This document shows, piece after piece, positions 1 through 64,000 of a stretch of 64,000 bases of DNA. Under the pieces are notes generated by a model. It was not told where the DNA came from. It was given only the letters and a program-made list of their open reading frames with translations, and did no database searches. The first letter of the stretch is position 1; each line of letters begins with the position of its first letter. Source of the DNA: Caldanaerobius polysaccharolyticus DSM 13641. GTDB lineage: Bacteria; Bacillota; Thermoanaerobacteria; Thermoanaerobacterales; Caldanaerobiaceae. The stretch covers positions 70,711 through 134,710 of the forward strand of contig NZ_KE386493.1 of assembly GCF_000427425.1 (NCBI RefSeq). The letters are read 5' to 3'. The position numbers and the translations under genes were made by a program.

Positions 1-828
1 ACAAAGCCTTTATCTCGTTTGAGGACACTAATGAAAGAGGTTACCAAAGGGAACTTTGATGTTAGCGTGGAGATTAAAGGGAATGACGAGGTATCTCAAT
101 TGGAGGCCAGTTTTAATAGCATGGTCAGACAAATCGATGCTCTTATAAAACAGTTAAATGAGGAACATCGGATACGTGAAAGGACACACCTGGAAGTTTT
201 GCAGGCTCAAATAAACCCTCACTTTCTCTTCAACACTTTAAACGCGATAAAATGGATGGCTAAAATGAACGGTGCCGACAATGTGAGCAAGATGATCGCG
301 GATTTGGGCAAATTATTGGAAACAACATTGAGCAATACCGAGGAGATGATACCGCTGTCAGAGGAAATTGACTGCGTTGAAAGGTATGTATCTTTACAAA
401 AAATGCGTTATGGGGATAAATTTGACGTCAGATACGAGATCGCCGATGATATTTTGCAATACAAAGTGCCGTGCCTTATACTTCAGCCACTGGTTGAAAA
501 TGCCATAATACATGCCTTTGAAGATGTAGATCGCGGAGGGCTTATTGTCATAAAAGGATACGTACAAGGCGATGATATTTTGATTGAGGTTATTGACAAC
601 GGAAAGGGCATACCTGAAGGCAGGTTAAAAGAACTGCTAGACAATAATTACGATCGCAAAAGCCGGTTTAACAATATAGGGCTGAAAAATGTAAACGAGC
701 GAATTTCGTTGTACTATGGCAGCAATTATGGGTTGACAATGGACAGCAAGCAAGGCATTGGCACTACTATTAAATTGAGGTTGCCGGTTAAGGAGGAGAT
801 ACTTAATGGTAAAAGTGGTAATAGTTGA
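1..828 (+). CDS. Sensor histidine kinase, YesM type (5' end outside window)
   Basis: The reading frame is open to base 1, so the N-terminal sensor and membrane part lies outside the window. What remains is the end of a HAMP linker (about the first 50 residues), the His_kinase family block with the phosphoacceptor in NPHFLFNTLNAIKW, and a HATPase_c domain with the N box (QPLVENAIIHAF) and G box (DNGKGIPEG). This is the YesM/LytS-like membrane kinase family, which phosphorylates an AraC-type response regulator. The partner follows at once: its ATG lies 23 bases before this gene's stop. Context suggests it senses extracellular or periplasm-side sugar and controls the mannan operon downstream; that role is inferred. 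Confidence 0.93.
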   Translation, partial: TKPLSRLRTLMKEVTKGNFDVSVEIKGNDEVSQLEASFNSMVRQIDALIKQLNEEHRIRERTHLEVLQAQINPHFLFNTLNAIKWMAKMNGADNVSKMIADLGKLLETTLSNTEEMIPLSEEIDCVERYVSLQKMRYGDKFDVRYEIADDILQYKVPCLILQPLVENAIIHAFEDVDRGGLIVIKGYVQGDDILIEVIDNGKGIPEGRLKELLDNNYDRKSRFNNIGLKNVNERISLYYGSNYGLTMDSKQGIGTTIKLRLPVKEEILNGKSGNS

Positions 829-2434
829 TGACGAGGTATTGGTAAGGTTGGGAATAAGGACTACTATTGATTGGAATAAGTACGGCTTTGATATCGTAGG
901 AGAAGCTGACAACGGCTTAAAAGCGCTGGAAGTTGTAAAGGAGACCAAGCCTGATGTGGTATTGGTTGATATACGCATGCCTAAAATGGACGGCCTGACC
1001 TTTATAAAAAAATTAAAATCGGAATTTCCGCAGGTAAAAACGGTCATATTAAGCTGCTATAATGACTTTGAATACGTGCGAGAGGCCATGCGCCTGGGTG
1101 CGTTGGACTACATACCTAAGTTGTCCATGGATGCTGAGGATTTAATAAAGGTCATGGAATCAGTAAAGGCCAAAATCGAGGAAGAGAGGTTAAGGCGCGA
1201 TGAGGTTGTAAGATTGCAGCAACTGGTAAAGACCAATATCCACGATATACGCAGCAAGTATTTTAACGATTTGATTGATTCTGACTCGTCTATTGGCATT
1301 TCAGATAATGAAATGAAGGCTTTACAATTAAGGCTAACGGGTGATAAATACGTAGTTCTGTGCATGAAAGTGGATGGATGTGATTCTCCCCATAAAATGA
1401 TTGCTGCTGAGGGACACCTGTTCAAACTATCTGTTATAAATCTGCTTGATGAAATGACAAATAAGGAAGATTTATGTGGCAACACCTTTGCCAGGGATGA
1501 TAAGGAGTTTGCTGTCTTAATGTGTTTTAACGGTGAAAAAGTTGATACTATTTTAAAAAGTGTAAAAGAGTTGGCCCAGCATATAGTAGATATGTTTAAG
1601 CTGTATATGGGAATGTCTATATCTGTTGGCATAAGCGATGTCTTTGAGGATATTAAAGATGTAAAAAATAGATATAAAGAGGCTTCATTAGCTGTGGAGT
1701 CAAGGATTTATACAGGCGAAGGTAGCATTGTCTATTGCGGTGATGTACTCCCGTACGAAGAAGCTATGGTTTACAGTGGTGATAAAGAGAAAAGGCTCAG
1801 AGATGCACTGGAAGAAAACCGAATAGATGAGGCCTATAAAATTATATATAATCTGCTGGATCAGGTGCGAGCAAGTCATAGGATATCACCTTCAAGGGTT
1901 AAAAAAGAGGTAAAGGATATTATCCACACCTTTGCCAGCGTAATAAAACAGGTAGGAGGAGATATAGAAAACATAAAAGATGACAGCGGGAATAATCCTG
2001 AGAAGTCTATTGAATGCTGCGTTACGTTAGATGAGATGATGTCGTGGTTTTACGATTTTATAGGCAGATACTCTTTATATATGGATGAACTGAAAAAACA
2101 AAGGTACGGTAAGGATGTAAGCCGCGCCATTGATTATATAAGCTCACACTATATGGAGGGTATAACTCTTGAAGACGTGGCCAATTATGTAAAAATGAAT
2201 GAATCTTATTTTTGCCATTTATTTAAAAAGGAGACAGGAAGAAATTTTACAGAATTTCTTAACTCTTTGAGGGTGGAAAAGGCCAAAGAATTTTTCAGGA
2301 CAGATGATTTAAGCGTGTATGAGGTCGCTGAAAAAGTGGGCTTTGCCAATGTCAGTTATTTCAGCAAGGTGTTCAAGACTTTTGTAGGTGTCAGTCCGCT
2401 GGAATACAAAAAGTTATATAAAAAAAGTTCATAA
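806..2434 (+). CDS. Response regulator with AraC-type DNA-binding domain (YesN type)
   Basis: 542 residues. An N-terminal receiver domain carries the acidic pocket (VDDE, residues 7-10) and the phosphorylatable Asp55 in LVDIRMP. A long central region (about 130-430) has the helical and cyclase-like layout usual in YesN-type regulators. The C-terminal 105 residues are a double helix-turn-helix AraC domain (ISSHYMEGITLEDVA, then VAEKVGFANVSYFSKVFK). The start at 806 has an AGGAGGAG site at 791-798 and overlaps the kinase gene, so the two are translationally coupled. It probably activates the sugar operon starting at 2697; this is inferred from adjacency, which is typical of the YesMN/LplABC arrangement. 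Confidence 0.94.
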   Translation: MVKVVIVDDEVLVRLGIRTTIDWNKYGFDIVGEADNGLKALEVVKETKPDVVLVDIRMPKMDGLTFIKKLKSEFPQVKTVILSCYNDFEYVREAMRLGALDYIPKLSMDAEDLIKVMESVKAKIEEERLRRDEVVRLQQLVKTNIHDIRSKYFNDLIDSDSSIGISDNEMKALQLRLTGDKYVVLCMKVDGCDSPHKMIAAEGHLFKLSVINLLDEMTNKEDLCGNTFARDDKEFAVLMCFNGEKVDTILKSVKELAQHIVDMFKLYMGMSISVGISDVFEDIKDVKNRYKEASLAVESRIYTGEGSIVYCGDVLPYEEAMVYSGDKEKRLRDALEENRIDEAYKIIYNLLDQVRASHRISPSRVKKEVKDIIHTFASVIKQVGGDIENIKDDSGNNPEKSIECCVTLDEMMSWFYDFIGRYSLYMDELKKQRYGKDVSRAIDYISSHYMEGITLEDVANYVKMNESYFCHLFKKETGRNFTEFLNSLRVEKAKEFFRTDDLSVYEVAEKVGFANVSYFSKVFKTFVGVSPLEYKKLYKKSS

Positions 2435-2527
2435 AAATCTAAAAAAATTTTTATTCATGTAATATCGTTTTCATATCTATGTAAAAGCGCCATAATTATT
2501 TCCAAATATATTGTGATTTTTAATAAA

Positions 2528-2583
2528 AAGCGTTTATTTATAATACGCTTCTACGGTCTTAAAATAAATAGTGAAAACGTTCA
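2528..2583 (+). promoter_or_regulatory. Candidate promoter and operator region of the mannan operon
   Basis: In the 262-base gap before the binding-protein gene there is a TATAAT at 2539-2544 without a good -35. It is enclosed by a dyad, AAGCGT at 2528-2533 and ACGCTT at 2545-2550. Further on, TGAAAACGTTCA (2572-2583) has a CG-centred core resembling, but not matching, a CcpA/LacI-family operator. A weak -35 is what one expects of an activator-dependent promoter. Function is inferred. Confidence 0.35.
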
Positions 2584-2696
2584 GGGAATTCTTTTAAAAT
2601 AATATGAAAAAAGTAAAGAAAGAAAGGAGGTATCAGTAGGGTGAGGTAGGCGTTTTGATTTATGTGCAACTTATATTTATACAAGGGGGAATTTAA

Positions 2697-4376
2697 GTGA
2701 AGGGTAAAAAGATAGTGACTTTTTTTATCTTGGGTTTGTTTTTGATTACCATACTCTTATCAGGTTGCAAGAGCTCCAATAAACAGGCTAATGCTACTAA
2801 AAGCAGCGCTAAGAGTGAAAGCAGCAAGGAGATAAAAACGTTTACGCTATATGTAGGAGATTCAAACCAGAAGCCCATTGACCTTTCTGCTACGCCTGTG
2901 GGGAAAAAGCTCACAGAGTTAACTGGAGTCAAACTGAAAACCAGCTACATTGTAGGCAGCGATGAAAAGACAAAGGCAAATCTCATGATAACAGGAGGAG
3001 ACCTGCCTGATCTGATAGATCCCCACAACGAGTATCAAACCTTTAGGGATGCAGGGGTTTTGGTACCTCTTGATGACTACATAGAGAAGTACGGTAAAAA
3101 CATAAAAAAGTGGTACAGCCCGCAAGATCTCAACAAGATGAAAGATCCTAAAGACGGGCACATTTACTACTTAACTCCTTTCAGGAAAAGCACTACGCTT
3201 CTTTACCCCAATTCTGGTTTTTACTTACCAATGGCGGTGCTAAAGGAAGCTGGATGGCCTAAGGTAACCTCACTGGATCAGTATTTTAACATAATCGAAG
3301 ATTACGTTAAAAAACATCCCACGTACAATGGCCAGCCCACTATAGGGTTTACGGCCGATACGGATAACTGGCGAATTTACGTGCTTATCAATGTACCCAG
3401 TTACCTGGCAGGCAACCCCAATACTGGCGGCGTATGGGTAGATGACAATTACAACGCTCATTCATTTGCGTTAACCCAGTGGGCCCACGATTACTACAAA
3501 AAGCTCAACGAGGAGTGGAATAAGGGCATTGTTGACAAGCAGATGTTTACCAGAAATTATGACTCTTACAAATCGCTGATCGCCTCAGGAAGGCTCATAG
3601 GCTTTTACGATGAGAGATGGCAGATACAGGATGCTATCAACGCTTTAGAGCAGCAAAAGATGTATGACAGAGTGCCTTTTGCTATGCCGGTGGTATTTGA
3701 CGGCGTAACCAAGGAGGCTTATAACGGTATAAATATAACGGGCACAGGTGCTGGAGTATGCATAACCAAGAGCTGCAAGGACCCTGTGGCTGCGTTTAAA
3801 TTCCTTGATGCAATGGCCAGTGAAGAGGTATTGAAGTTGGTCAATTGGGGCTTTGAAGGGCAGGACTACACGGTTAAGGACGGCAAGATGTACATGACGC
3901 CTGAGCAATTAGCCAGGTTTAAAGATGCCAATTATACCCAGAAAGAAGGTATTGGATCGTTCTGGATATTCCCACACCCCGATGGAGGATCTAAGTTCTC
4001 AGACGGCAACTATGTATTCCCGCAGGATACTCCTGAATATATAAGCAGCGTATATAAGCCTTATGAGAAAGAAGTGCTACAAGCTTATAACCTGAAAAAC
4101 TTAGCAGATCTGATGGCTCCGCCGCTGGACACACCTTACGGCTATGTGTGGGATATAACCATACCCGACAGCGAACAGGAGATCAAGATCGCCCAGCAGA
4201 AGGCCTCTGATCTGACGAGAAAGTACGTGGCCAAGCTGATAATGGCAAAGCCAGGACAGTTTGAGTCCATATGGAAAGAGTATGTGGCTGAGATGAAAAA
4301 AGCGAAATACGACATAGGTGATGCGTACATTACCCAGCAGATTAAGAAGAGGGTACAGGAGTGGGGAAGTAAATAA
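2697..4376 (+). CDS. Sugar-binding lipoprotein of an ABC importer (mannan oligosaccharides likely)
   Basis: 559 residues, with a GTG start preceded by AAGGGGGA. A lipoprotein signal peptide ends in the lipobox LLSGC (Cys24), followed by a Ser/Lys/Asn-rich tether, so the protein is anchored to the outer face of the membrane. Size and pattern (GKKLTELTGVKLK, GDLPDLIDP, DAINALEQQ) fit the large LplA/YtcQ-type extracellular solute-binding family. It heads the operon with two matching permeases, a GH130 phosphorylase and a mannanase, so beta-1,4-manno-oligosaccharides are the likely ligand. I recall that a mannoside-binding protein of this species has been characterised, but cannot confirm that it is this one. 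Confidence 0.93.
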   Translation: MKGKKIVTFFILGLFLITILLSGCKSSNKQANATKSSAKSESSKEIKTFTLYVGDSNQKPIDLSATPVGKKLTELTGVKLKTSYIVGSDEKTKANLMITGGDLPDLIDPHNEYQTFRDAGVLVPLDDYIEKYGKNIKKWYSPQDLNKMKDPKDGHIYYLTPFRKSTTLLYPNSGFYLPMAVLKEAGWPKVTSLDQYFNIIEDYVKKHPTYNGQPTIGFTADTDNWRIYVLINVPSYLAGNPNTGGVWVDDNYNAHSFALTQWAHDYYKKLNEEWNKGIVDKQMFTRNYDSYKSLIASGRLIGFYDERWQIQDAINALEQQKMYDRVPFAMPVVFDGVTKEAYNGINITGTGAGVCITKSCKDPVAAFKFLDAMASEEVLKLVNWGFEGQDYTVKDGKMYMTPEQLARFKDANYTQKEGIGSFWIFPHPDGGSKFSDGNYVFPQDTPEYISSVYKPYEKEVLQAYNLKNLADLMAPPLDTPYGYVWDITIPDSEQEIKIAQQKASDLTRKYVAKLIMAKPGQFESIWKEYVAEMKKAKYDIGDAYITQQIKKRVQEWGSK

Positions 4377-4383
4377 TTGCCTT

Positions 4384-4426
4384 ATGTATAATGAAGTACA
4401 TCGTCGCGATGTACTTCATTATACAT
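4384..4426. other. Perfect 20-bp inverted repeat between binding-protein and permease genes
   Basis: Arms at 4384-4403 and 4407-4426 are exact reverse complements around a 3-base loop (TCG). No U-tract follows, so it is unlikely to be a full terminator. Strong hairpins at this position often stabilise the upstream mRNA or reduce readthrough, so that the binding protein is made in excess over the permeases. That role is inferred. Confidence 0.85.
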
Positions 4427-4451
4427 GAAATTAATATATGGAGGAGAGAAT

Positions 4452-5429
4452 ATGGCTGACATTTCCAGTAACTTAAACACAAATGCACAGATAGGAATTC
4501 CTGCCAATAAGGAGGACAGCAGAAAGATCTTTTATAAAAAGTTAAGGGAGCAGAAGGAACTGGTTTTTATCGTGCTTCCATTCTTGATATTGTTGCTCAT
4601 ATTCAGTTACATCCCATTGTGGGGTTGGATAATGGCATTTCAGGATTACAAGCCTGCATTGGGGATAAGGGGTTCTCAGTGGGTAGGCCTGCAGAACTTT
4701 AAAATGCTATTTGAGGATGCCACCTTTTATCAGGCTATAAGAAATACGCTGGGCATAAGCCTGTTAAAATACGTTATAGGTTTTGTGTCTTCTATTACAC
4801 TGGCAGTGCTTATAAACGAGGTGAGAAATATAAAATTTAAAAAGACCGTGCAGACCATATCTTATCTTCCCCACTTCGTCTCATGGGTTGTAGCTGCCAG
4901 TATAGTCCTTAATGTGCTATCGCCAGAGGGCATAATAAATGATATCCTCCTCAAGCTACACGTGGTCAAGGAATCTATAAACTTTATGGGCATACCACAG
5001 CTTTTCTGGCCTATCATGGCTATTTCTGATATGTGGAAGGAAGTTGGATGGAACTCCATCATATACCTCGCTGCTATGACCGCTATAGACAACGAACTGT
5101 ATGAGGCGGCGAGCATAGATGGAGCGGGAAGATTAAGGAAGATATTCTCTATCACGTTGCCTTCTATTGTGCCTACTATAAAAATACTGTTGATACTAAG
5201 CGCAGGATGGATATTAAACGCAGGGTTTGAACAGGTATTTTTGCTTTCAAACCCGATGGTAATAGACTATTCGCAGACCCTGGAGCTGTACGTGTACAAT
5301 TACGGTATACCTATGGGGAGATTCTCTTTCGCCACGGCTGCTGGCATATTTAATTCGGTGGTTTCTCTTGTGTTAGTTACATTTGCCAACAGGTTGTCAA
5401 AAGCCGTCAGCGGTGAAAGCGCGTTTTGA
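4452..5429 (+). CDS. ABC sugar permease, LplB type
   Basis: 325 residues from the ATG at 4452, which has GGAGGAG at 4440-4446; an in-frame ATG at 4425 lies inside the hairpin and has no ribosome site. Six hydrophobic segments follow a charged N terminus. The EAA loop, EAASIDGAGRLRKIFSITLP, contacts the ATPase in this family. It pairs with the permease at 5472 to form the import channel for the lipoprotein's ligand. No ATP-binding subunit is encoded in the window, as is usual for LplABC-type systems that share an MsmX-like ATPase encoded elsewhere. Confidence 0.94.
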   Translation: MADISSNLNTNAQIGIPANKEDSRKIFYKKLREQKELVFIVLPFLILLLIFSYIPLWGWIMAFQDYKPALGIRGSQWVGLQNFKMLFEDATFYQAIRNTLGISLLKYVIGFVSSITLAVLINEVRNIKFKKTVQTISYLPHFVSWVVAASIVLNVLSPEGIINDILLKLHVVKESINFMGIPQLFWPIMAISDMWKEVGWNSIIYLAAMTAIDNELYEAASIDGAGRLRKIFSITLPSIVPTIKILLILSAGWILNAGFEQVFLLSNPMVIDYSQTLELYVYNYGIPMGRFSFATAAGIFNSVVSLVLVTFANRLSKAVSGESAF

Positions 5430-5471
5430 GGCTTATTAGCCTCTAGATTGAGATTTCAGGAGGTTTTATAA

Positions 5472-6380
5472 ATGGCTGTAAAGACAAGAAAGATAAGCGG
5501 CAAGGCTGAGGATATAATTTTTGATACGGTCAATTACATCGTCCTTACAATCGTGATAATTGTGACATTGTATCCGTTTTTGAACGTACTGGCAGTGTCC
5601 TTTAACGACGCCATAGACTCTGTAAGGGGTGGAATCTACCTCTTTCCCAGGAAATTTACAACGTTCAATTATAAATCCATATTAACAGACCCACAGATAT
5701 ACAACGCCACCGTGATATCCGCGTTAAGAGCTATTATAGGTTCTGCGCTAAATGTTTTGTGTAGCATCGTCGTAGCCTACGCCATAAGCAGAAAGGACTT
5801 TGTGCTGAGGGGTATCATATCTAGGATATTCATATATTCCATGTACTTCAGCAGCGGTTTGATACCTTACTACCTGCTCATCAAAAACCTGCACCTTATG
5901 AACAATTTTCTGGTGTACATATTGCCCAGTATAGTAAGCGCGTGGAACATCATGGTAGTGAGAAGTTATATTGACGGGCTTCCGGTAAGTTTGATAGAAT
6001 CGGCAAAATTGGATGGCGCCAGCGAATTGAGGATCATATTTTCCATAATCTTTCCCTTGAGTGTTCCTGTTTTAGCCACTATTACGCTCTTTGTAGCGGT
6101 AGGCCAATGGAACTCGTGGTTTGACACCATGCTGTTTTGCTCGACCAATCCTCATTTGAGCACTTTACAGTACGAGCTTCAAAAGGTTTTACAATCGACC
6201 CAGCAGTTTTCCATGCAGGCTTCTTTTGACCAGGCTGTGGGGAATAAGTCCAGTGCTGTTACGCCTGAGAGCATAAGGGCCGCTATGACGATTGTGGCCA
6301 TAACCCCCATATTGTTTGTCTACCCGTTTTTACAGAAGTACTTTGTAAAAGGTCTAACCATTGGGGGAGTAAAAGGATGA
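5472..6380 (+). CDS. ABC sugar permease, LplC/YtcP type
   Basis: 302 residues; ATG with AGGAGG a few bases upstream. Six predicted membrane segments and an EAA-type loop (ESAKLDGASELRIIF), followed by the family's C-terminal ending in FVKGLTIGGVKG, which is typical of YtcP-like permeases. It forms the second half of the transmembrane channel with the product of 4452-5429. The gene lies 42 bases after the first permease gene and 33 bases before the GH130 gene, consistent with one transcript. Confidence 0.94.
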   Translation: MAVKTRKISGKAEDIIFDTVNYIVLTIVIIVTLYPFLNVLAVSFNDAIDSVRGGIYLFPRKFTTFNYKSILTDPQIYNATVISALRAIIGSALNVLCSIVVAYAISRKDFVLRGIISRIFIYSMYFSSGLIPYYLLIKNLHLMNNFLVYILPSIVSAWNIMVVRSYIDGLPVSLIESAKLDGASELRIIFSIIFPLSVPVLATITLFVAVGQWNSWFDTMLFCSTNPHLSTLQYELQKVLQSTQQFSMQASFDQAVGNKSSAVTPESIRAAMTIVAITPILFVYPFLQKYFVKGLTIGGVKG

Positions 6381-6413
6381 TATTTTATAATCAATAGGAA
6401 GGAGCGACGATGT

Positions 6414-7403
6414 ATGAGCAAACAGTTGATAGTCGGGGAGGCATTGCCCAATATACCGTGGCAGGATAGGCCAGCAGGGTGTAATGACGTAGTGTGGCGT
6501 TACCAGCAAAACCCGGTGATACCCAGAGACCTTATACCTTCATCCAACAGCATTTTTAACAGCGCTGTGGTGCCCTTTAACGGAGAATTCGCAGGGGTGT
6601 TCAGATGCGACACAAAAAGCCGCCAGATGGAGATACACAGCGGAAGGAGCAAGGACGGCCTTAACTGGGAGATAGACCATGAACGTATAAAATTTATATG
6701 CGACGATGAAGAGGTAAGCAGGTTTGTTTACGCCTACGATCCCAGGGTTTGCAAGATAGAGGACAGGTATTACATCACGTGGTGCAACGGATACCATGGC
6801 TATCCCACCATAGGCGTTGCGTATACCTACGACTTTAAAGAATTCTACCAGATGGAAAACGCCTTTTTGCCCTTTAACAGGAATGGTGTGCTGTTTCCGC
6901 GTAAGATAAAGGGTAAGTACGCGATGTTGAGCCGGCCTAGCGACAACGGGCATACGCCTTTTGGCGATATATTCTACAGCGAGAGCCCGGATATGGTGCA
7001 CTGGGGGCACCACAGGCACGTGATGTCGCCCAACAAGCCGTGGGAGAGCACCAAGATAGGAGCAGGTCCTGTGCCTATAGAGACGACGGAAGGCTGGTTG
7101 CTGTTCTACCATGGGGTTTTGACATCGTGCAACGGGTTTGTGTACAGCTTTGGAGCCGCTTTACTGGACTTAGATGAGCCGTGGAAGGTGATATACAGGG
7201 CATCGGATTACCTGCTGTCACCGCAAAAGCTGTACGAGTGCGTAGGGGATGTGCCCAATGTGGTATTTCCCACAGCGGCGTTGTACGATGCGCCCACGGG
7301 AAGGATAGCGATCTACTACGGAGCTGCGGATACGGTTACATGTCTTGCCTTCGCCAAAGTAGACGAAGTGATAGATTTTGTAAAATCCAATAACTCTCTG
7401 TGA
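6414..7403 (+). CDS. GH130 family beta-mannoside phosphorylase
   Basis: 329 residues, no signal peptide, so cytoplasmic. The five-bladed propeller family GH130 is recognisable from [41 protein letters not shown] (Asp109 is the likely general acid), [17 protein letters not shown] and [21 protein letters not shown]130 enzymes cleave beta-mannosides with phosphate to give mannose 1-phosphate, saving ATP. With a beta-1,4-mannanase and an oligosaccharide importer in the same operon, beta-1,4-manno-oligosaccharides are the probable substrate. Related thermophile GH130 enzymes act on beta-1,2-mannobiose, so linkage is not certain. Start ATG 6414 has AAGGAG upstream; an ATG at 6410 is in another frame. 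Confidence 0.92.
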
Positions 7404-7424
7404 TTTAAGGCGGTGTTTGAAAAA

Positions 7425-10400
7425 ATGAAAAAAGTTTTGTCCAAGTTGATGGTTTTTGTAATGGTATTGACTGTTGCTTTAGGCAACGGTGTATTTATCG
7501 GTGACAAGCAGGCAAAAGCTGCCGGGACTTCCGGTGATGGGCGCTTTCACGTAGTGGGCAATAAAATCGTTGACCCCGATGGAAATGATTTTGTAATCAA
7601 AGGCGTGAACATCCAGGGATACCGCTCCTGGGAGAAGAGAAGCGTCCTTCAGGATGTTCATCTGATCGCTGATGTATGGAAATTTAATACAGTGAGGCTT
7701 AACTGCTTTATCGGGCAAAACAACTGGGGGGAGGGGACTGGCGCCAATAACGATATTGACGCCATCATTAAGGCCTTTACGGCTAAAAAAGTGGTAGTAG
7801 AAATTGACCTTCACGACACCACGGGGTATCCGCCATTGAGCAATCCTCCTCCAGCGCCAGGACAGCCCAGTTTAGATCAGGCTATTGCGTGGTTTAAGGA
7901 ATTGGCCGCTAAATACAAAGACAACCCTTATGTCTGGTTTAACACCATGAATGAGCCTGGCTCGTCTACCGCTCCGCTAGACCCACAGTGGAAAGTGGCT
8001 AATGAAGAGATCATTAAAGCCATAAGGTCTACAGGGGCAGACAATATTATAGTGGTGGATGGTTGGAGCTATGCCAACGAAGGCATTGAGCAAAACACAC
8101 CTACGGTAGATGAAAAGAGAAGCGCGGTTTTGACCTACGGTCAGGATCTGTTAAACGCGGACAGTGCTAAAAACACGATTTTTGCCTTTCACAACTATAA
8201 CGAAGGCGATATCCAGAAAAAAGTTGAAGATTACATAGACAGAGCTAATGCGAAGGGCTTGTACGTGTTCATGGAGGAATACGGCAAGGATTACAGCGAT
8301 GCCGCGAAAGAAGGCGTAAAGTCTGGCTTACAGGCAGTGATGAACAAAGGTGCCGGAAGGATATATTGGAACTGGGATGGTTACGATTTATACGATCTGA
8401 CTTCAGGTACCGGAAGGGGAAGCGGTTGGGAGATCAATAAAACCGATGGGTCCAAGCCCACTAATCTGAGCTGGGTAGGGGATAAGATATGGGATGACAA
8501 TCATGGGATTACGCCGACCTTTGATGATCAAAATCCCAAGGTGGATCTTGCTCTGGAGAGATTGATCGCCAATAACAACGGGTTTAAAGCAGGCGATAAA
8601 GTCCAGTTTACCACGTTTTTACGCAATTCAGGGGATTTGCCCATTGGAAAAGATAGCAAAGTCGTTGTCAAATTTTACGTAGATGGCGTGCAGCTGGGAG
8701 ATCCTGTGGAAATCAGCGGGGGAATAGCTGTAGGCCAGAGGATACCTGTAACGTCTCCCGAACTCACTGTTTCTAAGACCGATTTTACGGTAAAAGCTGT
8801 TATAGATAGTTCAAGTACCTATGCTGATGGTGCAGAGGATGCGGTTATTGAAAACAATTGGATTGAAGCCGCGTTTAATAGCACTGCTCCTTCTTCTGGC
8901 TATGAACTGGTTGTAACCGGGATAAAAATAACTCCTGATACGGTAAAGGAAAGAGATTATGTGCAGGCTCAGGTCACGGTTGCCAATCAGGGCCCTGAGG
9001 CCACACCTGTCACAAATATAATAGGATGGTTCTACGTCAACGGCTACTATTATACGTTAGATGACGCCGCTAAATCCTGTGCAGAACAGGACAATGTGAC
9101 CTTAAAACCGGGTGAGTCAATAACTTTAAGCACAAAGGTTAAATATAGGGCGGCGGCTCCTTTTAACTTTAGTTTTGTGCTGGAAAATTTATACGCTGAT
9201 GATCAGAACCAATCTAATAACTCCATTACAGTAAACGTGCCGGTTAAGATGGGCGAAGGCGGCGTAAACATGGTGAGCAACCCGGGCTTTGAAGACGGTC
9301 TGGACAGCTGGCAAGACTGGCAGCAGGACATGAGCGCAGTGCCAGAGGCGGCTCATAATGGCGCTTTGGGGCTTAAAATAGGTGGTGGAAAGGCAGCAGG
9401 CGGTGGGCAGGATATACCGTTAAAGCCCAATACCACTTATATCTTAGGGGCATGGGCTAAATTTGACAGCAAGCCTGCAGGGACGTTTGATGTGGTGGTA
9501 CAGTATCACTTAAAGGATGCAAACAATACCTATGTCCAGCACATTTTGAATTTTAACGAGACGGATTGGACATATAAGCAGCTGCTGTTTACTACACCCG
9601 ACGTATTCGGATCAACGCCGCAGCTGGCCCTTTGGAAAGGGGATACGTCAAAAGCCAACCTGTACGTGGATGATGTATATCTCGTGGAAGTTTCCAATTT
9701 AATAGTGAACGGAACAGCAGAGAACGGGATGGACGGATGGCCTGATTGGGGTTATCCGGTTAGCGCTGTACCTGAGGCCGCTTATGGGGGCACTAAGGGG
9801 TTTAAGCTGTCAGGCGGAAAACAGGCAGGAATGGGCCAGAAAGTCGCTTTAAAGCCCAATACCACTTATATCTTAGGGGCATGGGGTAAATTTACCGCTA
9901 AACCTGGTACTTACTGCGATGTCATAGTTCAGTATCACCTGAAGGACGCCAATAATACCTATGTGCAAAACATATTGAGGTTTACTGAAACGGACTGGAC
10001 TTATAAGCAGGTCGTATTTACCACCCCTGATGCATTTGGATCAGATCCAGAATTTGTGCTGTGGAAAGATGATGCGTCAAACGCCGATTTTTACGCCGAT
10101 AATATCACGCTCGTTGAAGTACCTTCCTCTATGGTCAATAAAGGCAGTATAGCGCCGAAATTTACTGATATATCAAGCAGTTGGGCAAAAAACGAGATAC
10201 AGGTTCTCGCATCTAAAAACATAATATCGGGTTATCCTGACGGTACATTTAAGCCTGACAAGAGAATAACGAGAGCTGAATTCGTATCCATGCTTGTAAA
10301 GGCCCTGGGGATAAAGCAAAGCATACCTGATGTCCCCACCTTCAGCGATGTCAACAAGGGAGATTGGTATTATGGTTTGGTGGAAGCCGCTAAGAGTACA

Positions 10401-10718
10401 GGGATCGCATCAGGATATGGAAAGCAGTTTAAGCCTGATATGCAAATTACAAGGCAGGAAATGATGGTAATGGTTGTAAACGCCTTGAGGGTTAACAAAG
10501 TAGAAAAATTTGTATCCAAAGGCGATGTGTCGGTACTGGGCAAATTCAAAGATGGCGGCAAGGTGCAAAATTGGGCAAAAGACGCGATGGCTATAGGCGT
10601 GAGTAATGGCTTGATTAAAGGCACTGGCGATGAGTATCTGTCTCCTGACGGGAGGGCTACTAGGGCTCAAGCTGCTGCAGTGATATACAGGATGTTGTTG
10701 CAGCTTGGTAGGATATAG
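7425..10718 (+). CDS. manA: Multidomain surface mannanase: GH5, two CBM16, SLH domains
   Basis: 1,097 residues from ATG 7425; an in-frame GTG at 7413 would add four. Order: signal peptide (about 1-33); GH5 catalytic domain (about 40-360) with acid/base Glu177 in NEP and nucleophile Glu285 in MEEYG; two CARDB/Ig-like linkers (about 371-486 and 493-606); two tandem CBM16 modules (about 613-756 and 758-902); three S-layer homology segments (about 909-1093, with TRAEF, TRQEM and TRAQA). It is secreted and held on the cell wall by the SLH region, where it cuts mannan or glucomannan. The CBM16 copies share an exact 37-base DNA stretch (9420-9456 and 9849-9885). Length, order and the site TAAGGCGGTG (7406-7415) match my memory of T. 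polysaccharolyticum ManA. Confidence 0.96.
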   Translation: MKKVLSKLMVFVMVLTVALGNGVFIGDKQAKAAGTSGDGRFHVVGNKIVDPDGNDFVIKGVNIQGYRSWEKRSVLQDVHLIADVWKFNTVRLNCFIGQNNWGEGTGANNDIDAIIKAFTAKKVVVEIDLHDTTGYPPLSNPPPAPGQPSLDQAIAWFKELAAKYKDNPYVWFNTMNEPGSSTAPLDPQWKVANEEIIKAIRSTGADNIIVVDGWSYANEGIEQNTPTVDEKRSAVLTYGQDLLNADSAKNTIFAFHNYNEGDIQKKVEDYIDRANAKGLYVFMEEYGKDYSDAAKEGVKSGLQAVMNKGAGRIYWNWDGYDLYDLTSGTGRGSGWEINKTDGSKPTNLSWVGDKIWDDNHGITPTFDDQNPKVDLALERLIANNNGFKAGDKVQFTTFLRNSGDLPIGKDSKVVVKFYVDGVQLGDPVEISGGIAVGQRIPVTSPELTVSKTDFTVKAVIDSSSTYADGAEDAVIENNWIEAAFNSTAPSSGYELVVTGIKITPDTVKERDYVQAQVTVANQGPEATPVTNIIGWFYVNGYYYTLDDAAKSCAEQDNVTLKPGESITLSTKVKYRAAAPFNFSFVLENLYADDQNQSNNSITVNVPVKMGEGGVNMVSNPGFEDGLDSWQDWQQDMSAVPEAAHNGALGLKIGGGKAAGGGQDIPLKPNTTYILGAWAKFDSKPAGTFDVVVQYHLKDANNTYVQHILNFNETDWTYKQLLFTTPDVFGSTPQLALWKGDTSKANLYVDDVYLVEVSNLIVNGTAENGMDGWPDWGYPVSAVPEAAYGGTKGFKLSGGKQAGMGQKVALKPNTTYILGAWGKFTAKPGTYCDVIVQYHLKDANNTYVQNILRFTETDWTYKQVVFTTPDAFGSDPEFVLWKDDASNADFYADNITLVEVPSSMVNKGSIAPKFTDISSSWAKNEIQVLASKNIISGYPDGTFKPDKRITRAEFVSMLVKALGIKQSIPDVPTFSDVNKGDWYYGLVEAAKSTGIASGYGKQFKPDMQITRQEMMVMVVNALRVNKVEKFVSKGDVSVLGKFKDGGKVQNWAKDAMAIGVSNGLIKGTGDEYLSPDGRATRAQAAAVIYRMLLQLGRI

Positions 10719-10741
10719 CGTTGATAGTTAGGAGGTATACT

Positions 10742-12436
10742 ATGAGTTACGATAACTTCGAGTTAGCCATATATTGCACCGTACACTACCTTGAAAGTAT
10801 AAACGATATTTCTCAACTGGCGCAGGATTTTAAGCAATTTGAGAAGCACTTAAAGTGCAGCAAAGTATACCTGGAGACCTTTCGCGCGGATTTGCAAATT
10901 GGCAGGGAGAAGATGGTTAAAATAAAAGAATTTTTTAAGAACAAAGGCATAAAGGTTTCAGGCGGGATTACTACTGTAGCCCAGAAAGGATTATCGGGTT
11001 TTGCTGCATTTTGCTACACAAATTCAAAAAACAGGGAGAAGTTAAGGGATATTGTCCGGTTTACCGCCGAGTTATTTGATGAAATCATATTAGATGACTT
11101 TTTCTTTACCAATTGCAAATGCCAATCGTGCATACAAGCTAAAGGCGACAAAACGTGGAGTGAGTTCAGGACGCAGTTATTAAAAGAGGTATCCTGTGAG
11201 CTGGTAGACGCAGCCAAAGAGGTTAACCCTGATGTAAGGCTGATTATCAAATACCCCAATTGGTATGACCATTATCAGAATACAGGGTATAACTTAAAGG
11301 ATCAACCGCAGATATTTGATATGATATATACAGGAACGGAGACCAGGGATCCCAGGTACACTCAACAACATATACAGGGGTATTTGAGTTATTTTTTGAT
11401 GAGGTACATGGAAAATGCGAGCAAAGGCAGAAATGGCGGTGGATGGTTTGACAATTTGGACTGTCTCCACAACCTGGGGTATTATATGGAGCAAATTTAC
11501 CTTACGCTGTTCTCTAAAGCCAGAGAGGTCACTTTGTTTTCAATGGGATCGTTAAAGGACAGTGTTTACGTTCCTATGGCAGGATATGGTCTGGAAAAAA
11601 TTGATGAGTTTTTAGGTGAATTGGGAGACCCCGTAGGTGTTGCTTGCTATAAACCGTACCATTCTTCAGGAGAAGACAATCTGTACGATTACCTGGGCAT
11701 GTTGGGTATACCTTTTGAGCCGGTTGCTGAATTTCCGCAGGATAGCGACGTGGTCTTTCTTTCGGCCAGTGCGGCACATGATTCTAATATCGTAGACAAG
11801 ATAAAAAGCATGCTTTTGAGAGGAAAAACGGTATTTATGACATCAGGTCTCTTAGCAGAATTGCAGGATAGAGGGTTTGAGGATGTTGCCTTGATCAAAC
11901 GCACTGATAGAAAAGCGGTAGTGGATTTATTTGCTTGCGATACAAAGTCATGCGCTTTTCGGGTTTACAGCAGAGCGACTAAAAAGGTGTTGCTCTCTCA
12001 ACTGGAATACAGTACCAACGATTCATGGCCTGTTATCGTGGCGATAGATGAGAATAACAATTTCCCTGTGCTTTTAGAAACGCAGTATGGAAGAGGTTTG
12101 CTGTACGTGCTGAATATACCTGATAATTACAGCGATTTGTATCATTATCCTAGAGAGGTATTGCTTACAGTGCGGCAGCTATTAATGGAAAATATATTCG
12201 TTAAATTGGACTGTGAGAGCAGAGTAGGGTTGTTTGTGTACAACAACGATGCGTTTGTGGTTGAATCCTTTTTGCCGTATAATACAGACGTTAACATTAT
12301 TATTAATGGACCCCACGTTGGCCTGTTGAATATAATTTCGGGTAAAAAGGTAAAGGGAAATACCGTAGGTGACAAAACAATTTTTACGGTAAATATAGAA
12401 CCTACTGCGTATTGCGTGTACAAGTGCATAAAATAA
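10742..12436 (+). CDS. Unassigned protein with glycosidase-like (beta/alpha)8 plus GATase-like layout
   Basis: 567 residues from ATG 10742, which has AGGAGG at 10730-10735; an in-frame TTG at 10721 lies before that site. I recognise no named family. Eight strand-like segments can be followed through the first 275 residues (for example VYLETF, EIILDDFFF, RLIIKYP, FDMIYTGTETRD, GGWFDNLD, EVTLFSMGS), suggesting a TIM barrel with acidic residues at strand ends. A Rossmann/GATase-like stretch follows (VVFLSASAAHDSNIVDKI, then GKTVFMTSG), then a beta-rich tail. This is the layout of GH42-type glycosidases. A cluster NCKCQSC follows strand 4. No signal peptide. It is the last gene of the mannan operon, 23 bases after manA, so a cytoplasmic role on manno-oligosaccharides is likely but unproven. 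Confidence 0.8.
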   Translation: MSYDNFELAIYCTVHYLESINDISQLAQDFKQFEKHLKCSKVYLETFRADLQIGREKMVKIKEFFKNKGIKVSGGITTVAQKGLSGFAAFCYTNSKNREKLRDIVRFTAELFDEIILDDFFFTNCKCQSCIQAKGDKTWSEFRTQLLKEVSCELVDAAKEVNPDVRLIIKYPNWYDHYQNTGYNLKDQPQIFDMIYTGTETRDPRYTQQHIQGYLSYFLMRYMENASKGRNGGGWFDNLDCLHNLGYYMEQIYLTLFSKAREVTLFSMGSLKDSVYVPMAGYGLEKIDEFLGELGDPVGVACYKPYHSSGEDNLYDYLGMLGIPFEPVAEFPQDSDVVFLSASAAHDSNIVDKIKSMLLRGKTVFMTSGLLAELQDRGFEDVALIKRTDRKAVVDLFACDTKSCAFRVYSRATKKVLLSQLEYSTNDSWPVIVAIDENNNFPVLLETQYGRGLLYVLNIPDNYSDLYHYPREVLLTVRQLLMENIFVKLDCESRVGLFVYNNDAFVVESFLPYNTDVNIIINGPHVGLLNIISGKKVKGNTVGDKTIFTVNIEPTAYCVYKCIK

Positions 12437-12463
12437 AAAAGGAAATAAAATTTAAAAATTGGG

Positions 12464-12491
12464 GCCTTGCTCTATGAAGAGCAGGGCTTTT
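12464..12491 (+). terminator. Intrinsic terminator of the mannan operon
   Basis: Ten-base-pair stem with one G-U pair (12464-12473 with 12478-12487), loop ATGA, then TTTT. It sits 28 bases after the last operon gene. Confidence 0.85.
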
Positions 12492-12495
12492 ATAT

Positions 12496-12524
12496 TTGCA
12501 CAACACTTAAAATTTTTATATAAT
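12496..12524 (+). promoter_or_regulatory. SigA-type promoter for the NSS transporter operon
   Basis: TTGCAC (12496-12501), 17-base spacer, TATAAT (12519-12524), directly after the preceding terminator and 44 bases before the transporter start. Confidence 0.7.
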
Positions 12525-12567
12525 TTTATAGTAATAAATATTTAAAAAGGAGTAGTGATAGTAAGAT

Positions 12568-14154
12568 ATGTCAAATAGTCGCGAAAACTGGGGATCAAAA
12601 ATCGGCCTTATATTAGCAATGGCAGGAAATGCAGTAGGGCTGGGAAACTTTTGGAGGTATCCTTATCTGGCTGCCTCTAATGGCGGCGGGGCTTTTATGA
12701 TTCCGTACATAGCTGCCATAATTGTTTTGGGTATACCTATTTTACTGGTTGAATGGAATCTAGGAAGGTATGGAAGCAAATACGGCTATGGCACTATAGG
12801 ACCATTGATATACCTTCAGGCCAGGGAAAGCGTCAAGCCTAGATATGCCCTTATATTTGGCTCGGTTTGCGGTATGCTCGCATTTGTAGTGACAATATTG
12901 ATAAATTCCTATTATAATCATATAATAGGTTGGACGCTAGGTTACAGTTACCTTTCAGCTATCGGTACTTACATAAACAACGATATATCTACAGGGGAAT
13001 TGTTTGCAAGGTATATACAGTCTCCCAGCTTAGAACTTACGTTCTGGATTATTGCCGTGGCAGCATTAGGCCTTGCTGTAATGAAGGGTATCCAGCACGG
13101 TATTGAGGTATGGTCAAAGATAATGATGCCTGTTCTTTACGTTTTTGGAATAATACTTGCCATAAGGTCTCTGACCATAGGAAGTCCTGTAAGGCCGGAT
13201 TGGTCAGCAATAAAAGGGCTAAATTACTTATGGAATCCGGATTGGAGCAAGTTGACATGGCAGACAGCTCTAAAGGCATCGGGACAGGTATTTTACACCC
13301 TCTCATTAGGCATGGGTATAATACCTAATTATGCGTCGTACCTTAAGTCGGATGATGATATAGTTTTGTCAGGTATTACTACGGCATCTTTAAACGAGTT
13401 TGCCGAAGTTATATTGGGAGGTTCTATAGTCATTCCTATAGCTTACGCATTCTTGGGTCCTAAGGGCTTAGGATCAGGTATAGGCCTGTCGTTTATATCC
13501 CTTCCCAACATCTTCAGGAATATGAGCGGTGGGCAGATATTTGGAACTTTATGGTTTTTGCTGTTATTCTTTGCCGGGTTTACATCAGCTGTTGCCATGT
13601 ACAATTACCTTACCACTCTACTGGATGAAGACCTTGGAATTGGTAGGAGATTTGCATCTTTCGTGGTATTTATGCTGTATATAATAAGTGGTCTACCGGT
13701 AGGGCTGGAGCCTATTTTGACCGGCACATCAAATCTCGTTTACTTTACTGAGCTGGACAACTGGGTAGGGAGCTATGTTATACTCGTTTTGGGGATGTTG
13801 GAAATGATAGCAGGTGCATGGTTTTTCGGGAAGAGGTGGCTTGACGAGACTAATAAAGGATCTTACTGGAAAGTAAAACCATGGTTTTTCAATATATTTG
13901 TAAGGGTTGCCTCTCCATTGCTTTTGATAACCTTGATAGTGTTTTCTACAATGGATTATATACGGCAAGGGTATTTTAAATGGGTGCCTTCATTTGTGGA
14001 AAGTACACCTCAACTTATTCCATGGGTTCAGGCTGCGAGAATTGTTCTGTTGCTTGTAGGCGTAATAGGGTTTGTAGAATCTTATATGTCGATTAAGCAA
14101 AAGTATTATAGGGAAATAGCCAAGAACAAAAAACTGGATGAATTGGCTGCGTGA
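12568..14154 (+). CDS. Sodium-dependent transporter, NSS/SNF family
   Basis: 528 residues, about twelve membrane segments. The family signature is at the N terminus (GLILAMAGNAVGLGNFWRYPYLAASNGGGAF), which forms the sodium and substrate site in unwound helix 1 of LeuT-like proteins. Bacterial members import amino acids with Na+. It is followed after 24 bases by a 35-residue membrane peptide gene of MetS type, which points to the MetPS subgroup (methionine/alanine uptake). The ribosome site AAAGGAG is rather far (about 15 bases) from the ATG. Substrate is inferred. Confidence 0.92.
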   Translation: MSNSRENWGSKIGLILAMAGNAVGLGNFWRYPYLAASNGGGAFMIPYIAAIIVLGIPILLVEWNLGRYGSKYGYGTIGPLIYLQARESVKPRYALIFGSVCGMLAFVVTILINSYYNHIIGWTLGYSYLSAIGTYINNDISTGELFARYIQSPSLELTFWIIAVAALGLAVMKGIQHGIEVWSKIMMPVLYVFGIILAIRSLTIGSPVRPDWSAIKGLNYLWNPDWSKLTWQTALKASGQVFYTLSLGMGIIPNYASYLKSDDDIVLSGITTASLNEFAEVILGGSIVIPIAYAFLGPKGLGSGIGLSFISLPNIFRNMSGGQIFGTLWFLLLFFAGFTSAVAMYNYLTTLLDEDLGIGRRFASFVVFMLYIISGLPVGLEPILTGTSNLVYFTELDNWVGSYVILVLGMLEMIAGAWFFGKRWLDETNKGSYWKVKPWFFNIFVRVASPLLLITLIVFSTMDYIRQGYFKWVPSFVESTPQLIPWVQAARIVLLLVGVIGFVESYMSIKQKYYREIAKNKKLDELAA

Positions 14155-14178
14155 TCAAAAATATACAGGAGGGAGAAT

Positions 14179-14286
14179 ATGACACCGGAAGCGATTGGTT
14201 TTATGGTTGGAACATGGACGCTGATTATAAGTTGTGTATATATCACTTTTTCATCACTTTTAAAGCATAGCAACGGTAAATTATAA
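14179..14286 (+). CDS. MetS-like small subunit of the NSS transporter
   Basis: 35 residues (begins MTPEAIGFMVGTWTLI, ends KHSNGKL). The ATG is preceded by AGGAGGGA at 14167-14174. One hydrophobic helix with a short charged tail. Position directly behind an NSS transporter, size, and the start MTPEAI..M.. followed by a single membrane span match the small subunit family of methionine/alanine importers, where the peptide is needed for transport. It is short enough to be missed by automatic callers. Function follows from the family; it has not been shown for this pair. Confidence 0.8.
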   Translation: MTPEAIGFMVGTWTLIISCVYITFSSLLKHSNGKL

Positions 14287-14300
14287 TTGTGCTTATACCG

Positions 14301-14336
14301 TATCCCCGTTTTATGGGGATATTGTAATTTTATTTT
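14301..14336 (+). terminator. Probable intrinsic terminator after the MetS-like gene
   Basis: Seven-base-pair stem TATCCCC/GGGGATA (14301-14307 with 14315-14321), followed by a T-rich but interrupted tail. Confidence 0.6.
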
Positions 14337-14356
14337 TATAAAATGGAGGAATTGCT

Positions 14357-15046
14357 TTGATTGATAAGAGAAATTTATCAGAAGTCGTTCATAAATTAAA
14401 GCAAAAAATATCTGCTTTTCCTGACGGGGTTGTTGTAAAAAGATTATATCGCAGGATTGATGAAATAGAAAAATTATACGAGAAAATAGAAATTCCAGAA
14501 CAGATGGAGGATGTGTACAAATTTCTTGTCAGCAGAGGCGATAAATTGTTGAAGATGTGTAAAAAAGACTATGGAAGAGATATGGTAAAAAGCATAGAAT
14601 ATTACATCAGGTATCTAAAAGCGGCGTCTTATGATTTTAAAGGAGAAGGAGCGAAACTCAATAATTATGTGCGAGCTTTTTTGATTATGTCTATGCTATT
14701 TTTTGCTCTATCTCCTCAATATTTTGGCTTTTTATTGCCTCTTATGTTTATAATACCTGCTTATATAAGCCTTAAAGGTATTAAAAAGAGATCTAAGTAT
14801 GCTTTTCGGGTATCTTTAACCTTTGTACCTGTGGGTATTATGGTAGGCTCTACCTGGACTAGATTTTTAGTATACGCTTTACAAAACTATGACAGGGTGA
14901 TTTTGGACACGGCAAAGGAAATAAATGCTACTGTGGCTGTTGCGAAGCTTTTTGTGTTTGTCCCGGGGATATTGGGTATTATTCTGATAGCGGTATCTTT
15001 TTTAGCTAGTTATTGGGGTTACAAATGCAGGGATTATTTTATATAA
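14357..15046 (+). CDS. Membrane protein of unknown function
   Basis: 229 residues from a TTG start with TGGAGGA at 14344-14350. The first 105 residues are charged and mostly helical, probably cytoplasmic, with a coiled-coil-like stretch (RRIDEIEKLYEKIE). The rest holds about four hydrophobic segments: two closely spaced at roughly 105-140, one near 150-175 and one near 200-222. I do not recognise the family. It lies between the NSS transporter genes and a metal-type ArsR regulator; neither neighbour defines a role. Confidence 0.8.
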   Translation: MIDKRNLSEVVHKLKQKISAFPDGVVVKRLYRRIDEIEKLYEKIEIPEQMEDVYKFLVSRGDKLLKMCKKDYGRDMVKSIEYYIRYLKAASYDFKGEGAKLNNYVRAFLIMSMLFFALSPQYFGFLLPLMFIIPAYISLKGIKKRSKYAFRVSLTFVPVGIMVGSTWTRFLVYALQNYDRVILDTAKEINATVAVAKLFVFVPGILGIILIAVSFLASYWGYKCRDYFI

Positions 15047-15077
15047 TCCTGTACAATATATAAGAGGTGAAGGGTGT

Positions 15078-15443
15078 ATGTACAATAAAAGTGAAGTGGA
15101 AAGCTGTAGCTGCACCATAATTCATGAAAATGTAGTAGAAAAGATTAGAGAACACATGCCTCAGGATGAAGTTTTGTACGATCTTGCAGAGCTTTTTAAG
15201 GTCTTTGGCGATACCACGAGGATAAAAATACTGTACGCATTGTTTGAGTCTGAAATGTGCGTGTGCGACTTAGCGGCACTACTGGGTGTAAGTCAGTCGG
15301 CTGTATCTCATCAACTGCGGGTGTTGAAGCAATCCAGGCTTGTAAAGTATAGAAAAGAGGGTAAGGTTGTCTATTATTCCCTTGACGACGAGCATGTAAA
15401 GAGAATATTTGATCAAGGGTTTAGCCATATAAAAGAGAGTTAA
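15078..15443 (+). CDS. ArsR/SmtB-family repressor, CadC-like
   Basis: 121 residues. Winged helix-turn-helix with LAALLGVSQSAVSHQLRVLKQS as the recognition region and a beta-wing KEGKVVYYSL. Cysteines at 10, 12, 61 and 63 (CSC near the N terminus and CVC in helix 3) match the soft-metal site of CadC-type sensors; Asp103, His106 and His117 near the C terminus could form the alpha-5 site as well. Such proteins leave DNA on binding Cd, Pb or Zn. No metal pump or other obvious target gene adjoins it, so what it regulates is not visible here. ATG with GAGGTGA upstream. Confidence 0.9.
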   Translation: MYNKSEVESCSCTIIHENVVEKIREHMPQDEVLYDLAELFKVFGDTTRIKILYALFESEMCVCDLAALLGVSQSAVSHQLRVLKQSRLVKYRKEGKVVYYSLDDEHVKRIFDQGFSHIKES

Positions 15444-15493
15444 TTTGGATGTAGTATTGAATTCCGCAAAAGCGTTGAAATACAGAAGTCCGC

Positions 15494-15522
15494 TTGACAT
15501 CGTATATTCAAAAAAGTATTAT
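15494..15522 (+). promoter_or_regulatory. SigA promoter for the DUF2225 gene
   Basis: Consensus TTGACA (15494-15499), 17-base spacer, TATTAT (15517-15522), 61 bases before the start codon. Confidence 0.8.
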
Positions 15523-15582
15523 TAAAATGTATAGCTAAAATGCAATTGTCTAGTTATCTGTTAATGGGAGAGGTAAACGCGT

Positions 15583-16224
15583 ATGTTGTACGATAAAGAG
15601 ATAGAATGCCCTTTATGCAAATCTAAATTTATAACAAAGAAAGTGGCTATGAGTCATCTTACCATGGAGTTTCGCGATACTGATTTTCTGGAGCGCTATA
15701 GCGGGATGTACCCGTTTTTGTACGATGTAAATGTATGTCCTGATTGCGGTTATGCGGCATTGGATAAGCAGTTTGCTAAATTGTCTCCGGTACAAAGAGA
15801 AATCGTGAGCAATCAAGTGCAAAAAAAATGGGTTAAAAAGGATTTTGGCGGAGAGCGTTCGCTTAAGAAAGCCTTGAACGCTTATAAGCTGGCGTTGTAC
15901 GTATCTGACCTAAAAAAAGACCCGGCGTACGTTAAGGCTAGCATTTTGCACAGGATAGCGTGGATATACAGGATTATGGAAGATAAGAACAATGAACGTA
16001 AATTTCTTGATTATGCTGTAAAGTACTATACCATGGCATATGAACAGGACAATGTAAATCAAATAAAGGTAGCATATCTGATTGGGGATCTATGTAGGAG
16101 ATTGGAGAATAAAAGCGAAGCCGTTAAATGGTATAGTATTGTGGTAAATAATCCTGCAAAGGCCGGAAATAGCTTTATAGTAAATATGGCCCGCGAAGGC
16201 TGGCAGGCTTGTAGAAATGGCTGA
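15583..16224 (+). CDS. DUF2225 protein (zinc ribbon plus TPR-like helices)
   Basis: 213 residues. Two CxxC pairs (Cys9/Cys12 and Cys52/Cys55) form a zinc ribbon at the N terminus, followed by a helical repeat region (about 90-210) of TPR type with ALYVSDLKKDPAYVKASILHRIAWIYR. This is the DUF2225 family, common in clostridia and of unknown biochemical role. It has its own consensus promoter and terminator, so it is a single-gene unit. Confidence 0.88.
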   Translation: MLYDKEIECPLCKSKFITKKVAMSHLTMEFRDTDFLERYSGMYPFLYDVNVCPDCGYAALDKQFAKLSPVQREIVSNQVQKKWVKKDFGGERSLKKALNAYKLALYVSDLKKDPAYVKASILHRIAWIYRIMEDKNNERKFLDYAVKYYTMAYEQDNVNQIKVAYLIGDLCRRLENKSEAVKWYSIVVNNPAKAGNSFIVNMAREGWQACRNG

Positions 16225-16239
16225 AAGGCCATATTTTTG
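16217..16239 (+). terminator. Intrinsic terminator overlapping the DUF2225 stop
   Basis: ATGGCT (16217-16222) pairs with GGCCAT (16227-16232) with a GAAA loop that contains part of the stop codon, then ATTTTTG. Confidence 0.65.
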
Positions 16240-16309
16240 TGTGCGCGACATACGCTCATGTGGTAAAATAAAATGGAATATCCTGATATTTTAAAGGGGG
16301 ATAATAGCA

Positions 16310-17389
16310 TTGCCGAAAGAAACTATGACTCCGAGGGAGAGATGGGAAGCGGTATTGAAAAGGCAGAAACCTGATAGACTGCCCATGGATTATTGGGCTA
16401 CTGCCGAAGCCAATGAAAAACTGATGAAATATTTAAATTGCAGCAGTCAGGAAGAACTTTATAAAAAACTACATATCGACAAACCTGTTGCAGTGGGCCC
16501 AGCGTATATTGGTCCAAAACTAGAAAAAGATACTGATATGTACGGTTGTCGTTACAGGAACGTTGAGTATAGTGGGGGAGTTTATGCTGAATGTGTTTAT
16601 CATCCCCTCGCTCAGTACGAGACGGTAGAAGAGATAGAGAAAAATTATGTATGGCCAACGGTGGATTGGTTTGATTATAGCGTCATTCCATCTCAAATAA
16701 AAGGAAAAGAGGAATATCCGGTACAGGGTGGCGGTTCTGAGCCATTTCTCATATATAAAAATCTTCGAGGTCAGGAGCAGGCTTTTATAGATTTAATATT
16801 ATATCCTGATATAGTAGAATACTGCCTGGATAAATTATTCGATTTTTGCTATGAAAATACTTTAAGAATATATGAACAAATACCTGGTAAGATTACGTTT
16901 TCATATATTGCTGAAGATATGGGAGCGGAAATCGATCTCATGTATTCTCCAGACCAGATCAGACGGTTTTTATTGCCGCGCATGAAGCGAATGATCGATC
17001 TAGCCCATGAGGCAGGAGTATATGCATTCCACCACAACGATGGGGCGATACGAAAGATCGTGCCGGATTTAATAGATATAGGTATAGACATATTAAACCC
17101 TGTACAATGGAGGTGCAATGGTATGGATCGAGAGGGTTTAAAGCGTGATTTTGGCGATAAATTGATATTCCACGGTGGTGTAGATAATCAATACACGCTG
17201 GCGTTTGGTTCGGTTGAAGAAGTGAAAAATGAAGTTATAGATAACATACGCATACTTGGAGCTGGTGGAGGCTATATTATCGCACCGTGCCACAATATCC
17301 AATCTGTAAGCCCTCCAGAGAATATTGTGGCGATGTACGAAACCGGTTATGAATACGGATGGACATTTGTGGACTCTGGTGCATTTTGA
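16310..17389 (+). CDS. Uroporphyrinogen decarboxylase-family (URO-D/MtaA-like) protein
   Basis: 359 residues from a TTG start with GGGGGA upstream (an in-frame ATG follows at 16325). The family is clear from MTPRERWEAVLKRQKPDRLPMDYW at the start, FHHNDGAIRKIVPDLIDIGIDILNPVQ in the middle and IFHGGVDNQ, GAGGGYIIAPCHNIQ near the end. True HemE is unlikely: no heme-pathway neighbours are present, and in this group many members are methyltransferases acting on corrinoid proteins or small methylated compounds. The gene is followed 23 bases later by the remains of a sugar-binding protein gene, so it may once have served an uptake and demethylation pathway. Substrate unknown. Confidence 0.88.
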   Translation: MPKETMTPRERWEAVLKRQKPDRLPMDYWATAEANEKLMKYLNCSSQEELYKKLHIDKPVAVGPAYIGPKLEKDTDMYGCRYRNVEYSGGVYAECVYHPLAQYETVEEIEKNYVWPTVDWFDYSVIPSQIKGKEEYPVQGGGSEPFLIYKNLRGQEQAFIDLILYPDIVEYCLDKLFDFCYENTLRIYEQIPGKITFSYIAEDMGAEIDLMYSPDQIRRFLLPRMKRMIDLAHEAGVYAFHHNDGAIRKIVPDLIDIGIDILNPVQWRCNGMDREGLKRDFGDKLIFHGGVDNQYTLAFGSVEEVKNEVIDNIRILGAGGGYIIAPCHNIQSVSPPENIVAMYETGYEYGWTFVDSGAF

Positions 17390-17412
17390 TGGAGAGGTGT
17401 TAAGGCAAAGGC

Positions 17413-18426
17413 ATGGTAACAGATCTGACGCCATTAATGAAAAAGTACAATTTTGACCCTGTATCTGTTGGTATACCCCAGAAAGAAATGGACTCTTACA
17501 ACATTGACGGAAAATAATATGGCATTCCAATTTACGCTTACGTTTCAGTTTTGGCTTATAATAAAGACTTATTTGACAAAGCGGGATTGCCCTATCCGCC
17601 ATCCAGTTATGAGGATAAAAGCTGGACCTTTGACAAAATGGTCGATTACGCTAAAAAACTTACGATTCATTCAAAGGATCCGTCAAAAGCTCAATACGGT
17701 TTAAACTGGGCGTGGGGTAGCAATGATATGAACCCTATATATTTTGGAGCAAAAGTCTACTCGGATGACACGTGGACAAATGGGGGTAAACCGTCTCAGA
17801 ACTTTTTTGCCTCTCCTGATGTTACTAACGCCATCCAAAAAGTTGCAGACTTGATATGGAAAGACAAGGTGATGCCTTCACCGGCAACCTCACAGGCCCT
17901 GGCGAGTGGAAGCGATGTTTTTCTGACAGGTAAAGTTGCCATGGAAGCCCAGGGCGGATGGATACTGTCCAATGCTGGCAGTGTCAAATTTAAGATGGGG
18001 GTTGCGGCAATTCCTGTTGGCAACAATCCTAATGTAAGGGATGTTACATACGTAGATCCGTTGATAATTGTAAAAGGCAGCAAGCATCCTGATGAGGCAT
18101 TCCAATGGATAATGTACCTGCTGCAAAAGGATGTGCAGGAGAAATCCATAAAACTCAGCGGTGGTACACCTCCTGCTAATACCAATGCTTTGGATGCTTA
18201 TTATGCCAATTTCCCAACAATAAATAAGGATGACCTCAAAAACGTGGTAGAAGGTGGCTTGAAATACGGCATGGAATCTTATAATCATCTTATTGCAAAT
18301 TATTCTCAGATTATGACTATCGTAAATAATGAACTTAATCTAGTGTTAAACGGCAAAAAGAAAGCATCTGAGGTTACGCCAACTTTGCAGCAGAAACTAA
18401 ACGATTTCTTTAGCAAAAATAAATAA
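17413..18426 (+). pseudogene. Decayed sugar-binding protein of an ABC importer
   Basis: One frame from 17413 to 18426 reads as the C-terminal three quarters of a family-1 (MalE/UgpB-type) solute-binding protein: MVTDLTPLMKKYNFDP, then IYAYVSVLAYNKDLFDKAGLPYP, WTFDKMVDYAKKL and GKVAMEAQGGW. It is broken twice. The signal peptide and about the first hundred residues are absent, with the URO-D gene ending only 23 bases upstream, and an in-frame TAA at 17515-17517 interrupts GK_YGIPIYAY, a normally conserved stretch. No permease genes adjoin it. A 291-codon open frame remains downstream of the stop (from TTG 17551), but without an export signal it would not work as a binding protein. Confidence 0.85.
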
Positions 18427-18447
18427 TAAAAAATTGTCGTGTATAGT

Positions 18448-18490
18448 GAATATGCATAAACTCGTACTTGATACGAGTTTATGCATATTC
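18448..18490. other. Perfect 19-bp inverted repeat after the binding-protein pseudogene
   Basis: Arms 18448-18466 and 18472-18490 pair exactly with a 5-base loop (CTTGA). The following sequence, TTTGAATT, is a poor U-tract. It occupies the same relative place, just after a binding-protein gene, as the hairpin at 4384-4426, though the sequences differ. Confidence 0.8.
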
Positions 18491-18550
18491 TTTGAATTAT
18501 ATAGTGTGGTATAATAATATTAGATATTTGGAAGAGGGGAGGATAAAACA

Positions 18551-19879
18551 ATGTTTAAATTTCCAGAAGATTTTATATGGGGTACGGCTACGGCAGCGTA
18601 CCAGATAGAAGGGGCGGCTAATGAAGATGGCAGGGGTGAGTCTATTTGGGATAGGTTTTCCCATATACCGGGTAACGTATGGAACAATCAAAACGGCGAT
18701 GTGGCGTGTGATCACTACCACAGGTACAAAGAGGATGTGCAGATATTAAAAGATATGGGCGTCAAAGGTTACCGTTTTTCTATATCCTGGCCGCGAGTTA
18801 TACCCGAAGGAACAGGCAAGATAAACCAGAAGGGTGTTGATTTCTACAACGGTTTAATAGACGAATTGTTGAAATATAACATACAGCCTTTTGTCACATT
18901 GTACCATTGGGATCTACCTCAGGCTCTGCAGTACAAAGGAGGTTGGGCCAATCGCGACACCGCGGAGTATTTTGCCGACTACGCCAGTGAGATGTTTAGG
19001 CTGTTCGGCGATAGGGTTAAACACTGGATAACACATAATGAGCCGTGGTGTACATCGTTTTTAGGCCATGCAATCGGCGTCCATGCGCCTGGTATAAAAG
19101 ATTTTTCTACTGCATTACAGGTAGCACATAATGTGCTTTTATCTCATGGAAAGGCCGTGCAATATTTCAGGCAGGCTGGCAGAGGAGGGAAAATAGGTAT
19201 AACATTGAATCTTACTCCGGTGTACGCTGCCAGTGATAGAGAAGAAGATGTCAGGGCGGCTACAGTAGCCGACGGGTATTCTAACAGATGGTTTTTAGAT
19301 CCGGTATTTAAAGGACAGTATCCTGAAGATATGCTGAAGAATTTTGGGTCTTTTGCGAAGATACCTGACGTACAAGTGGGCGATATGAAGATCATATCTT
19401 CGCCTATGGATTTCTTGGGCGTTAACTACTACACGAGAAGCTTTGTCAAGTACAATCCTGATGCTCAGTTTGGCACTGAGTCGTTGAGACCTGATGGTCA
19501 GTACACAGAGATGGATTGGGAAGTATATCCTCAGGGGTTGTATGATTTACTCATGAGACTAAAGAAAGACTATGGCGATATAGACATTTACATAACAGAA
19601 AACGGTGCGGCATTCAAAGATGTGGTGGAGAACAATAGCGTTGACGACAGCGATAGGTTAAATTATTTAAAGATGCACTTTGAAAAAGCGGCTGAGGCTA
19701 TAAGGGATGGCGTTAAGCTAAAAGGTTATTTTGTATGGTCTTTAATGGACAATTTTGAATGGGCTCATGGGTACAGCAAGAGATTTGGCCTCATATACGT
19801 TGATTATGAGACTCAAAAGAGGATATGGAAGAAAAGCGCTTTGTGGTATAAGGATGTAATCGCAAATAATTCACTGTGA
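18551..19879 (+). CDS. GH1 beta-glucosidase
   Basis: 442 residues, usual length for bacterial GH1, no signal peptide. Start region FPEDFIWGTATAAYQIEG is the family N-terminal signature; acid/base Glu164 lies in THNEPW and nucleophile Glu350 in YITENG; the aglycone-side motif WSLMDNFEWAHGYSKRFGL is present. It hydrolyses beta-glucosides (cellobiose and, in many members, other beta-glycosides) in the cytoplasm. Beside a mannan locus it could process glucose-containing ends from glucomannan, an inference. ATG with GGGGAGGA; flanked by strong hairpins on both sides, so probably monocistronic. Confidence 0.95.
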   Translation: MFKFPEDFIWGTATAAYQIEGAANEDGRGESIWDRFSHIPGNVWNNQNGDVACDHYHRYKEDVQILKDMGVKGYRFSISWPRVIPEGTGKINQKGVDFYNGLIDELLKYNIQPFVTLYHWDLPQALQYKGGWANRDTAEYFADYASEMFRLFGDRVKHWITHNEPWCTSFLGHAIGVHAPGIKDFSTALQVAHNVLLSHGKAVQYFRQAGRGGKIGITLNLTPVYAASDREEDVRAATVADGYSNRWFLDPVFKGQYPEDMLKNFGSFAKIPDVQVGDMKIISSPMDFLGVNYYTRSFVKYNPDAQFGTESLRPDGQYTEMDWEVYPQGLYDLLMRLKKDYGDIDIYITENGAAFKDVVENNSVDDSDRLNYLKMHFEKAAEAIRDGVKLKGYFVWSLMDNFEWAHGYSKRFGLIYVDYETQKRIWKKSALWYKDVIANNSL

Positions 19880-19894
19880 TTTGTTTAATCGGCT

Positions 19895-19931
19895 TAGAGA
19901 AACCGTCTTCGATAAGAAGACGGTTTCTCTA
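19895..19931. terminator. Strong hairpin after the GH1 gene
   Basis: Sixteen-base-pair perfect stem (19895-19910 with 19916-19931), loop GATAA. It lies 16 bases after the stop codon and probably ends transcription, although the tail is not a clean U-run. Confidence 0.65.
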
Positions 19932-19957
19932 TTGGCAAACTCCATTTGTGCTTATGA

Positions 19958-19986
19958 TTGATTTTCATAATTGTTTATGCTACTAT
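19958..19986 (+). promoter_or_regulatory. Probable promoter of tRNA-Arg
   Basis: TTGATT (19958-19963), 17-base spacer, TACTAT (19981-19986), 14 bases before the tRNA 5' end. Confidence 0.5.
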
Positions 19987-20000
19987 ATAAAGTGGATAAT

Positions 20001-20073
20001 GCGCCTGTAGCTCAGTGGATAGAGCGTTTGGCTCCGGACCAAAAGGCCGCGGGTTCAACTCCTGCCAGGCGCA
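20001..20073 (+). tRNA. tRNA-Arg (anticodon CCG)
   Basis: Cloverleaf folds fully: acceptor GCGCCTG/CAGGCGC, D arm GCTC/GAGC, anticodon stem TTTGG/CCAAA around loop CTCCGGA (anticodon CCG, reads CGG), T arm with TTCAACT. Discriminator A; the CCA end is not encoded (next bases CTG). Confidence 0.95.
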
Positions 20074-20084
20074 CTGAATCCAGT

Positions 20085-20117
20085 ATCACTTGCCGAGGGA
20101 AGGCAGGTGATTTTTTT
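20085..20117 (+). terminator. Intrinsic terminator after tRNA-Arg
   Basis: Stem ATCACTTGCC with GGCAGGTGAT (one G-U pair), loop GAGGGA-like, followed by seven T. Confidence 0.9.
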
Positions 20118-20151
20118 ATATAAAGACTTAGAGCGCAACGTCCATGACTTA

Positions 20152-20160
20152 TGGTATAAT
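20152..20160 (+). promoter_or_regulatory. Extended -10 promoter for the MBL lipoprotein gene
   Basis: TGGTATAAT at 20152-20160 gives an extended -10 element; no convincing -35 upstream. It lies 33 bases before the start codon. Confidence 0.45.
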
Positions 20161-20192
20161 ATTCGTGGTGCGCAGAAAAGGAGATGATACGC

Positions 20193-21056
20193 ATGCACAT
20201 CAAGAAATGGTTGGCGTTGTTGGCAGCGATATTGATGTTGGGGTTGTCTGGTTGTACATCTTCTGTAGAGCAAAGCCCTGAAGTCCTCGCTAAGAAAGAG
20301 CTGGTGGTAAGCTATATAGATGTGGGGCAGGGTGACAGCATATTGGTTCAGGGACCATCAGGTAAGAACATGCTTATAGATGCGGGGATACCGGAAGAAG
20401 GGAGTAAAGTTGTCTCCTATTTGAAGAGCAGGGGCGTAAAAAAAATTGATGTTCTTGTAGCCACCCACCCTCATAGCGATCACATAGGAGGTATGCCTGA
20501 TGTCATTTACGCTTTTCCTGTAAACAAGGTTTACATGCCAAAGGTGGGCAATAATACATATTCGTATGAAAAATTGCTGGTAGCGATTAAGCGAAAAGGA
20601 CTTAAAGTGACCACAGCCAGGGCGGGTGTCAGCTTGGACTTGGGTAGTGGCGTGCAGGTGACGATTTTGGCTCCCAATAGTTCTCATTACGATGATCTTA
20701 ATGAATACAGCGCTGTTATAAAGTTACGATACGGAGATACTTCTTTTTTGTTTGAAGGAGATGCCGGCGCTATATCAGAAAAGGAGATGTTGAAGCTGGG
20801 GTACGATCTCAAAGCTGATGTCTTGAAAGTAGGGCACCATGGAAGCGCTTATTCTACTTCTATGGCGTTTTTAGAAGCGGTAAGCCCTAGGTATGCTGTT
20901 ATATCGGTAGGCAGGTACAATGACTATGGGCACCCTGCTAGGGTTACATTGAACAGACTAAGGAGCCAGGGTGTGGCTATCTATCGAACAGATGAAAAAG
21001 GGACAATTATAGCCTTTAGTGACGGAAAGGATATTTCTTTCACTTTTGAGAAATAA
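20193..21056 (+). CDS. MBL-fold lipoprotein (ComEC C-terminal-domain type)
   Basis: 287 residues from ATG 20193, which is 9 bases after AAAGGAG; an in-frame ATG at 20184 abuts that site. A lipoprotein signal (LGLSGC) places it outside the membrane. The metallo-beta-lactamase fold is complete: YIDVGQGDSILV, metal ligands in THPHSDH, LFEGDAG, and KVGHHGS. The closest relatives in layout are the soluble C-terminal domain of ComEC and the ComE-operon-like hydrolases, thought to act on nucleic acids or phosphodiesters. A separate ComEC gene is present at 27238. Substrate is unknown. Confidence 0.9.
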   Translation: MHIKKWLALLAAILMLGLSGCTSSVEQSPEVLAKKELVVSYIDVGQGDSILVQGPSGKNMLIDAGIPEEGSKVVSYLKSRGVKKIDVLVATHPHSDHIGGMPDVIYAFPVNKVYMPKVGNNTYSYEKLLVAIKRKGLKVTTARAGVSLDLGSGVQVTILAPNSSHYDDLNEYSAVIKLRYGDTSFLFEGDAGAISEKEMLKLGYDLKADVLKVGHHGSAYSTSMAFLEAVSPRYAVISVGRYNDYGHPARVTLNRLRSQGVAIYRTDEKGTIIAFSDGKDISFTFEK

Positions 21057-21064
21057 TTGTTGTG

Positions 21065-21093
21065 TTGAACAAATGCTAGTTTTGTGGTAAGAT
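21065..21093 (+). promoter_or_regulatory. Probable promoter for lspA
   Basis: TTGAAC (21065-21070), 17-base spacer, TAAGAT (21088-21093) with an extended-type TGG in front; 33 bases before the lspA start. Confidence 0.5.
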
Positions 21094-21125
21094 TATGCTA
21101 AATGTAGTATGAGTGGGGGCATTTT

Positions 21126-21569
21126 ATGTTAGAACTGCTTATAGTGGTATCTATTGTAGTGCTGGATCAGCTGACGAAGTATTTTGCACAGGTGTATTTA
21201 AAACCTATTAATACATTTCCTCTCATTAAAAATTTTTTTCACCTTACATACGTGGAAAACCGCGGAGCGGCTTTTGGAATACTGCAAAATCAACTATGGT
21301 TTTTTATAATCATAACGATTATGGCGGGTTTTGCCCTTATGTACTTGATGATTTCGGTGCCTGAAAGAAACAGGCATATAAGATTGATTTTAGCAATGAT
21401 ACTGGGCGGGGCTATAGGTAATTTTATCGACCGCATAAGGTTAGGCTACGTGGTGGATTTTCTGGATTTTAAAGTGTGGTCTTACATTTTCAATATAGCT
21501 GATTCATTTATCGTAATCGGTGCCATACTATTATGTACTATGATACTGTTTGGGAAGGAAAATCAATGA
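21126..21569 (+). CDS. lspA: Lipoprotein signal peptidase (signal peptidase II)
   Basis: 147 residues, four membrane helices. Family blocks are all present: LDQLTKY (residues 13-19), VENRGAAFG (43-51), GNFIDR (98-103) and VVDFLDF, FNIADS (122-127). The catalytic aspartates should be Asp102 and Asp126. It removes signal peptides from diacylglyceryl-modified prolipoproteins, such as the two lipoproteins encoded earlier in the window. The stop overlaps the start of the pseudouridine synthase gene (ATGA), a common lspA-rluD pairing. Confidence 0.97.
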   Translation: MLELLIVVSIVVLDQLTKYFAQVYLKPINTFPLIKNFFHLTYVENRGAAFGILQNQLWFFIIITIMAGFALMYLMISVPERNRHIRLILAMILGGAIGNFIDRIRLGYVVDFLDFKVWSYIFNIADSFIVIGAILLCTMILFGKENQ

Positions 21570-22510
21570 TTAAGAATGAAATAGCTGGGATATACGATAT
21601 AAAAGCTGATGCGGATGGTGTAAGGCTGGATAATTTTTTAGCTCAAAAAATTGATGGCGTATCTCGCTCTTATATAAAAAAATTAATAGATGAAGGCCGC
21701 GTTAAAGTAAATGGCCTTGTAACCAAACCTAGTTATAGGATTAAAAAATGCGATCAAATCATGGTCGATATACCTGAACCTCAAGAATTGAGAATTGATC
21801 CTGAAGCCATACCGCTGGATATACTCTACGAAGATGATCATATTATCGCAATTAATAAACCCCAGGGAATGGTGGTACATCCTGCTCCGGGAAACTACAG
21901 CGGCACAGTGGTCAATGCGCTACTTTACCATTGTGGCAATAGCTTATCGGGTATAAACGGGATCATAAGACCTGGTATTGTGCATAGATTAGATAAAGAT
22001 ACCTCTGGTGTTATGCTGGTGGCTAAAAGCAATGAGGCCCATGTGGAATTGGCTCAACAGATAAAAAGAAGGGAGATAAAAAAGATATACAACGCCATCG
22101 TGCTGGGAAACGTAAAAGAAGAAAAAGGTGTCATTGATGCGCCTATAGGGAGGCATCCTATTGATAGGAAAAAGATGGCGGTTGTAGAGGGTGGAAGAAA
22201 TGCTATAACGCACTTTACTGTGCTGGAGCGATTTGGCGACTATACTTATGTGGAAGCCCGAATTGAAACAGGGAGGACTCATCAAATAAGGGTGCACTTT
22301 GCTTATATAAAGCACCCTGTGCTGGGCGATGCTGTCTATGGACCAAAGAGACAGCCGTTTAATTTAAAGGGACAAGTATTACATGCCAAGCTTGTGGGTT
22401 TTGTGCATCCTATCAATAAAGTGTACATGGAAATTGAAGCTCCGCTGCCGCCTTATTTTGAACAGCTGTTGCAAAAACTAAGGAGGACAAGTGGATTCCA
22501 TAATATGTAA
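21566..22510 (+). CDS. Pseudouridine synthase, RluA/RluD family
   Basis: 314 residues from ATG 21566, which overlaps the lspA stop as ATGA and has GGAAGG upstream; an earlier in-frame ATG at 21533 lies well inside lspA. An S4 RNA-binding domain (about 15-75, RLDNFLAQKIDGVSRSYIKKLI) precedes the catalytic domain with HRLDKDTSG, whose Asp143 is the catalytic residue. Members convert uridine to pseudouridine in 23S rRNA helix 69 (RluD) or other sites; the target here is not decided by sequence. Confidence 0.95.
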   Translation: MIKNEIAGIYDIKADADGVRLDNFLAQKIDGVSRSYIKKLIDEGRVKVNGLVTKPSYRIKKCDQIMVDIPEPQELRIDPEAIPLDILYEDDHIIAINKPQGMVVHPAPGNYSGTVVNALLYHCGNSLSGINGIIRPGIVHRLDKDTSGVMLVAKSNEAHVELAQQIKRREIKKIYNAIVLGNVKEEKGVIDAPIGRHPIDRKKMAVVEGGRNAITHFTVLERFGDYTYVEARIETGRTHQIRVHFAYIKHPVLGDAVYGPKRQPFNLKGQVLHAKLVGFVHPINKVYMEIEAPLPPYFEQLLQKLRRTSGFHNM

Positions 22511-22524
22511 ATGGGGGTAATACA

Positions 22525-24201
22525 GTGAAGGTATACAAAGGTATTGGTGTTTCCCCGGGAATTGCCATTGGTAAGGTTTATGTGTATTCTCATAAATACG
22601 TAAATGCGCGTCCTGAGAAGATTTCGAGTGTAAAAGCAGAACTTAAGAAATTTGAAGCGGCATTGAAGACGTCAAAAAGGCAGATAAAAAAGCTGAGCGC
22701 AAAGATATCCAGGCATTTAAAAAAAGAAGATTCCAAGATAATAGCCATACAGATGCATTTTTTAGAAGACGAAGTATTTGTAGAGAAAGTGACGCGCGCT
22801 ATAAACGGCGGTAAATCAGCGGTGGAATCGGTAAGAGAAGTCCTGCAAGAGTACGAAGAGATGCTTTTGAAAAGCGAAGACGAGTATTTTAAAGACCGTT
22901 CACTGGATATTAAAGATGTAGGTTATAGGATAATAAGCAATATATTGGGGATTAAAAATGAGCTGGAGTTTATAGATAAGGACGTCATTCTTGTGGCCAA
23001 TGATCTTACGCCTTCGGATACCGCTCTTTTAGACAAATCAAAAGTGCTGGGTATAGTTACGGATTCTGGAGGTCTTACATCTCATACGGCAATACTGGCT
23101 AGGGCATTGGGCATTCCTGCAATTATCGGTCTAAAAGATTTTTCTTTAAATGTGCGTGAAGGTGATGAAGTGATCATCGACTCTGAAAACGCAACTGTTA
23201 TATTAAACCCTGACGACACTACAAAGGCTTATTACTTGGGGAAAAAGCAAGAGTACGAGGACAGAAAGAAGGAAATATTGGCCTTAAAAGACATAAAAGC
23301 CATCACCAGAGACGGGGTATCGGTAACCATTGACGCCAATATAGGTGCTCCGGAGGAGGTAACAAAAGCTATTGAATATGGTGCAGAAGGGATAGGGCTT
23401 TTCAGGACTGAATTTCTGTATATAAATAGATTTGAGTTACCTTCGGAGGAAGAGCAGTTTGAGGCGTACAGTTATGTGGTAAAGGCTATGAAAGGTAAGC
23501 CTGTCGTCATAAGGACTTTTGACATAGGTGGTGACAAAGATTTCCCTTATCTGGGCTTAAAAAAAGAGAGCAATCCTTATTTAGGCATGAGGGGTTTGAG
23601 GTTTAGCCTGGCGAATATCCCCATGTTTATAACCCAGCTAAAGGCTATATTGAGGGCCAGCGCTTATGGGCCTGTGAGTATACTTTTTCCCATGGTTTCA
23701 GATGTGAAAGAAGTCATAAAATCTAAAGACATTCTTCAGCAGGTAAAGGATGAGTTGATTCAAGAGAGAAGAGATTTTGATAAAGATGTAAAGATAGGTA
23801 TAATGATAGAAGTGCCATCTACGGCACTGACTGTAGAAAATTTTATAGGTATCGCGGATTTTTTCAGCATAGGTACTAATGACCTGACTCAGTATACCCT
23901 GGCTGTTGACCGTTCCAATGAAAATGTGGCTGATTACTATATTCCGCTCCACCCATCGGTTATCAAGTTGATAGGTATGGTACAGGAGGTTGCGAAAAAA
24001 AACGGCAAGAAATTGAGCTTGTGCGGTGAGCTGGCTGCTTTTAAAGAAGGCATACCTGTGCTTTTAAAACAGGGAATCAGGGTATACAGCATGAGTCCTG
24101 CCAGTATACCTGAGGTAAAAAAGTATATAAGAGAAATAACCCTGGAGGGGAAAAACATCCCCGATGGCTTTCACCAAGGTGAGGTTGACGGTGGGTTATA
24201 A
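22525..24201 (+). CDS. ptsP: Phosphoenolpyruvate-protein phosphotransferase (PTS enzyme I)
   Basis: 558 residues from a GTG start after a GGGGG site. N-terminal HPr-binding helical region, phospho-histidine His187 in [12 protein letters not shown], and a PEP-utilising TIM barrel with [27 protein letters not shown] and the catalytic cysteine in LCGELAA. It passes phosphate from PEP to HPr. No HPr or enzyme II gene is in the window. Its TAA stop abuts the stop of ldh on the other strand (24196-24201 reads TTATAA), leaving no room for a terminator between the two. Confidence 0.95.
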
Positions 24202-25146
24202 TTCCAGGGTCGAGGCTATCTCTTTTAAGGTCATAGCGGATTTATTTAGTAATGCTATCTCGTCGTCTTTTAGAGGCATTTCCAGTACCCTTTTGATGCC
24301 TGTGTTTCCCACTACAGAGGGCAAGCTAAGGCATATATCATCTATACCGTACTGGCCTTTTATGAGGCTTGAAACGGTGAGGATAGAATTTTCGTCTCTA
24401 AGGATGCACTCCACAATCCTCCTTACGGCAAGGGCTACGGCATAGTAGGTAGCGGTTTTGCGCTCAATGATCTTATACGCTGCGTTTCTTACCTCGTCAA
24501 CAATTGCCTCTTTCTCTTTGCGGTCACAACCTTTGGCGCATAAATTGCAGTATTCAGTAAAAGGAGATCCTGCCACGTTGGTAAGACTCCACGCAGCCAC
24601 TTCGGTATCCCCGTGTTCTCCGACTATGTATGCGTGGACGTTTCGTGGGTCTATGCCGCATAGCTTTCCCAAAAGGAATCTAAACCTGGAGCTGTCCAGG
24701 ACGGTACCTGATCCTATGACCTGGTTTGAAGGTAGACCTGAAACCTTTAATGTCACATAAGTCAATATGTCTACAGGGTTGGTGACGATGAGGTAAATGG
24801 CTTTATCGTTGTATTTCACCAACTGCGGTACCATTTCTTTAAATATGGCCGTGTTTTTCTTGACCAGATCTAATCTAGTCTCTCCTGGTTTTTGATTTGC
24901 CCCTGCTGTTATTATGATAATTTCTGCTCCACTGCATGCCGAATAGTCGCCGTTGTATACCTCTGCAGGCGGTATAAACGCCATGCCGTGATTTATGTCC
25001 ATTGCCTCTCCTTCCGCCTTTTTAGCATTTACATCTATGAGGGCTATTTCAGGGGCGATCCCACTTAGTGCCAGGGCAAAGGCTGTGGTTGAACCCACAA
25101 ATCCAGTTCCTACTATAGCTATTTTGTGCGATACTATTGCTTCCAT
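24196..25146 (-). CDS. ldh: L-lactate dehydrogenase
   Basis: 316 residues from the ATG at complement 25146, preceded by AAAGGAGTG; an upstream in-frame ATG at 25191 lacks such a site. Rossmann motif GTGFVGST (13-20), active-site loop [11 protein letters not shown] with Gln85, which favours pyruvate over oxaloacetate, TNPVD, and catalytic His178 in GEHGDTE. Reduces pyruvate to lactate with NADH as a fermentation end step; family members are often activated by fructose 1,6-bisphosphate. Convergent with ptsP, with abutting stop codons. Confidence 0.96.
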
Positions 25147-25215
25147 TTTTTCACTCCTTTTGAATTTAGTTTTACTTATAGTATACCACAACGAACCGCC
25201 GATTCCATCATCTTC

Positions 25216-25244
25216 TTGACAGGGGTGTGTACATCTGTTATGAT
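25216..25244 (+). promoter_or_regulatory. SigA promoter of the aminotransferase gene
   Basis: TTGACA (25216-25221), 17-base spacer, TATGAT (25239-25244), 41 bases before the TTG start; in the divergent gap between ldh and ilvE. Confidence 0.8.
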
Positions 25245-25285
25245 AAAATTTAATTAATATTTTTTATATTTTGGAGGGGAGATAA

Positions 25286-26158
25286 TTGAAGGTATATTTA
25301 AACGGCGAATTTGTGGAGAAACAGGATGCTAAAGTATCGGTTTTTGATCACGGTTATCTTTATGGCGATGGAGTTTTTGAGGGCATTAGGGCTTACAATG
25401 GCGTGATTTTCAGGCTGGATGAGCATATTGATAGATTGTATTATGGCGCAAAGGCCATAATGTTGAACATACCTTTGAGCAAAGAAGAGATGAAAGCGGC
25501 AGTGGTGGAGACCGTGAGGCGCAACAACCTTTACGACGCGTACATAAGGTTGGTGGTGTCAAGGGGTGAAGGGGATCTGGGATTGGACCCCCGCAAGTGT
25601 CCTAAACCTACTATTGTTATAATAGCTGATTCTATACAGCTTTACTCCAAAGAACTTTATGAAAAAGGCATGAAAGCGATGACCACTTATATGAGGAGAA
25701 ATTCACCTGCTGCACTGGACCCTCAGATAAAATCCCTCAATTATCTCAACAACATACTGGCGAAATTGGAAGCTAATATGTGCGGTTACGCTGAGGCCAT
25801 ACTTTTAAACGATAGAGGTTATGTAGCGGAATGCACAGGGGATAACATCTTTATAGTGAAAGATGGCGTGTTGATAACCCCTCCGGTGACTATAGCGGCA
25901 TTGGGAGGTATAACTCGAAAGACGGTTATAGAAATAGCTGAGCAGCAAGGAATAAAAGTAGAAGAAAGGGAATTCACGCTGTACAACCTGTATAACGCCG
26001 ACGAGTGCTTCTTGACAGGTACGGCAGCGGAAGCCATACCTGTGGTGGAGATAGATGGAAGGGTCATAGGAGACGGCAAGCCTGGTCCCATTACGAAGCA
26101 GATTTTAAAGGCCTTTGCTGAAATAGTTGATAAAAAGGGTACAAGAGTATACGATTGA
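25286..26158 (+). CDS. ilvE: Branched-chain amino acid aminotransferase (class IV)
   Basis: 290 residues from a TTG start behind GGAGGGGA. Class IV PLP fold: SVFDHGYLYGDGVFEGIRAYNG at the start, PLP lysine Lys149 in QIKSLNYLNNILAKLEA, and ECTGDNIFIVKDG. The FEGIRAYNG form is that of branched-chain aminotransferases rather than D-amino acid transaminases. It transfers amino groups between glutamate and the keto acids of leucine, isoleucine and valine. No other ilv or leu gene is nearby; a terminator follows, so it is a one-gene unit. Confidence 0.9.
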   Translation: MKVYLNGEFVEKQDAKVSVFDHGYLYGDGVFEGIRAYNGVIFRLDEHIDRLYYGAKAIMLNIPLSKEEMKAAVVETVRRNNLYDAYIRLVVSRGEGDLGLDPRKCPKPTIVIIADSIQLYSKELYEKGMKAMTTYMRRNSPAALDPQIKSLNYLNNILAKLEANMCGYAEAILLNDRGYVAECTGDNIFIVKDGVLITPPVTIAALGGITRKTVIEIAEQQGIKVEEREFTLYNLYNADECFLTGTAAEAIPVVEIDGRVIGDGKPGPITKQILKAFAEIVDKKGTRVYD

Positions 26159-26167
26159 TAGCCTTTG

Positions 26168-26208
26168 AAAAGAGCACATACAAAGACAGAAAATGTGCTC
26201 TTTTTTTA
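26168..26208 (+). terminator. Intrinsic terminator after ilvE
   Basis: Twelve-base-pair stem AAAAGAGCACAT with ATGTGCTCTTTT (26168-26179 and 26193-26204), then further T residues. Confidence 0.9.
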
Positions 26209-26246
26209 ATTTTCAAAAAATACATATTTATTTTTTGGCCTGTGTA

Positions 26247-26255
26247 TGTTATAAT
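26247..26255 (+). promoter_or_regulatory. Extended -10 promoter for the small stress-type gene
   Basis: TGTTATAAT at 26247-26255, an extended -10; the -35 (TTTATT, 17 bases upstream) is weak. It lies 50 bases before the start at 26305. Confidence 0.5.
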
Positions 26256-26304
26256 ATATGCAACAGCAAGTTTAACGTTTTCTCTTAGAGGAGGAACCTA
26301 CTTT

Positions 26305-26634
26305 ATGAAAACGTTGGTGTCTTATTTTAACTCGGTTTTTAACGCCCAGCGGGCTATGGGTGCACTTAAGAGGGCAGGATTTGATATGGTTCACATAGAT
26401 ATCATCGATTTTGAATCGAACTCGTGGGGAAGCGTATCTCAATTGGTCTTAAAATCCGCATTTAAAAACAGCGTAGACGTGGAGGTTTTTGCGGTATCAG
26501 ATCCGATGGAGCAACTGGTCTCGGGCATGTACGGGGAAGTAAGCGATTCCAGTATAAAGCTTATGGTGACATGTGACGAACGAGATGAATTATTGGTAAA
26601 AAGACATATAAGAGATAATGGTGGCATATTATAG
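26305..26634 (+). CDS. Small protein of unknown function (YflT-like pattern)
   Basis: 109 residues from ATG 26305 with AGAGGAGGA at 26287-26295. The open frame extends upstream, but that part holds the ilvE terminator and a promoter, so it is not coding. The start YFNSVFNAQRAMGALKRAGFDMVHIDIID has the beta-alpha-beta look of the general-stress YflT/GsiB-neighbour family, in which a short fold pairs residues from repeated halves; this is only a resemblance. No signal peptide or membrane segment. Confidence 0.75.
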   Translation: MKTLVSYFNSVFNAQRAMGALKRAGFDMVHIDIIDFESNSWGSVSQLVLKSAFKNSVDVEVFAVSDPMEQLVSGMYGEVSDSSIKLMVTCDERDELLVKRHIRDNGGIL

Positions 26635-26697
26635 GTAAGAAGGAAAAATATGTTTTATGTAGAATTTTTTATTATATAACAAAAGAGGGGGATCAAT

Positions 26698-26943
26698 ATG
26701 GTTGCACCTGGAGACGAAGTGGTTATAAAGGAGATACATGCAGTACTGGATAAGGTTAATGAAGTTATAAAAGAGGATAGATATTTGTTGGAAAATTACA
26801 GAGAATTGCTCAAGAATGACGGCAATGTAGGGGAATTAGTGAAAGAGACTGCAGATCCAGTGAGGGAAAGCATTGCTAAAGATATAGCATATATTTATAA
26901 AAAATTATCAGAAGCGACATTATATGACAAAATTATTTATTGA
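26698..26943 (+). CDS. Small acidic helical protein, unknown
   Basis: 81 residues from an ATG behind AGAGGGGGA. The product is highly charged and predicted helical throughout (KEIHAVLDKVNEVIKEDRYLLENYRELLK), with no cysteine or signal peptide. I recognise no family. It lies between the preceding small protein and a Spo0E-like gene, in a run of three short genes ahead of comEC. Confidence 0.7.
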   Translation: MVAPGDEVVIKEIHAVLDKVNEVIKEDRYLLENYRELLKNDGNVGELVKETADPVRESIAKDIAYIYKKLSEATLYDKIIY

Positions 26944-27041
26944 AATTAATAGGTAATATTGCTATTATTTATAATTAGTTATAATTAGTTTGATATTTAT
27001 ATATCAATACAAAAATTAGAAGCTATGAAGGAGTTATCTCG

Positions 27042-27215
27042 ATGGATGAATTACAGCTTAAAAGAGAAATTTCGAAATTAAGAGAAGAGCTGGATAGATA
27101 CTTGTCCACACCTAAATGCAAAGAGCATACAAAAAGGTTATTGCAGCTAAGTCAGAGATTAGACGTATTAGTCGTAGCGTATTATAAGTATTACAGCGAA
27201 AAACAGTATAACTAG
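27042..27215 (+). CDS. Spo0E-family aspartyl-phosphate phosphatase
   Basis: 57 residues (begins MDELQLKREISKLREELDRY, ends YYSEKQYN). ATG with GAAGGAG about 8 bases upstream. Two helices: the second, LLQLSQRLDVLVVAYYKY, carries the Spo0E signature SQ.LD.LI..Y (Ser37, Gln38, Asp41). Family members dephosphorylate Spo0A-P and so delay sporulation. Stop is 22 bases before the comEC start, so the two may be cotranscribed. The short length explains why automatic callers often miss it. Confidence 0.85.
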   Translation: MDELQLKREISKLREELDRYLSTPKCKEHTKRLLQLSQRLDVLVVAYYKYYSEKQYN

Positions 27216-27237
27216 TAATGGGGTGAAGGAGGAAGCT

Positions 27238-29514
27238 TTGGACTGTGATTTGCTGTATTCCCGACCTCTCCTTATTCCTTCTCTGCTTTTATGTGCGGGT
27301 ATTGCTATAAGCAGATATTTGCCTTATCCTATTGCCTTTTTGATCTGTATATTTATATTGATCTTTTTGTACTCTCTCTATAGCCATCGCCACATCATGC
27401 TAGCTGTTGTACTGGCTTTGGGCGCTTATGTAGGTGCAAGGGCTTTTTCTGTTAATTCTGATTACGTGGCCATGGAAGGGAAGACGGCGAGTATAGAAGG
27501 GTATGTGATATCGCAACCCGTATACGATAATCAACGGGTGTCCTTTGATTTTGTGCCCTACAATTTAAATACCAAGCAACGCATAAGGATAAGTGTATAC
27601 GGCAAGCGGGATTTACCGCACTTGGAATACGGAGATGTGATGTTGGTTAATGCGAAGATAAAGCTTCCTCCGGCAAGGACCAACCCATACGGCTTTGATT
27701 ACAGCTTTTATTTGCGCAAAAGGGGAGTTTATGCGCTGGGAACAGCCAGTGCTGAGCAATGCAGGGTAGTAGGCAAAAGGGATATGGGGGTTTTAGGGCT
27801 GGCATTTAAGGCAAAGGAAATTGCAAGCCGTGCAATCCACAGGAATTTGGATAACCCATATTCCGATTTGCTTTCCAGTATGTTACTTGGTTACAGGTTT
27901 GACGAAGATGATATTATAGCTGACTTTTCTGATACAGGGGTTATTCATATAATGGCCATATCGGGTTTGAACGTAGGTGTTATAGTTGGCGCAATGCTTT
28001 TGTTAATGAAACCGTTGCGCAACATATACGTTAAAAACACCGTGGTCATGTTTATACTGGCTTTTTACGTGTTTATTGTGGGCTTTTCACCACCTATACT
28101 GAGAGCTGTGATAATGGCATGGATATACCTGTCCAGCTGTTTTTTTGACAGAAAAGGAGATCCCCTGAATTCACTGGCGGCTTCTGCTATTGTATTGCTT
28201 CTGTTCAATCCCTTGAACCTTTTTGATGTGAGTTTTCAGCTTTCCTTTGTAGCCACGGCGTCTTTGATACTGCTTTATCCGCCGGTTCGACGGTGCGTGC
28301 AATGGTTGCCGGTACCGGAAGCAGTGGGCTCTCTGGTGGCTATTACCATTTCTGCTCAACTGGGTATAATTCCTTTTGTCATATACTACTTTCACAAGAT
28401 ATCCCTCATATCTATAGTAGCTAATATCGCAGTGGTTCCATCTACAGCGCTTTTAACGCCTTTGGGTTTTTTGCTGATAATTACGGGCTTTATACCGTTT
28501 TTTTCTGATACGTTGGTTATGCCCCTTACAGGCATAATATCTTACATATTAGGAGTTACGGATCTTCTATCCCGTTTGCCTTTTGCCTCCATTACGGTGC
28601 CCTTTCCTGGGTTTATCTTGATAGTCTTATACTACTTGTTTTTATTGATATTTGCTGATATGATAATATTCGATAAAAAGTACGCTCTGGCCGGGGCAGG
28701 GGTGGCAACGGTTTTATTGATGTTGCAACATTTTTTGCCAGGGCCGCTTACAGTCACATTTATTGACGTAGGACAAGGGGATAGCGCGTTAATCGTCACA
28801 CCACACAAGCACACCGTGCTCGTAGATGGTGGCAGGCTTGATGTAAATTCGGGTTTTGATGCGGGCAAGGATATTGTGGTGCCTTATCTTTTGATGAGCG
28901 GTATACGTAAAGTAGATGTGGTCGTCGCTACGCACCCTGACTCGGATCACATGGGTGGACTTATTTCAGTGGTGGACAGTATACCTGTTAGAAATGTTTT
29001 TGTTTCAGCATTATACGATGATCCTCTTTCAAAATCTTTTTTTAAGTTATTAAAGGCAAAAGGCGTTACTTTACAGCCTTTGTACAGAGGGGATAAGGTG
29101 TACATCGATGGAGTTAAAATAGAGGTGTTAAACCCACCGAAAGGTTTGCCGTTTGAAGGCGATAATGACAATTCTCTGGCGATAAAGCTGATTTATAAAA
29201 AGGCGGCGATTCTGTTTACAGGGGATATGGGGGTTGATGCGGAAAAAGACCTTTTATCGAGAGGAATGGATTTAAGGGCGGACGTCTTAAAAGTATCGCA
29301 CCATGGGAGCGCTACGGCTACTTGTCAGGAATTTGTAAATGCGGTAAATCCTGCAGTTTCTGTGATTTCGGTAGGCGAAAACATTTACGGACATCCTTCA
29401 AAGGACGTGTTGCAGAGGCTGCGAAATACCCGTGTGTTGAGGACGGATTTAAACGGAGCAATCACTGTAAAGACCGATGGCGAGCGGTATTATATTAGGC
29501 CATTTTTAAAGTGA
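27238..29514 (+). CDS. comEC: DNA uptake channel protein ComEC/Rec2
   Basis: 758 residues from TTG 27238, placed by AAGGAGG at 27226-27232; an in-frame GTG at 27223 precedes that site. N-terminal membrane helices and an OB-like soluble loop (about 60-170), the Competence transmembrane domain (HIMAISGLNVGVIVG, about 240-500), and a C-terminal MBL domain (FIDVGQGDSALIV, THPDSDH, KVSHHGS). It forms the channel carrying single-stranded DNA across the membrane. comEA is not in the window. Overlaps the following gene's possible GTG start by four bases. Confidence 0.95.
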   Translation: MDCDLLYSRPLLIPSLLLCAGIAISRYLPYPIAFLICIFILIFLYSLYSHRHIMLAVVLALGAYVGARAFSVNSDYVAMEGKTASIEGYVISQPVYDNQRVSFDFVPYNLNTKQRIRISVYGKRDLPHLEYGDVMLVNAKIKLPPARTNPYGFDYSFYLRKRGVYALGTASAEQCRVVGKRDMGVLGLAFKAKEIASRAIHRNLDNPYSDLLSSMLLGYRFDEDDIIADFSDTGVIHIMAISGLNVGVIVGAMLLLMKPLRNIYVKNTVVMFILAFYVFIVGFSPPILRAVIMAWIYLSSCFFDRKGDPLNSLAASAIVLLLFNPLNLFDVSFQLSFVATASLILLYPPVRRCVQWLPVPEAVGSLVAITISAQLGIIPFVIYYFHKISLISIVANIAVVPSTALLTPLGFLLIITGFIPFFSDTLVMPLTGIISYILGVTDLLSRLPFASITVPFPGFILIVLYYLFLLIFADMIIFDKKYALAGAGVATVLLMLQHFLPGPLTVTFIDVGQGDSALIVTPHKHTVLVDGGRLDVNSGFDAGKDIVVPYLLMSGIRKVDVVVATHPDSDHMGGLISVVDSIPVRNVFVSALYDDPLSKSFFKLLKAKGVTLQPLYRGDKVYIDGVKIEVLNPPKGLPFEGDNDNSLAIKLIYKKAAILFTGDMGVDAEKDLLSRGMDLRADVLKVSHHGSATATCQEFVNAVNPAVSVISVGENIYGHPSKDVLQRLRNTRVLRTDLNGAITVKTDGERYYIRPFLK

Positions 29515-29528
29515 CAGGGGGTAAGAAA

Positions 29529-30485
29529 GTGTTTTTGGATCAGTTGGATCGAGCAGCTAAAAGCACTAATAGCGGTTTTTATATGCTGACAGGGGAGGAA
29601 GAGTACCTTATAGACCTGTTTTTACACCGTATATCTGAAAAATACGATGAGGTAAATATCACCGTCTTTGGGGAAAAAGCCGCTGTACAGGATGTCATAG
29701 ATACGTGTGAAAATGTGCCTTTTTTTTCGGAGGGCAAGCTGGTGGTGGTAAAAGGTTCTGTGGATGATGAACAGGCGCTGGCCGATTACGTGAAAGAGCT
29801 GCCGTCTTTTACATGCCTTATATGCGCGCAAAAAGATGTGGATAAAAGAAAGGCATTGTACAAAGCAGCTAAAAAATGGGGAACTGTATACGAGTTTGAA
29901 AAATTGAAACCTTACGAGGTGGAGAGGTGGTTGGTGGATTATGCAGCCAGGAAAGGAGTGCGCCTTGAAGCGGCGGCAGCTTCTTATCTGGTTCAGATGG
30001 CCCACGACTTGAGAAGCGGTGTTAATTGTGTAGATGTACTGATTTCCTTTGTTTACCCTAACAAATCGATAGGCCTTGGCGATGTAAGGAATTTTTACGG
30101 CAGGCTTGTCGACGATAACATATTTGACTTTATCGATAGCGTTCAAAGGGGAAGTGGAAGTTCTGCTAAGATCCTTACGGACCTTATTGGCAGCGGCGTC
30201 AATTCCATCTACATACTGTCTATGCTGGAATGGCAGTACAGGTTGCTCATTAAGGCAAAACTCCTTTTGATACAAGGTGTTTCAGGTGCCGAGGAAAGGT
30301 TGGGCGTACACAAGTACGCCGCTAAAAAAGCTCTGGATATAGCCAGGCGGTATAACCTTAGGTATTTTATCAAGGGAATGAGGCTATGCCTGGCTGTAGA
30401 GCATGACGTAAAGACAGGGGCCATAAAAGACGAATGGGCTTTAGAGGTGCTATTGGCCAAGCTCATTAGCGACGACCAAAAATAA
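29529..30485 (+). CDS. holA: DNA polymerase III, delta subunit
   Basis: 318 residues from GTG 29529, 7 bases after AGGGGG at 29516-29521; an in-frame GTG at 29511 overlaps the comEC stop but has no ribosome site. Early FYMLTGEEEYLIDLFLHRI resembles the family's ATPase-like N-terminal domain without a functional P-loop, and the C-terminal collar ends DEWALEVLLAKL. It opens the sliding clamp as part of the clamp loader. comEC-holA-rpsT is the usual Firmicutes order. Confidence 0.93.
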   Translation: MFLDQLDRAAKSTNSGFYMLTGEEEYLIDLFLHRISEKYDEVNITVFGEKAAVQDVIDTCENVPFFSEGKLVVVKGSVDDEQALADYVKELPSFTCLICAQKDVDKRKALYKAAKKWGTVYEFEKLKPYEVERWLVDYAARKGVRLEAAAASYLVQMAHDLRSGVNCVDVLISFVYPNKSIGLGDVRNFYGRLVDDNIFDFIDSVQRGSGSSAKILTDLIGSGVNSIYILSMLEWQYRLLIKAKLLLIQGVSGAEERLGVHKYAAKKALDIARRYNLRYFIKGMRLCLAVEHDVKTGAIKDEWALEVLLAKLISDDQK

Positions 30486-30510
30486 AAAAGCGTACACTGT
30501 ACGCTTTTTT
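30484..30510. terminator. Bidirectional terminator shared by holA and rpsT
   Basis: Twelve-base-pair perfect stem, AAAAAAGCGTAC (30484-30495) with GTACGCTTTTTT (30499-30510), loop ACT. Either strand gives a hairpin followed by U's. It touches the rpsT stop codon (30510-30512, minus strand). Confidence 0.92.
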
Positions 30511-30785
30511 CATGCACTGGCATTTGACATTTTGTTTAACTTTAAAGCCAGTTTTGATTTCTTATTGGCGGCGTTGTTTTTATGTAAAACGCCCTTTGTA
30601 ACAGCTTTATCTAAAACTTTTACGGCATTTTTATATGCTTCTGTAGCTGAAGCTACATCGCCAGAATTTAGCTTGTTCATAAAGTCTTTTATTGCTATTT
30701 TCACTAAGTTTTTAACCCTTCTATTCCTCAACGTCTTAACTTTGGTTACTTTAATTCTCTTTTTTGCTGATTTAGTGTTTGCCAA
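30510..30785 (-). CDS. rpsT: 30S ribosomal protein S20
   Basis: 91 residues from a TTG start at complement 30785, with a full AAGGAGGTGA ribosome site 5 bases upstream. Typical S20 beginning ANTKSAKKRIKVTKVKTLRNR, Lys/Arg-rich helices throughout. Binds 16S rRNA in the small subunit. Reverse orientation between holA and gpr is the conserved Firmicutes arrangement. Confidence 0.97.
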   Translation of the reverse strand: MANTKSAKKRIKVTKVKTLRNRRVKNLVKIAIKDFMNKLNSGDVASATEAYKNAVKVLDKAVTKGVLHKNNAANKKSKLALKLNKMSNASA

Positions 30786-30817
30786 AAATTTCACCTCCTT
30801 GCCGACCAAGCAAGTGT

Positions 30818-30846
30818 ATTTTATCATTTTAGAGCTTTTTTTGCAA
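30818..30846 (-). promoter_or_regulatory. SigA promoter of rpsT
   Basis: On the minus strand TTGCAA (30841-30846), 17-base spacer, TAAAAT (30818-30823) with TGA just before it (extended -10). Confidence 0.75.
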
Positions 30847-30903
30847 TAGGAATGAATAAAAATAATATATTTGTCAAATATACCATTAGGGAGGTGAAGT
30901 CAC

Positions 30904-31233
30904 GTGTTAGGCGCTATTGTGAGGTTTATTGTCTCTGCATTGGTGTTGCTGGTGATTTCATATATTTTGCCTGGGTTTAAAGTCGCAGGCTTTTGGGGTG
31001 CACTGATAGCAGCTGTTGTGATATCGGTTTTAGGATGGGTTGTTGAAAGCATATTTGGCGATAAGATATCTCCTCAGAGAAGGGGGATAGTGGGTTTTAT
31101 AGTAGCGGCAGTTGTTATCTACGCATCACAGTTTATCGTGCCTGGTTCTATAAGTGTTTCATTGTTAGGTGCTTTAATAGCGTCATTGATAATAGGCGTA
31201 GTAGATGCTTTTGTCCCCACTGAGCTGAGGTGA
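30904..31233 (+). CDS. Phage-holin-4-2/YvlD-like small membrane protein
   Basis: 109 residues from a GTG with GGGAGGTGA upstream. Four hydrophobic segments with glycine-rich turns (ILPGFKVAGFWGALIAAVVISVLGWVVE) and the pattern of the holin_4_2 (YvlD) family of integral membrane proteins. The function of cellular members is unclear; they are not phage-derived in most genomes. The gene overlaps the region of the gpr ribosome site, so the two are probably coexpressed, which hints at a spore-related role. Confidence 0.82.
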   Translation: MLGAIVRFIVSALVLLVISYILPGFKVAGFWGALIAAVVISVLGWVVESIFGDKISPQRRGIVGFIVAAVVIYASQFIVPGSISVSLLGALIASLIIGVVDAFVPTELR

Positions 31234-31238
31234 TCGCA

Positions 31239-32186
31239 TTGGATTTGAGGAGAACCGATCTGGCTATTGAAACCCGGGAGTTATACAGGAAGGACTCGGG
31301 GAGAGAAGTACCGGGTGTAGAGGTAAAGCAGGAAAAACTAGGTAGCATCACTATAACCCGCGTGAACATCTTAGATTACCAAGGAAGCATGGCAATGGGA
31401 AAACCTATAGGCAATTATATAACGTTAGAAATGCCCGATATCAGGACAGGGACGCCGGAGCTCAACCACTCTGTAGCTGCAGTTCTATCCGATGAATTAA
31501 AAAAGCTCATAGACAGATTGCAATCTCAGAGCGTATTGGTTGTGGGGCTTGGCAATTGGAATGTGACCCCAGATGCGCTGGGGCCTAAGGTTGTCTCCAG
31601 GATTTTTGTCACAAGGCAGATATTTGAATTTGCACCGCAAGAGGTCAGGCCAGGTATGAGGCCTGTGAGCGCAATTGCCCCGGGTGTCTTGGGCATTACA
31701 GGAATTGAGACGGCAGACATAATAAAAGGAGTTGTGAGCCGCATAAAACCAGACTTGATAATAGCTGTGGACGCTTTAGCTTCAAAAAGCACCAGCAGGC
31801 TGGCGTCTACCATTCAGATTTCTGATACCGGTGTAAGTCCAGGTGCGGGAATTGGCAATAGACGCGCTGCCCTGGATCAGAGCACGTTGGGTATACCTGT
31901 AATAGCCCTAGGGGTGCCTACTGTAGTGGATGCGGCGACCATGGCCAGCGATACCATAGACCTTTTAGTAGATTCCCTGATGAAGGCTACACCCCAGGAC
32001 AGCCCTTTTTACCAGGTGTTAAAGGATTTAAACAGGGAGGAAAGGTACGATCTTATACGAGAAGTCATCTCGCCGTATGATAACCTTATGGTTACTCCCA
32101 AAGAAGTCGACGAAATGATAAACGACATGGCCGCAATACTGGCAGAAGGTATTAATATAGCCCTTCAAGATAACTTATATCGATAA
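31239..32186 (+). CDS. gpr: Germination protease GPR (spore protease)
   Basis: 315 residues from TTG 31239, 6 bases after TGAGGTGA; an in-frame GTG at 31230 lies inside that site. The N-terminal propeptide region RTDLAIETREL contains the family's autoprocessing segment, itself resembling the cleavage sequence in small acid-soluble spore proteins. The body has VVGLGNWNVTPDALGPKVV and DALASKSTSRLASTIQISDTGV. It degrades SASPs at germination. Strong evidence that the organism forms endospores. Confidence 0.96.
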   Translation: MDLRRTDLAIETRELYRKDSGREVPGVEVKQEKLGSITITRVNILDYQGSMAMGKPIGNYITLEMPDIRTGTPELNHSVAAVLSDELKKLIDRLQSQSVLVVGLGNWNVTPDALGPKVVSRIFVTRQIFEFAPQEVRPGMRPVSAIAPGVLGITGIETADIIKGVVSRIKPDLIIAVDALASKSTSRLASTIQISDTGVSPGAGIGNRRAALDQSTLGIPVIALGVPTVVDAATMASDTIDLLVDSLMKATPQDSPFYQVLKDLNREERYDLIREVISPYDNLMVTPKEVDEMINDMAAILAEGINIALQDNLYR

Positions 32187-32253
32187 AACAAGTCATAATG
32201 TGCCCTTCTTTTTAATATACTAGAGTAAATCAAAAGAAAAAGAGGGGTGCATT

Positions 32254-33384
32254 TTGTTGTTTATAGTGAAATACCGCACGGTTTATGTATTTTTTGCCTT
32301 AGTCCTGGCTTTAATGGTACTAAGTTCCAAGTTATTTTTTAGCGCCAAGGCCGAAGCAAAGAATAATGTTAAATTGGACAAGGTGGCTCAAGTAAATTTG
32401 ACTGAGGTCCTGCTTAACATGGGTATGCCTTTGATCCAGGCTCAATTCAACCGAGGTTCTCACGGTGTAATAGATTGGTCATTTCTTAATAAAATAACCG
32501 CCATAAAACTGGACCCTAAGCTTATATTGTCTTCTCAATTGCCGCCTTTTAACGCCCCTAGTAAAGGTGTGTTTAATGCAAATGCAAAAAGTACGATCAC
32601 GCCTAGTGCAAAGCCTAAAAAGGAAATCGTAGCGGAAGGCAAAGCTTTTAATCAATCTGCCGATGTAAACACCGGTTTAAACTTAGACGATTCAAAACCG
32701 CAGGTATTGATATATCATACTCATACCCATGAGTCTTTTATAGCCACCGCTGAGCACAGGTATATTCCCACCGATAGTGATAGAAGCGATGACCCCAATG
32801 TAAACGTAATTAGATTGGGCAAAGAACTCAAAGGGGTTTTGAATAAAAACGGCATAAGCGTTTTGCACGATACCACAGTGCACGATAACCCTTACGACGG
32901 CGCATATGAAAGATCTGTGCTTACGTTGAAAAACGATTTAAAAAAGTATCCGTCCATAAAATTTGCCATTGACTTGCACAGAGACGCATACGGAGAAGTA
33001 ATGAAAAAGGGTATGGATCAAACACCTGATTTAAATAAATTGCCTAACCCGGACTTTAGAAAAAAATACCTTTTGGTGCGCGGTGGCGAGAACTATGCCA
33101 GGATCATGTTTGTCATAGGCAGCAGGCGAAGCTCCTCTGACAAAGAGGACTGGCATAAAAATTACGAGTTCGCGAAAAAGATAAGCGATAAGGTGAATCA
33201 GCTGGTACCCGGTTTAAGCCTGGGTATTGACGTAAAGACTTATGCCAGTTATAACCAACAGATTTTAGAAAACTCTGTCCTCGTTGAAGTGGGCAGCAAT
33301 TACAATACGCTGGAAGAAGCTGTGGCTTCTGCAAAGGTACTGGGAGAGGCCCTATCTGATGTGATAAATTCCACGGGCCGGTAG
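32254..33384 (+). CDS. spoIIP: Stage II sporulation protein P
   Basis: 376 residues from TTG (a second TTG codon follows directly), with GAGGGGTG upstream. One N-terminal membrane anchor (about 8-30), a linker, then the SpoIIP hydrolase domain beginning VLIYHTHTHESF with metal ligands likely at His155/His157/Glu160, and DLHRDAYGE later. With SpoIID and SpoIIM it thins septal peptidoglycan and drives engulfment. gpr-spoIIP-lepA is a standard Firmicutes order. Confidence 0.95.
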   Translation: MLFIVKYRTVYVFFALVLALMVLSSKLFFSAKAEAKNNVKLDKVAQVNLTEVLLNMGMPLIQAQFNRGSHGVIDWSFLNKITAIKLDPKLILSSQLPPFNAPSKGVFNANAKSTITPSAKPKKEIVAEGKAFNQSADVNTGLNLDDSKPQVLIYHTHTHESFIATAEHRYIPTDSDRSDDPNVNVIRLGKELKGVLNKNGISVLHDTTVHDNPYDGAYERSVLTLKNDLKKYPSIKFAIDLHRDAYGEVMKKGMDQTPDLNKLPNPDFRKKYLLVRGGENYARIMFVIGSRRSSSDKEDWHKNYEFAKKISDKVNQLVPGLSLGIDVKTYASYNQQILENSVLVEVGSNYNTLEEAVASAKVLGEALSDVINSTGR

Positions 33385-33393
33385 GAGGTTTTT

Positions 33394-33654
33394 ATGAAAA
33401 GAGTACAGAGGTATATTTTAGAAAGGCGAATGAGAAGAAAATGGTACGCTCTTTTTTTTCTATGCGCGCTGGTATTTCTTGCGGGTTTTTTGATCGTAGA
33501 TTACAACACCAGCTGGTTGGTATACGGTTACGGAAAAATAAACGCCTTTTCTGTGGCAGCGACCAGACACTACATTGACATGAATTTTCTGGGGAATGAT
33601 ATAAAAATTTCTGACAGAGCTATAAGAACGATGCTGAATTGGTTCAATAGGTAA
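33394..33654 (+). CDS. Small single-span membrane protein, unknown
   Basis: 86 residues; ATG with TAGGAGG 5-6 bases upstream, nine bases after spoIIP. A basic start (KRVQRYILERRMRRKW) precedes one membrane helix (about 18-35) and an outside segment of about 50 residues. I recognise no family. Its place directly after spoIIP suggests a spore-stage membrane protein; this is context only. Confidence 0.78.
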   Translation: MKRVQRYILERRMRRKWYALFFLCALVFLAGFLIVDYNTSWLVYGYGKINAFSVAATRHYIDMNFLGNDIKISDRAIRTMLNWFNR

Positions 33655-33735
33655 GGGCGATATTGCAAAATTCATTGCGATGTTATAGTATTTAAAGTGT
33701 GAAAGAATATAAAACGTGTTGTAGGAGGATTGAAT

Positions 33736-35541
33736 TTGGATAAGGAGCACATCAGGAATTTCTGCATTATCGCCCATATAGATCACGGTAAATCCACCCT
33801 TGCCGACAGGTTGATAGAAAAAACAGGTACCCTCACCCAGAGGGAAATGGAAGATCAGGTTTTAGACACCATGGATTTGGAAAGAGAGAGGGGTATTACT
33901 ATAAAGCTCCAGCCTGTCAGGCTTGTGTACCGCAGTGAGGATGGCGAGGAGTACGTATTAAATCTCATAGATACCCCTGGACACGTAGATTTCAATTACG
34001 AGGTGTCCAGAAGCCTGGCAGCCTGTGAAGGAGCTTTGCTGGTAATCGATGCATCTCAAGGCATAGAAGCGCAGACGCTAGCCAACCTGTACTTAGCCCT
34101 GGACCACGATCTGGAGATAATACCCGTTATAAACAAGATAGATCTTCCCAGCGCTCGCCCTGACGCGGTTAAGCAGGAAATTGAGGAGGTAATAGGAATG
34201 GATGCCAGCGAAGCTTTGCTGGTATCTGCCAAAGAGGGTACAGGCATTGAAAACGTCCTTAAAGCCATTGTGGATAAAATACCTCCTCCTGAAGGCGATA
34301 AGGATAAGCCCCTTAAGGCTTTAGTCTTTGACTCCTATTACGACAATTACAAAGGGGTTATCGCCTTTGTAAGGATAAAGGATGGCGTCGTAAAGCCGGG
34401 AACGAGGATAAAAATGATGTCTACAGGCTTGGAATTTGAGGTCACAGAAGTAGGTACTTTTACCCCTGGACTGAAGCCATTGGACCAATTGCAGGCGGGA
34501 GAAGTAGGATATATAGCTGCCAGCATGAAAGACGTAAGGGACTGCCGCGTGGGCGATACCATAACAGATGCGGAAAATCCCGCTCTGGTGCCGTTGCCGG
34601 GTTATAGGAAGGTCACGCCCATGGTCTACAGCGGCATTTACCCTGCGGATACCACCCATTATGAAGATCTTAAAGATGCACTTGAAAAGCTGCAGCTAAA
34701 CGACGCTGCGCTGGTATTTGAACCGGAAACATCGGTAGCTTTGGGATTCGGGTTCAGGTGCGGTTTTCTAGGGCTTCTTCACATGGAAATCGTGCAAGAG
34801 AGGCTGGAAAGGGAATACAATCTCAGCTTGGTGACTACAGCGCCCAGCGTCATATACAGGGTCACAAAGACCAATGGAGAGGTATTGGAGATTTCCAATC
34901 CAGTAAATTTGCCCAAGCCTCAGGAGATTGAGTACATTGAGGAACCGGTGGTGAATGCGTCTATCATCGTGTCGTCAGATTTCGTAGGCCCTGTGATGGA
35001 TTTGTGTCAAGAAAAAAGAGGGACGTACGTAAACATGACGTACATCGACACCAGCAGGGTCATGTTGGAGTACAAGCTGCCGTTAAACGAGATCATATTT
35101 GATTTTTTCAATGCTTTAAAATCCAGGACGAGGGGCTATGCGTCGCTGGATTACCACATGGCGGGCTATCAGGTATCTGATCTCATAAAGCTGGATATTC
35201 TCATAAACGGGGAAGTGGTGGATGCCCTCTCTGTGATAGTGCACAGGGATAAGGCCTATGAAAGAGGCAGAAAAATTGTAGAAAAGCTTAAAGAGTCCAT
35301 ACCCAGGCAGTTGTTTGAGATACCCATTCAGGCGGCTATAGGCAACAGGGTAATCGCCAGAGAGACTGTAAAGGCCATGAGAAAAGATGTGCTTGCTAAG
35401 TGTTACGGGGGCGATGTCACCAGGAAGAAAAAGCTTCTAGAAAAGCAGAAAGAAGGGAAAAAGCGCATGAGGCAGATAGGCAAGGTGGAAATACCTCAAG
35501 AGGCCTTCATGTCAGTGCTGAAGTTGGAGGACGAAAATTGA
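33736..35541 (+). CDS. lepA: Elongation factor 4 (LepA GTPase)
   Basis: 601 residues from TTG 33736, 6 bases after TAGGAGGA; an in-frame TTG at 33730 would abut that site. G1 [10 protein letters not shown]2 around [10 protein letters not shown]3 DTPGHVDF, G4 NKID, followed by EF-G-like domains and the LepA-specific C terminus ([27 protein letters not shown]). Full family length. A ribosome-associated GTPase acting in translation initiation/back-translocation. The hemW start overlaps its stop. Confidence 0.97.
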
Positions 35542-36677
35542 GGTTGAAAGACATAAGCATTTACGTGCACATCCCTTTTTGCGTAAAAAAGTGCTTTTAC
35601 TGCGATTTTAATTCTTTTGCAGGAATGGAGAAATTAAAACCCTATTATCTAGATGCACTAATTGGCGAACTGAAGATGTACGCGTGTAAATTAAAAGGCT
35701 ATAAAGTCAGGACGTTGTTTATAGGAGGAGGTACCCCTACCACTTTTACGCTATCTCAGCTTTCCCTTATTCTGGATACTATTAGCAGCCTTTACGATGT
35801 TGACGATGGGGCAGAAGTGACGGTAGAAGCAAATCCAGGCACTGTTTCTGATCTCATGCTCAGAGGCCTGTCTCTAAGGGGAGTCAACCGCTTGAGCCTG
35901 GGCTTACAGGCTAGGCAGGATCATTTGCTCAAATTGCTGGGAAGGGTGCATACATACGAGCAGTTTTTGTCCAGTTATTACAGTGCTTTAAAGTACTTTG
36001 GCAATGTAAATGTAGACATCATGTTTGGCTTGCCAGGACAGACTATGGACATGTGGACACAGACCCTTGATGCCGTCATCGGGCTTAAACCCCATCATGT
36101 GTCCTGTTATAGCCTTACGATAGAAAACAACACCCCTTTGGGAGATATGGTCAAAAGAGGAATACTCGATTTGCCCGATGAGGACACGGAGCGCCAGATG
36201 TATTATGAAGCCAAAAGGAGATTGCTGGCAGCGGGGTACAGGCATTACGAGATATCCAATTTCGCCTTACCCGGATACCAGTGTAAACACAACACCGCAT
36301 ACTGGACGGACAGCGAATACGTGGGCATAGGAGCTGGAGCCAGTTCTTATTATGACAATATAAGGTATAAAAACGCGGATGATATAACGGATTACATCAA
36401 AAAAGTGCATAAAGGGCTGCTTCCTATAGAGGAATTTGAGTACGTAAGCGAAAGAGAGAAGGTCATTTACGCCATTATTACAGGTTTAAGGCTTATTACA
36501 GGTATAAATTTGAAGGAATTCCGGGAACGATATCATGTGGATTTGCTAAAGGAGTACGGCGACGTCGTTGAAAAATACGGCGATATGGGATTTTTAGAAG
36601 TAAAAAGCGGATTTCTCAGGTTTACTGAAAGAGGAATAGATGTTTCCAATACCGTATTGAGTGATTTTTTAAGATAA
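35538..36677 (+). CDS. hemW: Radical SAM heme chaperone HemW
   Basis: 379 residues from TTG 35538, preceded by GGAGG and overlapping the lepA stop; the open frame continues upstream inside lepA and that part is not real. CxxxCxYC iron-sulfur ligands are Cys15, Cys19 and Cys22, followed by GGGTPTTF and the HemW C-terminal domain. It is related to coproporphyrinogen dehydrogenase, but HemW proteins bind heme and deliver it to cytochromes. lepA-hemW-hrcA is the standard order. Confidence 0.94.
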
Positions 36678-36680
36678 ATA

Positions 36681-36709
36681 TTGACATTTTACACGTTAAG
36701 TGATATTTT
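36681..36709 (+). promoter_or_regulatory. SigA promoter of the hrcA operon
   Basis: TTGACA (36681-36686), 17-base spacer, TATTTT (36704-36709) with a TGA extension. The CIRCE operator starts 12 bases downstream, where bound HrcA would block transcription. Confidence 0.8.
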
Positions 36710-36720
36710 ATAAGCATGAA

Positions 36721-36747
36721 TTAGCACTCTATAAGTGAGAGTGCTAA
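36721..36747 (+). promoter_or_regulatory. CIRCE operator (HrcA binding site)
   Basis: Exact consensus: TTAGCACTC, nine bases, GAGTGCTAA (36721-36729 and 36739-36747). Placed just before hrcA, so the operon is under HrcA autoregulation. Confidence 0.98.
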
Positions 36748-36767
36748 CAATGAGAGGTGAGGCCAGG

Positions 36768-37829
36768 ATGCAATTGGATGAGAGAAAGGATAAGATCTTA
36801 AAAGCTGTAGTTGACGGATATATAAAGACAGCCGACCCTGTGGGTTCGAGGACAATTGCAAAAAAGTATAAGATAGGCCTGAGTTCAGCCACGATACGGA
36901 ATGAAATGGCTGACCTTGAAGATATGGGTTATCTTGAGCAGCCTCACACGTCTGCAGGTAGGATACCATCCATTAAAGGTTACAGATATTATGTGGACAG
37001 TATTATGCAGGATTTAATAAGTTTGACTTCGGAATTAGATGAAAGGGAAAAGTATATACTGGAAAAATACCTGTTTGAGGAAATATCTTCTGACGCAGAA
37101 GATAGGATTGAGGAGATAATCAAGAAGATCGCCAAATTGCTCTCCAATGTAACCAGGTATACGTCGTTGGTATTAGCCCCTCAGCTCAACCTAAGCAAGC
37201 TCAAGGCGATAAAGCTGGTGCCAATTGACGATAGCAATATCCTGCTGGCTATACTCACTAATACAGGTCTTGTCAGAAATGCGGTTTTGAAGATGAATAA
37301 ACCTATGGATTCTATTGAAGTGGATAGGGTAAACAACCTCATAAACCATAAACTATCATATCTTACCATCGAGGAAATCGACGACGATTTGATCAACAGC
37401 ATTAAAGTGGAGTTTAACGACGATGTTTTGTTGGATAACGTAATAAACTCGATAAAAAAGACCTTGAGAAGAGCCGACGATGGCGATATATTTATGGATG
37501 GTACCACCAACATATTCAATTACCCTGAGTATCAGGATATAAAAAAGGTGAAGAATTTTATGTCTTTGCTGGAAGAGAAGGAATTGCTGTACGAGGTGCT
37601 GCAGCCCAACCGCGATAACGATATAGATATTACCATAGGCAGCGAAAATAAGTTCGACGAAACAAAGGACATGAGCATCATCATAGCAGCGTATAGATTA
37701 AACGGCAGGTCTATAGGCAGCATTGGTATAATAGGACCTACCAGAATGGATTATCGGAAAGCCATAGCAACAGTTAACCTGGTAAAGGAAGACCTGGGAA
37801 AATTAATGGAATACCTTTACGGAATATAA
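36768..37829 (+). CDS. hrcA: Heat-inducible transcription repressor HrcA
   Basis: 353 residues from ATG 36768, which follows GAGGTGAGG; an in-frame GTG at 36735 lies within the CIRCE element and is rejected. N-terminal winged helix (ERKDKILKAVVDGYIKTADPVGSRTIAKKY, SSATIRNEMADLEDMGYLEQPHTSAGRIP) binds CIRCE; the rest is the GAF-like dimer domain. Represses its own operon; GroEL assists folding in known cases. First gene of hrcA-grpE-dnaK-dnaJ. Confidence 0.97.
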   Translation: MQLDERKDKILKAVVDGYIKTADPVGSRTIAKKYKIGLSSATIRNEMADLEDMGYLEQPHTSAGRIPSIKGYRYYVDSIMQDLISLTSELDEREKYILEKYLFEEISSDAEDRIEEIIKKIAKLLSNVTRYTSLVLAPQLNLSKLKAIKLVPIDDSNILLAILTNTGLVRNAVLKMNKPMDSIEVDRVNNLINHKLSYLTIEEIDDDLINSIKVEFNDDVLLDNVINSIKKTLRRADDGDIFMDGTTNIFNYPEYQDIKKVKNFMSLLEEKELLYEVLQPNRDNDIDITIGSENKFDETKDMSIIIAAYRLNGRSIGSIGIIGPTRMDYRKAIATVNLVKEDLGKLMEYLYGI

Positions 37830-37845
37830 AACAAGGGGTGGATAG

Positions 37846-38454
37846 GTGTTGGAAAAGAAAGAAGAGAAGATGGCTGAAGAGATTAATTGCGATAAGGCCG
37901 ATGAGCCTCAGGAGGCACGGCAGGTTGAAAACGGCGGTGAAGGCGGTGAAAATGGGTGCCAGTGCGAAGACGAACAAGAGCAGGCTGCTGAAGAGGTGAA
38001 AAAGCTTAAAGAGGCGCTGGAGGCAAAAACAAAGGAGGCTGATGAGTATTTAAATCTGGCCAAAAGAATTCAAGCTGAGTTTGACAATTTTAGAAAGCGG
38101 ACTCAGAAAGAAAAAGAGGATTTGGTGAAGTACGGCAATGAGCAGCTTATACTGGCGATGTTACCTGTTCTCGATAACCTTGAGAGGGCGGCGGCGGTAG
38201 AGGTCAATGACGCCAATAGGGCTATAATAGATGGTGTTAATATGGTGATAAATCAATTCAAGAAGGTATTGTCGGATTTTAATGTAAAAGAGATCCAGGC
38301 AGAGGGAAAGCCCTTTGATCCATATAAGCACCATGCTGTGATGCAGGTAGAAGATAGCGGCTGCGAGCCTAATACCGTGGTAGAAGTACTTCAAAAAGGT
38401 TATGAATTAAATGATCGCGTGATAAGGCCAAGTCTTGTAAAAGTTGCAAAATAA
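37846..38454 (+). CDS. grpE: Nucleotide exchange factor GrpE
   Basis: 202 residues from GTG 37846. About 55 very acidic residues at the N terminus (EEKMAEEINCDKADEPQEA), a long coiled coil (about 45-100), then the four-helix and beta-wing region ending GYELNDRVIRPSLVKVAK, the family C terminus. It dimerises and releases ADP from DnaK. Confidence 0.96.
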   Translation: MLEKKEEKMAEEINCDKADEPQEARQVENGGEGGENGCQCEDEQEQAAEEVKKLKEALEAKTKEADEYLNLAKRIQAEFDNFRKRTQKEKEDLVKYGNEQLILAMLPVLDNLERAAAVEVNDANRAIIDGVNMVINQFKKVLSDFNVKEIQAEGKPFDPYKHHAVMQVEDSGCEPNTVVEVLQKGYELNDRVIRPSLVKVAK

Positions 38455-38482
38455 AATCAGGAGTTTAAGGAGGAGTGCTTAA

Positions 38483-40315
38483 ATGGGAAAAATTATTGGA
38501 ATTGACCTTGGCACCACATTTTCATGTGTGGCAGTGATGGAAGGTGGCCAACCGGTGGTAATACCTAACGCAGAAGGAGCTAGGACTACGCCTTCTGTGG
38601 TGGCCTTTACAGATACAGGAGAGAGATTAGTGGGCCAGGTGGCAAAGCGGCAGGCTATAACCAATCCCGAGAGAACCGTCATGTCTATAAAAAGACATAT
38701 GGGTACAAATTACAAAGTAAACATAGATGGCAAAGAGTATACCCCGCAGGAGATATCTGCGTTTATTCTGCAGAAGCTCAAAAGAGATGCAGAAGCGTAT
38801 CTGGGAGAACCAGTTACGCAAGCGGTTATAACGGTTCCAGCGTACTTTAACGACAGCCAGAGGCAAGCCACAAAAGACGCAGGCAGGATTGCGGGCCTTG
38901 AGGTATTGAGGATTATCAATGAGCCTACGGCGGCCTCACTGGCCTACGGACTGGACAAAGAAGAGAACCAGAAGATAATGGTGTACGACTTAGGAGGAGG
39001 TACCTTTGACGTATCCATCCTTGAATTAGGCGATGGAGTCTTTGAAGTGTTAGCTACCAGTGGAAATAACCATCTGGGCGGCGATGACTTCGACCAGAGG
39101 ATAATGGATTGGCTGATAGATGGATTTAAAAAGGAGCACGGCATAGACCTCAGCAAGGACAAGATGGCTTTGCAGAGGTTGAAAGAGGCTGCAGAAAAGG
39201 CGAAGATAGAGCTTTCCTCTGCCACTTCTTCTCTGATAAGCCTTCCATTTATCACGGCGGATGCGACGGGGCCAAAGCACCTGGAAGTTACGTTGACGAG
39301 GGCCAAGTTTGAGGAGCTCATATCAGACCTGGTGGCGTCTACAGAAGGTCCGGTAAGACAGGCGTTGAGCGATGCCAATTTAACGCCGGATAAAATCGAT
39401 AAAGTTATACTGGTAGGAGGTTCTACCAGAATACCCCTGGTTCAGGAGACGGTTAGGAGACTTACGGGGAAAGAGCCTCATAAAGGGATTAACCCCGATG
39501 AGTGCGTGGCTATAGGAGCTGCTATACAGGCAGGAGTTTTGGGCGGTGAGGTAAAAGATATACTGCTGTTGGATGTAACGCCCCTTTCCCTGGGCATTGA
39601 GACACTGGGCGGCGTGTTTACAAAGCTCATTGAGCGCAACACCACCATACCTACTAAAAAGAGTCAGATATTCTCCACAGCAGCTGATAACCAGACTTCG
39701 GTGGAAATTCACGTCCTCCAGGGCGAGAGGCCCATGGCTAAGGACAATAAGACACTGGGCCGCTTTACCCTTACAGGTATTCCTCCTGCGCCTAGAGGGG
39801 TGCCGCAGATTGAAGTAACTTTTGACATCGACGCTAACGGAATTGTACATGTCTCGGCTAAAGACCTGGGTACTGGTAAAGAGCAAAGCATAACGATTAC
39901 GTCTACCACCAATCTCAGCGAAGAGGAAATCGAGAGGATGAGAAAAGAGGCTGAGAAGTACGCTGAAGAGGATAAAAAGAGGAAAGAAGAGGCCGATATA
40001 AGGAACAACGCGGACTCGGCTATATACCAGGCCGAAAAGACATTAAAAGACCTGGGCGATAAGGTGACGCCACAGGAAAGGGAGAAGATCAATGCGGAAA
40101 TAGAGAAGGTGAGAAAGGCCTTAAGCGGCAGCGATATTCAGGCTATAAAAGATGCCACAGAGTCGTTGTCCCAGGCTTTCTATGAAGTCTCTACCAGGAT
40201 ATATCAGCAGGCCGGAGCCAGTGGAAACGCTGGTGGGAATACAGGAGCCGGTTCCAACAATTCAGGCCGTGACGATAACGGCAACACTTACAATGCGGAT
40301 TACAAAGTCGACTGA
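38483..40315 (+). CDS. dnaK: Molecular chaperone DnaK (Hsp70)
   Basis: 610 residues, normal for Firmicutes. [19 protein letters not shown] at the start, [12 protein letters not shown] and the ATP-site [11 protein letters not shown], then the substrate-binding domain with [19 protein letters not shown] and a lid. The C-terminal tail is Gly/Asn-rich ([15 protein letters not shown]) and ends YNADYKVD, where many others end in EEVD-like acids. ATG with AAGGAGGAG. An intrinsic hairpin follows before dnaJ. Confidence 0.98.
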
Positions 40316-40318
40316 AAC

Positions 40319-40345
40319 AAAACCTGCCCTGTCAGGGCAGGTTTT
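40319..40345 (+). terminator. Hairpin/attenuator between dnaK and dnaJ
   Basis: Eleven-base-pair stem AAAACCTGCCC with GGGCAGGTTTT (40319-40329 and 40335-40345), loop TGTCA, with T's at the end of the stem. It has the form of an intrinsic terminator inside the operon and would leave dnaJ and later genes at lower levels; partial termination is inferred. Confidence 0.75.
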
Positions 40346-40365
40346 AGACTGAGGTGGTGATTGGA

Positions 40366-41514
40366 TTGGCGAGAGACTATTACGAGATATTAGGGGTGGA
40401 TAGAAATGCGTCACAGGACGAGATAAAAAAAGCGTATAGAAAGCTGGCAAAGAAGTACCACCCTGACATGAATCCAGGTGACAAAGAAGCTGAGCAGAAG
40501 TTTAAGGAGATCAACGAGGCTTATGAGGTGTTGAGCGACCCTGAAAAGAAAGCCAGATACGACCAGTTTGGCCATGCCGGCGTCAATGGCCAGGGTGGAT
40601 TTAACACGGGAGGATTTGGCGGCGGCTTTGGTGACTTTGGCGATTTTGGAGATTTTGGCGGCTTTGGAGATATATTTGATATGTTTTTTGGCGAAGGCTT
40701 TACAGGCCGCAGGAGAAATAGCCCACAAAAAGGCGCTGACATAAGGTATCATATGACCATAACCTTTGAGGAAGCGGCTTTTGGCGCAGAAAAAGAGTTT
40801 AGGGTAGAGCGCACCGAGATGTGTAGCACCTGCAATGGCACAGGTGCAAAGCCCGGTACAAAGCCGGTTACCTGTGGGTACTGCGGGGGAACAGGTCAGA
40901 TAAGGCAGACCCAGCGAACTCCTTTGGGTAGCTTCACACAGGTGAGAACTTGTGAGCATTGCCGTGGTACAGGCAAGATCATAAAGGAGCTCTGTCCTGA
41001 TTGCAGAGGGACTGGAAGGATGAGAAGGTCACGAAGGGTAAAAGTGAAGATACCCGCTGGGGTAGATAACGGCTCCGTCATATCTCTAAGGGGAGAAGGT
41101 GAGCTGGGGGTCAACGGAGGCCCTCCAGGGGACCTGTTTATTGAGATAAAGGTAAAGCCCCATGAGATTTTCAAAAGAGAGGGGCAAAACATTATATGCG
41201 AAATCCCAATTTCCTTTGTTCAGGCTGCACTGGGAGCTGAAATAGAAGTTCCCACGTTGGAAGGGAAAATAAAGTACACCATACCTGAAGGCACCCAGAG
41301 CGGGACTGTGTTCAGGTTAAAGGGCAAAGGTATACCCAGTGTAAGAGGATATGGCAGAGGGGATGAGTTAATAAAGGTGTACGTAGAAGTTCCTAAAAAA
41401 CTTACGGAAAAGCAGAAAGAGCTGTTGAGGAAGTTTGCGGAGATAAGCGGTGAGGATGTGAACGAGCAGAGCAAGTCTTTTTTTGAGAAGATGAGAAACG
41501 TATTTGGAGGTTAA
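40366..41514 (+). CDS. dnaJ: Chaperone protein DnaJ
   Basis: 382 residues from TTG 40366, 9 bases after GAGGTG; in-frame GTG codons at 40354 and 40357 overlap that site. J domain with HPD at 32-34, a Gly/Phe linker ([15 protein letters not shown]), four CxxCxGxG zinc motifs ([32 protein letters not shown]) and C-terminal substrate domains. Stimulates DnaK ATP hydrolysis. Confidence 0.97.
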
Positions 41515-41519
41515 AAATT

Positions 41520-42455
41520 ATGAGTTGGATAGAAGTCCAGGTCAAGACAACCCGGGATGCGGTAGACGCTGTTTCCAATATCCTCTACGATGTAGGCGCT
41601 GGAGGTGTGGTAATAGAGGATTTTCATATAGCTTCAGAAGCAACAGAATGGGATGAAGAGGATGTAGATAAATTAATCGTAGAAGACAACATAGCGGTGG
41701 TAAAAGGGTATTTGCCAGAGGGACCTGATTTGCCCGATAAGCTGAACACGGTAAGAAATCGCGTAAAAGAACTGGGCAACTACATCAACACAGGGGAGAG
41801 CACTATAAGCACTGCGGAGGTATACGAAGAAGATTGGGCTAACTCGTGGAAAAAATATTATAAACCTGTAAAAATTGGGCCAAAGATCGTCATCAAACCC
41901 GAGTGGGAACAATACCAGGCTGATAAAGGTGAGCTGGTTGTCCAGATAGATCCTGGCATGGCTTTTGGAACAGGTACCCACGAAACCACCAGGATGTGCA
42001 TAGTGATGTTACAAAAATACCTAAAGCCAGGCATGAGCTTGCTGGATGTAGGATGCGGTTCGGGAATACTGTCGGTGACAGCGGCAAAATTAGGGGCATC
42101 CAGGGTCTTGGCTTTGGATATAGACGATGTAGCAGTTAATGTGGCGCGGGACAACGTGTTGAAAAACGGCGTAAATAATGTGGTAGAGGTTAGGAAAAAC
42201 GATGGGCTGAAGGGTTTAAAGAATGAGGACATAAAGGCCGATATGGTCGTGGCCAATATAATAGCTGATGTGATAATAAAGATAACCCGCGACGTCAGAG
42301 AAAATTTAAAAAAAGGCGGCATATACATCGCCAGTGGTATTATAAAGGAGAGAGAAAAGGACGTGGTGCAAGAGCTTAAAGTCCATGGTTTTTCCATTGT
42401 GGAGAGCATGTATGACGGCGAGTGGGTTGCGATGGGTTGTGTATTAAATGCATAA
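41520..42455 (+). CDS. prmA: Ribosomal protein L11 methyltransferase
   Basis: 311 residues, ATG five bases after dnaJ. N-terminal L11-binding domain (about 1-85), then class I methyltransferase with DPGMAFGTGTHETT and the SAM motif LLDVGCGSGILS. Methylates L11 amino groups. dnaJ-prmA-rsmE is the standard order. Confidence 0.96.
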   Translation: MSWIEVQVKTTRDAVDAVSNILYDVGAGGVVIEDFHIASEATEWDEEDVDKLIVEDNIAVVKGYLPEGPDLPDKLNTVRNRVKELGNYINTGESTISTAEVYEEDWANSWKKYYKPVKIGPKIVIKPEWEQYQADKGELVVQIDPGMAFGTGTHETTRMCIVMLQKYLKPGMSLLDVGCGSGILSVTAAKLGASRVLALDIDDVAVNVARDNVLKNGVNNVVEVRKNDGLKGLKNEDIKADMVVANIIADVIIKITRDVRENLKKGGIYIASGIIKEREKDVVQELKVHGFSIVESMYDGEWVAMGCVLNA

Positions 42456-43179
42456 GTTCTTTGTATCCCCTGAAAATGTATTTGATAAAAAAGTTATGAT
42501 AACAGACAGGGATGAGCTCAATCACTTCAAGGTCCTGCATATAAAAAAGGGAGAAAACATCGTGGTATCCGATGGCATAGGAAATGACTACAGAGTAGAA
42601 GTCGTAGAGATAAATGAAAAGTACGTGACGGCCAGTATATTAAGCGTCCTTCAGCCAGTAAAAGCCAGTGTGGACATCACCCTTTATCAGGCGCTTCCTA
42701 AGTCTGCTAAGATGGACTTGATCGTCCAAAAGTGTACTGAGCTGGGTATTAACAGCATTGTGCCTGTCATCACTGAGAGGGTCGTCGTAAAGTGGGATGA
42801 CAGCAGCGGCAAGCTGGTGCGGTGGAGGAGAATTGCTTATGAATCCTCTAAACAATGCCGACGCTCTACAGTTCCCTATATACACGAACCTATGGCCTTT
42901 GAAGATGTGCTGGAGTCCATAAAGTCCTACGATATTTTTTTTCTCCCTCATGAGGCGGAAAATATCGTCCACTTAAAAGACATTATGCGAAAGGGTAAGA
43001 GCTTTAAAAAGGTGGGAATACTCATAGGTCCCGAGGGCGGATTTAGCGATGGAGAAGTGACCAGGGCGGTGCAAAGCGGGGCCTGTCCGGTGACACTTGG
43101 GCCAAGGGTTTTGAGGACTGAGACAGCGGGTTTTGTTACCGTTTCGCTGATCATGTACGAGATGGGGGATATCGGTTGA
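42448..43179 (+). CDS. rsmE: 16S rRNA (uracil1498-N3)-methyltransferase
   Basis: 243 residues; ATG overlaps the end of prmA by eight bases. PUA-like N-terminal domain and a SPOUT-fold C-terminal half with the deep knot motifs LIGPEGGFSDGEV and LGPRVLRTETAG. Methylates U1498 of 16S rRNA. Stop overlaps the mtaB ATG. Confidence 0.95.
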   Translation: MHKFFVSPENVFDKKVMITDRDELNHFKVLHIKKGENIVVSDGIGNDYRVEVVEINEKYVTASILSVLQPVKASVDITLYQALPKSAKMDLIVQKCTELGINSIVPVITERVVVKWDDSSGKLVRWRRIAYESSKQCRRSTVPYIHEPMAFEDVLESIKSYDIFFLPHEAENIVHLKDIMRKGKSFKKVGILIGPEGGFSDGEVTRAVQSGACPVTLGPRVLRTETAGFVTVSLIMYEMGDIG

Positions 43180-44483
43180 TGCAAAAAAAGGCTGCGTTTT
43201 ACACACTGGGTTGCAAGGTTAATCAGTATGAAACAGAGGCGATGCAAGAGCTGTTTGAAAAAGCTGGATATGCTGTTGTGGATTTCGATCAGGTGGCCGA
43301 TGTGTACATCATAAATACGTGCACGGTAACAGCAAGGAGTGACAGCAAGTCCCGCAGTCTCATTCACAAAGCATCAAAGCTCAATCCGGATGCGGTTATA
43401 GGAGTAGTGGGCTGTTATGCACAGGTAGCTTCTGATGAGATAATGAATATCCCCGGCGTGGATCTCGTGGTAGGAACCAATCGCAAACAGGAGATAGTGC
43501 ACCTGGTAGAAGAAGCTATGAAAGGGAAAAGAGTTAAAGCTGTAGGGAACATATGGAATGAGAGGGATTTTGAGCAACTGGCTGTGTCAAGCCATAAGGG
43601 GAGGACCAGGGCTTACGTCAAGATCCAGGAGGGATGTAACCAGTTTTGCACCTATTGCATAATACCCTATGCCAGAGGACCTATCAGGAGCAGGCCTGTG
43701 AGAGATGTCATAGAGGAAATAAACCGTTTAGCCCATGCGGGATTTAAAGAAGTGGTGCTTACGGGTATACATGTGGCGTCGTATGGTAAAGATCTGGAAG
43801 GGGAAAAGCTCATCGATCTGATAGAAGATGTAAGCAAGGTAGAAGGCATTGAGAGAATTCGCATGAGTTCTGTGGAGCCGTCCCTCTTGACAGAGGAATT
43901 TGTGAACCGCGTGGCTCATATGCCCAAGTTTTGCAGGCATTTTCACATATCTCTGCAAAGTGGGTGTGATGAGACTTTAAAGAGGATGCGGCGAAGTTAC
44001 ACCACGTCGGACTACAGGGATGTGGTAAACATGATAAGGGATTTGATTCCCGATGTAGCTATAACCACCGATATAATGGTGGGTTTTCCCGGTGAGACAG
44101 AGGAGGAATTTGAAAAGAGCTATGATTTTGTGAGAGAAATGAGGTTCAGCCACATGCACGTTTTCAAATACTCAAAGCGCAAAGGTACGCCGGCTGCCCG
44201 GTATCCGGATCAGGTTAAAAACAGCGTAAAAGAGCAGCGCAGTAAAAAGATGATACAGTTGGGCTATGAGTTAAAACAGGAGTACATGTCGCGTTTTTTA
44301 GGTACTGTACAGCACGTCCTCTTTGAGCAGGTATCAGATGACAACCAAGGTTATGTAGAAGGGCTTACCGATACGTATATAAGGGTGTTGGCAGCAGGTG
44401 ACAAGTCTTTATGCAACGAGATTTTACCCGTTGAGTTTATAGCCATAGAGGGTGACCACGTGATAGGAAAATTGGTTAAATAA
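43179..44483 (+). CDS. mtaB: tRNA t6A37 methylthiotransferase MtaB
   Basis: 434 residues from ATG 43179, overlapping the rsmE TGA; GGGGGA upstream. N-terminal UPF0004 domain (TLGCKVNQYET, Cys cluster with NTCTVTARSDSKSR and GCYAQ), radical SAM CNQFCTYCIIPYARG, and a C-terminal TRAM domain. Converts t6A to ms2t6A at position 37 of ANN-decoding tRNAs. The GCKVNQYE form separates it from MiaB. Confidence 0.94.
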   Translation: MQKKAAFYTLGCKVNQYETEAMQELFEKAGYAVVDFDQVADVYIINTCTVTARSDSKSRSLIHKASKLNPDAVIGVVGCYAQVASDEIMNIPGVDLVVGTNRKQEIVHLVEEAMKGKRVKAVGNIWNERDFEQLAVSSHKGRTRAYVKIQEGCNQFCTYCIIPYARGPIRSRPVRDVIEEINRLAHAGFKEVVLTGIHVASYGKDLEGEKLIDLIEDVSKVEGIERIRMSSVEPSLLTEEFVNRVAHMPKFCRHFHISLQSGCDETLKRMRRSYTTSDYRDVVNMIRDLIPDVAITTDIMVGFPGETEEEFEKSYDFVREMRFSHMHVFKYSKRKGTPAARYPDQVKNSVKEQRSKKMIQLGYELKQEYMSRFLGTVQHVLFEQVSDDNQGYVEGLTDTYIRVLAAGDKSLCNEILPVEFIAIEGDHVIGKLVK

Positions 44484-44535
44484 GAAGGATTTTTTAAATT
44501 TGTATGGAATATAAATATACAGCAGAGGTGATAAT

Positions 44536-44877
44536 ATGTCTGATTGCATATTCTGTAAAATAGTAAAAAAAGAGGTTCCATCACAGGTCGTATACGAAGA
44601 CGATAGAGTAATGGCTTTTAAGGATATAAATCCTGTAGCACCGGTGCACGTGCTCATCATACCAAAGGTACACGTAGAGTCCATAATGGAGTTGGACCCG
44701 GCTTCTGATGTACTTAAAGGGATCGTGCAGACAGTGCAGAAGCTGTCTAAGGAGCAGGGCATTGCCCAGGATGGATTTAGAGTAGTGGTCAATTGTGGCC
44801 CTGCAGCAGGTCAGACGGTAAACCACCTTCATTTTCACCTTATAGGAGGCAGGAATATGGGGTGGCCGCCCGGTTGA
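44536..44877 (+). CDS. HIT family hydrolase (HinT-like)
   Basis: 113 residues; ATG with [27 protein letters not shown] at the start and the histidine triad HLHFHLIGG near the end (catalytic central His). Close in form to HinT purine nucleoside phosphoramidases. Followed by rpsU, its common neighbour. Confidence 0.94.
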
Positions 44878-44885
44878 CGGACAGC

Positions 44886-44914
44886 TTGACTTTGAAAGGC
44901 CGGCAGTATATAAT
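44886..44914 (+). promoter_or_regulatory. SigA promoter of rpsU
   Basis: TTGACT (44886-44891), 17-base spacer, TATAAT (44909-44914); 45 bases before the rpsU ATG. Confidence 0.8.
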
Positions 44915-44959
44915 GGTAATGTGCTTCGCCCAATGGATCGGGAAGGGGGGAGAATACAA

Positions 44960-45136
44960 ATGCCAGAGGTCAGAGTTGGAGAAAATGAGTCCCTGGATAG
45001 CGCGCTCCGCAGGTTTAAAAGAGAATGTGCTATGGCGGGTATCCTTTCTGAGATGAGGAAAAGGGAACATTACGAGAGCCCCAGTGTAAGGCGTAAGAAA
45101 AAGTCTGAAGCTGCGAGGAAGAGAAAGCACAGGTAA
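44960..45136 (+). CDS. rpsU: 30S ribosomal protein S21
   Basis: 58 residues from ATG 44960 behind AAGGGGGG; the open frame continues upstream over the promoter and is not real. [20 protein letters not shown] and a C terminus [15 protein letters not shown] are typical S21. Follows the HIT gene and ends in a terminator; yeast-type GatB/YqeY gene yqeY, often next, is absent here. Confidence 0.97.
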
Positions 45137-45150
45137 CGTAGTGAGTAGAA

Positions 45151-45178
45151 AAAAATCCGGTTAACACCGGGTTTTTTT
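45151..45178 (+). terminator. Intrinsic terminator after rpsU
   Basis: AAAAATCCGG (45151-45160) pairs with CCGGGTTTTT (45167-45176, one G-U), followed by more T. Confidence 0.88.
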
Positions 45179-45234
45179 ATTTTGCCCACCAGCATAGTAT
45201 TATTATATAAAAGAGAATAGGGGAAGTGAAGGGT

Positions 45235-45513
45235 ATGAAAGAGGATGTGAGCAAGGTAAAAAAAGCTTTTGCCGATATGCTGGATTACCCCAGGGACGTC
45301 ATGCTGGACTTGCCAAAAGTGACCATGATAGGCAATGTAGAGCTGATAATAGATAATCATAAAGGTATCATCGAATACAAGAGCGACCTCATAAGGCTGA
45401 ATTCTAAGTGCGGGGTGATAAAGCTGGTGGGCGACGACCTGGTGATTAAGGAGATACAGCCAGAGGAGATGTACGTAACAGGCAACATCAAGTCCATCGA
45501 GTTTTTCCAATAA
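45235..45513 (+). CDS. yqfC: Sporulation protein YqfC
   Basis: 92 residues from ATG 45235 (an in-frame GTG at 45226 is within the ribosome-site region GGGGAAGTGAAGGG). YabP/YqfC fold: LDYPRDVMLDLPKVTMIGNVELIIDNHKGIIEY. Expressed in the mother cell in known sporeformers; role in sporulation is not fully defined. yqfD follows after ten bases. Confidence 0.92.
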   Translation: MKEDVSKVKKAFADMLDYPRDVMLDLPKVTMIGNVELIIDNHKGIIEYKSDLIRLNSKCGVIKLVGDDLVIKEIQPEEMYVTGNIKSIEFFQ

Positions 45514-45523
45514 GGTGATAAAA

Positions 45524-46747
45524 GTGCAGGACAATTTGTGGAACTACCTCAAAGGGTATGTCAATATAAAGATTGAAGGGATCTCTGTAGAAAAGTTCAT
45601 AAACATGGCCGTTACCAGAAATGTATCCCTTAAAAACGTCAAAAGGTTATCCGGCACCAAGATAATGGCTACAGTGAGCTTGAGGGGTTTTTTTGCTTTA
45701 AGGCCTGTGGCTAGAAGACTTAAATTAAAGATGACTGTGGTGGATAAAAACGGGTACCCTTTTATCCTGGGCAAGGTAAAAAGGCGAAAGGTGTTTGTGC
45801 TGGGAATGGTCTTTTGCATGGCCTTTGTCTTTTACGTCTCCTCATTTATATGGGTGATAGAGGTTCACGGCAACAAAACTGTAAGCACCAAGAGTATAGA
45901 AAAAGTGCTGGCAAAGTACGGCGTGAGACCTGGAGCATTTAAGTACAGCGTAAATCCATCAGAGGTAGAAAGGAAACTTCTCATCGACATAGGCGATCTG
46001 GCATGGGCTGGAGTGACTATACGGGGTACCCACATGGATGTGTCTGTGGTAGAGAAAGAAAAGCCTCCTAAAGTGAGTGACGATGGCGTTCCAACTAATA
46101 TCGTTTCAAGCAAGGATGCTGTTATTGATAGGATCATCACCTTTCAAGGGGACCCTGTGGTTAAGGACGGAGATACCGTAAAGGCAGGGCAGATGTTGGT
46201 CACAGGGGTGATTCAGAGGGAAGGGGTACCTACCAGATATGTGCACTCAAAGGCCATAATAGACGCTAGGACGTGGTATCAGGAAGAAGCCGTCGTGACT
46301 TTAAAAGATGCGCATTTTGTCAATACGGGCAGGAGCATGACCAATATATGGCTTGATGTAAATGGCAGGCCGTTGCCTTTGTGGGTTAGAAAGGTACCCT
46401 ATCGTTACTATAAAAAGAGCTTGACCAAGACCTATGTGCTGGAGTATGGCAATAAGAGATTTCCCCTCTGGATTGTAAGGGAAAATTATGAAGAGAGGAA
46501 GCTCGTAGAAAACAATATACCTGCGGACAAGGCGATTGAAAAGGCCGTACAGGTTGCTTACGAAAAAGTCTACAAAAAGTTGCCCCATAATGCTATAATA
46601 ATAAATAAGAGAGTAGTAAGCTCGGGGGTTTATTACGGAACTGCCAGGGCGAAGGTTTTGGTGGAGGTTAAGGAGGATATTTCAAAGCAGGAGAAAATTG
46701 TGGTGAAGGAGGAAAAGCTTGAAAGAATCAACGATTCAAATAGATAA
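45524..46747 (+). CDS. yqfD: Sporulation protein YqfD
   Basis: 407 residues from GTG 45524, five bases after AAGGTGA; GTG 45515 lies in that site. One membrane helix (about 88-107, GMVFCMAFVFYVSSFIWVIEVHGN) followed by a POTRA-like segment and an outside domain. Family YqfD, mother-cell sporulation protein. The phoH start lies inside its 3' end by 29 bases. Confidence 0.93.
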   Translation: MQDNLWNYLKGYVNIKIEGISVEKFINMAVTRNVSLKNVKRLSGTKIMATVSLRGFFALRPVARRLKLKMTVVDKNGYPFILGKVKRRKVFVLGMVFCMAFVFYVSSFIWVIEVHGNKTVSTKSIEKVLAKYGVRPGAFKYSVNPSEVERKLLIDIGDLAWAGVTIRGTHMDVSVVEKEKPPKVSDDGVPTNIVSSKDAVIDRIITFQGDPVVKDGDTVKAGQMLVTGVIQREGVPTRYVHSKAIIDARTWYQEEAVVTLKDAHFVNTGRSMTNIWLDVNGRPLPLWVRKVPYRYYKKSLTKTYVLEYGNKRFPLWIVRENYEERKLVENNIPADKAIEKAVQVAYEKVYKKLPHNAIIINKRVVSSGVYYGTARAKVLVEVKEDISKQEKIVVKEEKLERINDSNR

Positions 46748-47705
46748 GTTGGAGTTTGCGATGGCCCTGTTCGGCAAATTTGATGAAAACATAAAGATGA
46801 TAGAAGAGAGCTTAAATGTACAGGTAACCGCGAGGGGCAATGAGCTCAAGGTAAAAGGCCAGGACGAAGCAGTGGATGCGGCGTGTAAACTCATATACAG
46901 GTTGCTGGAGATGCTAGAGCACGGCGAGATGATTACGCCTCAAAATATAATGTACGTTATGAATCTGATAAATGTAGGTGAGGAGGAAAAGATAAAGAGC
47001 ATATTGTCCGATGTAGTGCTTATAACCTTTAGGGGTAAGCACATAAAGTGTAAGACTATAGGGCAGAAAAATTATGTAAATGCGATAAAAAACAACGACA
47101 TCGTGTTTGGCATAGGTCCTGCTGGGACAGGTAAGACGTATCTGGCTATGGCGATGGCCATCGCTGCGTTTAAAAATAGAGAAGTCAACAGGATAATATT
47201 GACAAGACCTGCTGTAGAGGCGGGCGAAAAACTGGGCTTTTTGCCAGGCGACCTTCAGGATAAAGTAGACCCGTACCTTAGGCCGTTGTACGATGCCCTC
47301 CACGATATGTTGGGTTACGATACCTTTAACAAGTACATTGAAAAAGGGCTTATAGAGGTAGCGCCCCTCGCTTACATGCGCGGTAGGACTTTGGATGATG
47401 CCTTTATCATTTTAGACGAGGCTCAAAATACTACGCCTGAACAGATGAAGATGTTTTTGACCCGTATAGGCTTTGGCTCTAAAGCGGTTATAACAGGGGA
47501 TGTAACTCAGATAGATTTGCCTAAAGATAAGGAGTCCGGGTTAGTAACGGTTATGGATATACTGGAAGGCATAAAAGGCATATCCTTTGTGTACCTTACA
47601 GAGCGCGATGTGGTAAGGCACCCGCTGGTGCAAAAGATAATACAGGCTTACAACGAGTATGACAAGAGGAATAAGGGCAATTACTCTGTAAAAGCTAACA
47701 GGTGA
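46719..47705 (+). CDS. phoH: PhoH-family ATPase
   Basis: 328 residues from TTG 46719 (GGAGG nine bases upstream). KH-like N-terminal part, then the PhoH ATPase: Walker A GPAGTGKTYLA, ILTRPAVEAGEKLGFLPGD, Walker B FIILDEAQN, and ITGDVTQIDLP. Probably an RNA-associated helicase/ATPase working with YbeY, whose gene lies two genes on. Confidence 0.95.
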   Translation: MKESTIQIDKLEFAMALFGKFDENIKMIEESLNVQVTARGNELKVKGQDEAVDAACKLIYRLLEMLEHGEMITPQNIMYVMNLINVGEEEKIKSILSDVVLITFRGKHIKCKTIGQKNYVNAIKNNDIVFGIGPAGTGKTYLAMAMAIAAFKNREVNRIILTRPAVEAGEKLGFLPGDLQDKVDPYLRPLYDALHDMLGYDTFNKYIEKGLIEVAPLAYMRGRTLDDAFIILDEAQNTTPEQMKMFLTRIGFGSKAVITGDVTQIDLPKDKESGLVTVMDILEGIKGISFVYLTERDVVRHPLVQKIIQAYNEYDKRNKGNYSVKANR

Positions 47706-47711
47706 GGCGCC

Positions 47712-49754
47712 ATGCTCAGCGTACAAAGACGCTTTAATTCCCTGCGGGGGGTTTACGGGAGGACCATTTCGCCCAAGGGCATTGAAAAATTGATTTTGCT
47801 GGCGGCTGTGTATATAATCGTATTTCTTGTGCTGCTCAATGGCGTTTCTCCTAAAAAATATGAGTTAAAAGTGGGGGATATATCCTACACCGACATAAAA
47901 GCGCCCAGGGATTTCATAGACGAATACGCCACCAAGCGCAAGGTTGACGCTGCTGTCAATGCTGTAAAGCCTAAATACGATCTAGACGACAGCGTGCTCC
48001 AGCAGTCTCAAAGCAAAGTAGAGGGTTTTTTTAATGAATTTATAAGCAGAGGTAGCGACAAACTTAACATATCTGCCGTAAAGTCTTATATAGACATGGA
48101 CGATAAACTGATAGAATACCTCCAGAGCTTGAAGGTTGATCAGTTGACCCAGCTAAAAACGATTGCCATAAAGACAGTAGACGACGTCCTTTCAAAGCCT
48201 GTGCCTATTGACAGCATTGACAGTGCCAGGTTAACTGCCAAGAACCAGATATTGACACTGGATATTCCTGATAAGTCCAGAAGTGTGTTGATGCAGATAA
48301 TCGATGCAGTGATTAAACCCAATATGATATATAACGAAGAAGAAACTAGGATGGCTAAAATGCAAGCAGCCCAGAGCGTGGAAAAAGTGATGTACAAAAA
48401 AGGGCAGAGCATAATAAAGAGCGGGGATATAGTGACACCGGACCAGTACAGGATTTTAAAGGCAATGGGCCTTTTAAAAGACCAAAGTCACACTGACTTG
48501 TGGCTTTACGCAGGTGTTGCATCCTTTTCCTCTTTGTTAATAGGGATTTTGACTGCGTATATCGTGCTGTTTAAGAAGGATTTAAAGGAAGATATAAGCA
48601 AGCTGCTCTTGCTGAGCATTTTATTTATTCTTCCTTTGCTTTTCCTTTTGGCTTTTAAAGATGTATCTGTGTACTATATACCTATAAGCAGCTTTGCTAT
48701 GCTATCCACGGTTATTTTTGACTTTATCACAGCCCTTATAGGGGTATTGGCGCTGCTTATTATAGGCAGCTCTATAATAGGCTTTACCCCTGCACTTATA
48801 TCCATAGGCTTTGTAGGACCTATTGTCGCCATTATGATGCTCCATAGGGCAAACCACCGAAATGCCCTCATGTGGACAGGGCTGGCGGTGAGCGCCGCCA
48901 ACTCTATCGGCGTTATAAGCCTTGGCCTCATAAACAGCAGCGATATAATGATGGTCTTTAAAGAAAGTCCGTGGGGGATTTTAAACGGATTGGTGTCAAC
49001 GGTATTTGCTATTGGTACCCTCCCTTTTTGGGAAGCTGCTTTTTGCGTTGTTACCCCTATGAGGCTTATAGAGCTGTCCAATCCTGACCAGCCCCTTTTA
49101 AAAAAATTGCTGCTGGATGCTCCTGGCACCTATCACCACAGCGTCATCGTGGCAAATCTGGCGGAAGCTGCTGCCAGCGAGATAGGGGCGGACAGGCTGT
49201 TGGCCAGAGTAGGCGCGTATTACCACGATATAGGCAAGACCACGAGACCGTATTTTTTCAAAGAAAACCAGTTGACGATGGACAATCCCCATGACCGCAT
49301 ATCCCCTGACCTGAGTTATCTTGTCATCGTATCCCACGTAAAAGACGGCTCTAATATGGCAAAAAAGTACCGATTGCCCGGAATGATAAGGGATATAATA
49401 GAGCAACATCACGGTACAACCCTGGTATCCTATTTTTACAACAAAGCGCTTAACACGGGGTCAGAGTGCGAAGAAAAAGATTACAAGTATCCTGGACCCA
49501 AGCCTACCAGCAAAGAAGCGGCTCTGGTTATGCTGGCGGATTCGGTAGAAGCAGCAGTGAGGTCTATGTCCGATCCCACTGAGGAAGGTATAGATAAAAT
49601 GATAAAGAAGATAATAAGGATGAGAATGGAAGATGGGCAGTTTGACAGCTGTGACCTGACTTTTAAGGACCTGGGAGATATAGCTACCGCTTTTAAAAAA
49701 GTCCTTATGGGTATATTCCACGATAGGATAGAATACCCTGAGGTACAGAGCTAA
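47712..49754 (+). CDS. 7TM-HD family phosphohydrolase (PgpH-like c-di-AMP phosphodiesterase)
   Basis: 680 residues. One N-terminal helix, a long extracellular 7TMR-HDED domain (about 50-255), about seven membrane helices (about 260-460), then an HD domain with HHSVIVANLAEAA and GAYYHDIGK (His505, Asp506). PgpH-type proteins hydrolyse c-di-AMP to pApA in Firmicutes. Between phoH and ybeY, as usual. Substrate follows from the family. Confidence 0.94.
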   Translation: MLSVQRRFNSLRGVYGRTISPKGIEKLILLAAVYIIVFLVLLNGVSPKKYELKVGDISYTDIKAPRDFIDEYATKRKVDAAVNAVKPKYDLDDSVLQQSQSKVEGFFNEFISRGSDKLNISAVKSYIDMDDKLIEYLQSLKVDQLTQLKTIAIKTVDDVLSKPVPIDSIDSARLTAKNQILTLDIPDKSRSVLMQIIDAVIKPNMIYNEEETRMAKMQAAQSVEKVMYKKGQSIIKSGDIVTPDQYRILKAMGLLKDQSHTDLWLYAGVASFSSLLIGILTAYIVLFKKDLKEDISKLLLLSILFILPLLFLLAFKDVSVYYIPISSFAMLSTVIFDFITALIGVLALLIIGSSIIGFTPALISIGFVGPIVAIMMLHRANHRNALMWTGLAVSAANSIGVISLGLINSSDIMMVFKESPWGILNGLVSTVFAIGTLPFWEAAFCVVTPMRLIELSNPDQPLLKKLLLDAPGTYHHSVIVANLAEAAASEIGADRLLARVGAYYHDIGKTTRPYFFKENQLTMDNPHDRISPDLSYLVIVSHVKDGSNMAKKYRLPGMIRDIIEQHHGTTLVSYFYNKALNTGSECEEKDYKYPGPKPTSKEAALVMLADSVEAAVRSMSDPTEEGIDKMIKKIIRMRMEDGQFDSCDLTFKDLGDIATAFKKVLMGIFHDRIEYPEVQS

Positions 49755-49771
49755 TAGAAAGGGAGATGGCG

Positions 49772-50242
49772 ATGGAGGTTTACATTGACGACAGGCAGAA
49801 AGATGTAGATATCACCGACGAGCTTAAAGAGCTGCTGGTAAAAGTAGCTGAAAGCGCTGCTAAGTCTGAAGGCTTTGAGGACGTAGAAGTGAGCATTTCT
49901 ATTGTAGACGACCAAGAGATCAGGAGACTAAACAGGGACTATAGGAGTGTAGATAGACCTACAGATGTACTGTCTTTTCCTATGATGGACTTTGAAGGAG
50001 ACGATGCTATCATCCAGGAAGCCACAGACGTGGTAATGTTGGGGGATATAGTTATATCCGCGGCAAGGGCTAAATCCCAGGCGACGGATTACGGCCACAG
50101 CTTTGAGAGGGAGATGGCTTTTTTAACCGTTCACGGTATGTTGCACCTTATGGGTTATGACCACGAAAGGCCTGAAGATGCCCGTGTGATGAGGGAAAAA
50201 GAAGAAAAAATTCTAACAGAATTGGGTATAGAGAGAAAATGA
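49772..50242 (+). CDS. ybeY: Endoribonuclease YbeY
   Basis: 156 residues from ATG 49772 (six bases after GGGAG; the ATG at 49766 abuts it). H3xH5xH zinc motif in HGMLHLMGYDH and LNRDYRSVDRPTDVLSFP. Works in 16S rRNA 3' maturation and ribosome quality control. Its stop overlaps the next start (ATGA). Confidence 0.96.
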   Translation: MEVYIDDRQKDVDITDELKELLVKVAESAAKSEGFEDVEVSISIVDDQEIRRLNRDYRSVDRPTDVLSFPMMDFEGDDAIIQEATDVVMLGDIVISAARAKSQATDYGHSFEREMAFLTVHGMLHLMGYDHERPEDARVMREKEEKILTELGIERK

Positions 50243-50937
50243 AGTCCAGGAACATCGCAGATAGCTTTAATAACGCCATAAATGGCGTCATATACGCTTT
50301 CAAATCTCAAAGGAATATGAAAGTCCATTTTGCTATTGCCGTCATTGTATTGCTGTTAAGCCTTTTTTTTGATTTGAATAAGTGGGAATTCCTTATATTG
50401 CTTTTTTCCATTGCGCTGGTCTTTGTAACTGAGCTGTTGAATACAGCCATCGAGGCTGTAGTGGATCTTATAACCGAAAAGCACCACCGCTGTGCGGCGA
50501 TAGCCAAGGACGTAGCGGCTGGGGCCGTGCTGGTGTCAGCCTTAAATGCGATTGCTGTAGGGTATATACTTTTTATATACAGAGCTAATGGAATAATTAG
50601 AAATGTTTTCTACAGAGTTAAACATTCCCCGCCGTACTTGACCTTTGTGGTGCTTATACTCATCATGATGCTCACCATAGTGTTAAAAGCCTATTTTAAA
50701 GAGGGAATACCCCTTAGAGGGGGAATGCCCAGCGGTCACAGCGCGTTGGCGTTTGGTATAGCGACGTCCATTTCCTTTCTCACTGAAAACGTGCTGGTGG
50801 CTATACTGGCGTTTTTACTGGCCTTTTTAGTGGCCCAGTCTAGAGTAGAGGGCAGGATCCACGATTTGTACCAGGTAATAGCTGGAGCGGCATTGGGCAT
50901 GGCCGTAAGCGTATTGATATTCCAATTATTAGAATAA
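50239..50937 (+). CDS. Fusion of DgkA-type lipid kinase and PAP2-like phosphatase
   Basis: 232 residues. The first 115 are a DgkA/undecaprenol kinase unit (SFNNAINGVIYAFKSQRNMKVH, ELLNTAIEAVVDLITEKHH, AKDVAAGAVLVSA). The rest is a PAP2-type membrane phosphatase with MPSGHSALAFG and SRVEGRIHDLYQVIAGA; the first motif (KxxxxxxRP) is reduced to LRGG before MPSGH. Opposite activities on the same lipid pool, probably undecaprenol/undecaprenyl phosphate, in one chain. Between ybeY and era, where Firmicutes usually have single-domain dgkA and cdd. Confidence 0.9.
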   Translation: MKSRNIADSFNNAINGVIYAFKSQRNMKVHFAIAVIVLLLSLFFDLNKWEFLILLFSIALVFVTELLNTAIEAVVDLITEKHHRCAAIAKDVAAGAVLVSALNAIAVGYILFIYRANGIIRNVFYRVKHSPPYLTFVVLILIMMLTIVLKAYFKEGIPLRGGMPSGHSALAFGIATSISFLTENVLVAILAFLLAFLVAQSRVEGRIHDLYQVIAGAALGMAVSVLIFQLLE

Positions 50938-50960
50938 ACGATTAGGAATGAGGTGTGGTT

Positions 50961-51845
50961 ATGTACCGATCAGGATTTGTGACGATTATAGGTAGGACCA
51001 ATGTGGGAAAGTCTACGCTTATGAACGCCTTGCTGGGCGAGAAGATCTCAATCATATCCCATAAGCCACAGACGACCCGCAATGAGATAAAGGGCATATT
51101 ATCAGGAGAAGATTATCAAATTGTGTTTTTAGACACCCCAGGGCTTCATAAGCCCAAGAACAAACTAGGGGAGTTTATGATTAAGACCGCCCTTAATACG
51201 CTGGAGGAAGTGGATTGCGTATTGTTTATGGTAGAGGCGGATTCAGAGGTGGGCTCTGGAGATAAATACATAGCAGGGCTTTTAAAGGATGTAAAAACGC
51301 CTATAGTACTGGTCTTGAATAAAATTGACATGGTAGATCAGGAGGTTTTAAAGCAGAGAGTTGAGGAGTACAGCAGACTAGGGAATTTTACGGCGGTGGT
51401 GTGCATTTCCGCGCATAATGGCGTCAACCTGCAAGAATTGATTGATGTAGTAAAGAAAGTGCTTCCCGAAGGCCCCCGGTATTTTCCTGAAGATATGATT
51501 ACAGATCAGCCTGAGAGGAATATTGTGTCGGAGTTGATCAGAGAGAAAATGCTTTTGCTCCTTAAAGAGGAGGTGCCTCATGGTATAGCGGTAGACGTGG
51601 AGAGCATAACGTATGTGGAGCAAAAAGATTTAGTCGAGATAAGGGCGACCGTGTACTGCGAAAAAGAATCTCACAAAATGATAATTATAGGTAAAAACGG
51701 AAGCATGATAAAGAAGATAGGCACGATGGCCAGAGAAGACATAGAGAGGCTTTTAGGTAGCAAGGTTTATTTGGATCTATGGGTTAAGGTCAAAAAAGAT
51801 TGGAGAAATGACGAAAAAATCTTAAAAATATTAGGGTATCGTTGA
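50961..51845 (+). CDS. era: GTPase Era
   Basis: 294 residues from ATG 50961, six bases after GAGGTG. G1 GRTNVGKST, G2/G3 PQTTRNEIKGI and DTPGLHKPK, G4 NKID, and a KH domain in the C-terminal third (IIIGKNGSMIKKIGTMARE). Binds 16S rRNA near its 3' end in 30S assembly. Confidence 0.97.
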   Translation: MYRSGFVTIIGRTNVGKSTLMNALLGEKISIISHKPQTTRNEIKGILSGEDYQIVFLDTPGLHKPKNKLGEFMIKTALNTLEEVDCVLFMVEADSEVGSGDKYIAGLLKDVKTPIVLVLNKIDMVDQEVLKQRVEEYSRLGNFTAVVCISAHNGVNLQELIDVVKKVLPEGPRYFPEDMITDQPERNIVSELIREKMLLLLKEEVPHGIAVDVESITYVEQKDLVEIRATVYCEKESHKMIIIGKNGSMIKKIGTMAREDIERLLGSKVYLDLWVKVKKDWRNDEKILKILGYR

Positions 51846-51874
51846 TTGACATCGCTTATATAATTTGCTAAAGT
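51846..51874 (+). promoter_or_regulatory. Possible promoter for yqzL-recO
   Basis: TTGACA (51846-51851), 17-base spacer, TAAAGT (51869-51874). It starts directly after the era stop codon; the -10 is imperfect. Confidence 0.5.
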
Positions 51875-51950
51875 ATATATTAGAAACAATAAGGCCTGCG
51901 GGAAACGAGGAACCCGATCAATTGATGCGAGAAGGGGGCCAATAGGTGCT

Positions 51951-52082
51951 ATGAATGAGTTGTTGTGGCAGTTATTCAAGAAAACCGGTGATATACGGGT
52001 GTATATATTATATAAGAATCTGGAAAAGATTTATTATTATAAACTGAAGGAAAAGGGTTTTCGAGAAAAGGCAAAGTTATGA
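51951..52082 (+). CDS. yqzL: YqzL-like small protein
   Basis: 43 residues (begins MNELLWQLFKKTGDIRVYIL, ends FREKAKL). In Bacillus the short yqzL gene lies between era and recO, and its product begins with a similar W..F..TG.I..Y pattern, which is what is seen here. The stop overlaps the recO ATG (ATGA), so the genes are translationally coupled. No ideal ribosome site; GGTGC just upstream. Function unknown. Confidence 0.8.
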   Translation: MNELLWQLFKKTGDIRVYILYKNLEKIYYYKLKEKGFREKAKL

Positions 52083-52828
52083 AAAAATTTCTAAAAACGC
52101 AGGCTGTTGTGGTTAAGTGCCAGGATTTTGGGGAAGCCGACAGATTGATTACGCTGTTGACAGGCCCTTATGGGTTGCTGCGCGCTGTGGTCAAAGGGGC
52201 ACGCAAGAGCAAAAGCAGGTTGGCTTTTGGAACGCAGCTTTTGTCAAGGGGGTATTATGACCTTTATCGGGGCAAGACCTTTTACACGGTAACTCAATGT
52301 GAATCGGTAAAATCCTTTGTGAGCGTTTACAGTGACGTGAATAAATTTCCTTATGCCAGCGCTGTAGTCGAGTTGGTGACGTATGTAGGGACGGAAGGGC
52401 AACCTAATTACCCTTTGTACAGGCTGGTGGTAAGCACATTAGAAGAGCTGGACAGGTGTAAAGAAAACCTTGAGAGCTATCTGATCTACTTTGTGATGAA
52501 GGCTATAAGCATAGCTGGTTTTATGCCTGAACTGGGCTGTTGCGTCCAATGTAAATCGCCTGTTGAGGTGCCGATTTACTTCAGCATAAGAGAAGGGGGT
52601 ATAGTTTGCCCCAGATGTGCTTACAATAACTTAGAAGTACAAAAGGTGGCTCCTGAAGTAATAGCGGTGTTGAGGTATGTGCTGGCGTCAAATATGAGGA
52701 ACGCTAAAAACCTCGCTTTGGATGATAGCGTATCTGTTCAAATAAACAGGCTGTTGGCAGAATTTGTGAGCTATTACTTTGACAGAGAGTTTAAATCGCT
52801 AAAATTTATCGAGAAAGTGAGTGTTTGA
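52079..52828 (+). CDS. recO: DNA repair protein RecO
   Basis: 249 residues. N-terminal OB fold (AVVVKCQDFGEADRLITLLTGPYGLLRAVVKGARK) and a C-terminal helical domain with a zinc site CCVQCKSP...CPRC. Works with RecF/RecR to load RecA. Start overlaps the yqzL stop. Confidence 0.95.
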   Translation: MKKFLKTQAVVVKCQDFGEADRLITLLTGPYGLLRAVVKGARKSKSRLAFGTQLLSRGYYDLYRGKTFYTVTQCESVKSFVSVYSDVNKFPYASAVVELVTYVGTEGQPNYPLYRLVVSTLEELDRCKENLESYLIYFVMKAISIAGFMPELGCCVQCKSPVEVPIYFSIREGGIVCPRCAYNNLEVQKVAPEVIAVLRYVLASNMRNAKNLALDDSVSVQINRLLAEFVSYYFDREFKSLKFIEKVSV

Positions 52829-53252
52829 TGTGGATGTGCGTTTGGAGGATATAGATATCATTAGAGAGAGAACAGGTGTTAGCTACAGCAAAGCAAAAGA
52901 AGCGCTAGAGAAGACGGGTGGCAATGTGGTGGATGCCATTATATATCTGGAAAACGAAGGTAAAAGCACGTGGTCTGAAAACATAAGTGTAAAAGGTTCT
53001 GAATTGCTAAAAAAACTGGAGGATATAATTAAAAAAGGGAATGTGACGAAAATAAGGGTTAAAAAAGGAGATAAAGTGATAGTGGATATACCTGTGACTG
53101 TAGGGGTAATAACCACTGTGTTTTTCCCTTACCTTGCGTTGCTGGGTTCTGTTATCGCTCTGGCAGCGGAGTACACGCTTCAGATAGAGCGGCCTAGCGG
53201 GGAAATTACCTCAATAATGGTTTCGGAAAAAGACAACAAAGGAAAGATGTGA
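52821..53252 (+). CDS. UBA-like/DUF4342 small membrane-associated protein
   Basis: 143 residues. The first 45 residues look like a UBA/TS-N fold (DIIRERTGVSYSKAKEALEKTGGNVVDAIIYLE); the rest matches DUF4342 with one or two hydrophobic strands (VGVITTVFFPYLALLGSVIALAAEY). Start GTG 52821 overlaps recO; GTG 52830 is an alternative. Function unknown. A 13-bp terminator-like hairpin follows. Confidence 0.82.
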   Translation: MFDVDVRLEDIDIIRERTGVSYSKAKEALEKTGGNVVDAIIYLENEGKSTWSENISVKGSELLKKLEDIIKKGNVTKIRVKKGDKVIVDIPVTVGVITTVFFPYLALLGSVIALAAEYTLQIERPSGEITSIMVSEKDNKGKM

Positions 53253-53281
53253 CAAGCGGCTTAAATAATTTAAGCCGCTTG
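53253..53281 (+). terminator. Hairpin terminator after the DUF4342 gene
   Basis: Thirteen-base-pair perfect stem (53253-53265 with 53269-53281), loop TAA, starting right at the stop codon. The downstream U-tract is poor. Confidence 0.7.
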
Positions 53282-53308
53282 CTATTGTTATATATACCAT
53301 GTTATAAT
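53279..53308 (+). promoter_or_regulatory. Promoter of glyS
   Basis: TTGCTA (53279-53284), 18-base spacer, TATAAT (53303-53308) with TG one base upstream (extended -10). Only about 25 bases to the start, so there is no room for a T-box leader. Confidence 0.65.
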
Positions 53309-53341
53309 AAAAAACAACGCACTTTTTAAGGAGGAAAAGTT

Positions 53342-54733
53342 GTGAGCGCTTTAAATTCAATGGACAGATTGGTGGCTTTGTGCAAATCCAGAGGCTTTGT
53401 ATTTCCGGGTTCAGAGATATATGGAGGTTTGGCAAACGCGTGGGATTACGGCCCGCTGGGCGTAGAGTTAAAAAACAACATAAAAAAAGCATGGTGGAAA
53501 AAATTTATACAGGAGAACCCCTATAATGTAGGGGTGGATACAGCTATACTGATGAACCCCATGGTATGGGTGGCTTCAGGGCATGTGGGAGGATTTAGTG
53601 ACCCTCTTATCGACTGCAGGAATTGCAAGGTCAGATTCAGAGCTGACAAGCTCATAGAAGACTACCTTAAAGAGCACGGGGTAGAAGGGATCACAGTGGA
53701 TGGCTGGTCTGATGAGCAGATGGTGAAGTACATAAGAGAGAAAAATATACCGTGCCCCCATTGTGGCTCCAGGGATTTTACAGACATAAGGAAATTTAAC
53801 CTGATGTTTAAGACGTATCAGGGAGTCACGGAGGACTCAAAAGCGGAGATATACTTAAGGCCAGAGACAGCCCAGGGCATTTTTGTGAACTTCAAAAATG
53901 TACAGAGAACGACCAGGAAGAAGATACCTTTTGGCATAGGGCAAATTGGTAAGTCCTTCAGAAACGAGATAACCCCTGGAAATTTTATATTCAGGACCAG
54001 GGAGTTTGAGCAGATGGAGCTGGAATTTTTCTGCAAGCCAGGCGAGGATATGGAGTGGTTTGAGTACTGGAAAAAGTTCTGCTACGACTGGCTGTTGTCA
54101 CTGGGGATGAATGCCGAGAACATAAGGTTGAGAGATCATTCCAAAGAGGAATTATCCCATTACAGCAACGCCACCACGGATATAGAATACCTGTTCCCAT
54201 TTGGGTGGGGTGAGCTGTGGGGCATAGCCGACAGAACCGATTTTGACCTTAGGCAGCATATGCAACACTCCGGAGAGGATATGTCTTACATGGACCCTGC
54301 CACCGGTGAAAAGTACATACCTTATTGTATAGAGCCATCTGTAGGCGTGGACAGGTTGGCTATGGCCTTTTTAGTGGACGCTTACAGGGAAGAGGAGCTA
54401 GAAGGGGGAGAGGTGCGCACAGTGCTCAGGTTGCACCATGCTCTAGCGCCGATTAAAGTGGCTGTGTTGCCTTTGGTGAAAAAACTCAGTGGCGAGGCCC
54501 TTAGGGTATATGAAGAGCTCAGAAGGTGGTATACAGTAGATTTTGATGAGACGGGGAGTATAGGTAGGAGGTACAGAAGGCAGGATGAGATAGGTACGCC
54601 TTATTGTGTAACGCTGGATTTTGATTCGTTAAATGACCAAAGTGTCACCGTGAGGGACAGGGATACCATGCAGCAGGTCAGAGTCCCCATAAGCGGCCTT
54701 AAGGAGTACTTTGATGAGAGGTTGACATTTTAA
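53342..54733 (+). CDS. glyS: Glycyl-tRNA synthetase, dimeric (alpha2) type
   Basis: 463 residues from GTG, preceded by AAGGAGG. Class II synthetase: [11 protein letters not shown] at the start, motif 2 [26 protein letters not shown], motif 3 [14 protein letters not shown], and a C-terminal anticodon domain. Charges tRNA-Gly. One-chain enzyme rather than glyQ/glyS two-subunit form. Confidence 0.97.
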
Positions 54734-54751
54734 ACCCACTGACGTGGGTTT
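54732..54751 (+). terminator. Intrinsic terminator after glyS
   Basis: AAACCCAC/GTGGGTTT (54732-54739 with 54744-54751), loop TGAC, then AAATTTTTG; overlaps the stop codon. Confidence 0.75.
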
Positions 54752-54809
54752 AAATTTTTGCAGGAAAACGGCCACAGGTGTAGAAATAATATAAAAGGGG
54801 AAGGTGCTT

Positions 54810-55808
54810 ATGAATATAAGGGAGAGGACAGAACAGATTGAAAAGATGATCCTATCTCCGTATGCTGCGTTGAGTTCTAATACCAAAGGCAGGCTTAGGG
54901 ATGAGCCTAAGTGCACTATAAGGACAGAGTTTCAAAGGGATAGAGACAGGATAATACACAGCAAGGCTTTCAGGAGGTTAAAACACAAAACCCAAGTATT
55001 CATATCACCTTTGGGAGACCATTACAGGACCAGGTTGACCCATACCCTTGAAGTGGCCCAGATCGCGAGGACGATCGCAAGGGGTCTGAAGTTAAATGAG
55101 GACCTGACAGAGGCCATAGCTCTTGGCCATGATCTGGGCCATACGCCCTTCGGTCATGCTGGTGAAGCCGTTTTAAACGAGATAATGCCTGATGGTTTCA
55201 GGCATAATGAGCAGAGCCTGCGAGTGGTTGACATTCTGGAAGGAGAAAGTGGACTTAATCTTACGTGGGAAGTAAGAGACGGCATACTCAATCACACGAG
55301 AAAGGATAAGCCTTCCACGCTGGAAGGCAAGATAATACAATGGGCAGACAGGATTGCGTATATAAACCATGACATAGATGACGCGATAAGAGCTGGAATA
55401 CTGAAGATAGAAGATCTGCCCGAAGAGACTATTAAGGTATTGGGGTTTTCCCATAGTGAGAGGATAAACAACATAGTGGTGGATATTATAACGCAAAGCC
55501 TTGACAAGAATGATATAATATTAAGTGACAGAATGAGGTATGCGTTGGAAGTATCTTGGAATTATATGTACGAAAATATATATATAGGATCAGAGCCGAA
55601 GAAAGAAGAAGAGAAGGCGAAAAACCTGTTGAAAGAACTGTTTTTTTATTTTGAAAAGCGACCTGAACTTATGCCTCCCGAGTATATAAAGTTGATTAAT
55701 AGATATTCACTTAAGAGAGCCGTATGCGATTACATCGCTGGTATGACTGATCAGTACGCTATTCAGATGTTCAAGAAAATTTTTATACCGGATTCATGGA
55801 AGAGATGA
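54810..55808 (+). CDS. dGTPase-like HD domain protein
   Basis: 332 residues from ATG 54810 after GGGGAAGG (GTG 54804 abuts it). HD metal motifs: RLTHTLEVAQIARTIARGLKLNEDL and GHDLGHTPFGHAGE. The HRxxQxFRR-like start (IHSKAFRRLKHKTQVF) is that of deoxyguanosinetriphosphate triphosphohydrolase-like proteins. Removes triphosphate from dNTPs in known members. Placed between glyS and dnaG, as in many clostridia. Confidence 0.93.
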   Translation: MNIRERTEQIEKMILSPYAALSSNTKGRLRDEPKCTIRTEFQRDRDRIIHSKAFRRLKHKTQVFISPLGDHYRTRLTHTLEVAQIARTIARGLKLNEDLTEAIALGHDLGHTPFGHAGEAVLNEIMPDGFRHNEQSLRVVDILEGESGLNLTWEVRDGILNHTRKDKPSTLEGKIIQWADRIAYINHDIDDAIRAGILKIEDLPEETIKVLGFSHSERINNIVVDIITQSLDKNDIILSDRMRYALEVSWNYMYENIYIGSEPKKEEEKAKNLLKELFFYFEKRPELMPPEYIKLINRYSLKRAVCDYIAGMTDQYAIQMFKKIFIPDSWKR

Positions 55809-55865
55809 AGGAATTTTAGAAAATATGTCGAATTATAATTTACTAGGCGCAAAGGTGATAGCCAT

Positions 55866-57680
55866 ATGGCTAAATTTTCACAGGACACCATTCAGGAGGT
55901 AATGGAGAGCAACGATATAGTTGACGTCGTTTCAAATTACGTCAATCTCAAGAGATCCGGAAGGGAATACAGGGGATTGTGCCCTTTTCACAGCGAAAAG
56001 ACACCGTCGTTTTATGTCGATGAAGACAAACAGGTGTATTACTGCTTTGGATGTCAAAGCGGTGGAAATGTAATAAGTTTTATCATGAACATAGAGAATT
56101 TGAGCTTTGCGGATGCCGTCAAATTCCTTGCGGATAGAGCGGGAATAACAATAGAGGAAGAGCAAAAAGAGGATCCCAAGGCGGTTCTCTACCGCATAAA
56201 CAGGGAGGCTGCGCGGTTTTACTACGAAAATTTGAAGAGTCGGCAAGGGGCGATTGCTTATAATTATTTAAAGAGCAGGGGGATCAAAGAAAGCACCATT
56301 GTAAGGTTTGGGCTTGGGTATTCGCAAAATGCCTGGGATAGCCTGTTCAAATACCTTAAAGCAAAAGGGTACAGCGAGGAGGACATGGTAAGAGCCGGGC
56401 TGGTTATAAGAGGAAAAGGCGGTACGTCATACTTTGACAGGTATAGAAACAGGGTTATGTTTCCTATAATAGACGGACGAAATAACGTAGTAGGTTTTGG
56501 GGCCAGATCTATCGATGGCAGTGCACCTAAGTACCTTAATTCGCCGGACACTGAGGTGTTTAATAAAAGTTCTGTTCTGTACGCATTGAACATCGCCAAA
56601 AGGAGCAGATCTGATCACTTTATCGTCGTGGAAGGATATATGGACGCCATATCCCTCCATCAAGCGGGTATTGATTACGCTGTGGCATCACTGGGAACGG
56701 CGTTAACTCAGAGCCACGTAGAGCTGATAAAAAGGTATAAAAACAGCGTAATAGTCGCATATGACGCAGATGCAGCGGGAGAGATGGCTACAGTTCGAGG
56801 GCTGTATTTACTGGAGAAGTCCCATCTGGACATCAGGGTATTGGAAATACCGGAGGGCAAAGACCCTGATGAATTTGTCAGGGCGGCGGGAATAGAGGCT
56901 TTTAAAAAGGCAGAGGATGCGGCTGTTCCTTTTATACAATACAGGTTAAAGATGGCTCAGAAAGGGCTTAAGTTGGACAACCCTGAAGAAAAGGCCGTAT
57001 TCGTCCAAAGAGCAGCTGATGTGCTGGCAGATGTAGAAGATGAAGTGAAATTGGACGCTTACGCAAAGTATGTGGCAGAGCTGACGGGTATTGAAGAAAA
57101 TATTATTAAATCACATATTTTATCAAAAGTCAAGAGCAAATATCAACAAAATAAGAATATTAAGTATATAAATGGGAATTACAGGCATAATATAGATTAT
57201 GAAAAAGATAATGCTAAGGCCATTGTGCCGTTGGTAGATAAAGTGGAAGAGACGGTATTGAGCATCCTGTTAAACAGGGATGACCTGAGGGAAAAGTATA
57301 TAGGGGTTATAGAGAAGGATTTGCTCAAACATCCTTTAAGCCAAAAGGTATGGGATCATTTAAAGGCTAAGACGTTGCAAAATGAAAATTTTGATATAGT
57401 AAAAATGATGGAAATTTTAAATAAAGATGATGAAATAAAGGAAGTCAGCAGGATTGCGTCCTTGAGGTTACCTGAAAGACCTGAAGATGCCCTGATGGAG
57501 GGTATTTATTTGTTAAAAAGGGAAAAGTTAAAAAGATTGATCTCAGAACTTACTGTTAATATAAACCAAAGTAAAGACATAAATATTATAAAAAAGTTAC
57601 AACAGGAGGTTATGGAAATTAAAAGGGAATTATGTGATTTGGACCTAAAAAAGCTGGAAAGGAGGGGATACAATGGCTAA
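55866..57680 (+). CDS. dnaG: DNA primase
   Basis: 604 residues. CHC2 zinc ribbon (Cys39, His42, Cys60, Cys63), core with [17 protein letters not shown] (Toprim Glu) and AYDADAAGE (DxD-like), and a C-terminal helicase-binding domain. Makes RNA primers at the fork. Its stop lies after the sigA ATG, an eight-base overlap. Confidence 0.97.
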
Positions 57681-58806
57681 AAACGAGAACAGCAAAGCCG
57701 ACAGCAAAATGATGAAGGTTAGAAAGCTGATACAGACAGGCAAAGAAAAGGGTTCTCTGACATATCAGGAGATAATGGATACCCTGGAGGATGTGGATAT
57801 AGATGCTGATCAAATAGAAAAGTTTTATGAAACCCTGGAAACCATGGGGATAGAGATCGTGGGAGATCATCCTTTGGATGAAGGTGTGAAGGGTTTAAGC
57901 GGCGATGTGGACGATGTCATAGATATAAATGGAGTGGAAGAAGATCTGGATCTCGATCTTTCTATTCCAGATAATATAAATATAGATGACCCTGTGAGGA
58001 TGTACTTAAAAGAGATAGGCAAGATACCTTTGCTGTCCCCTGAAGAAGAGATAGAGCTGGCTAAGAGGATAGAAAAAGGCGATGAAGAAGCCAAAAAGAG
58101 GCTTACAGAGGCGAACTTGCGCCTGGTGGTTTCCATTGCTAAAAAGTACGTAGGAAGAGGTATGTTGTTCCTTGACCTGATACAGGAAGGCAATCTAGGC
58201 CTTTTAAAGGCGGTGGAGAAATTCGACTATAGAAAGGGCTATAAGTTCAGCACGTACGCTACGTGGTGGATAAGGCAGGCCATAACCAGGGCTATTGCCG
58301 ATCAAGCCAGGACTATAAGGATACCTGTGCACATGGTGGAGACCATCAACAAGCTCATAAGGGTATCCAGGCAGCTTCTGCAGCAGTTAGGGCGTGAGCC
58401 GTCTCCGGAGGAAATCGCAAAGGAAATGGATATGTCTGTGGATAAGGTCAGGGAAATAATGAAAATAGCGCAAGAACCTGTATCCCTGGAGACCCCCATA
58501 GGAGAAGAGGAGGACAGCCACTTAGGCGATTTTATACCAGACGAGGACATCCCTGCGCCAGCGGATGCTGCGGCATTTACCCTTTTAAAGGAGCAGCTTA
58601 TGGACGTGCTGGATACTTTGACGCCTAGAGAAGAAAAGGTGTTGAGGCTGAGATTTGGCCTTGACGACGGAAGGGCGAGGACGCTAGAGGAAGTGGGAAA
58701 AGAGTTTAATGTCACCCGTGAAAGGATAAGGCAGATTGAAGCCAAAGCTTTGAGAAAGCTACGCCACCCAAGCAGAAGCAAAAAATTAAAAGATTTTCTA
58801 GAGTAG
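57673..58806 (+). CDS. sigA: Main sigma factor SigA (RpoD)
   Basis: 377 residues. Acidic N-terminal region 1.1 (about 1-90), region 1.2/2 from [21 protein letters not shown], core 2 with [39 protein letters not shown], region 3 and region 4 with [13 protein letters not shown] and the [31 protein letters not shown]. dnaG-sigA pair as in Bacillus; promoters in the window fit its TTGACA/TATAAT preference. Confidence 0.98.
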
Positions 58807-58850
58807 CCGGCACGATCCTCTCCGCTTTAAGGAGGGATTATGCCGGTTTT
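58807..58850 (+). terminator. Terminator hairpin after sigA
   Basis: Long imperfect stem closing with CCGGCA (58808-58813 region) and TGCCGG (58841-58846), interior pairs GATCC.../GGATT with wobbles, followed by TTTTG. Confidence 0.75.
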
Positions 58851-58873
58851 GCTATGTAAGGCATAAAAAAGTA

Positions 58874-58902
58874 TTGACAATCCCTTGGCGAGCATGTATA
58901 AT
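58874..58902 (+). promoter_or_regulatory. Consensus promoter of the tRNA-Asn/tRNA-Met pair
   Basis: TTGACA (58874-58879), 17-base spacer, TATAAT (58897-58902), 20 bases before tRNA-Asn. A perfect SigA consensus. Confidence 0.92.
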
Positions 58903-58922
58903 TAATTTTGTCAGTTGAAATT

Positions 58923-58994
58923 TCCTCAGTAGCTCAATGGTGGAGCGACCGGCTGTTAACCGGTAGGGTGTAGGTTCGAGTCCTACCTGAGGAG
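58923..58994 (+). tRNA. tRNA-Asn (anticodon GTT)
   Basis: Acceptor TCCTCAG/CTGAGGA, D arm GCTC/GAGC, anticodon stem ACCGG/CCGGT around loop CTGTTAA, T arm GTAGG/CCTAC with TTCGAGT. Discriminator G; CCA not encoded. Confidence 0.96.
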
Positions 58995-59001
58995 CAGAAC
59001 A

Positions 59002-59074
59002 GGGCCTTTAGCTCAGTTGGTAGAGCAACCGGCTCATAACCGGTCGGTCCGGGGTTCGAGTCCCTGAAGGCCCA
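59002..59074 (+). tRNA. tRNA-Met, elongator (anticodon CAT)
   Basis: Acceptor GGGCCTT/AAGGCCC, anticodon stem ACCGG/CCGGT around loop CTCATAA, T arm CGGGG/CCCTG with TTCGAGT. The acceptor begins with a paired G, so not an initiator. A tRNA-Ile(CAT) is possible in principle but the body is of the clostridial elongator Met type. CCA not encoded. Confidence 0.9.
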
Positions 59075-59081
59075 CTAATAG

Positions 59082-59109
59082 GCACGTCCAGTAAAGATGT
59101 GCTTTTTTT
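59082..59109 (+). terminator. Intrinsic terminator after tRNA-Met
   Basis: GCACGTC (59082-59088) with GATGTGC (59096-59102; one G-U), followed by seven T. Confidence 0.88.
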
Positions 59110-59125
59110 GTGTCTTTGTGTGCTC

Positions 59126-59188
59126 TTGTAAAAATGTTTTTGATGTAGTATAATAAAGCATTGGAGTATACGTTTAAAATGTATACAT
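59126..59188 (+). promoter_or_regulatory. Promoter and candidate operator of ppdK
   Basis: TTGTAA (59126-59131), 17-base spacer, TATAAT (59149-59154). Just downstream are two GTATAC palindromes (59166-59171 and 59181-59186), 15 bases apart, the second inside ATGTATACAT. The position, covering the start of the transcript, would suit a repressor; no regulator is known for it. Confidence 0.6.
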
Positions 59189-59212
59189 AACTTTGAGGAA
59201 AGGGGTTTACAT

Positions 59213-61849
59213 ATGACCAAGAAGTACGTGTATTTTTTTAATGAAGGTCGCGCTGATATGCGAAACCTCTTGGGAGGTAAAGGTGCGAACCTGGCAGAAA
59301 TGACCAATTTAGGTTTGCCTGTGCCTCCAGGGTTTACTGTTACTACAGAAGCATGTACTAGATATTATGAGGACGGCGAAACGATTGCTCCAGAGATCGT
59401 GGAACAGATAAATGAGAAGCTGGCTGAATTGGAAAAAGTCATGAACAAGAAATTTGGCGACATTGAAAACCCTCTCTTGGTTTCTGTTCGATCGGGTGCT
59501 AGGGTTTCAATGCCTGGTATGATGGACACCATTTTAAACCTTGGCTTAAACGACCAATCTGTGCTGGGCCTGGCCAAGAGCACCAATAACGAGCGCTTTG
59601 CTTATGACAGCTACAGAAGGTTTATTCAGATGTTTTCTGATGTGGTTAAGGGCATTGATAAAAACAAATTTGAGGCCATACTGGACGCTGTCAAAGAAGA
59701 GAACGGCGCTAAGTACGATACTGACCTAACCGCGGAAAACCTCAAAGAAGTAGTTAAGAGGTACAAAGAGCTGTATAAGAAGGAAATGGGTGTGGAGTTC
59801 CCCCAGGATCCCAAAGAGCAGCTGATGGAGGCCGTAAAAGCTGTTTTCAGGTCTTGGAATAACCCCAGGGCAATTGTCTACAGGAAAATGAACGATATAC
59901 CCAGCGATTGGGGAACAGCGGTTAACGTTCAGGCTATGGTGTTTGGCAACATGGGCAATGATTCAGGAACAGGTGTTGCCTTTACCCGCAATCCGTCTAC
60001 TGGAGAGAAGGCCTTGTTTGGCGAGTTCCTCATGAATGCCCAGGGTGAAGACGTGGTGGCAGGTATCAGGACGCCTCAGCCTATATCTCAGTTGCAAGAG
60101 ACCCTTCCTGAAGTTTACAACCAGTTTGTAGAGATAGCTCATAAGTTAGAGAATCACTACAGGGATATGCAGGATATGGAGTTTACTGTAGAGAAGGGTA
60201 AGCTCTACATGTTGCAGACGAGAAGCGGTAAGAGGACTGCCGTGGCTGCCCTTAAGATAGCAGTAGATATGGTAAACGAAGGCCTGATAGACGAGGAAGA
60301 GGCTGTGTTGAGGGTTGATCCCAAGCAGCTGGATCAGTTGCTGCATCCTACCTTTGATGAGAAGGTGTTGAAAGAGGCTAAGCCTATAGCAAAAGGACTG
60401 CCGGCTTCTCCAGGAGCGGCTACAGGTAGGATATACTTTACTGCAGAAGAGGCTGTAAAGCACGCGAAAGCCGGAGAAAAGACCATACTGGTCAGATTGG
60501 AGACGTCCCCAGAGGATATCGAAGGTATGTACGCATCTCAAGGTATCCTCACCGGCAGGGGCGGTATGACATCCCATGCTGCGGTGGTGGCTAGGGGTAT
60601 GGGCCGCTGCTGTGTGGCAGGCTGCGGAGAGCTGAACATAAACGAAGAAGGCAAATACTTTACAGTGGGAGGCAAGACCTACAGGGAAGGCGATTGGATC
60701 TCGCTGGACGGCAGTACGGGTTATGTATACGGTGAGCAGCTGCCTACGGTGGAGCCTGCGGTCACAGGTAACTTCGCCATACTTATGGGATGGGCAGACA
60801 AGGTAAGGAAGCTTAAAGTAAGGACCAATGCTGATACGCCTAGAGATGCCGCTACAGCAGTGAAATTTGGCGCAGAGGGCATAGGGCTTTGCAGAACCGA
60901 GCACATGTTCTTTGATGAAGACAGGATACCTGCCATGAGGGAGATGATAGTCTCCAAGACCGAAGAACAGAGGAGAAAGGCGCTGGCCAAGCTGTTGCCC
61001 ATGCAGAAAAACGACTTTAAGCAGCTGTACGAGGCTATGGGCAGCCATCCTGTTACCATAAGGCTTATAGATCCGCCTCTGCATGAATTTGTACCCCACG
61101 AAGATGAGGACATCGCAGCGCTGGCCAAGGAAATGGGGCTGACATTTGAGGAACTGAAGGCCACAGTGGAGAGCTTAAAAGAGTTCAACCCCATGTTGGG
61201 CCACAGGGGATGCCGTCTTTCCATAACCTATCCTGAGATAGCTGAGATGCAGACAAGGGCTATAATGGAGGCAGCTATAGAGGTTAAACAGGAGAAAGGC
61301 ATTGAAATAGAAGCGGAGATAATGGTACCTCTTGTAGGCGATGTTAAAGAGATCAAGTACCTGAAAGACATAATAGTTAAGGTGGCAGAGGAAGTCATAA
61401 AAGAGAAAGGCGTCAGGGTTGAATATCACGTGGGCACCATGATCGAGGTTCCTAGAGCCGCTTTAACCGCCGACAAGATCGCTCAGGAAGCAGAGTTCTT
61501 CTCCTTTGGAACCAACGACCTGACCCAGATGACCTTTGGGTTCTCCCGCGACGACGCTGGTAAGTTCTTAAACGACTACTATGATAAGAAGATATACGAG
61601 TTTGATCCTTTTGCCAAAGTGGATCAGGAAGGCGTGGGCAAACTCATGAAGATGGCTGTAGAGCTGGGCAAGGCCACAAGGCCTGACATAAGATTGGGCA
61701 TATGCGGTGAGCACGGCGGAGATCCCAGCACTATTGAGTTCTGCCACAATATAGGTCTTGATTATGTATCCTGCTCACCTTACAGGGTGCCTATTGCAAG
61801 GTTGGCAGCAGCCCAGGCAGCGGTAAAAGCCAAGAGAGCTGCAAAATAA
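59213..61849 (+). CDS. ppdK: Pyruvate, phosphate dikinase
   Basis: 878 residues. N-terminal ATP-grasp nucleotide domain (GGKGANLAEMTNLGLPVPPGFTVTT), swivelling His domain with His455 in GGMTSHAAVVARGMG, and a PEP/pyruvate TIM barrel (GAEGIGLCRTEHMF, FGTNDLTQMTFGFSRDDAG, CGEHGGDP with catalytic Cys). Interconverts pyruvate, ATP and phosphate with PEP, AMP and PPi; in anaerobic thermophiles it often works in glycolysis with PPi-linked steps. Own promoter; hairpin after it. Confidence 0.97.
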   Translation: MTKKYVYFFNEGRADMRNLLGGKGANLAEMTNLGLPVPPGFTVTTEACTRYYEDGETIAPEIVEQINEKLAELEKVMNKKFGDIENPLLVSVRSGARVSMPGMMDTILNLGLNDQSVLGLAKSTNNERFAYDSYRRFIQMFSDVVKGIDKNKFEAILDAVKEENGAKYDTDLTAENLKEVVKRYKELYKKEMGVEFPQDPKEQLMEAVKAVFRSWNNPRAIVYRKMNDIPSDWGTAVNVQAMVFGNMGNDSGTGVAFTRNPSTGEKALFGEFLMNAQGEDVVAGIRTPQPISQLQETLPEVYNQFVEIAHKLENHYRDMQDMEFTVEKGKLYMLQTRSGKRTAVAALKIAVDMVNEGLIDEEEAVLRVDPKQLDQLLHPTFDEKVLKEAKPIAKGLPASPGAATGRIYFTAEEAVKHAKAGEKTILVRLETSPEDIEGMYASQGILTGRGGMTSHAAVVARGMGRCCVAGCGELNINEEGKYFTVGGKTYREGDWISLDGSTGYVYGEQLPTVEPAVTGNFAILMGWADKVRKLKVRTNADTPRDAATAVKFGAEGIGLCRTEHMFFDEDRIPAMREMIVSKTEEQRRKALAKLLPMQKNDFKQLYEAMGSHPVTIRLIDPPLHEFVPHEDEDIAALAKEMGLTFEELKATVESLKEFNPMLGHRGCRLSITYPEIAEMQTRAIMEAAIEVKQEKGIEIEAEIMVPLVGDVKEIKYLKDIIVKVAEEVIKEKGVRVEYHVGTMIEVPRAALTADKIAQEAEFFSFGTNDLTQMTFGFSRDDAGKFLNDYYDKKIYEFDPFAKVDQEGVGKLMKMAVELGKATRPDIRLGICGEHGGDPSTIEFCHNIGLDYVSCSPYRVPIARLAAAQAAVKAKRAAK

Positions 61850-61865
61850 CAAAGATATTTAAAGA

Positions 61866-61892
61866 TATGGAGAGGTCTCAGACCTCTCCATA
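61866..61892 (+). terminator. Hairpin after ppdK
   Basis: Eleven-base-pair stem TATGGAGAGGT with ACCTCTCCATA (61866-61876 and 61882-61892), loop CTCAG; only a short T-rich tail. Confidence 0.65.
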
Positions 61893-61918
61893 CGTTTATA
61901 AAAAAGAGGACGTGTGTT

Positions 61919-62623
61919 ATGCAGTGTAAGTTGAGCAAGAGATTGACGGCCATAGTTCAGATGGTAGATAGGTGCAAAGTAGTGGCAGAGATAGGAACAG
62001 ATCACGGTAAAATCCCCGCGTATCTTGTCAGCAACGCTATAGCGCAAAAAGCTGTAGCCAGCGATATAAGCCTTCCTTCCCTTAAAAAGGCCATGGCTCT
62101 GGCTAAAAGCATGGGAATTGAGCAGCGGGTGGACTTTCGGTTGGGCGATGGCCTTGAGGTTTTAAAAGTTGGTGAGGCCGATACTATCATAATAGCGGGT
62201 ATTGGCGGTGACCTTACGGTTAACATGCTGAAGGAAGGAAAAAGTGTAATACAGGATTCTATTTTGATTTTACAGCCTATGAAAGACGACGGCCTGGTGA
62301 GAAAATACCTTGTGGATACGGGATACGCTATTATAGGTGAGGATCTTGTAGAGGATCGCCATAAAATATACGCTATAATAAAGGCCCAAAAAGGGCATAT
62401 GGAGGTTGAGCGCGACATCCTAATGGAGATAGGACCTATTCTTTACGCTATGAGGCATCCTCTGCTGGTACCTTATATGAAAAATAAGGTAAGGATGATA
62501 AAGGATATACTTGGTCAAAAAGAGGATGAAAAGCTTTTGCTTAAAATCCAAGAGATGGAGGGGATAATACGTGAGCTTAAGGTGTCGCGATGTGATAGAG
62601 GTCATAGAGGAGCTGGCTCCTAA
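61919..62623 (+). CDS. trmK: tRNA (adenine22-N1)-methyltransferase TrmK
   Basis: 234 residues. Class I methyltransferase with SAM motif VAEIGTDHGKIPAYL and TIIIAGIGGDLTVNML; the family QPMKDDGLVRKYL follows. Methylates A22 of tRNA. In Bacillus trmK (yqfN) follows sigA at short distance and precedes the NIF3-type yqfO, as here. The next gene starts inside its 3' end. Confidence 0.93.
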   Translation: MQCKLSKRLTAIVQMVDRCKVVAEIGTDHGKIPAYLVSNAIAQKAVASDISLPSLKKAMALAKSMGIEQRVDFRLGDGLEVLKVGEADTIIIAGIGGDLTVNMLKEGKSVIQDSILILQPMKDDGLVRKYLVDTGYAIIGEDLVEDRHKIYAIIKAQKGHMEVERDILMEIGPILYAMRHPLLVPYMKNKVRMIKDILGQKEDEKLLLKIQEMEGIIRELKVSRCDRGHRGAGS

Positions 62624-63683
62624 GAAGCTGGCCATAGATGGTGACAATGTAGGCCTGCAAATAGGGGATCCTGATAAAGAGGTAAGGAAGGTGATGGTGG
62701 CGCTGGATGCTGTACCGGCAGTGGCACAAGAGGCCATAAAAAGAGGGGCAGATTTACTGGTGACCCATCACCCGCTTTTTTACCGCCCTGCTAAAAATTT
62801 AAGGTACGATGGACCTTTGGGTCATACAGCCAATCTTCTCATAAAAAACGACATAGCGCTGTACGCAGCCCATACCAATCTTGATTGCGCTATAGGAGGT
62901 GTTAACGACGCGCTGTGCGATGTACTGGGTATTAAAGACAGGCAGATTTTAGACCAAGGCTATACCGAAAAGCTCAAAAAGGTTGTGGTATTTGTCCCTA
63001 AAGGTTACGTGGATGCCGTAAGAGAGGCCATGTGTAAAGCCGGTGCCGGACATATAGGCAATTACAGCTATTGCTCTTTCGCAGCAGAAGGAGTGGGGAC
63101 CTTTAAGCCTTTAGAGGGCACTCATCCTTTTATAGGCGAAGTGGGTAAGCTGGAGAAGGCAGAGGAATACCGCCTTGAAACTGTGGTGCCTGAGGGCAGC
63201 TTAAAAAACGTAATTGAGGCCATGCTTTCGGTTCATCCCTATGAAGAAGTGGCTTACGATGTATACCCTGAGGACATACCCTACAGGGTTTATGGCATGG
63301 GTAGGATCGGCGAGCTAGATTGCGCTATGGAACTGGGGGAGTTTGCCTGTTACGTGAAATCCAGGCTCTCTGTTCCCTTTGTGAGGGCAGTAGGGGATAA
63401 AAGCAAAAGGATAAAAAAGGTAGCTGTCTGCGGAGGCAACGGCACAGGCCTTATATCGTCAGCTATTGCTAAGGGCGCCGATGCCATGGTCACAGGGGAT
63501 TTAGGATACCATCAGGCGCAGGATGTACTCTCATCGGGGTTTGCGGTAATAGACGCAGGCCATTACGGGACAGAAAAGGTGATAGTTCCGCGCCTTGCGG
63601 ATTACATAAAAGAAAAATTGCACCACACCGGTTTAGAAGTGGTGCAATCGCAGGTGGACATCCAACCCTTTTCTATTTTCTAG
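62571..63683 (+). CDS. NIF3-family dinuclear metal protein (YqfO type)
   Basis: 370 residues from GTG 62571, preceded by GGAGGGGAT and overlapping trmK by 53 bases. NIF3 halves carry metal ligands in VTHHPLFY, AAHTNLDCA and DAGHYGTEK; between them is the PII-like insert (VVFVPKGYVDAVREAMCKAGAGHIGNYSYCSF) that marks YqfO-type members. Forms hexameric rings; activity unsettled (GTP cyclohydrolase-like claims). Confidence 0.93.
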   Translation: MSLRCRDVIEVIEELAPKKLAIDGDNVGLQIGDPDKEVRKVMVALDAVPAVAQEAIKRGADLLVTHHPLFYRPAKNLRYDGPLGHTANLLIKNDIALYAAHTNLDCAIGGVNDALCDVLGIKDRQILDQGYTEKLKKVVVFVPKGYVDAVREAMCKAGAGHIGNYSYCSFAAEGVGTFKPLEGTHPFIGEVGKLEKAEEYRLETVVPEGSLKNVIEAMLSVHPYEEVAYDVYPEDIPYRVYGMGRIGELDCAMELGEFACYVKSRLSVPFVRAVGDKSKRIKKVAVCGGNGTGLISSAIAKGADAMVTGDLGYHQAQDVLSSGFAVIDAGHYGTEKVIVPRLADYIKEKLHHTGLEVVQSQVDIQPFSIF

Positions 63684-63957
63684 TCAGTATCTCAGGTAGC
63701 TCCAGGTGATAAGCGTTGGCTGCTTTTAGTACCGAGATCTTGCAGCCCAAAACCGCCCACAACCCGTATCTTTTGCCGAATTCTTCCAACAGATTATTTA
63801 AAACCGATTTGCCATCGCCGACGATAGAGTGTACGTTGCCGTCATCGTCGGCGATTATGTTTAGATCGTTTAATACGGCAAAGGTCTTGTCCTTTCCTAA
63901 AATACCTAATTCCCTTTTTACCACCATCTCTATCAGATCTTTGTATGTTCCCATCAT
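63673..63957 (-). CDS. Conserved-looking small protein of unknown function
   Basis: 94 residues from ATG at complement 63957 (a second ATG follows at once), with AAAGGTCGTGGT before it. Mixed alpha/beta, no signal or cysteine cluster (one Cys); starts GTYKDLIEMVVKRELGILGKDKTFAVLNDLNI. I do not recognise it. It converges with the NIF3 gene, overlapping its end by 11 bases; the reading direction fits gene-like codon use, but support is moderate. Confidence 0.6.
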   Translation of the reverse strand: MMGTYKDLIEMVVKRELGILGKDKTFAVLNDLNIIADDDGNVHSIVGDGKSVLNNLLEEFGKRYGLWAVLGCKISVLKAANAYHLELPEILTRK

Positions 63958-64000
63958 ACCACGACCTTTCTCAATAATACATATAATCGCCGGGATCTAA

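Follow-up and report, generated by a model that had tools for sequence, protein, structure and literature searches.

An undescribed glycoside-hydrolase-like family with GH42-type architecture, encoded at the end of a probable mannan operon in Caldanaerobius polysaccharolyticus

GH42 enzymes (PF02449/PF08532/PF08533) combine a barrel, a trimerisation-type domain and a beta domain, and carry an Asn-Glu acid/base motif on barrel strand 4 and a nucleophile Glu on strand 7. The beta-mannosidase Bs164 of family GH164 shares this architecture and uses Glu160 on strand 4 and Glu297 on strand 7 (PMC7105311). A different layout is found in GH151, where the nucleophile is Asp154 on strand 4 and the acid/base is Glu235 at the end of strand 6 (PMC10154630); in the 6tvk chain we infer these to be Asp183 and Glu264, through a numbering shift of 29. 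Finally, the GHL10 protein Cwp19 (PF02638) is a peptidoglycan enzyme that consists of the barrel only and has an Asp-Asp-aromatic-Phe sequence after strand 4, with no catalytic Glu on strand 7.

The protein studied here is encoded in a 64,000-nucleotide stretch of the Caldanaerobius polysaccharolyticus DSM 13641 genome (hereafter the window), downstream of an ABC importer, a GH130 and a GH5 gene (Table 1). A first-pass annotation had located its reading frame correctly, as judged from the ATG, the AGGAGG before it and the stop codon, and had placed it at the end of a mannan operon. The 567 residues it had counted are in fact 564, or 571 from the alternative start TTG 10721, and the glutamate it had numbered 208 from that TTG is Glu207, which is Glu200 in the numbering from ATG 10742 used throughout. 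The terminal position was borne out, with the gene starting 23 bases after the GH5 stop codon and a terminator-like stem following it. The nearest solved proteins of the operon GH130 are beta-1,4-mannooligosaccharide and mannosyl-glycan phosphorylases, and the GH5 protein aligns with solved CBM16 domains (2zew-2zez and 3oea/3oeb) over their entire length. These solved domains are labelled 'S-layer associated multidomain endoglucanase' and presumably belong to Man5A of Caldanaerobius polysaccharolyticus itself, an organism whose use of mannan was reportedly the subject of a 2014 study. Because of the GH130 and GH5/CBM16 matches, the unit running from the ABC importer through GH130 and GH5 to the family gene was assigned as probably a mannan operon. 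On the 3' side of its terminator (window 12568-14154) lies a transporter of the sodium:neurotransmitter-symporter family, apparently unrelated to the operon.

Table 1. Features of the operon and of the family protein (window positions; residues counted from ATG 10742)
Feature	Position	Strand	Evidence or remark
ABC importer, solute-binding protein	2697-4376	+	importer genes together 2697..6380
ABC importer, two permeases	4425-5429, 5472-6380	+	
GH130, beta-1,4-mannooligosaccharide phosphorylase type	6414..7403	+	
GH5 + 2 CBM16 + SLH surface mannanase	7413..10718	+	CBM match
Ribosome-binding site AGGAGG	10730..10735	+	6 bases 5' of ATG 10742; direct reading
Family gene	10742..12436	+	ORF: ATG 10742, stop 12434-12436, 564 aa
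(beta/alpha)8 barrel, residues 1-292	10742..11617	+	model and fold matches
Strand 2 end, Glu45 and Arg48	10874..10885	+	alignments; Glu45 invariant, Arg48 nearly invariant; CHHG here in GH151 fucosidases
Asp118-Asp119, strand 4 end (ILDDFFF), candidate catalytic Asp	11093..11098	+	invariant; D118 aligns with GH151 nucleophile Asp
C-x-C-x-x-C (Cys125, Cys127, Cys130), after strand 4	11114..11131	+	at least 90% conserved
Glu200 after strand 6 (GTETRD), candidate acid/base	11339..11341	+	invariant; GH151 analogy
Trp235-Phe236-Asp237, strand 7 end (GWFDNLD), alternative catalytic acid	11444..11452	+	W235 and D237 invariant
GATase-like (GH42M-type) middle domain with long beta insertion, residues 293-481	11618..12184	+	model and fold matches
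C-terminal beta domain, residues 487-564	12200..12433	+	model
Strong terminator-like hairpin, 13-pair stem	12461..12490	+	25 bases 3' of family gene, at operon end

An AlphaFold2 model built on an alignment of 73 family sequences reached a pLDDT of 95.2 and a pTM of 0.93; the model from the single sequence was poor (pLDDT 39.9) and was set aside. The predicted fold is almost certainly a TIM barrel, with strands at residues 7-12, 41-48, 71-77, 114-117, 166-171, 194-198, 231-237 and 262-266, followed by a GATase-like middle domain and a beta tail, as had been read from the sequence at the outset. The best Foldseek hits were all three-domain glycosidases matched over the full length at 10-12% identity, with E-values of 3e-23 for GH42 beta-galactosidases and 2.5e-21 for GH164. 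VIA-align gave Z-scores of about 22 over 491-524 residues for GH42 and GH164 (515 for GH164) and of 19.6 over 523 residues for GH151 (6tvk), and full-length identity to the three families was 10-13%. The highest Z-score, 23.8, was obtained for the barrel of Cwp19 alone, with an rmsd of 3.4 over 274 residues. The model and these searches thus show the GH42 arrangement of barrel, trimerisation-type domain and beta domain, and they uphold the GH42-like domain order that had been proposed; the two results named beforehand as fatal to that proposal, a confident match to a non-glycosidase family and a structure lacking a TIM barrel, did not appear.

The protein had been described as impossible to place, and database searches agreed. 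The 564-residue sequence matched nothing in Pfam-A, NCBIfam or the PDB sequences, and searching the PDB sequences with two family profiles returned scattered chance hits only and no solved relative. When relatives, 15 and then 73 of them, were scanned singly against the curated families, weak Pfam names turned up here and there (Spc7, PcrB, DUF4350 and others), and these scattered hits were rejected as chance. Neither the protein nor any of the 73 relatives matched PF02449, PF14871 or PF02638; no CAZy family number for the family was found in the literature searched, and tblastn against plasmids found nothing. By contrast with this absence of named relatives, at least 556 relatives were found in GTDB contigs, the best of them 40-59% identical. 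The best 80 of these came from Bacillota, Bacteroidota, Acidobacteriota, Chloroflexota, Spirochaetota, Planctomycetota, Verrucomicrobiota, Neomarinimicrobiota and Ignavibacteria, and from the archaeal groups Brockarchaeota and Bathyarchaeota. The reading frame is not a product of chance: many phyla have full-length relatives at this level of identity, and D118, D119, E200 and D237 are invariant in the 73 sequences. The family was matched in 17 of 37 genomes of the source organism's class and in 20 of 398 genomes drawn evenly from its phylum. Its border was sharp in a profile search of 149 genomes, in which full members scored E < 1e-170 and the next other match 0.05, the sole intermediate (E 6e-36) being a fragment at a contig edge. 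Some relatives look broken (L103, L110 and L017-L019): the reading frames at L103 and L110 are interrupted, and genomes G002 and G006 keep the gene as shortened remnants.

The protein thus represents a glycoside-hydrolase-like family within the GH42/GH151/GHL superfamily that is undescribed in Pfam-A, NCBIfam, the PDB sequences and the literature searched. It is on balance, by a narrow judgement, a new CAZy-level family of at least 8 bacterial phyla plus archaea, in which a GH42 architecture has the GH-A Glu/Glu pair replaced by a strand-4 Asp-Asp and a strand-6 Glu, linking GH42 to the GH151/GHL barrels, with an activity assigned to no gene so far. Its hundreds of members are carried by plant-biomass degraders of hot, rumen, termite-gut and soil habitats and, as no Pfam or NCBIfam model covers them, are probably labelled hypothetical and overlooked when carbohydrate enzymes are counted.

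Sequence and neighbours together make it very likely that the family protein is an enzyme acting on sugars. For the source organism, the reading we favour, at a probability of about 60%, is a cytoplasmic, probably homotrimeric exo-glycosidase that would trim imported mannanase products. The surface GH5 mannanase would release oligosaccharides for uptake by the ABC transporter, the family enzyme would remove a terminal or side-chain sugar from them in the cytoplasm, and this trimming would let GH130 phosphorolyse the backbone. That the substrate here is mannan or one of its side groups is a tentative assignment, held at somewhat less than even odds. A role as the missing alpha-galactosidase was also considered and was weakened by a GH36 encoded elsewhere in the genome.

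The gene neighbourhoods of relatives bear directly on the substrate. Outside the source operon the family gene and GH130 are unlinked: no neighbour cluster containing the window's GH130 extends to as many as three loci, a sister genome of the same genus (G014) has neither gene, and most genomes of genus g7 have both far apart on the chromosome. At three loci (L120-L122), whose kinship suggests Thermoanaerobacterium, the gene order is GH1, LacI, permeases, binding protein, family gene, GH29, GH42, GH31 and GH51, and these operons look like ones for xyloglucan use. A GH31 gene lies directly upstream of the family gene at L042 and L043 and, by clustering, at L039. In Caldicellulosiruptor-like genomes the family gene is solitary, with GH28 and nitroreductase genes nearby and no link to mannan. 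The enzymes seen most often in a set of 104 likely operon partners were GH31 (5), GH2 (4), GH5 (4) and a GlcNAc-2-epimerase-type protein (3), and many partners were unrelated to sugars.

Such mixed surroundings (a xyloglucan-like operon, GH28, GH31, GH59, GH13, MatE, AraC regulators or nothing at all), together with the failure of the window's GH130 to recur, favour a glycosidase with a non-mannan substrate, such as an alpha-glycosidase acting on a plant glycoside or on the side chains of xyloglucan or pectin. We regard this as a substantial possibility, if one short of an even chance, given the tight spacing of the gene inside the mannan operon with a terminator at its end, and given relatives that accompany GH5 and a GlcNAc-2-epimerase-type protein (L050, L111 and, by clustering, L107) or lie near GH26 (L112). 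As a mannan-specific function, the oligomannoside or side-group role first suggested for the protein is weakly supported, and across the family such a role is not supported. Trimming of imported mannanase products remains our preferred reading for the source organism; elsewhere the family would process oligosaccharides from other hemicelluloses, working in the cytoplasm in Bacillota and in the periplasm in Bacteroidota and Acidobacteriota.

Nine residues were invariant in the 73 sequences, namely Y43, E45, D118, D119, K170, E200, R202, W235 and D237, and they include the acids to which the first-pass annotation had drawn attention in ILDDFFF, GTETRD and GWFDNLD. The Glu/Glu pair of clan GH-A is absent from all 73, which have Asp on strands 4 and 7 instead. 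The family resembles GH42 in its three domains and in weak profile similarity, but is about 110 residues shorter, has Asp118-Asp119 where GH42 has the strand-4 Asn-Glu acid/base, and shows WFD with Asp237 in place of the strand-7 nucleophile Glu. The statement that GH42 motifs are lacking accordingly held for the catalytic motifs and not for the C-x-C-x-x-C after strand 4, which is shared with both GH42 and GH151 and is probably a structural metal site. Membership of GH164, suggested by the mannan context and the fold, was ruled out by sequence and by the lack of the catalytic Glu residues on strands 4 and 7; nor did the protein or either family profile find Bs164 among the PDB sequences.

Profile comparisons, made by pairwise hhalign and not database-calibrated, gave a probability of 95 (E 2.7e-8) against a GHL6/GH151 set and of 70-80 against GH42. 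The first alignment paired D118 with the strand-4 Asp and C125, C127 and C130 with the GH151 cysteines; the second paired the CYxN...R..IV..A helix and the Cys motif. By this measure the barrel's closer relatives are the GHL6/GHL10/GH151 group with its strand-4 Asp, not clan GH-A. The spacing of 7 from D118 to C125 equals that in GH151 (FFDI, then C-x-C-x-x-C), and Glu200, which follows strand 6, may correspond to the GH151 acid/base; this mapping comes from the spacing of motifs and from aligned profiles rather than from superposed coordinates. A further likeness to GH151/GHL6 (PF14871, e.g. 6tvk) is the GH42-type middle domain. Membership of the GH151 fucosidases was nevertheless ruled out, with no PF14871 match, no His-His motif and a GH151-only profile that aligned the middle domain alone (the GH151 barrel profile reached a probability of 39%). 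The family has YLETxR where these fucosidases have CHHG after strand 2, and fucose is an unlikely substrate because CHHG is absent.

On the strength of the GH151 profile and spacing match, we prefer a centre of Asp118 and Glu200 over its main rival, Asp119 and Asp237, to which the DD motif of Cwp19 points. Asp118/Glu200 tentatively fits the GH151 layout better, and the most likely chemistry, put forward with similar reserve, would be a retaining one in which Asp118 is the nucleophile and Glu200 the acid/base. The rival pair would belong to a GH-A-like beta-glycosidase in which both Glu residues have become Asp, Asp119 serving as acid/base and Asp237 as nucleophile; this could be an exo-beta-mannosidase, for instance, or a beta-glucosidase, with manno- or glucomanno-oligosaccharides as its substrates. 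The best whole-length folds, GH42 and the beta-mannosidase GH164 with its same architecture and Glu on strands 4 and 7 (PMC7105311), are in keeping with such an enzyme. So are two further features: D237 is invariant and closes strand 7 at its C-terminal end, and in Cwp19 a similar DD motif has its second Asp where GH-A has the acid/base (PMC5765458). The rival is unlikely all the same: GH-A families carry Glu at both places and an exchange of both for Asp would be unusual, the invariant strand-6 E200 would go unexplained, and the profile match to GHL6/GH151 outranks that to GH42. Cwp19 itself shares with the family the Asp-Asp-aromatic-Phe sequence after strand 4 and the lack of a catalytic strand-7 Glu, but differs in having no GATase-like or beta domain and, in the aligned part, no Cys motif. 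A silent or regulatory TIM-barrel protein, or another enzyme class such as an esterase or transferase on a borrowed GH42-like fold, is improbable, for while GATase-like and TIM-barrel folds serve many enzymes, the family's barrel mouth is dense with the invariant charged and aromatic residues listed above and its glycosidase-rich operons point to a sugar-acting enzyme.

With a GH151-like Asp118/Glu200 centre preferred, the combination of GH42 architecture and GH151-like acids bears on the kinship between GH-A and the glycosidases with Asp on strand 4. The activity is directly testable, since a confident model is available with named candidate catalytic residues.

The cytoplasmic location proposed for the source organism was supported, and location varied across the family. 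By a simple hydropathy test, with phyla taken from record titles and counts therefore approximate, an export-type hydrophobic N-terminus was found in 8/8 Bacteroidota, 6/7 Acidobacteriota and single members of other diderm phyla, against 1/41 Bacillota, 0/6 Chloroflexota and 0/4 archaea. Export in diderms and a cytoplasmic location in monoderms thus divide the family cleanly according to envelope type (L046, L047, L064, L068, L083, L084, L091 and others). This pattern suggests one enzymatic step that diderms would carry out in the periplasm and oligosaccharide-importing monoderms in the cytoplasm.

Two further observations concern the source genome. Its GH151/GHL6 alpha-fucosidase is encoded by two abutting reading frames (L225:3989-5979; G000:C2:318089-320043), one for the barrel and one for the middle and C-terminal part, which reflects either a frameshift or a truly split gene. 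The operon GH130 (window 6395-7392) has a second copy (L223:9003-10000; G000:C2:1052806-1053786) that is 98.5% identical in DNA and adjoins another ABC transporter; the similarity breaks off roughly where the gene does, which suggests that the gene was copied or converted recently.
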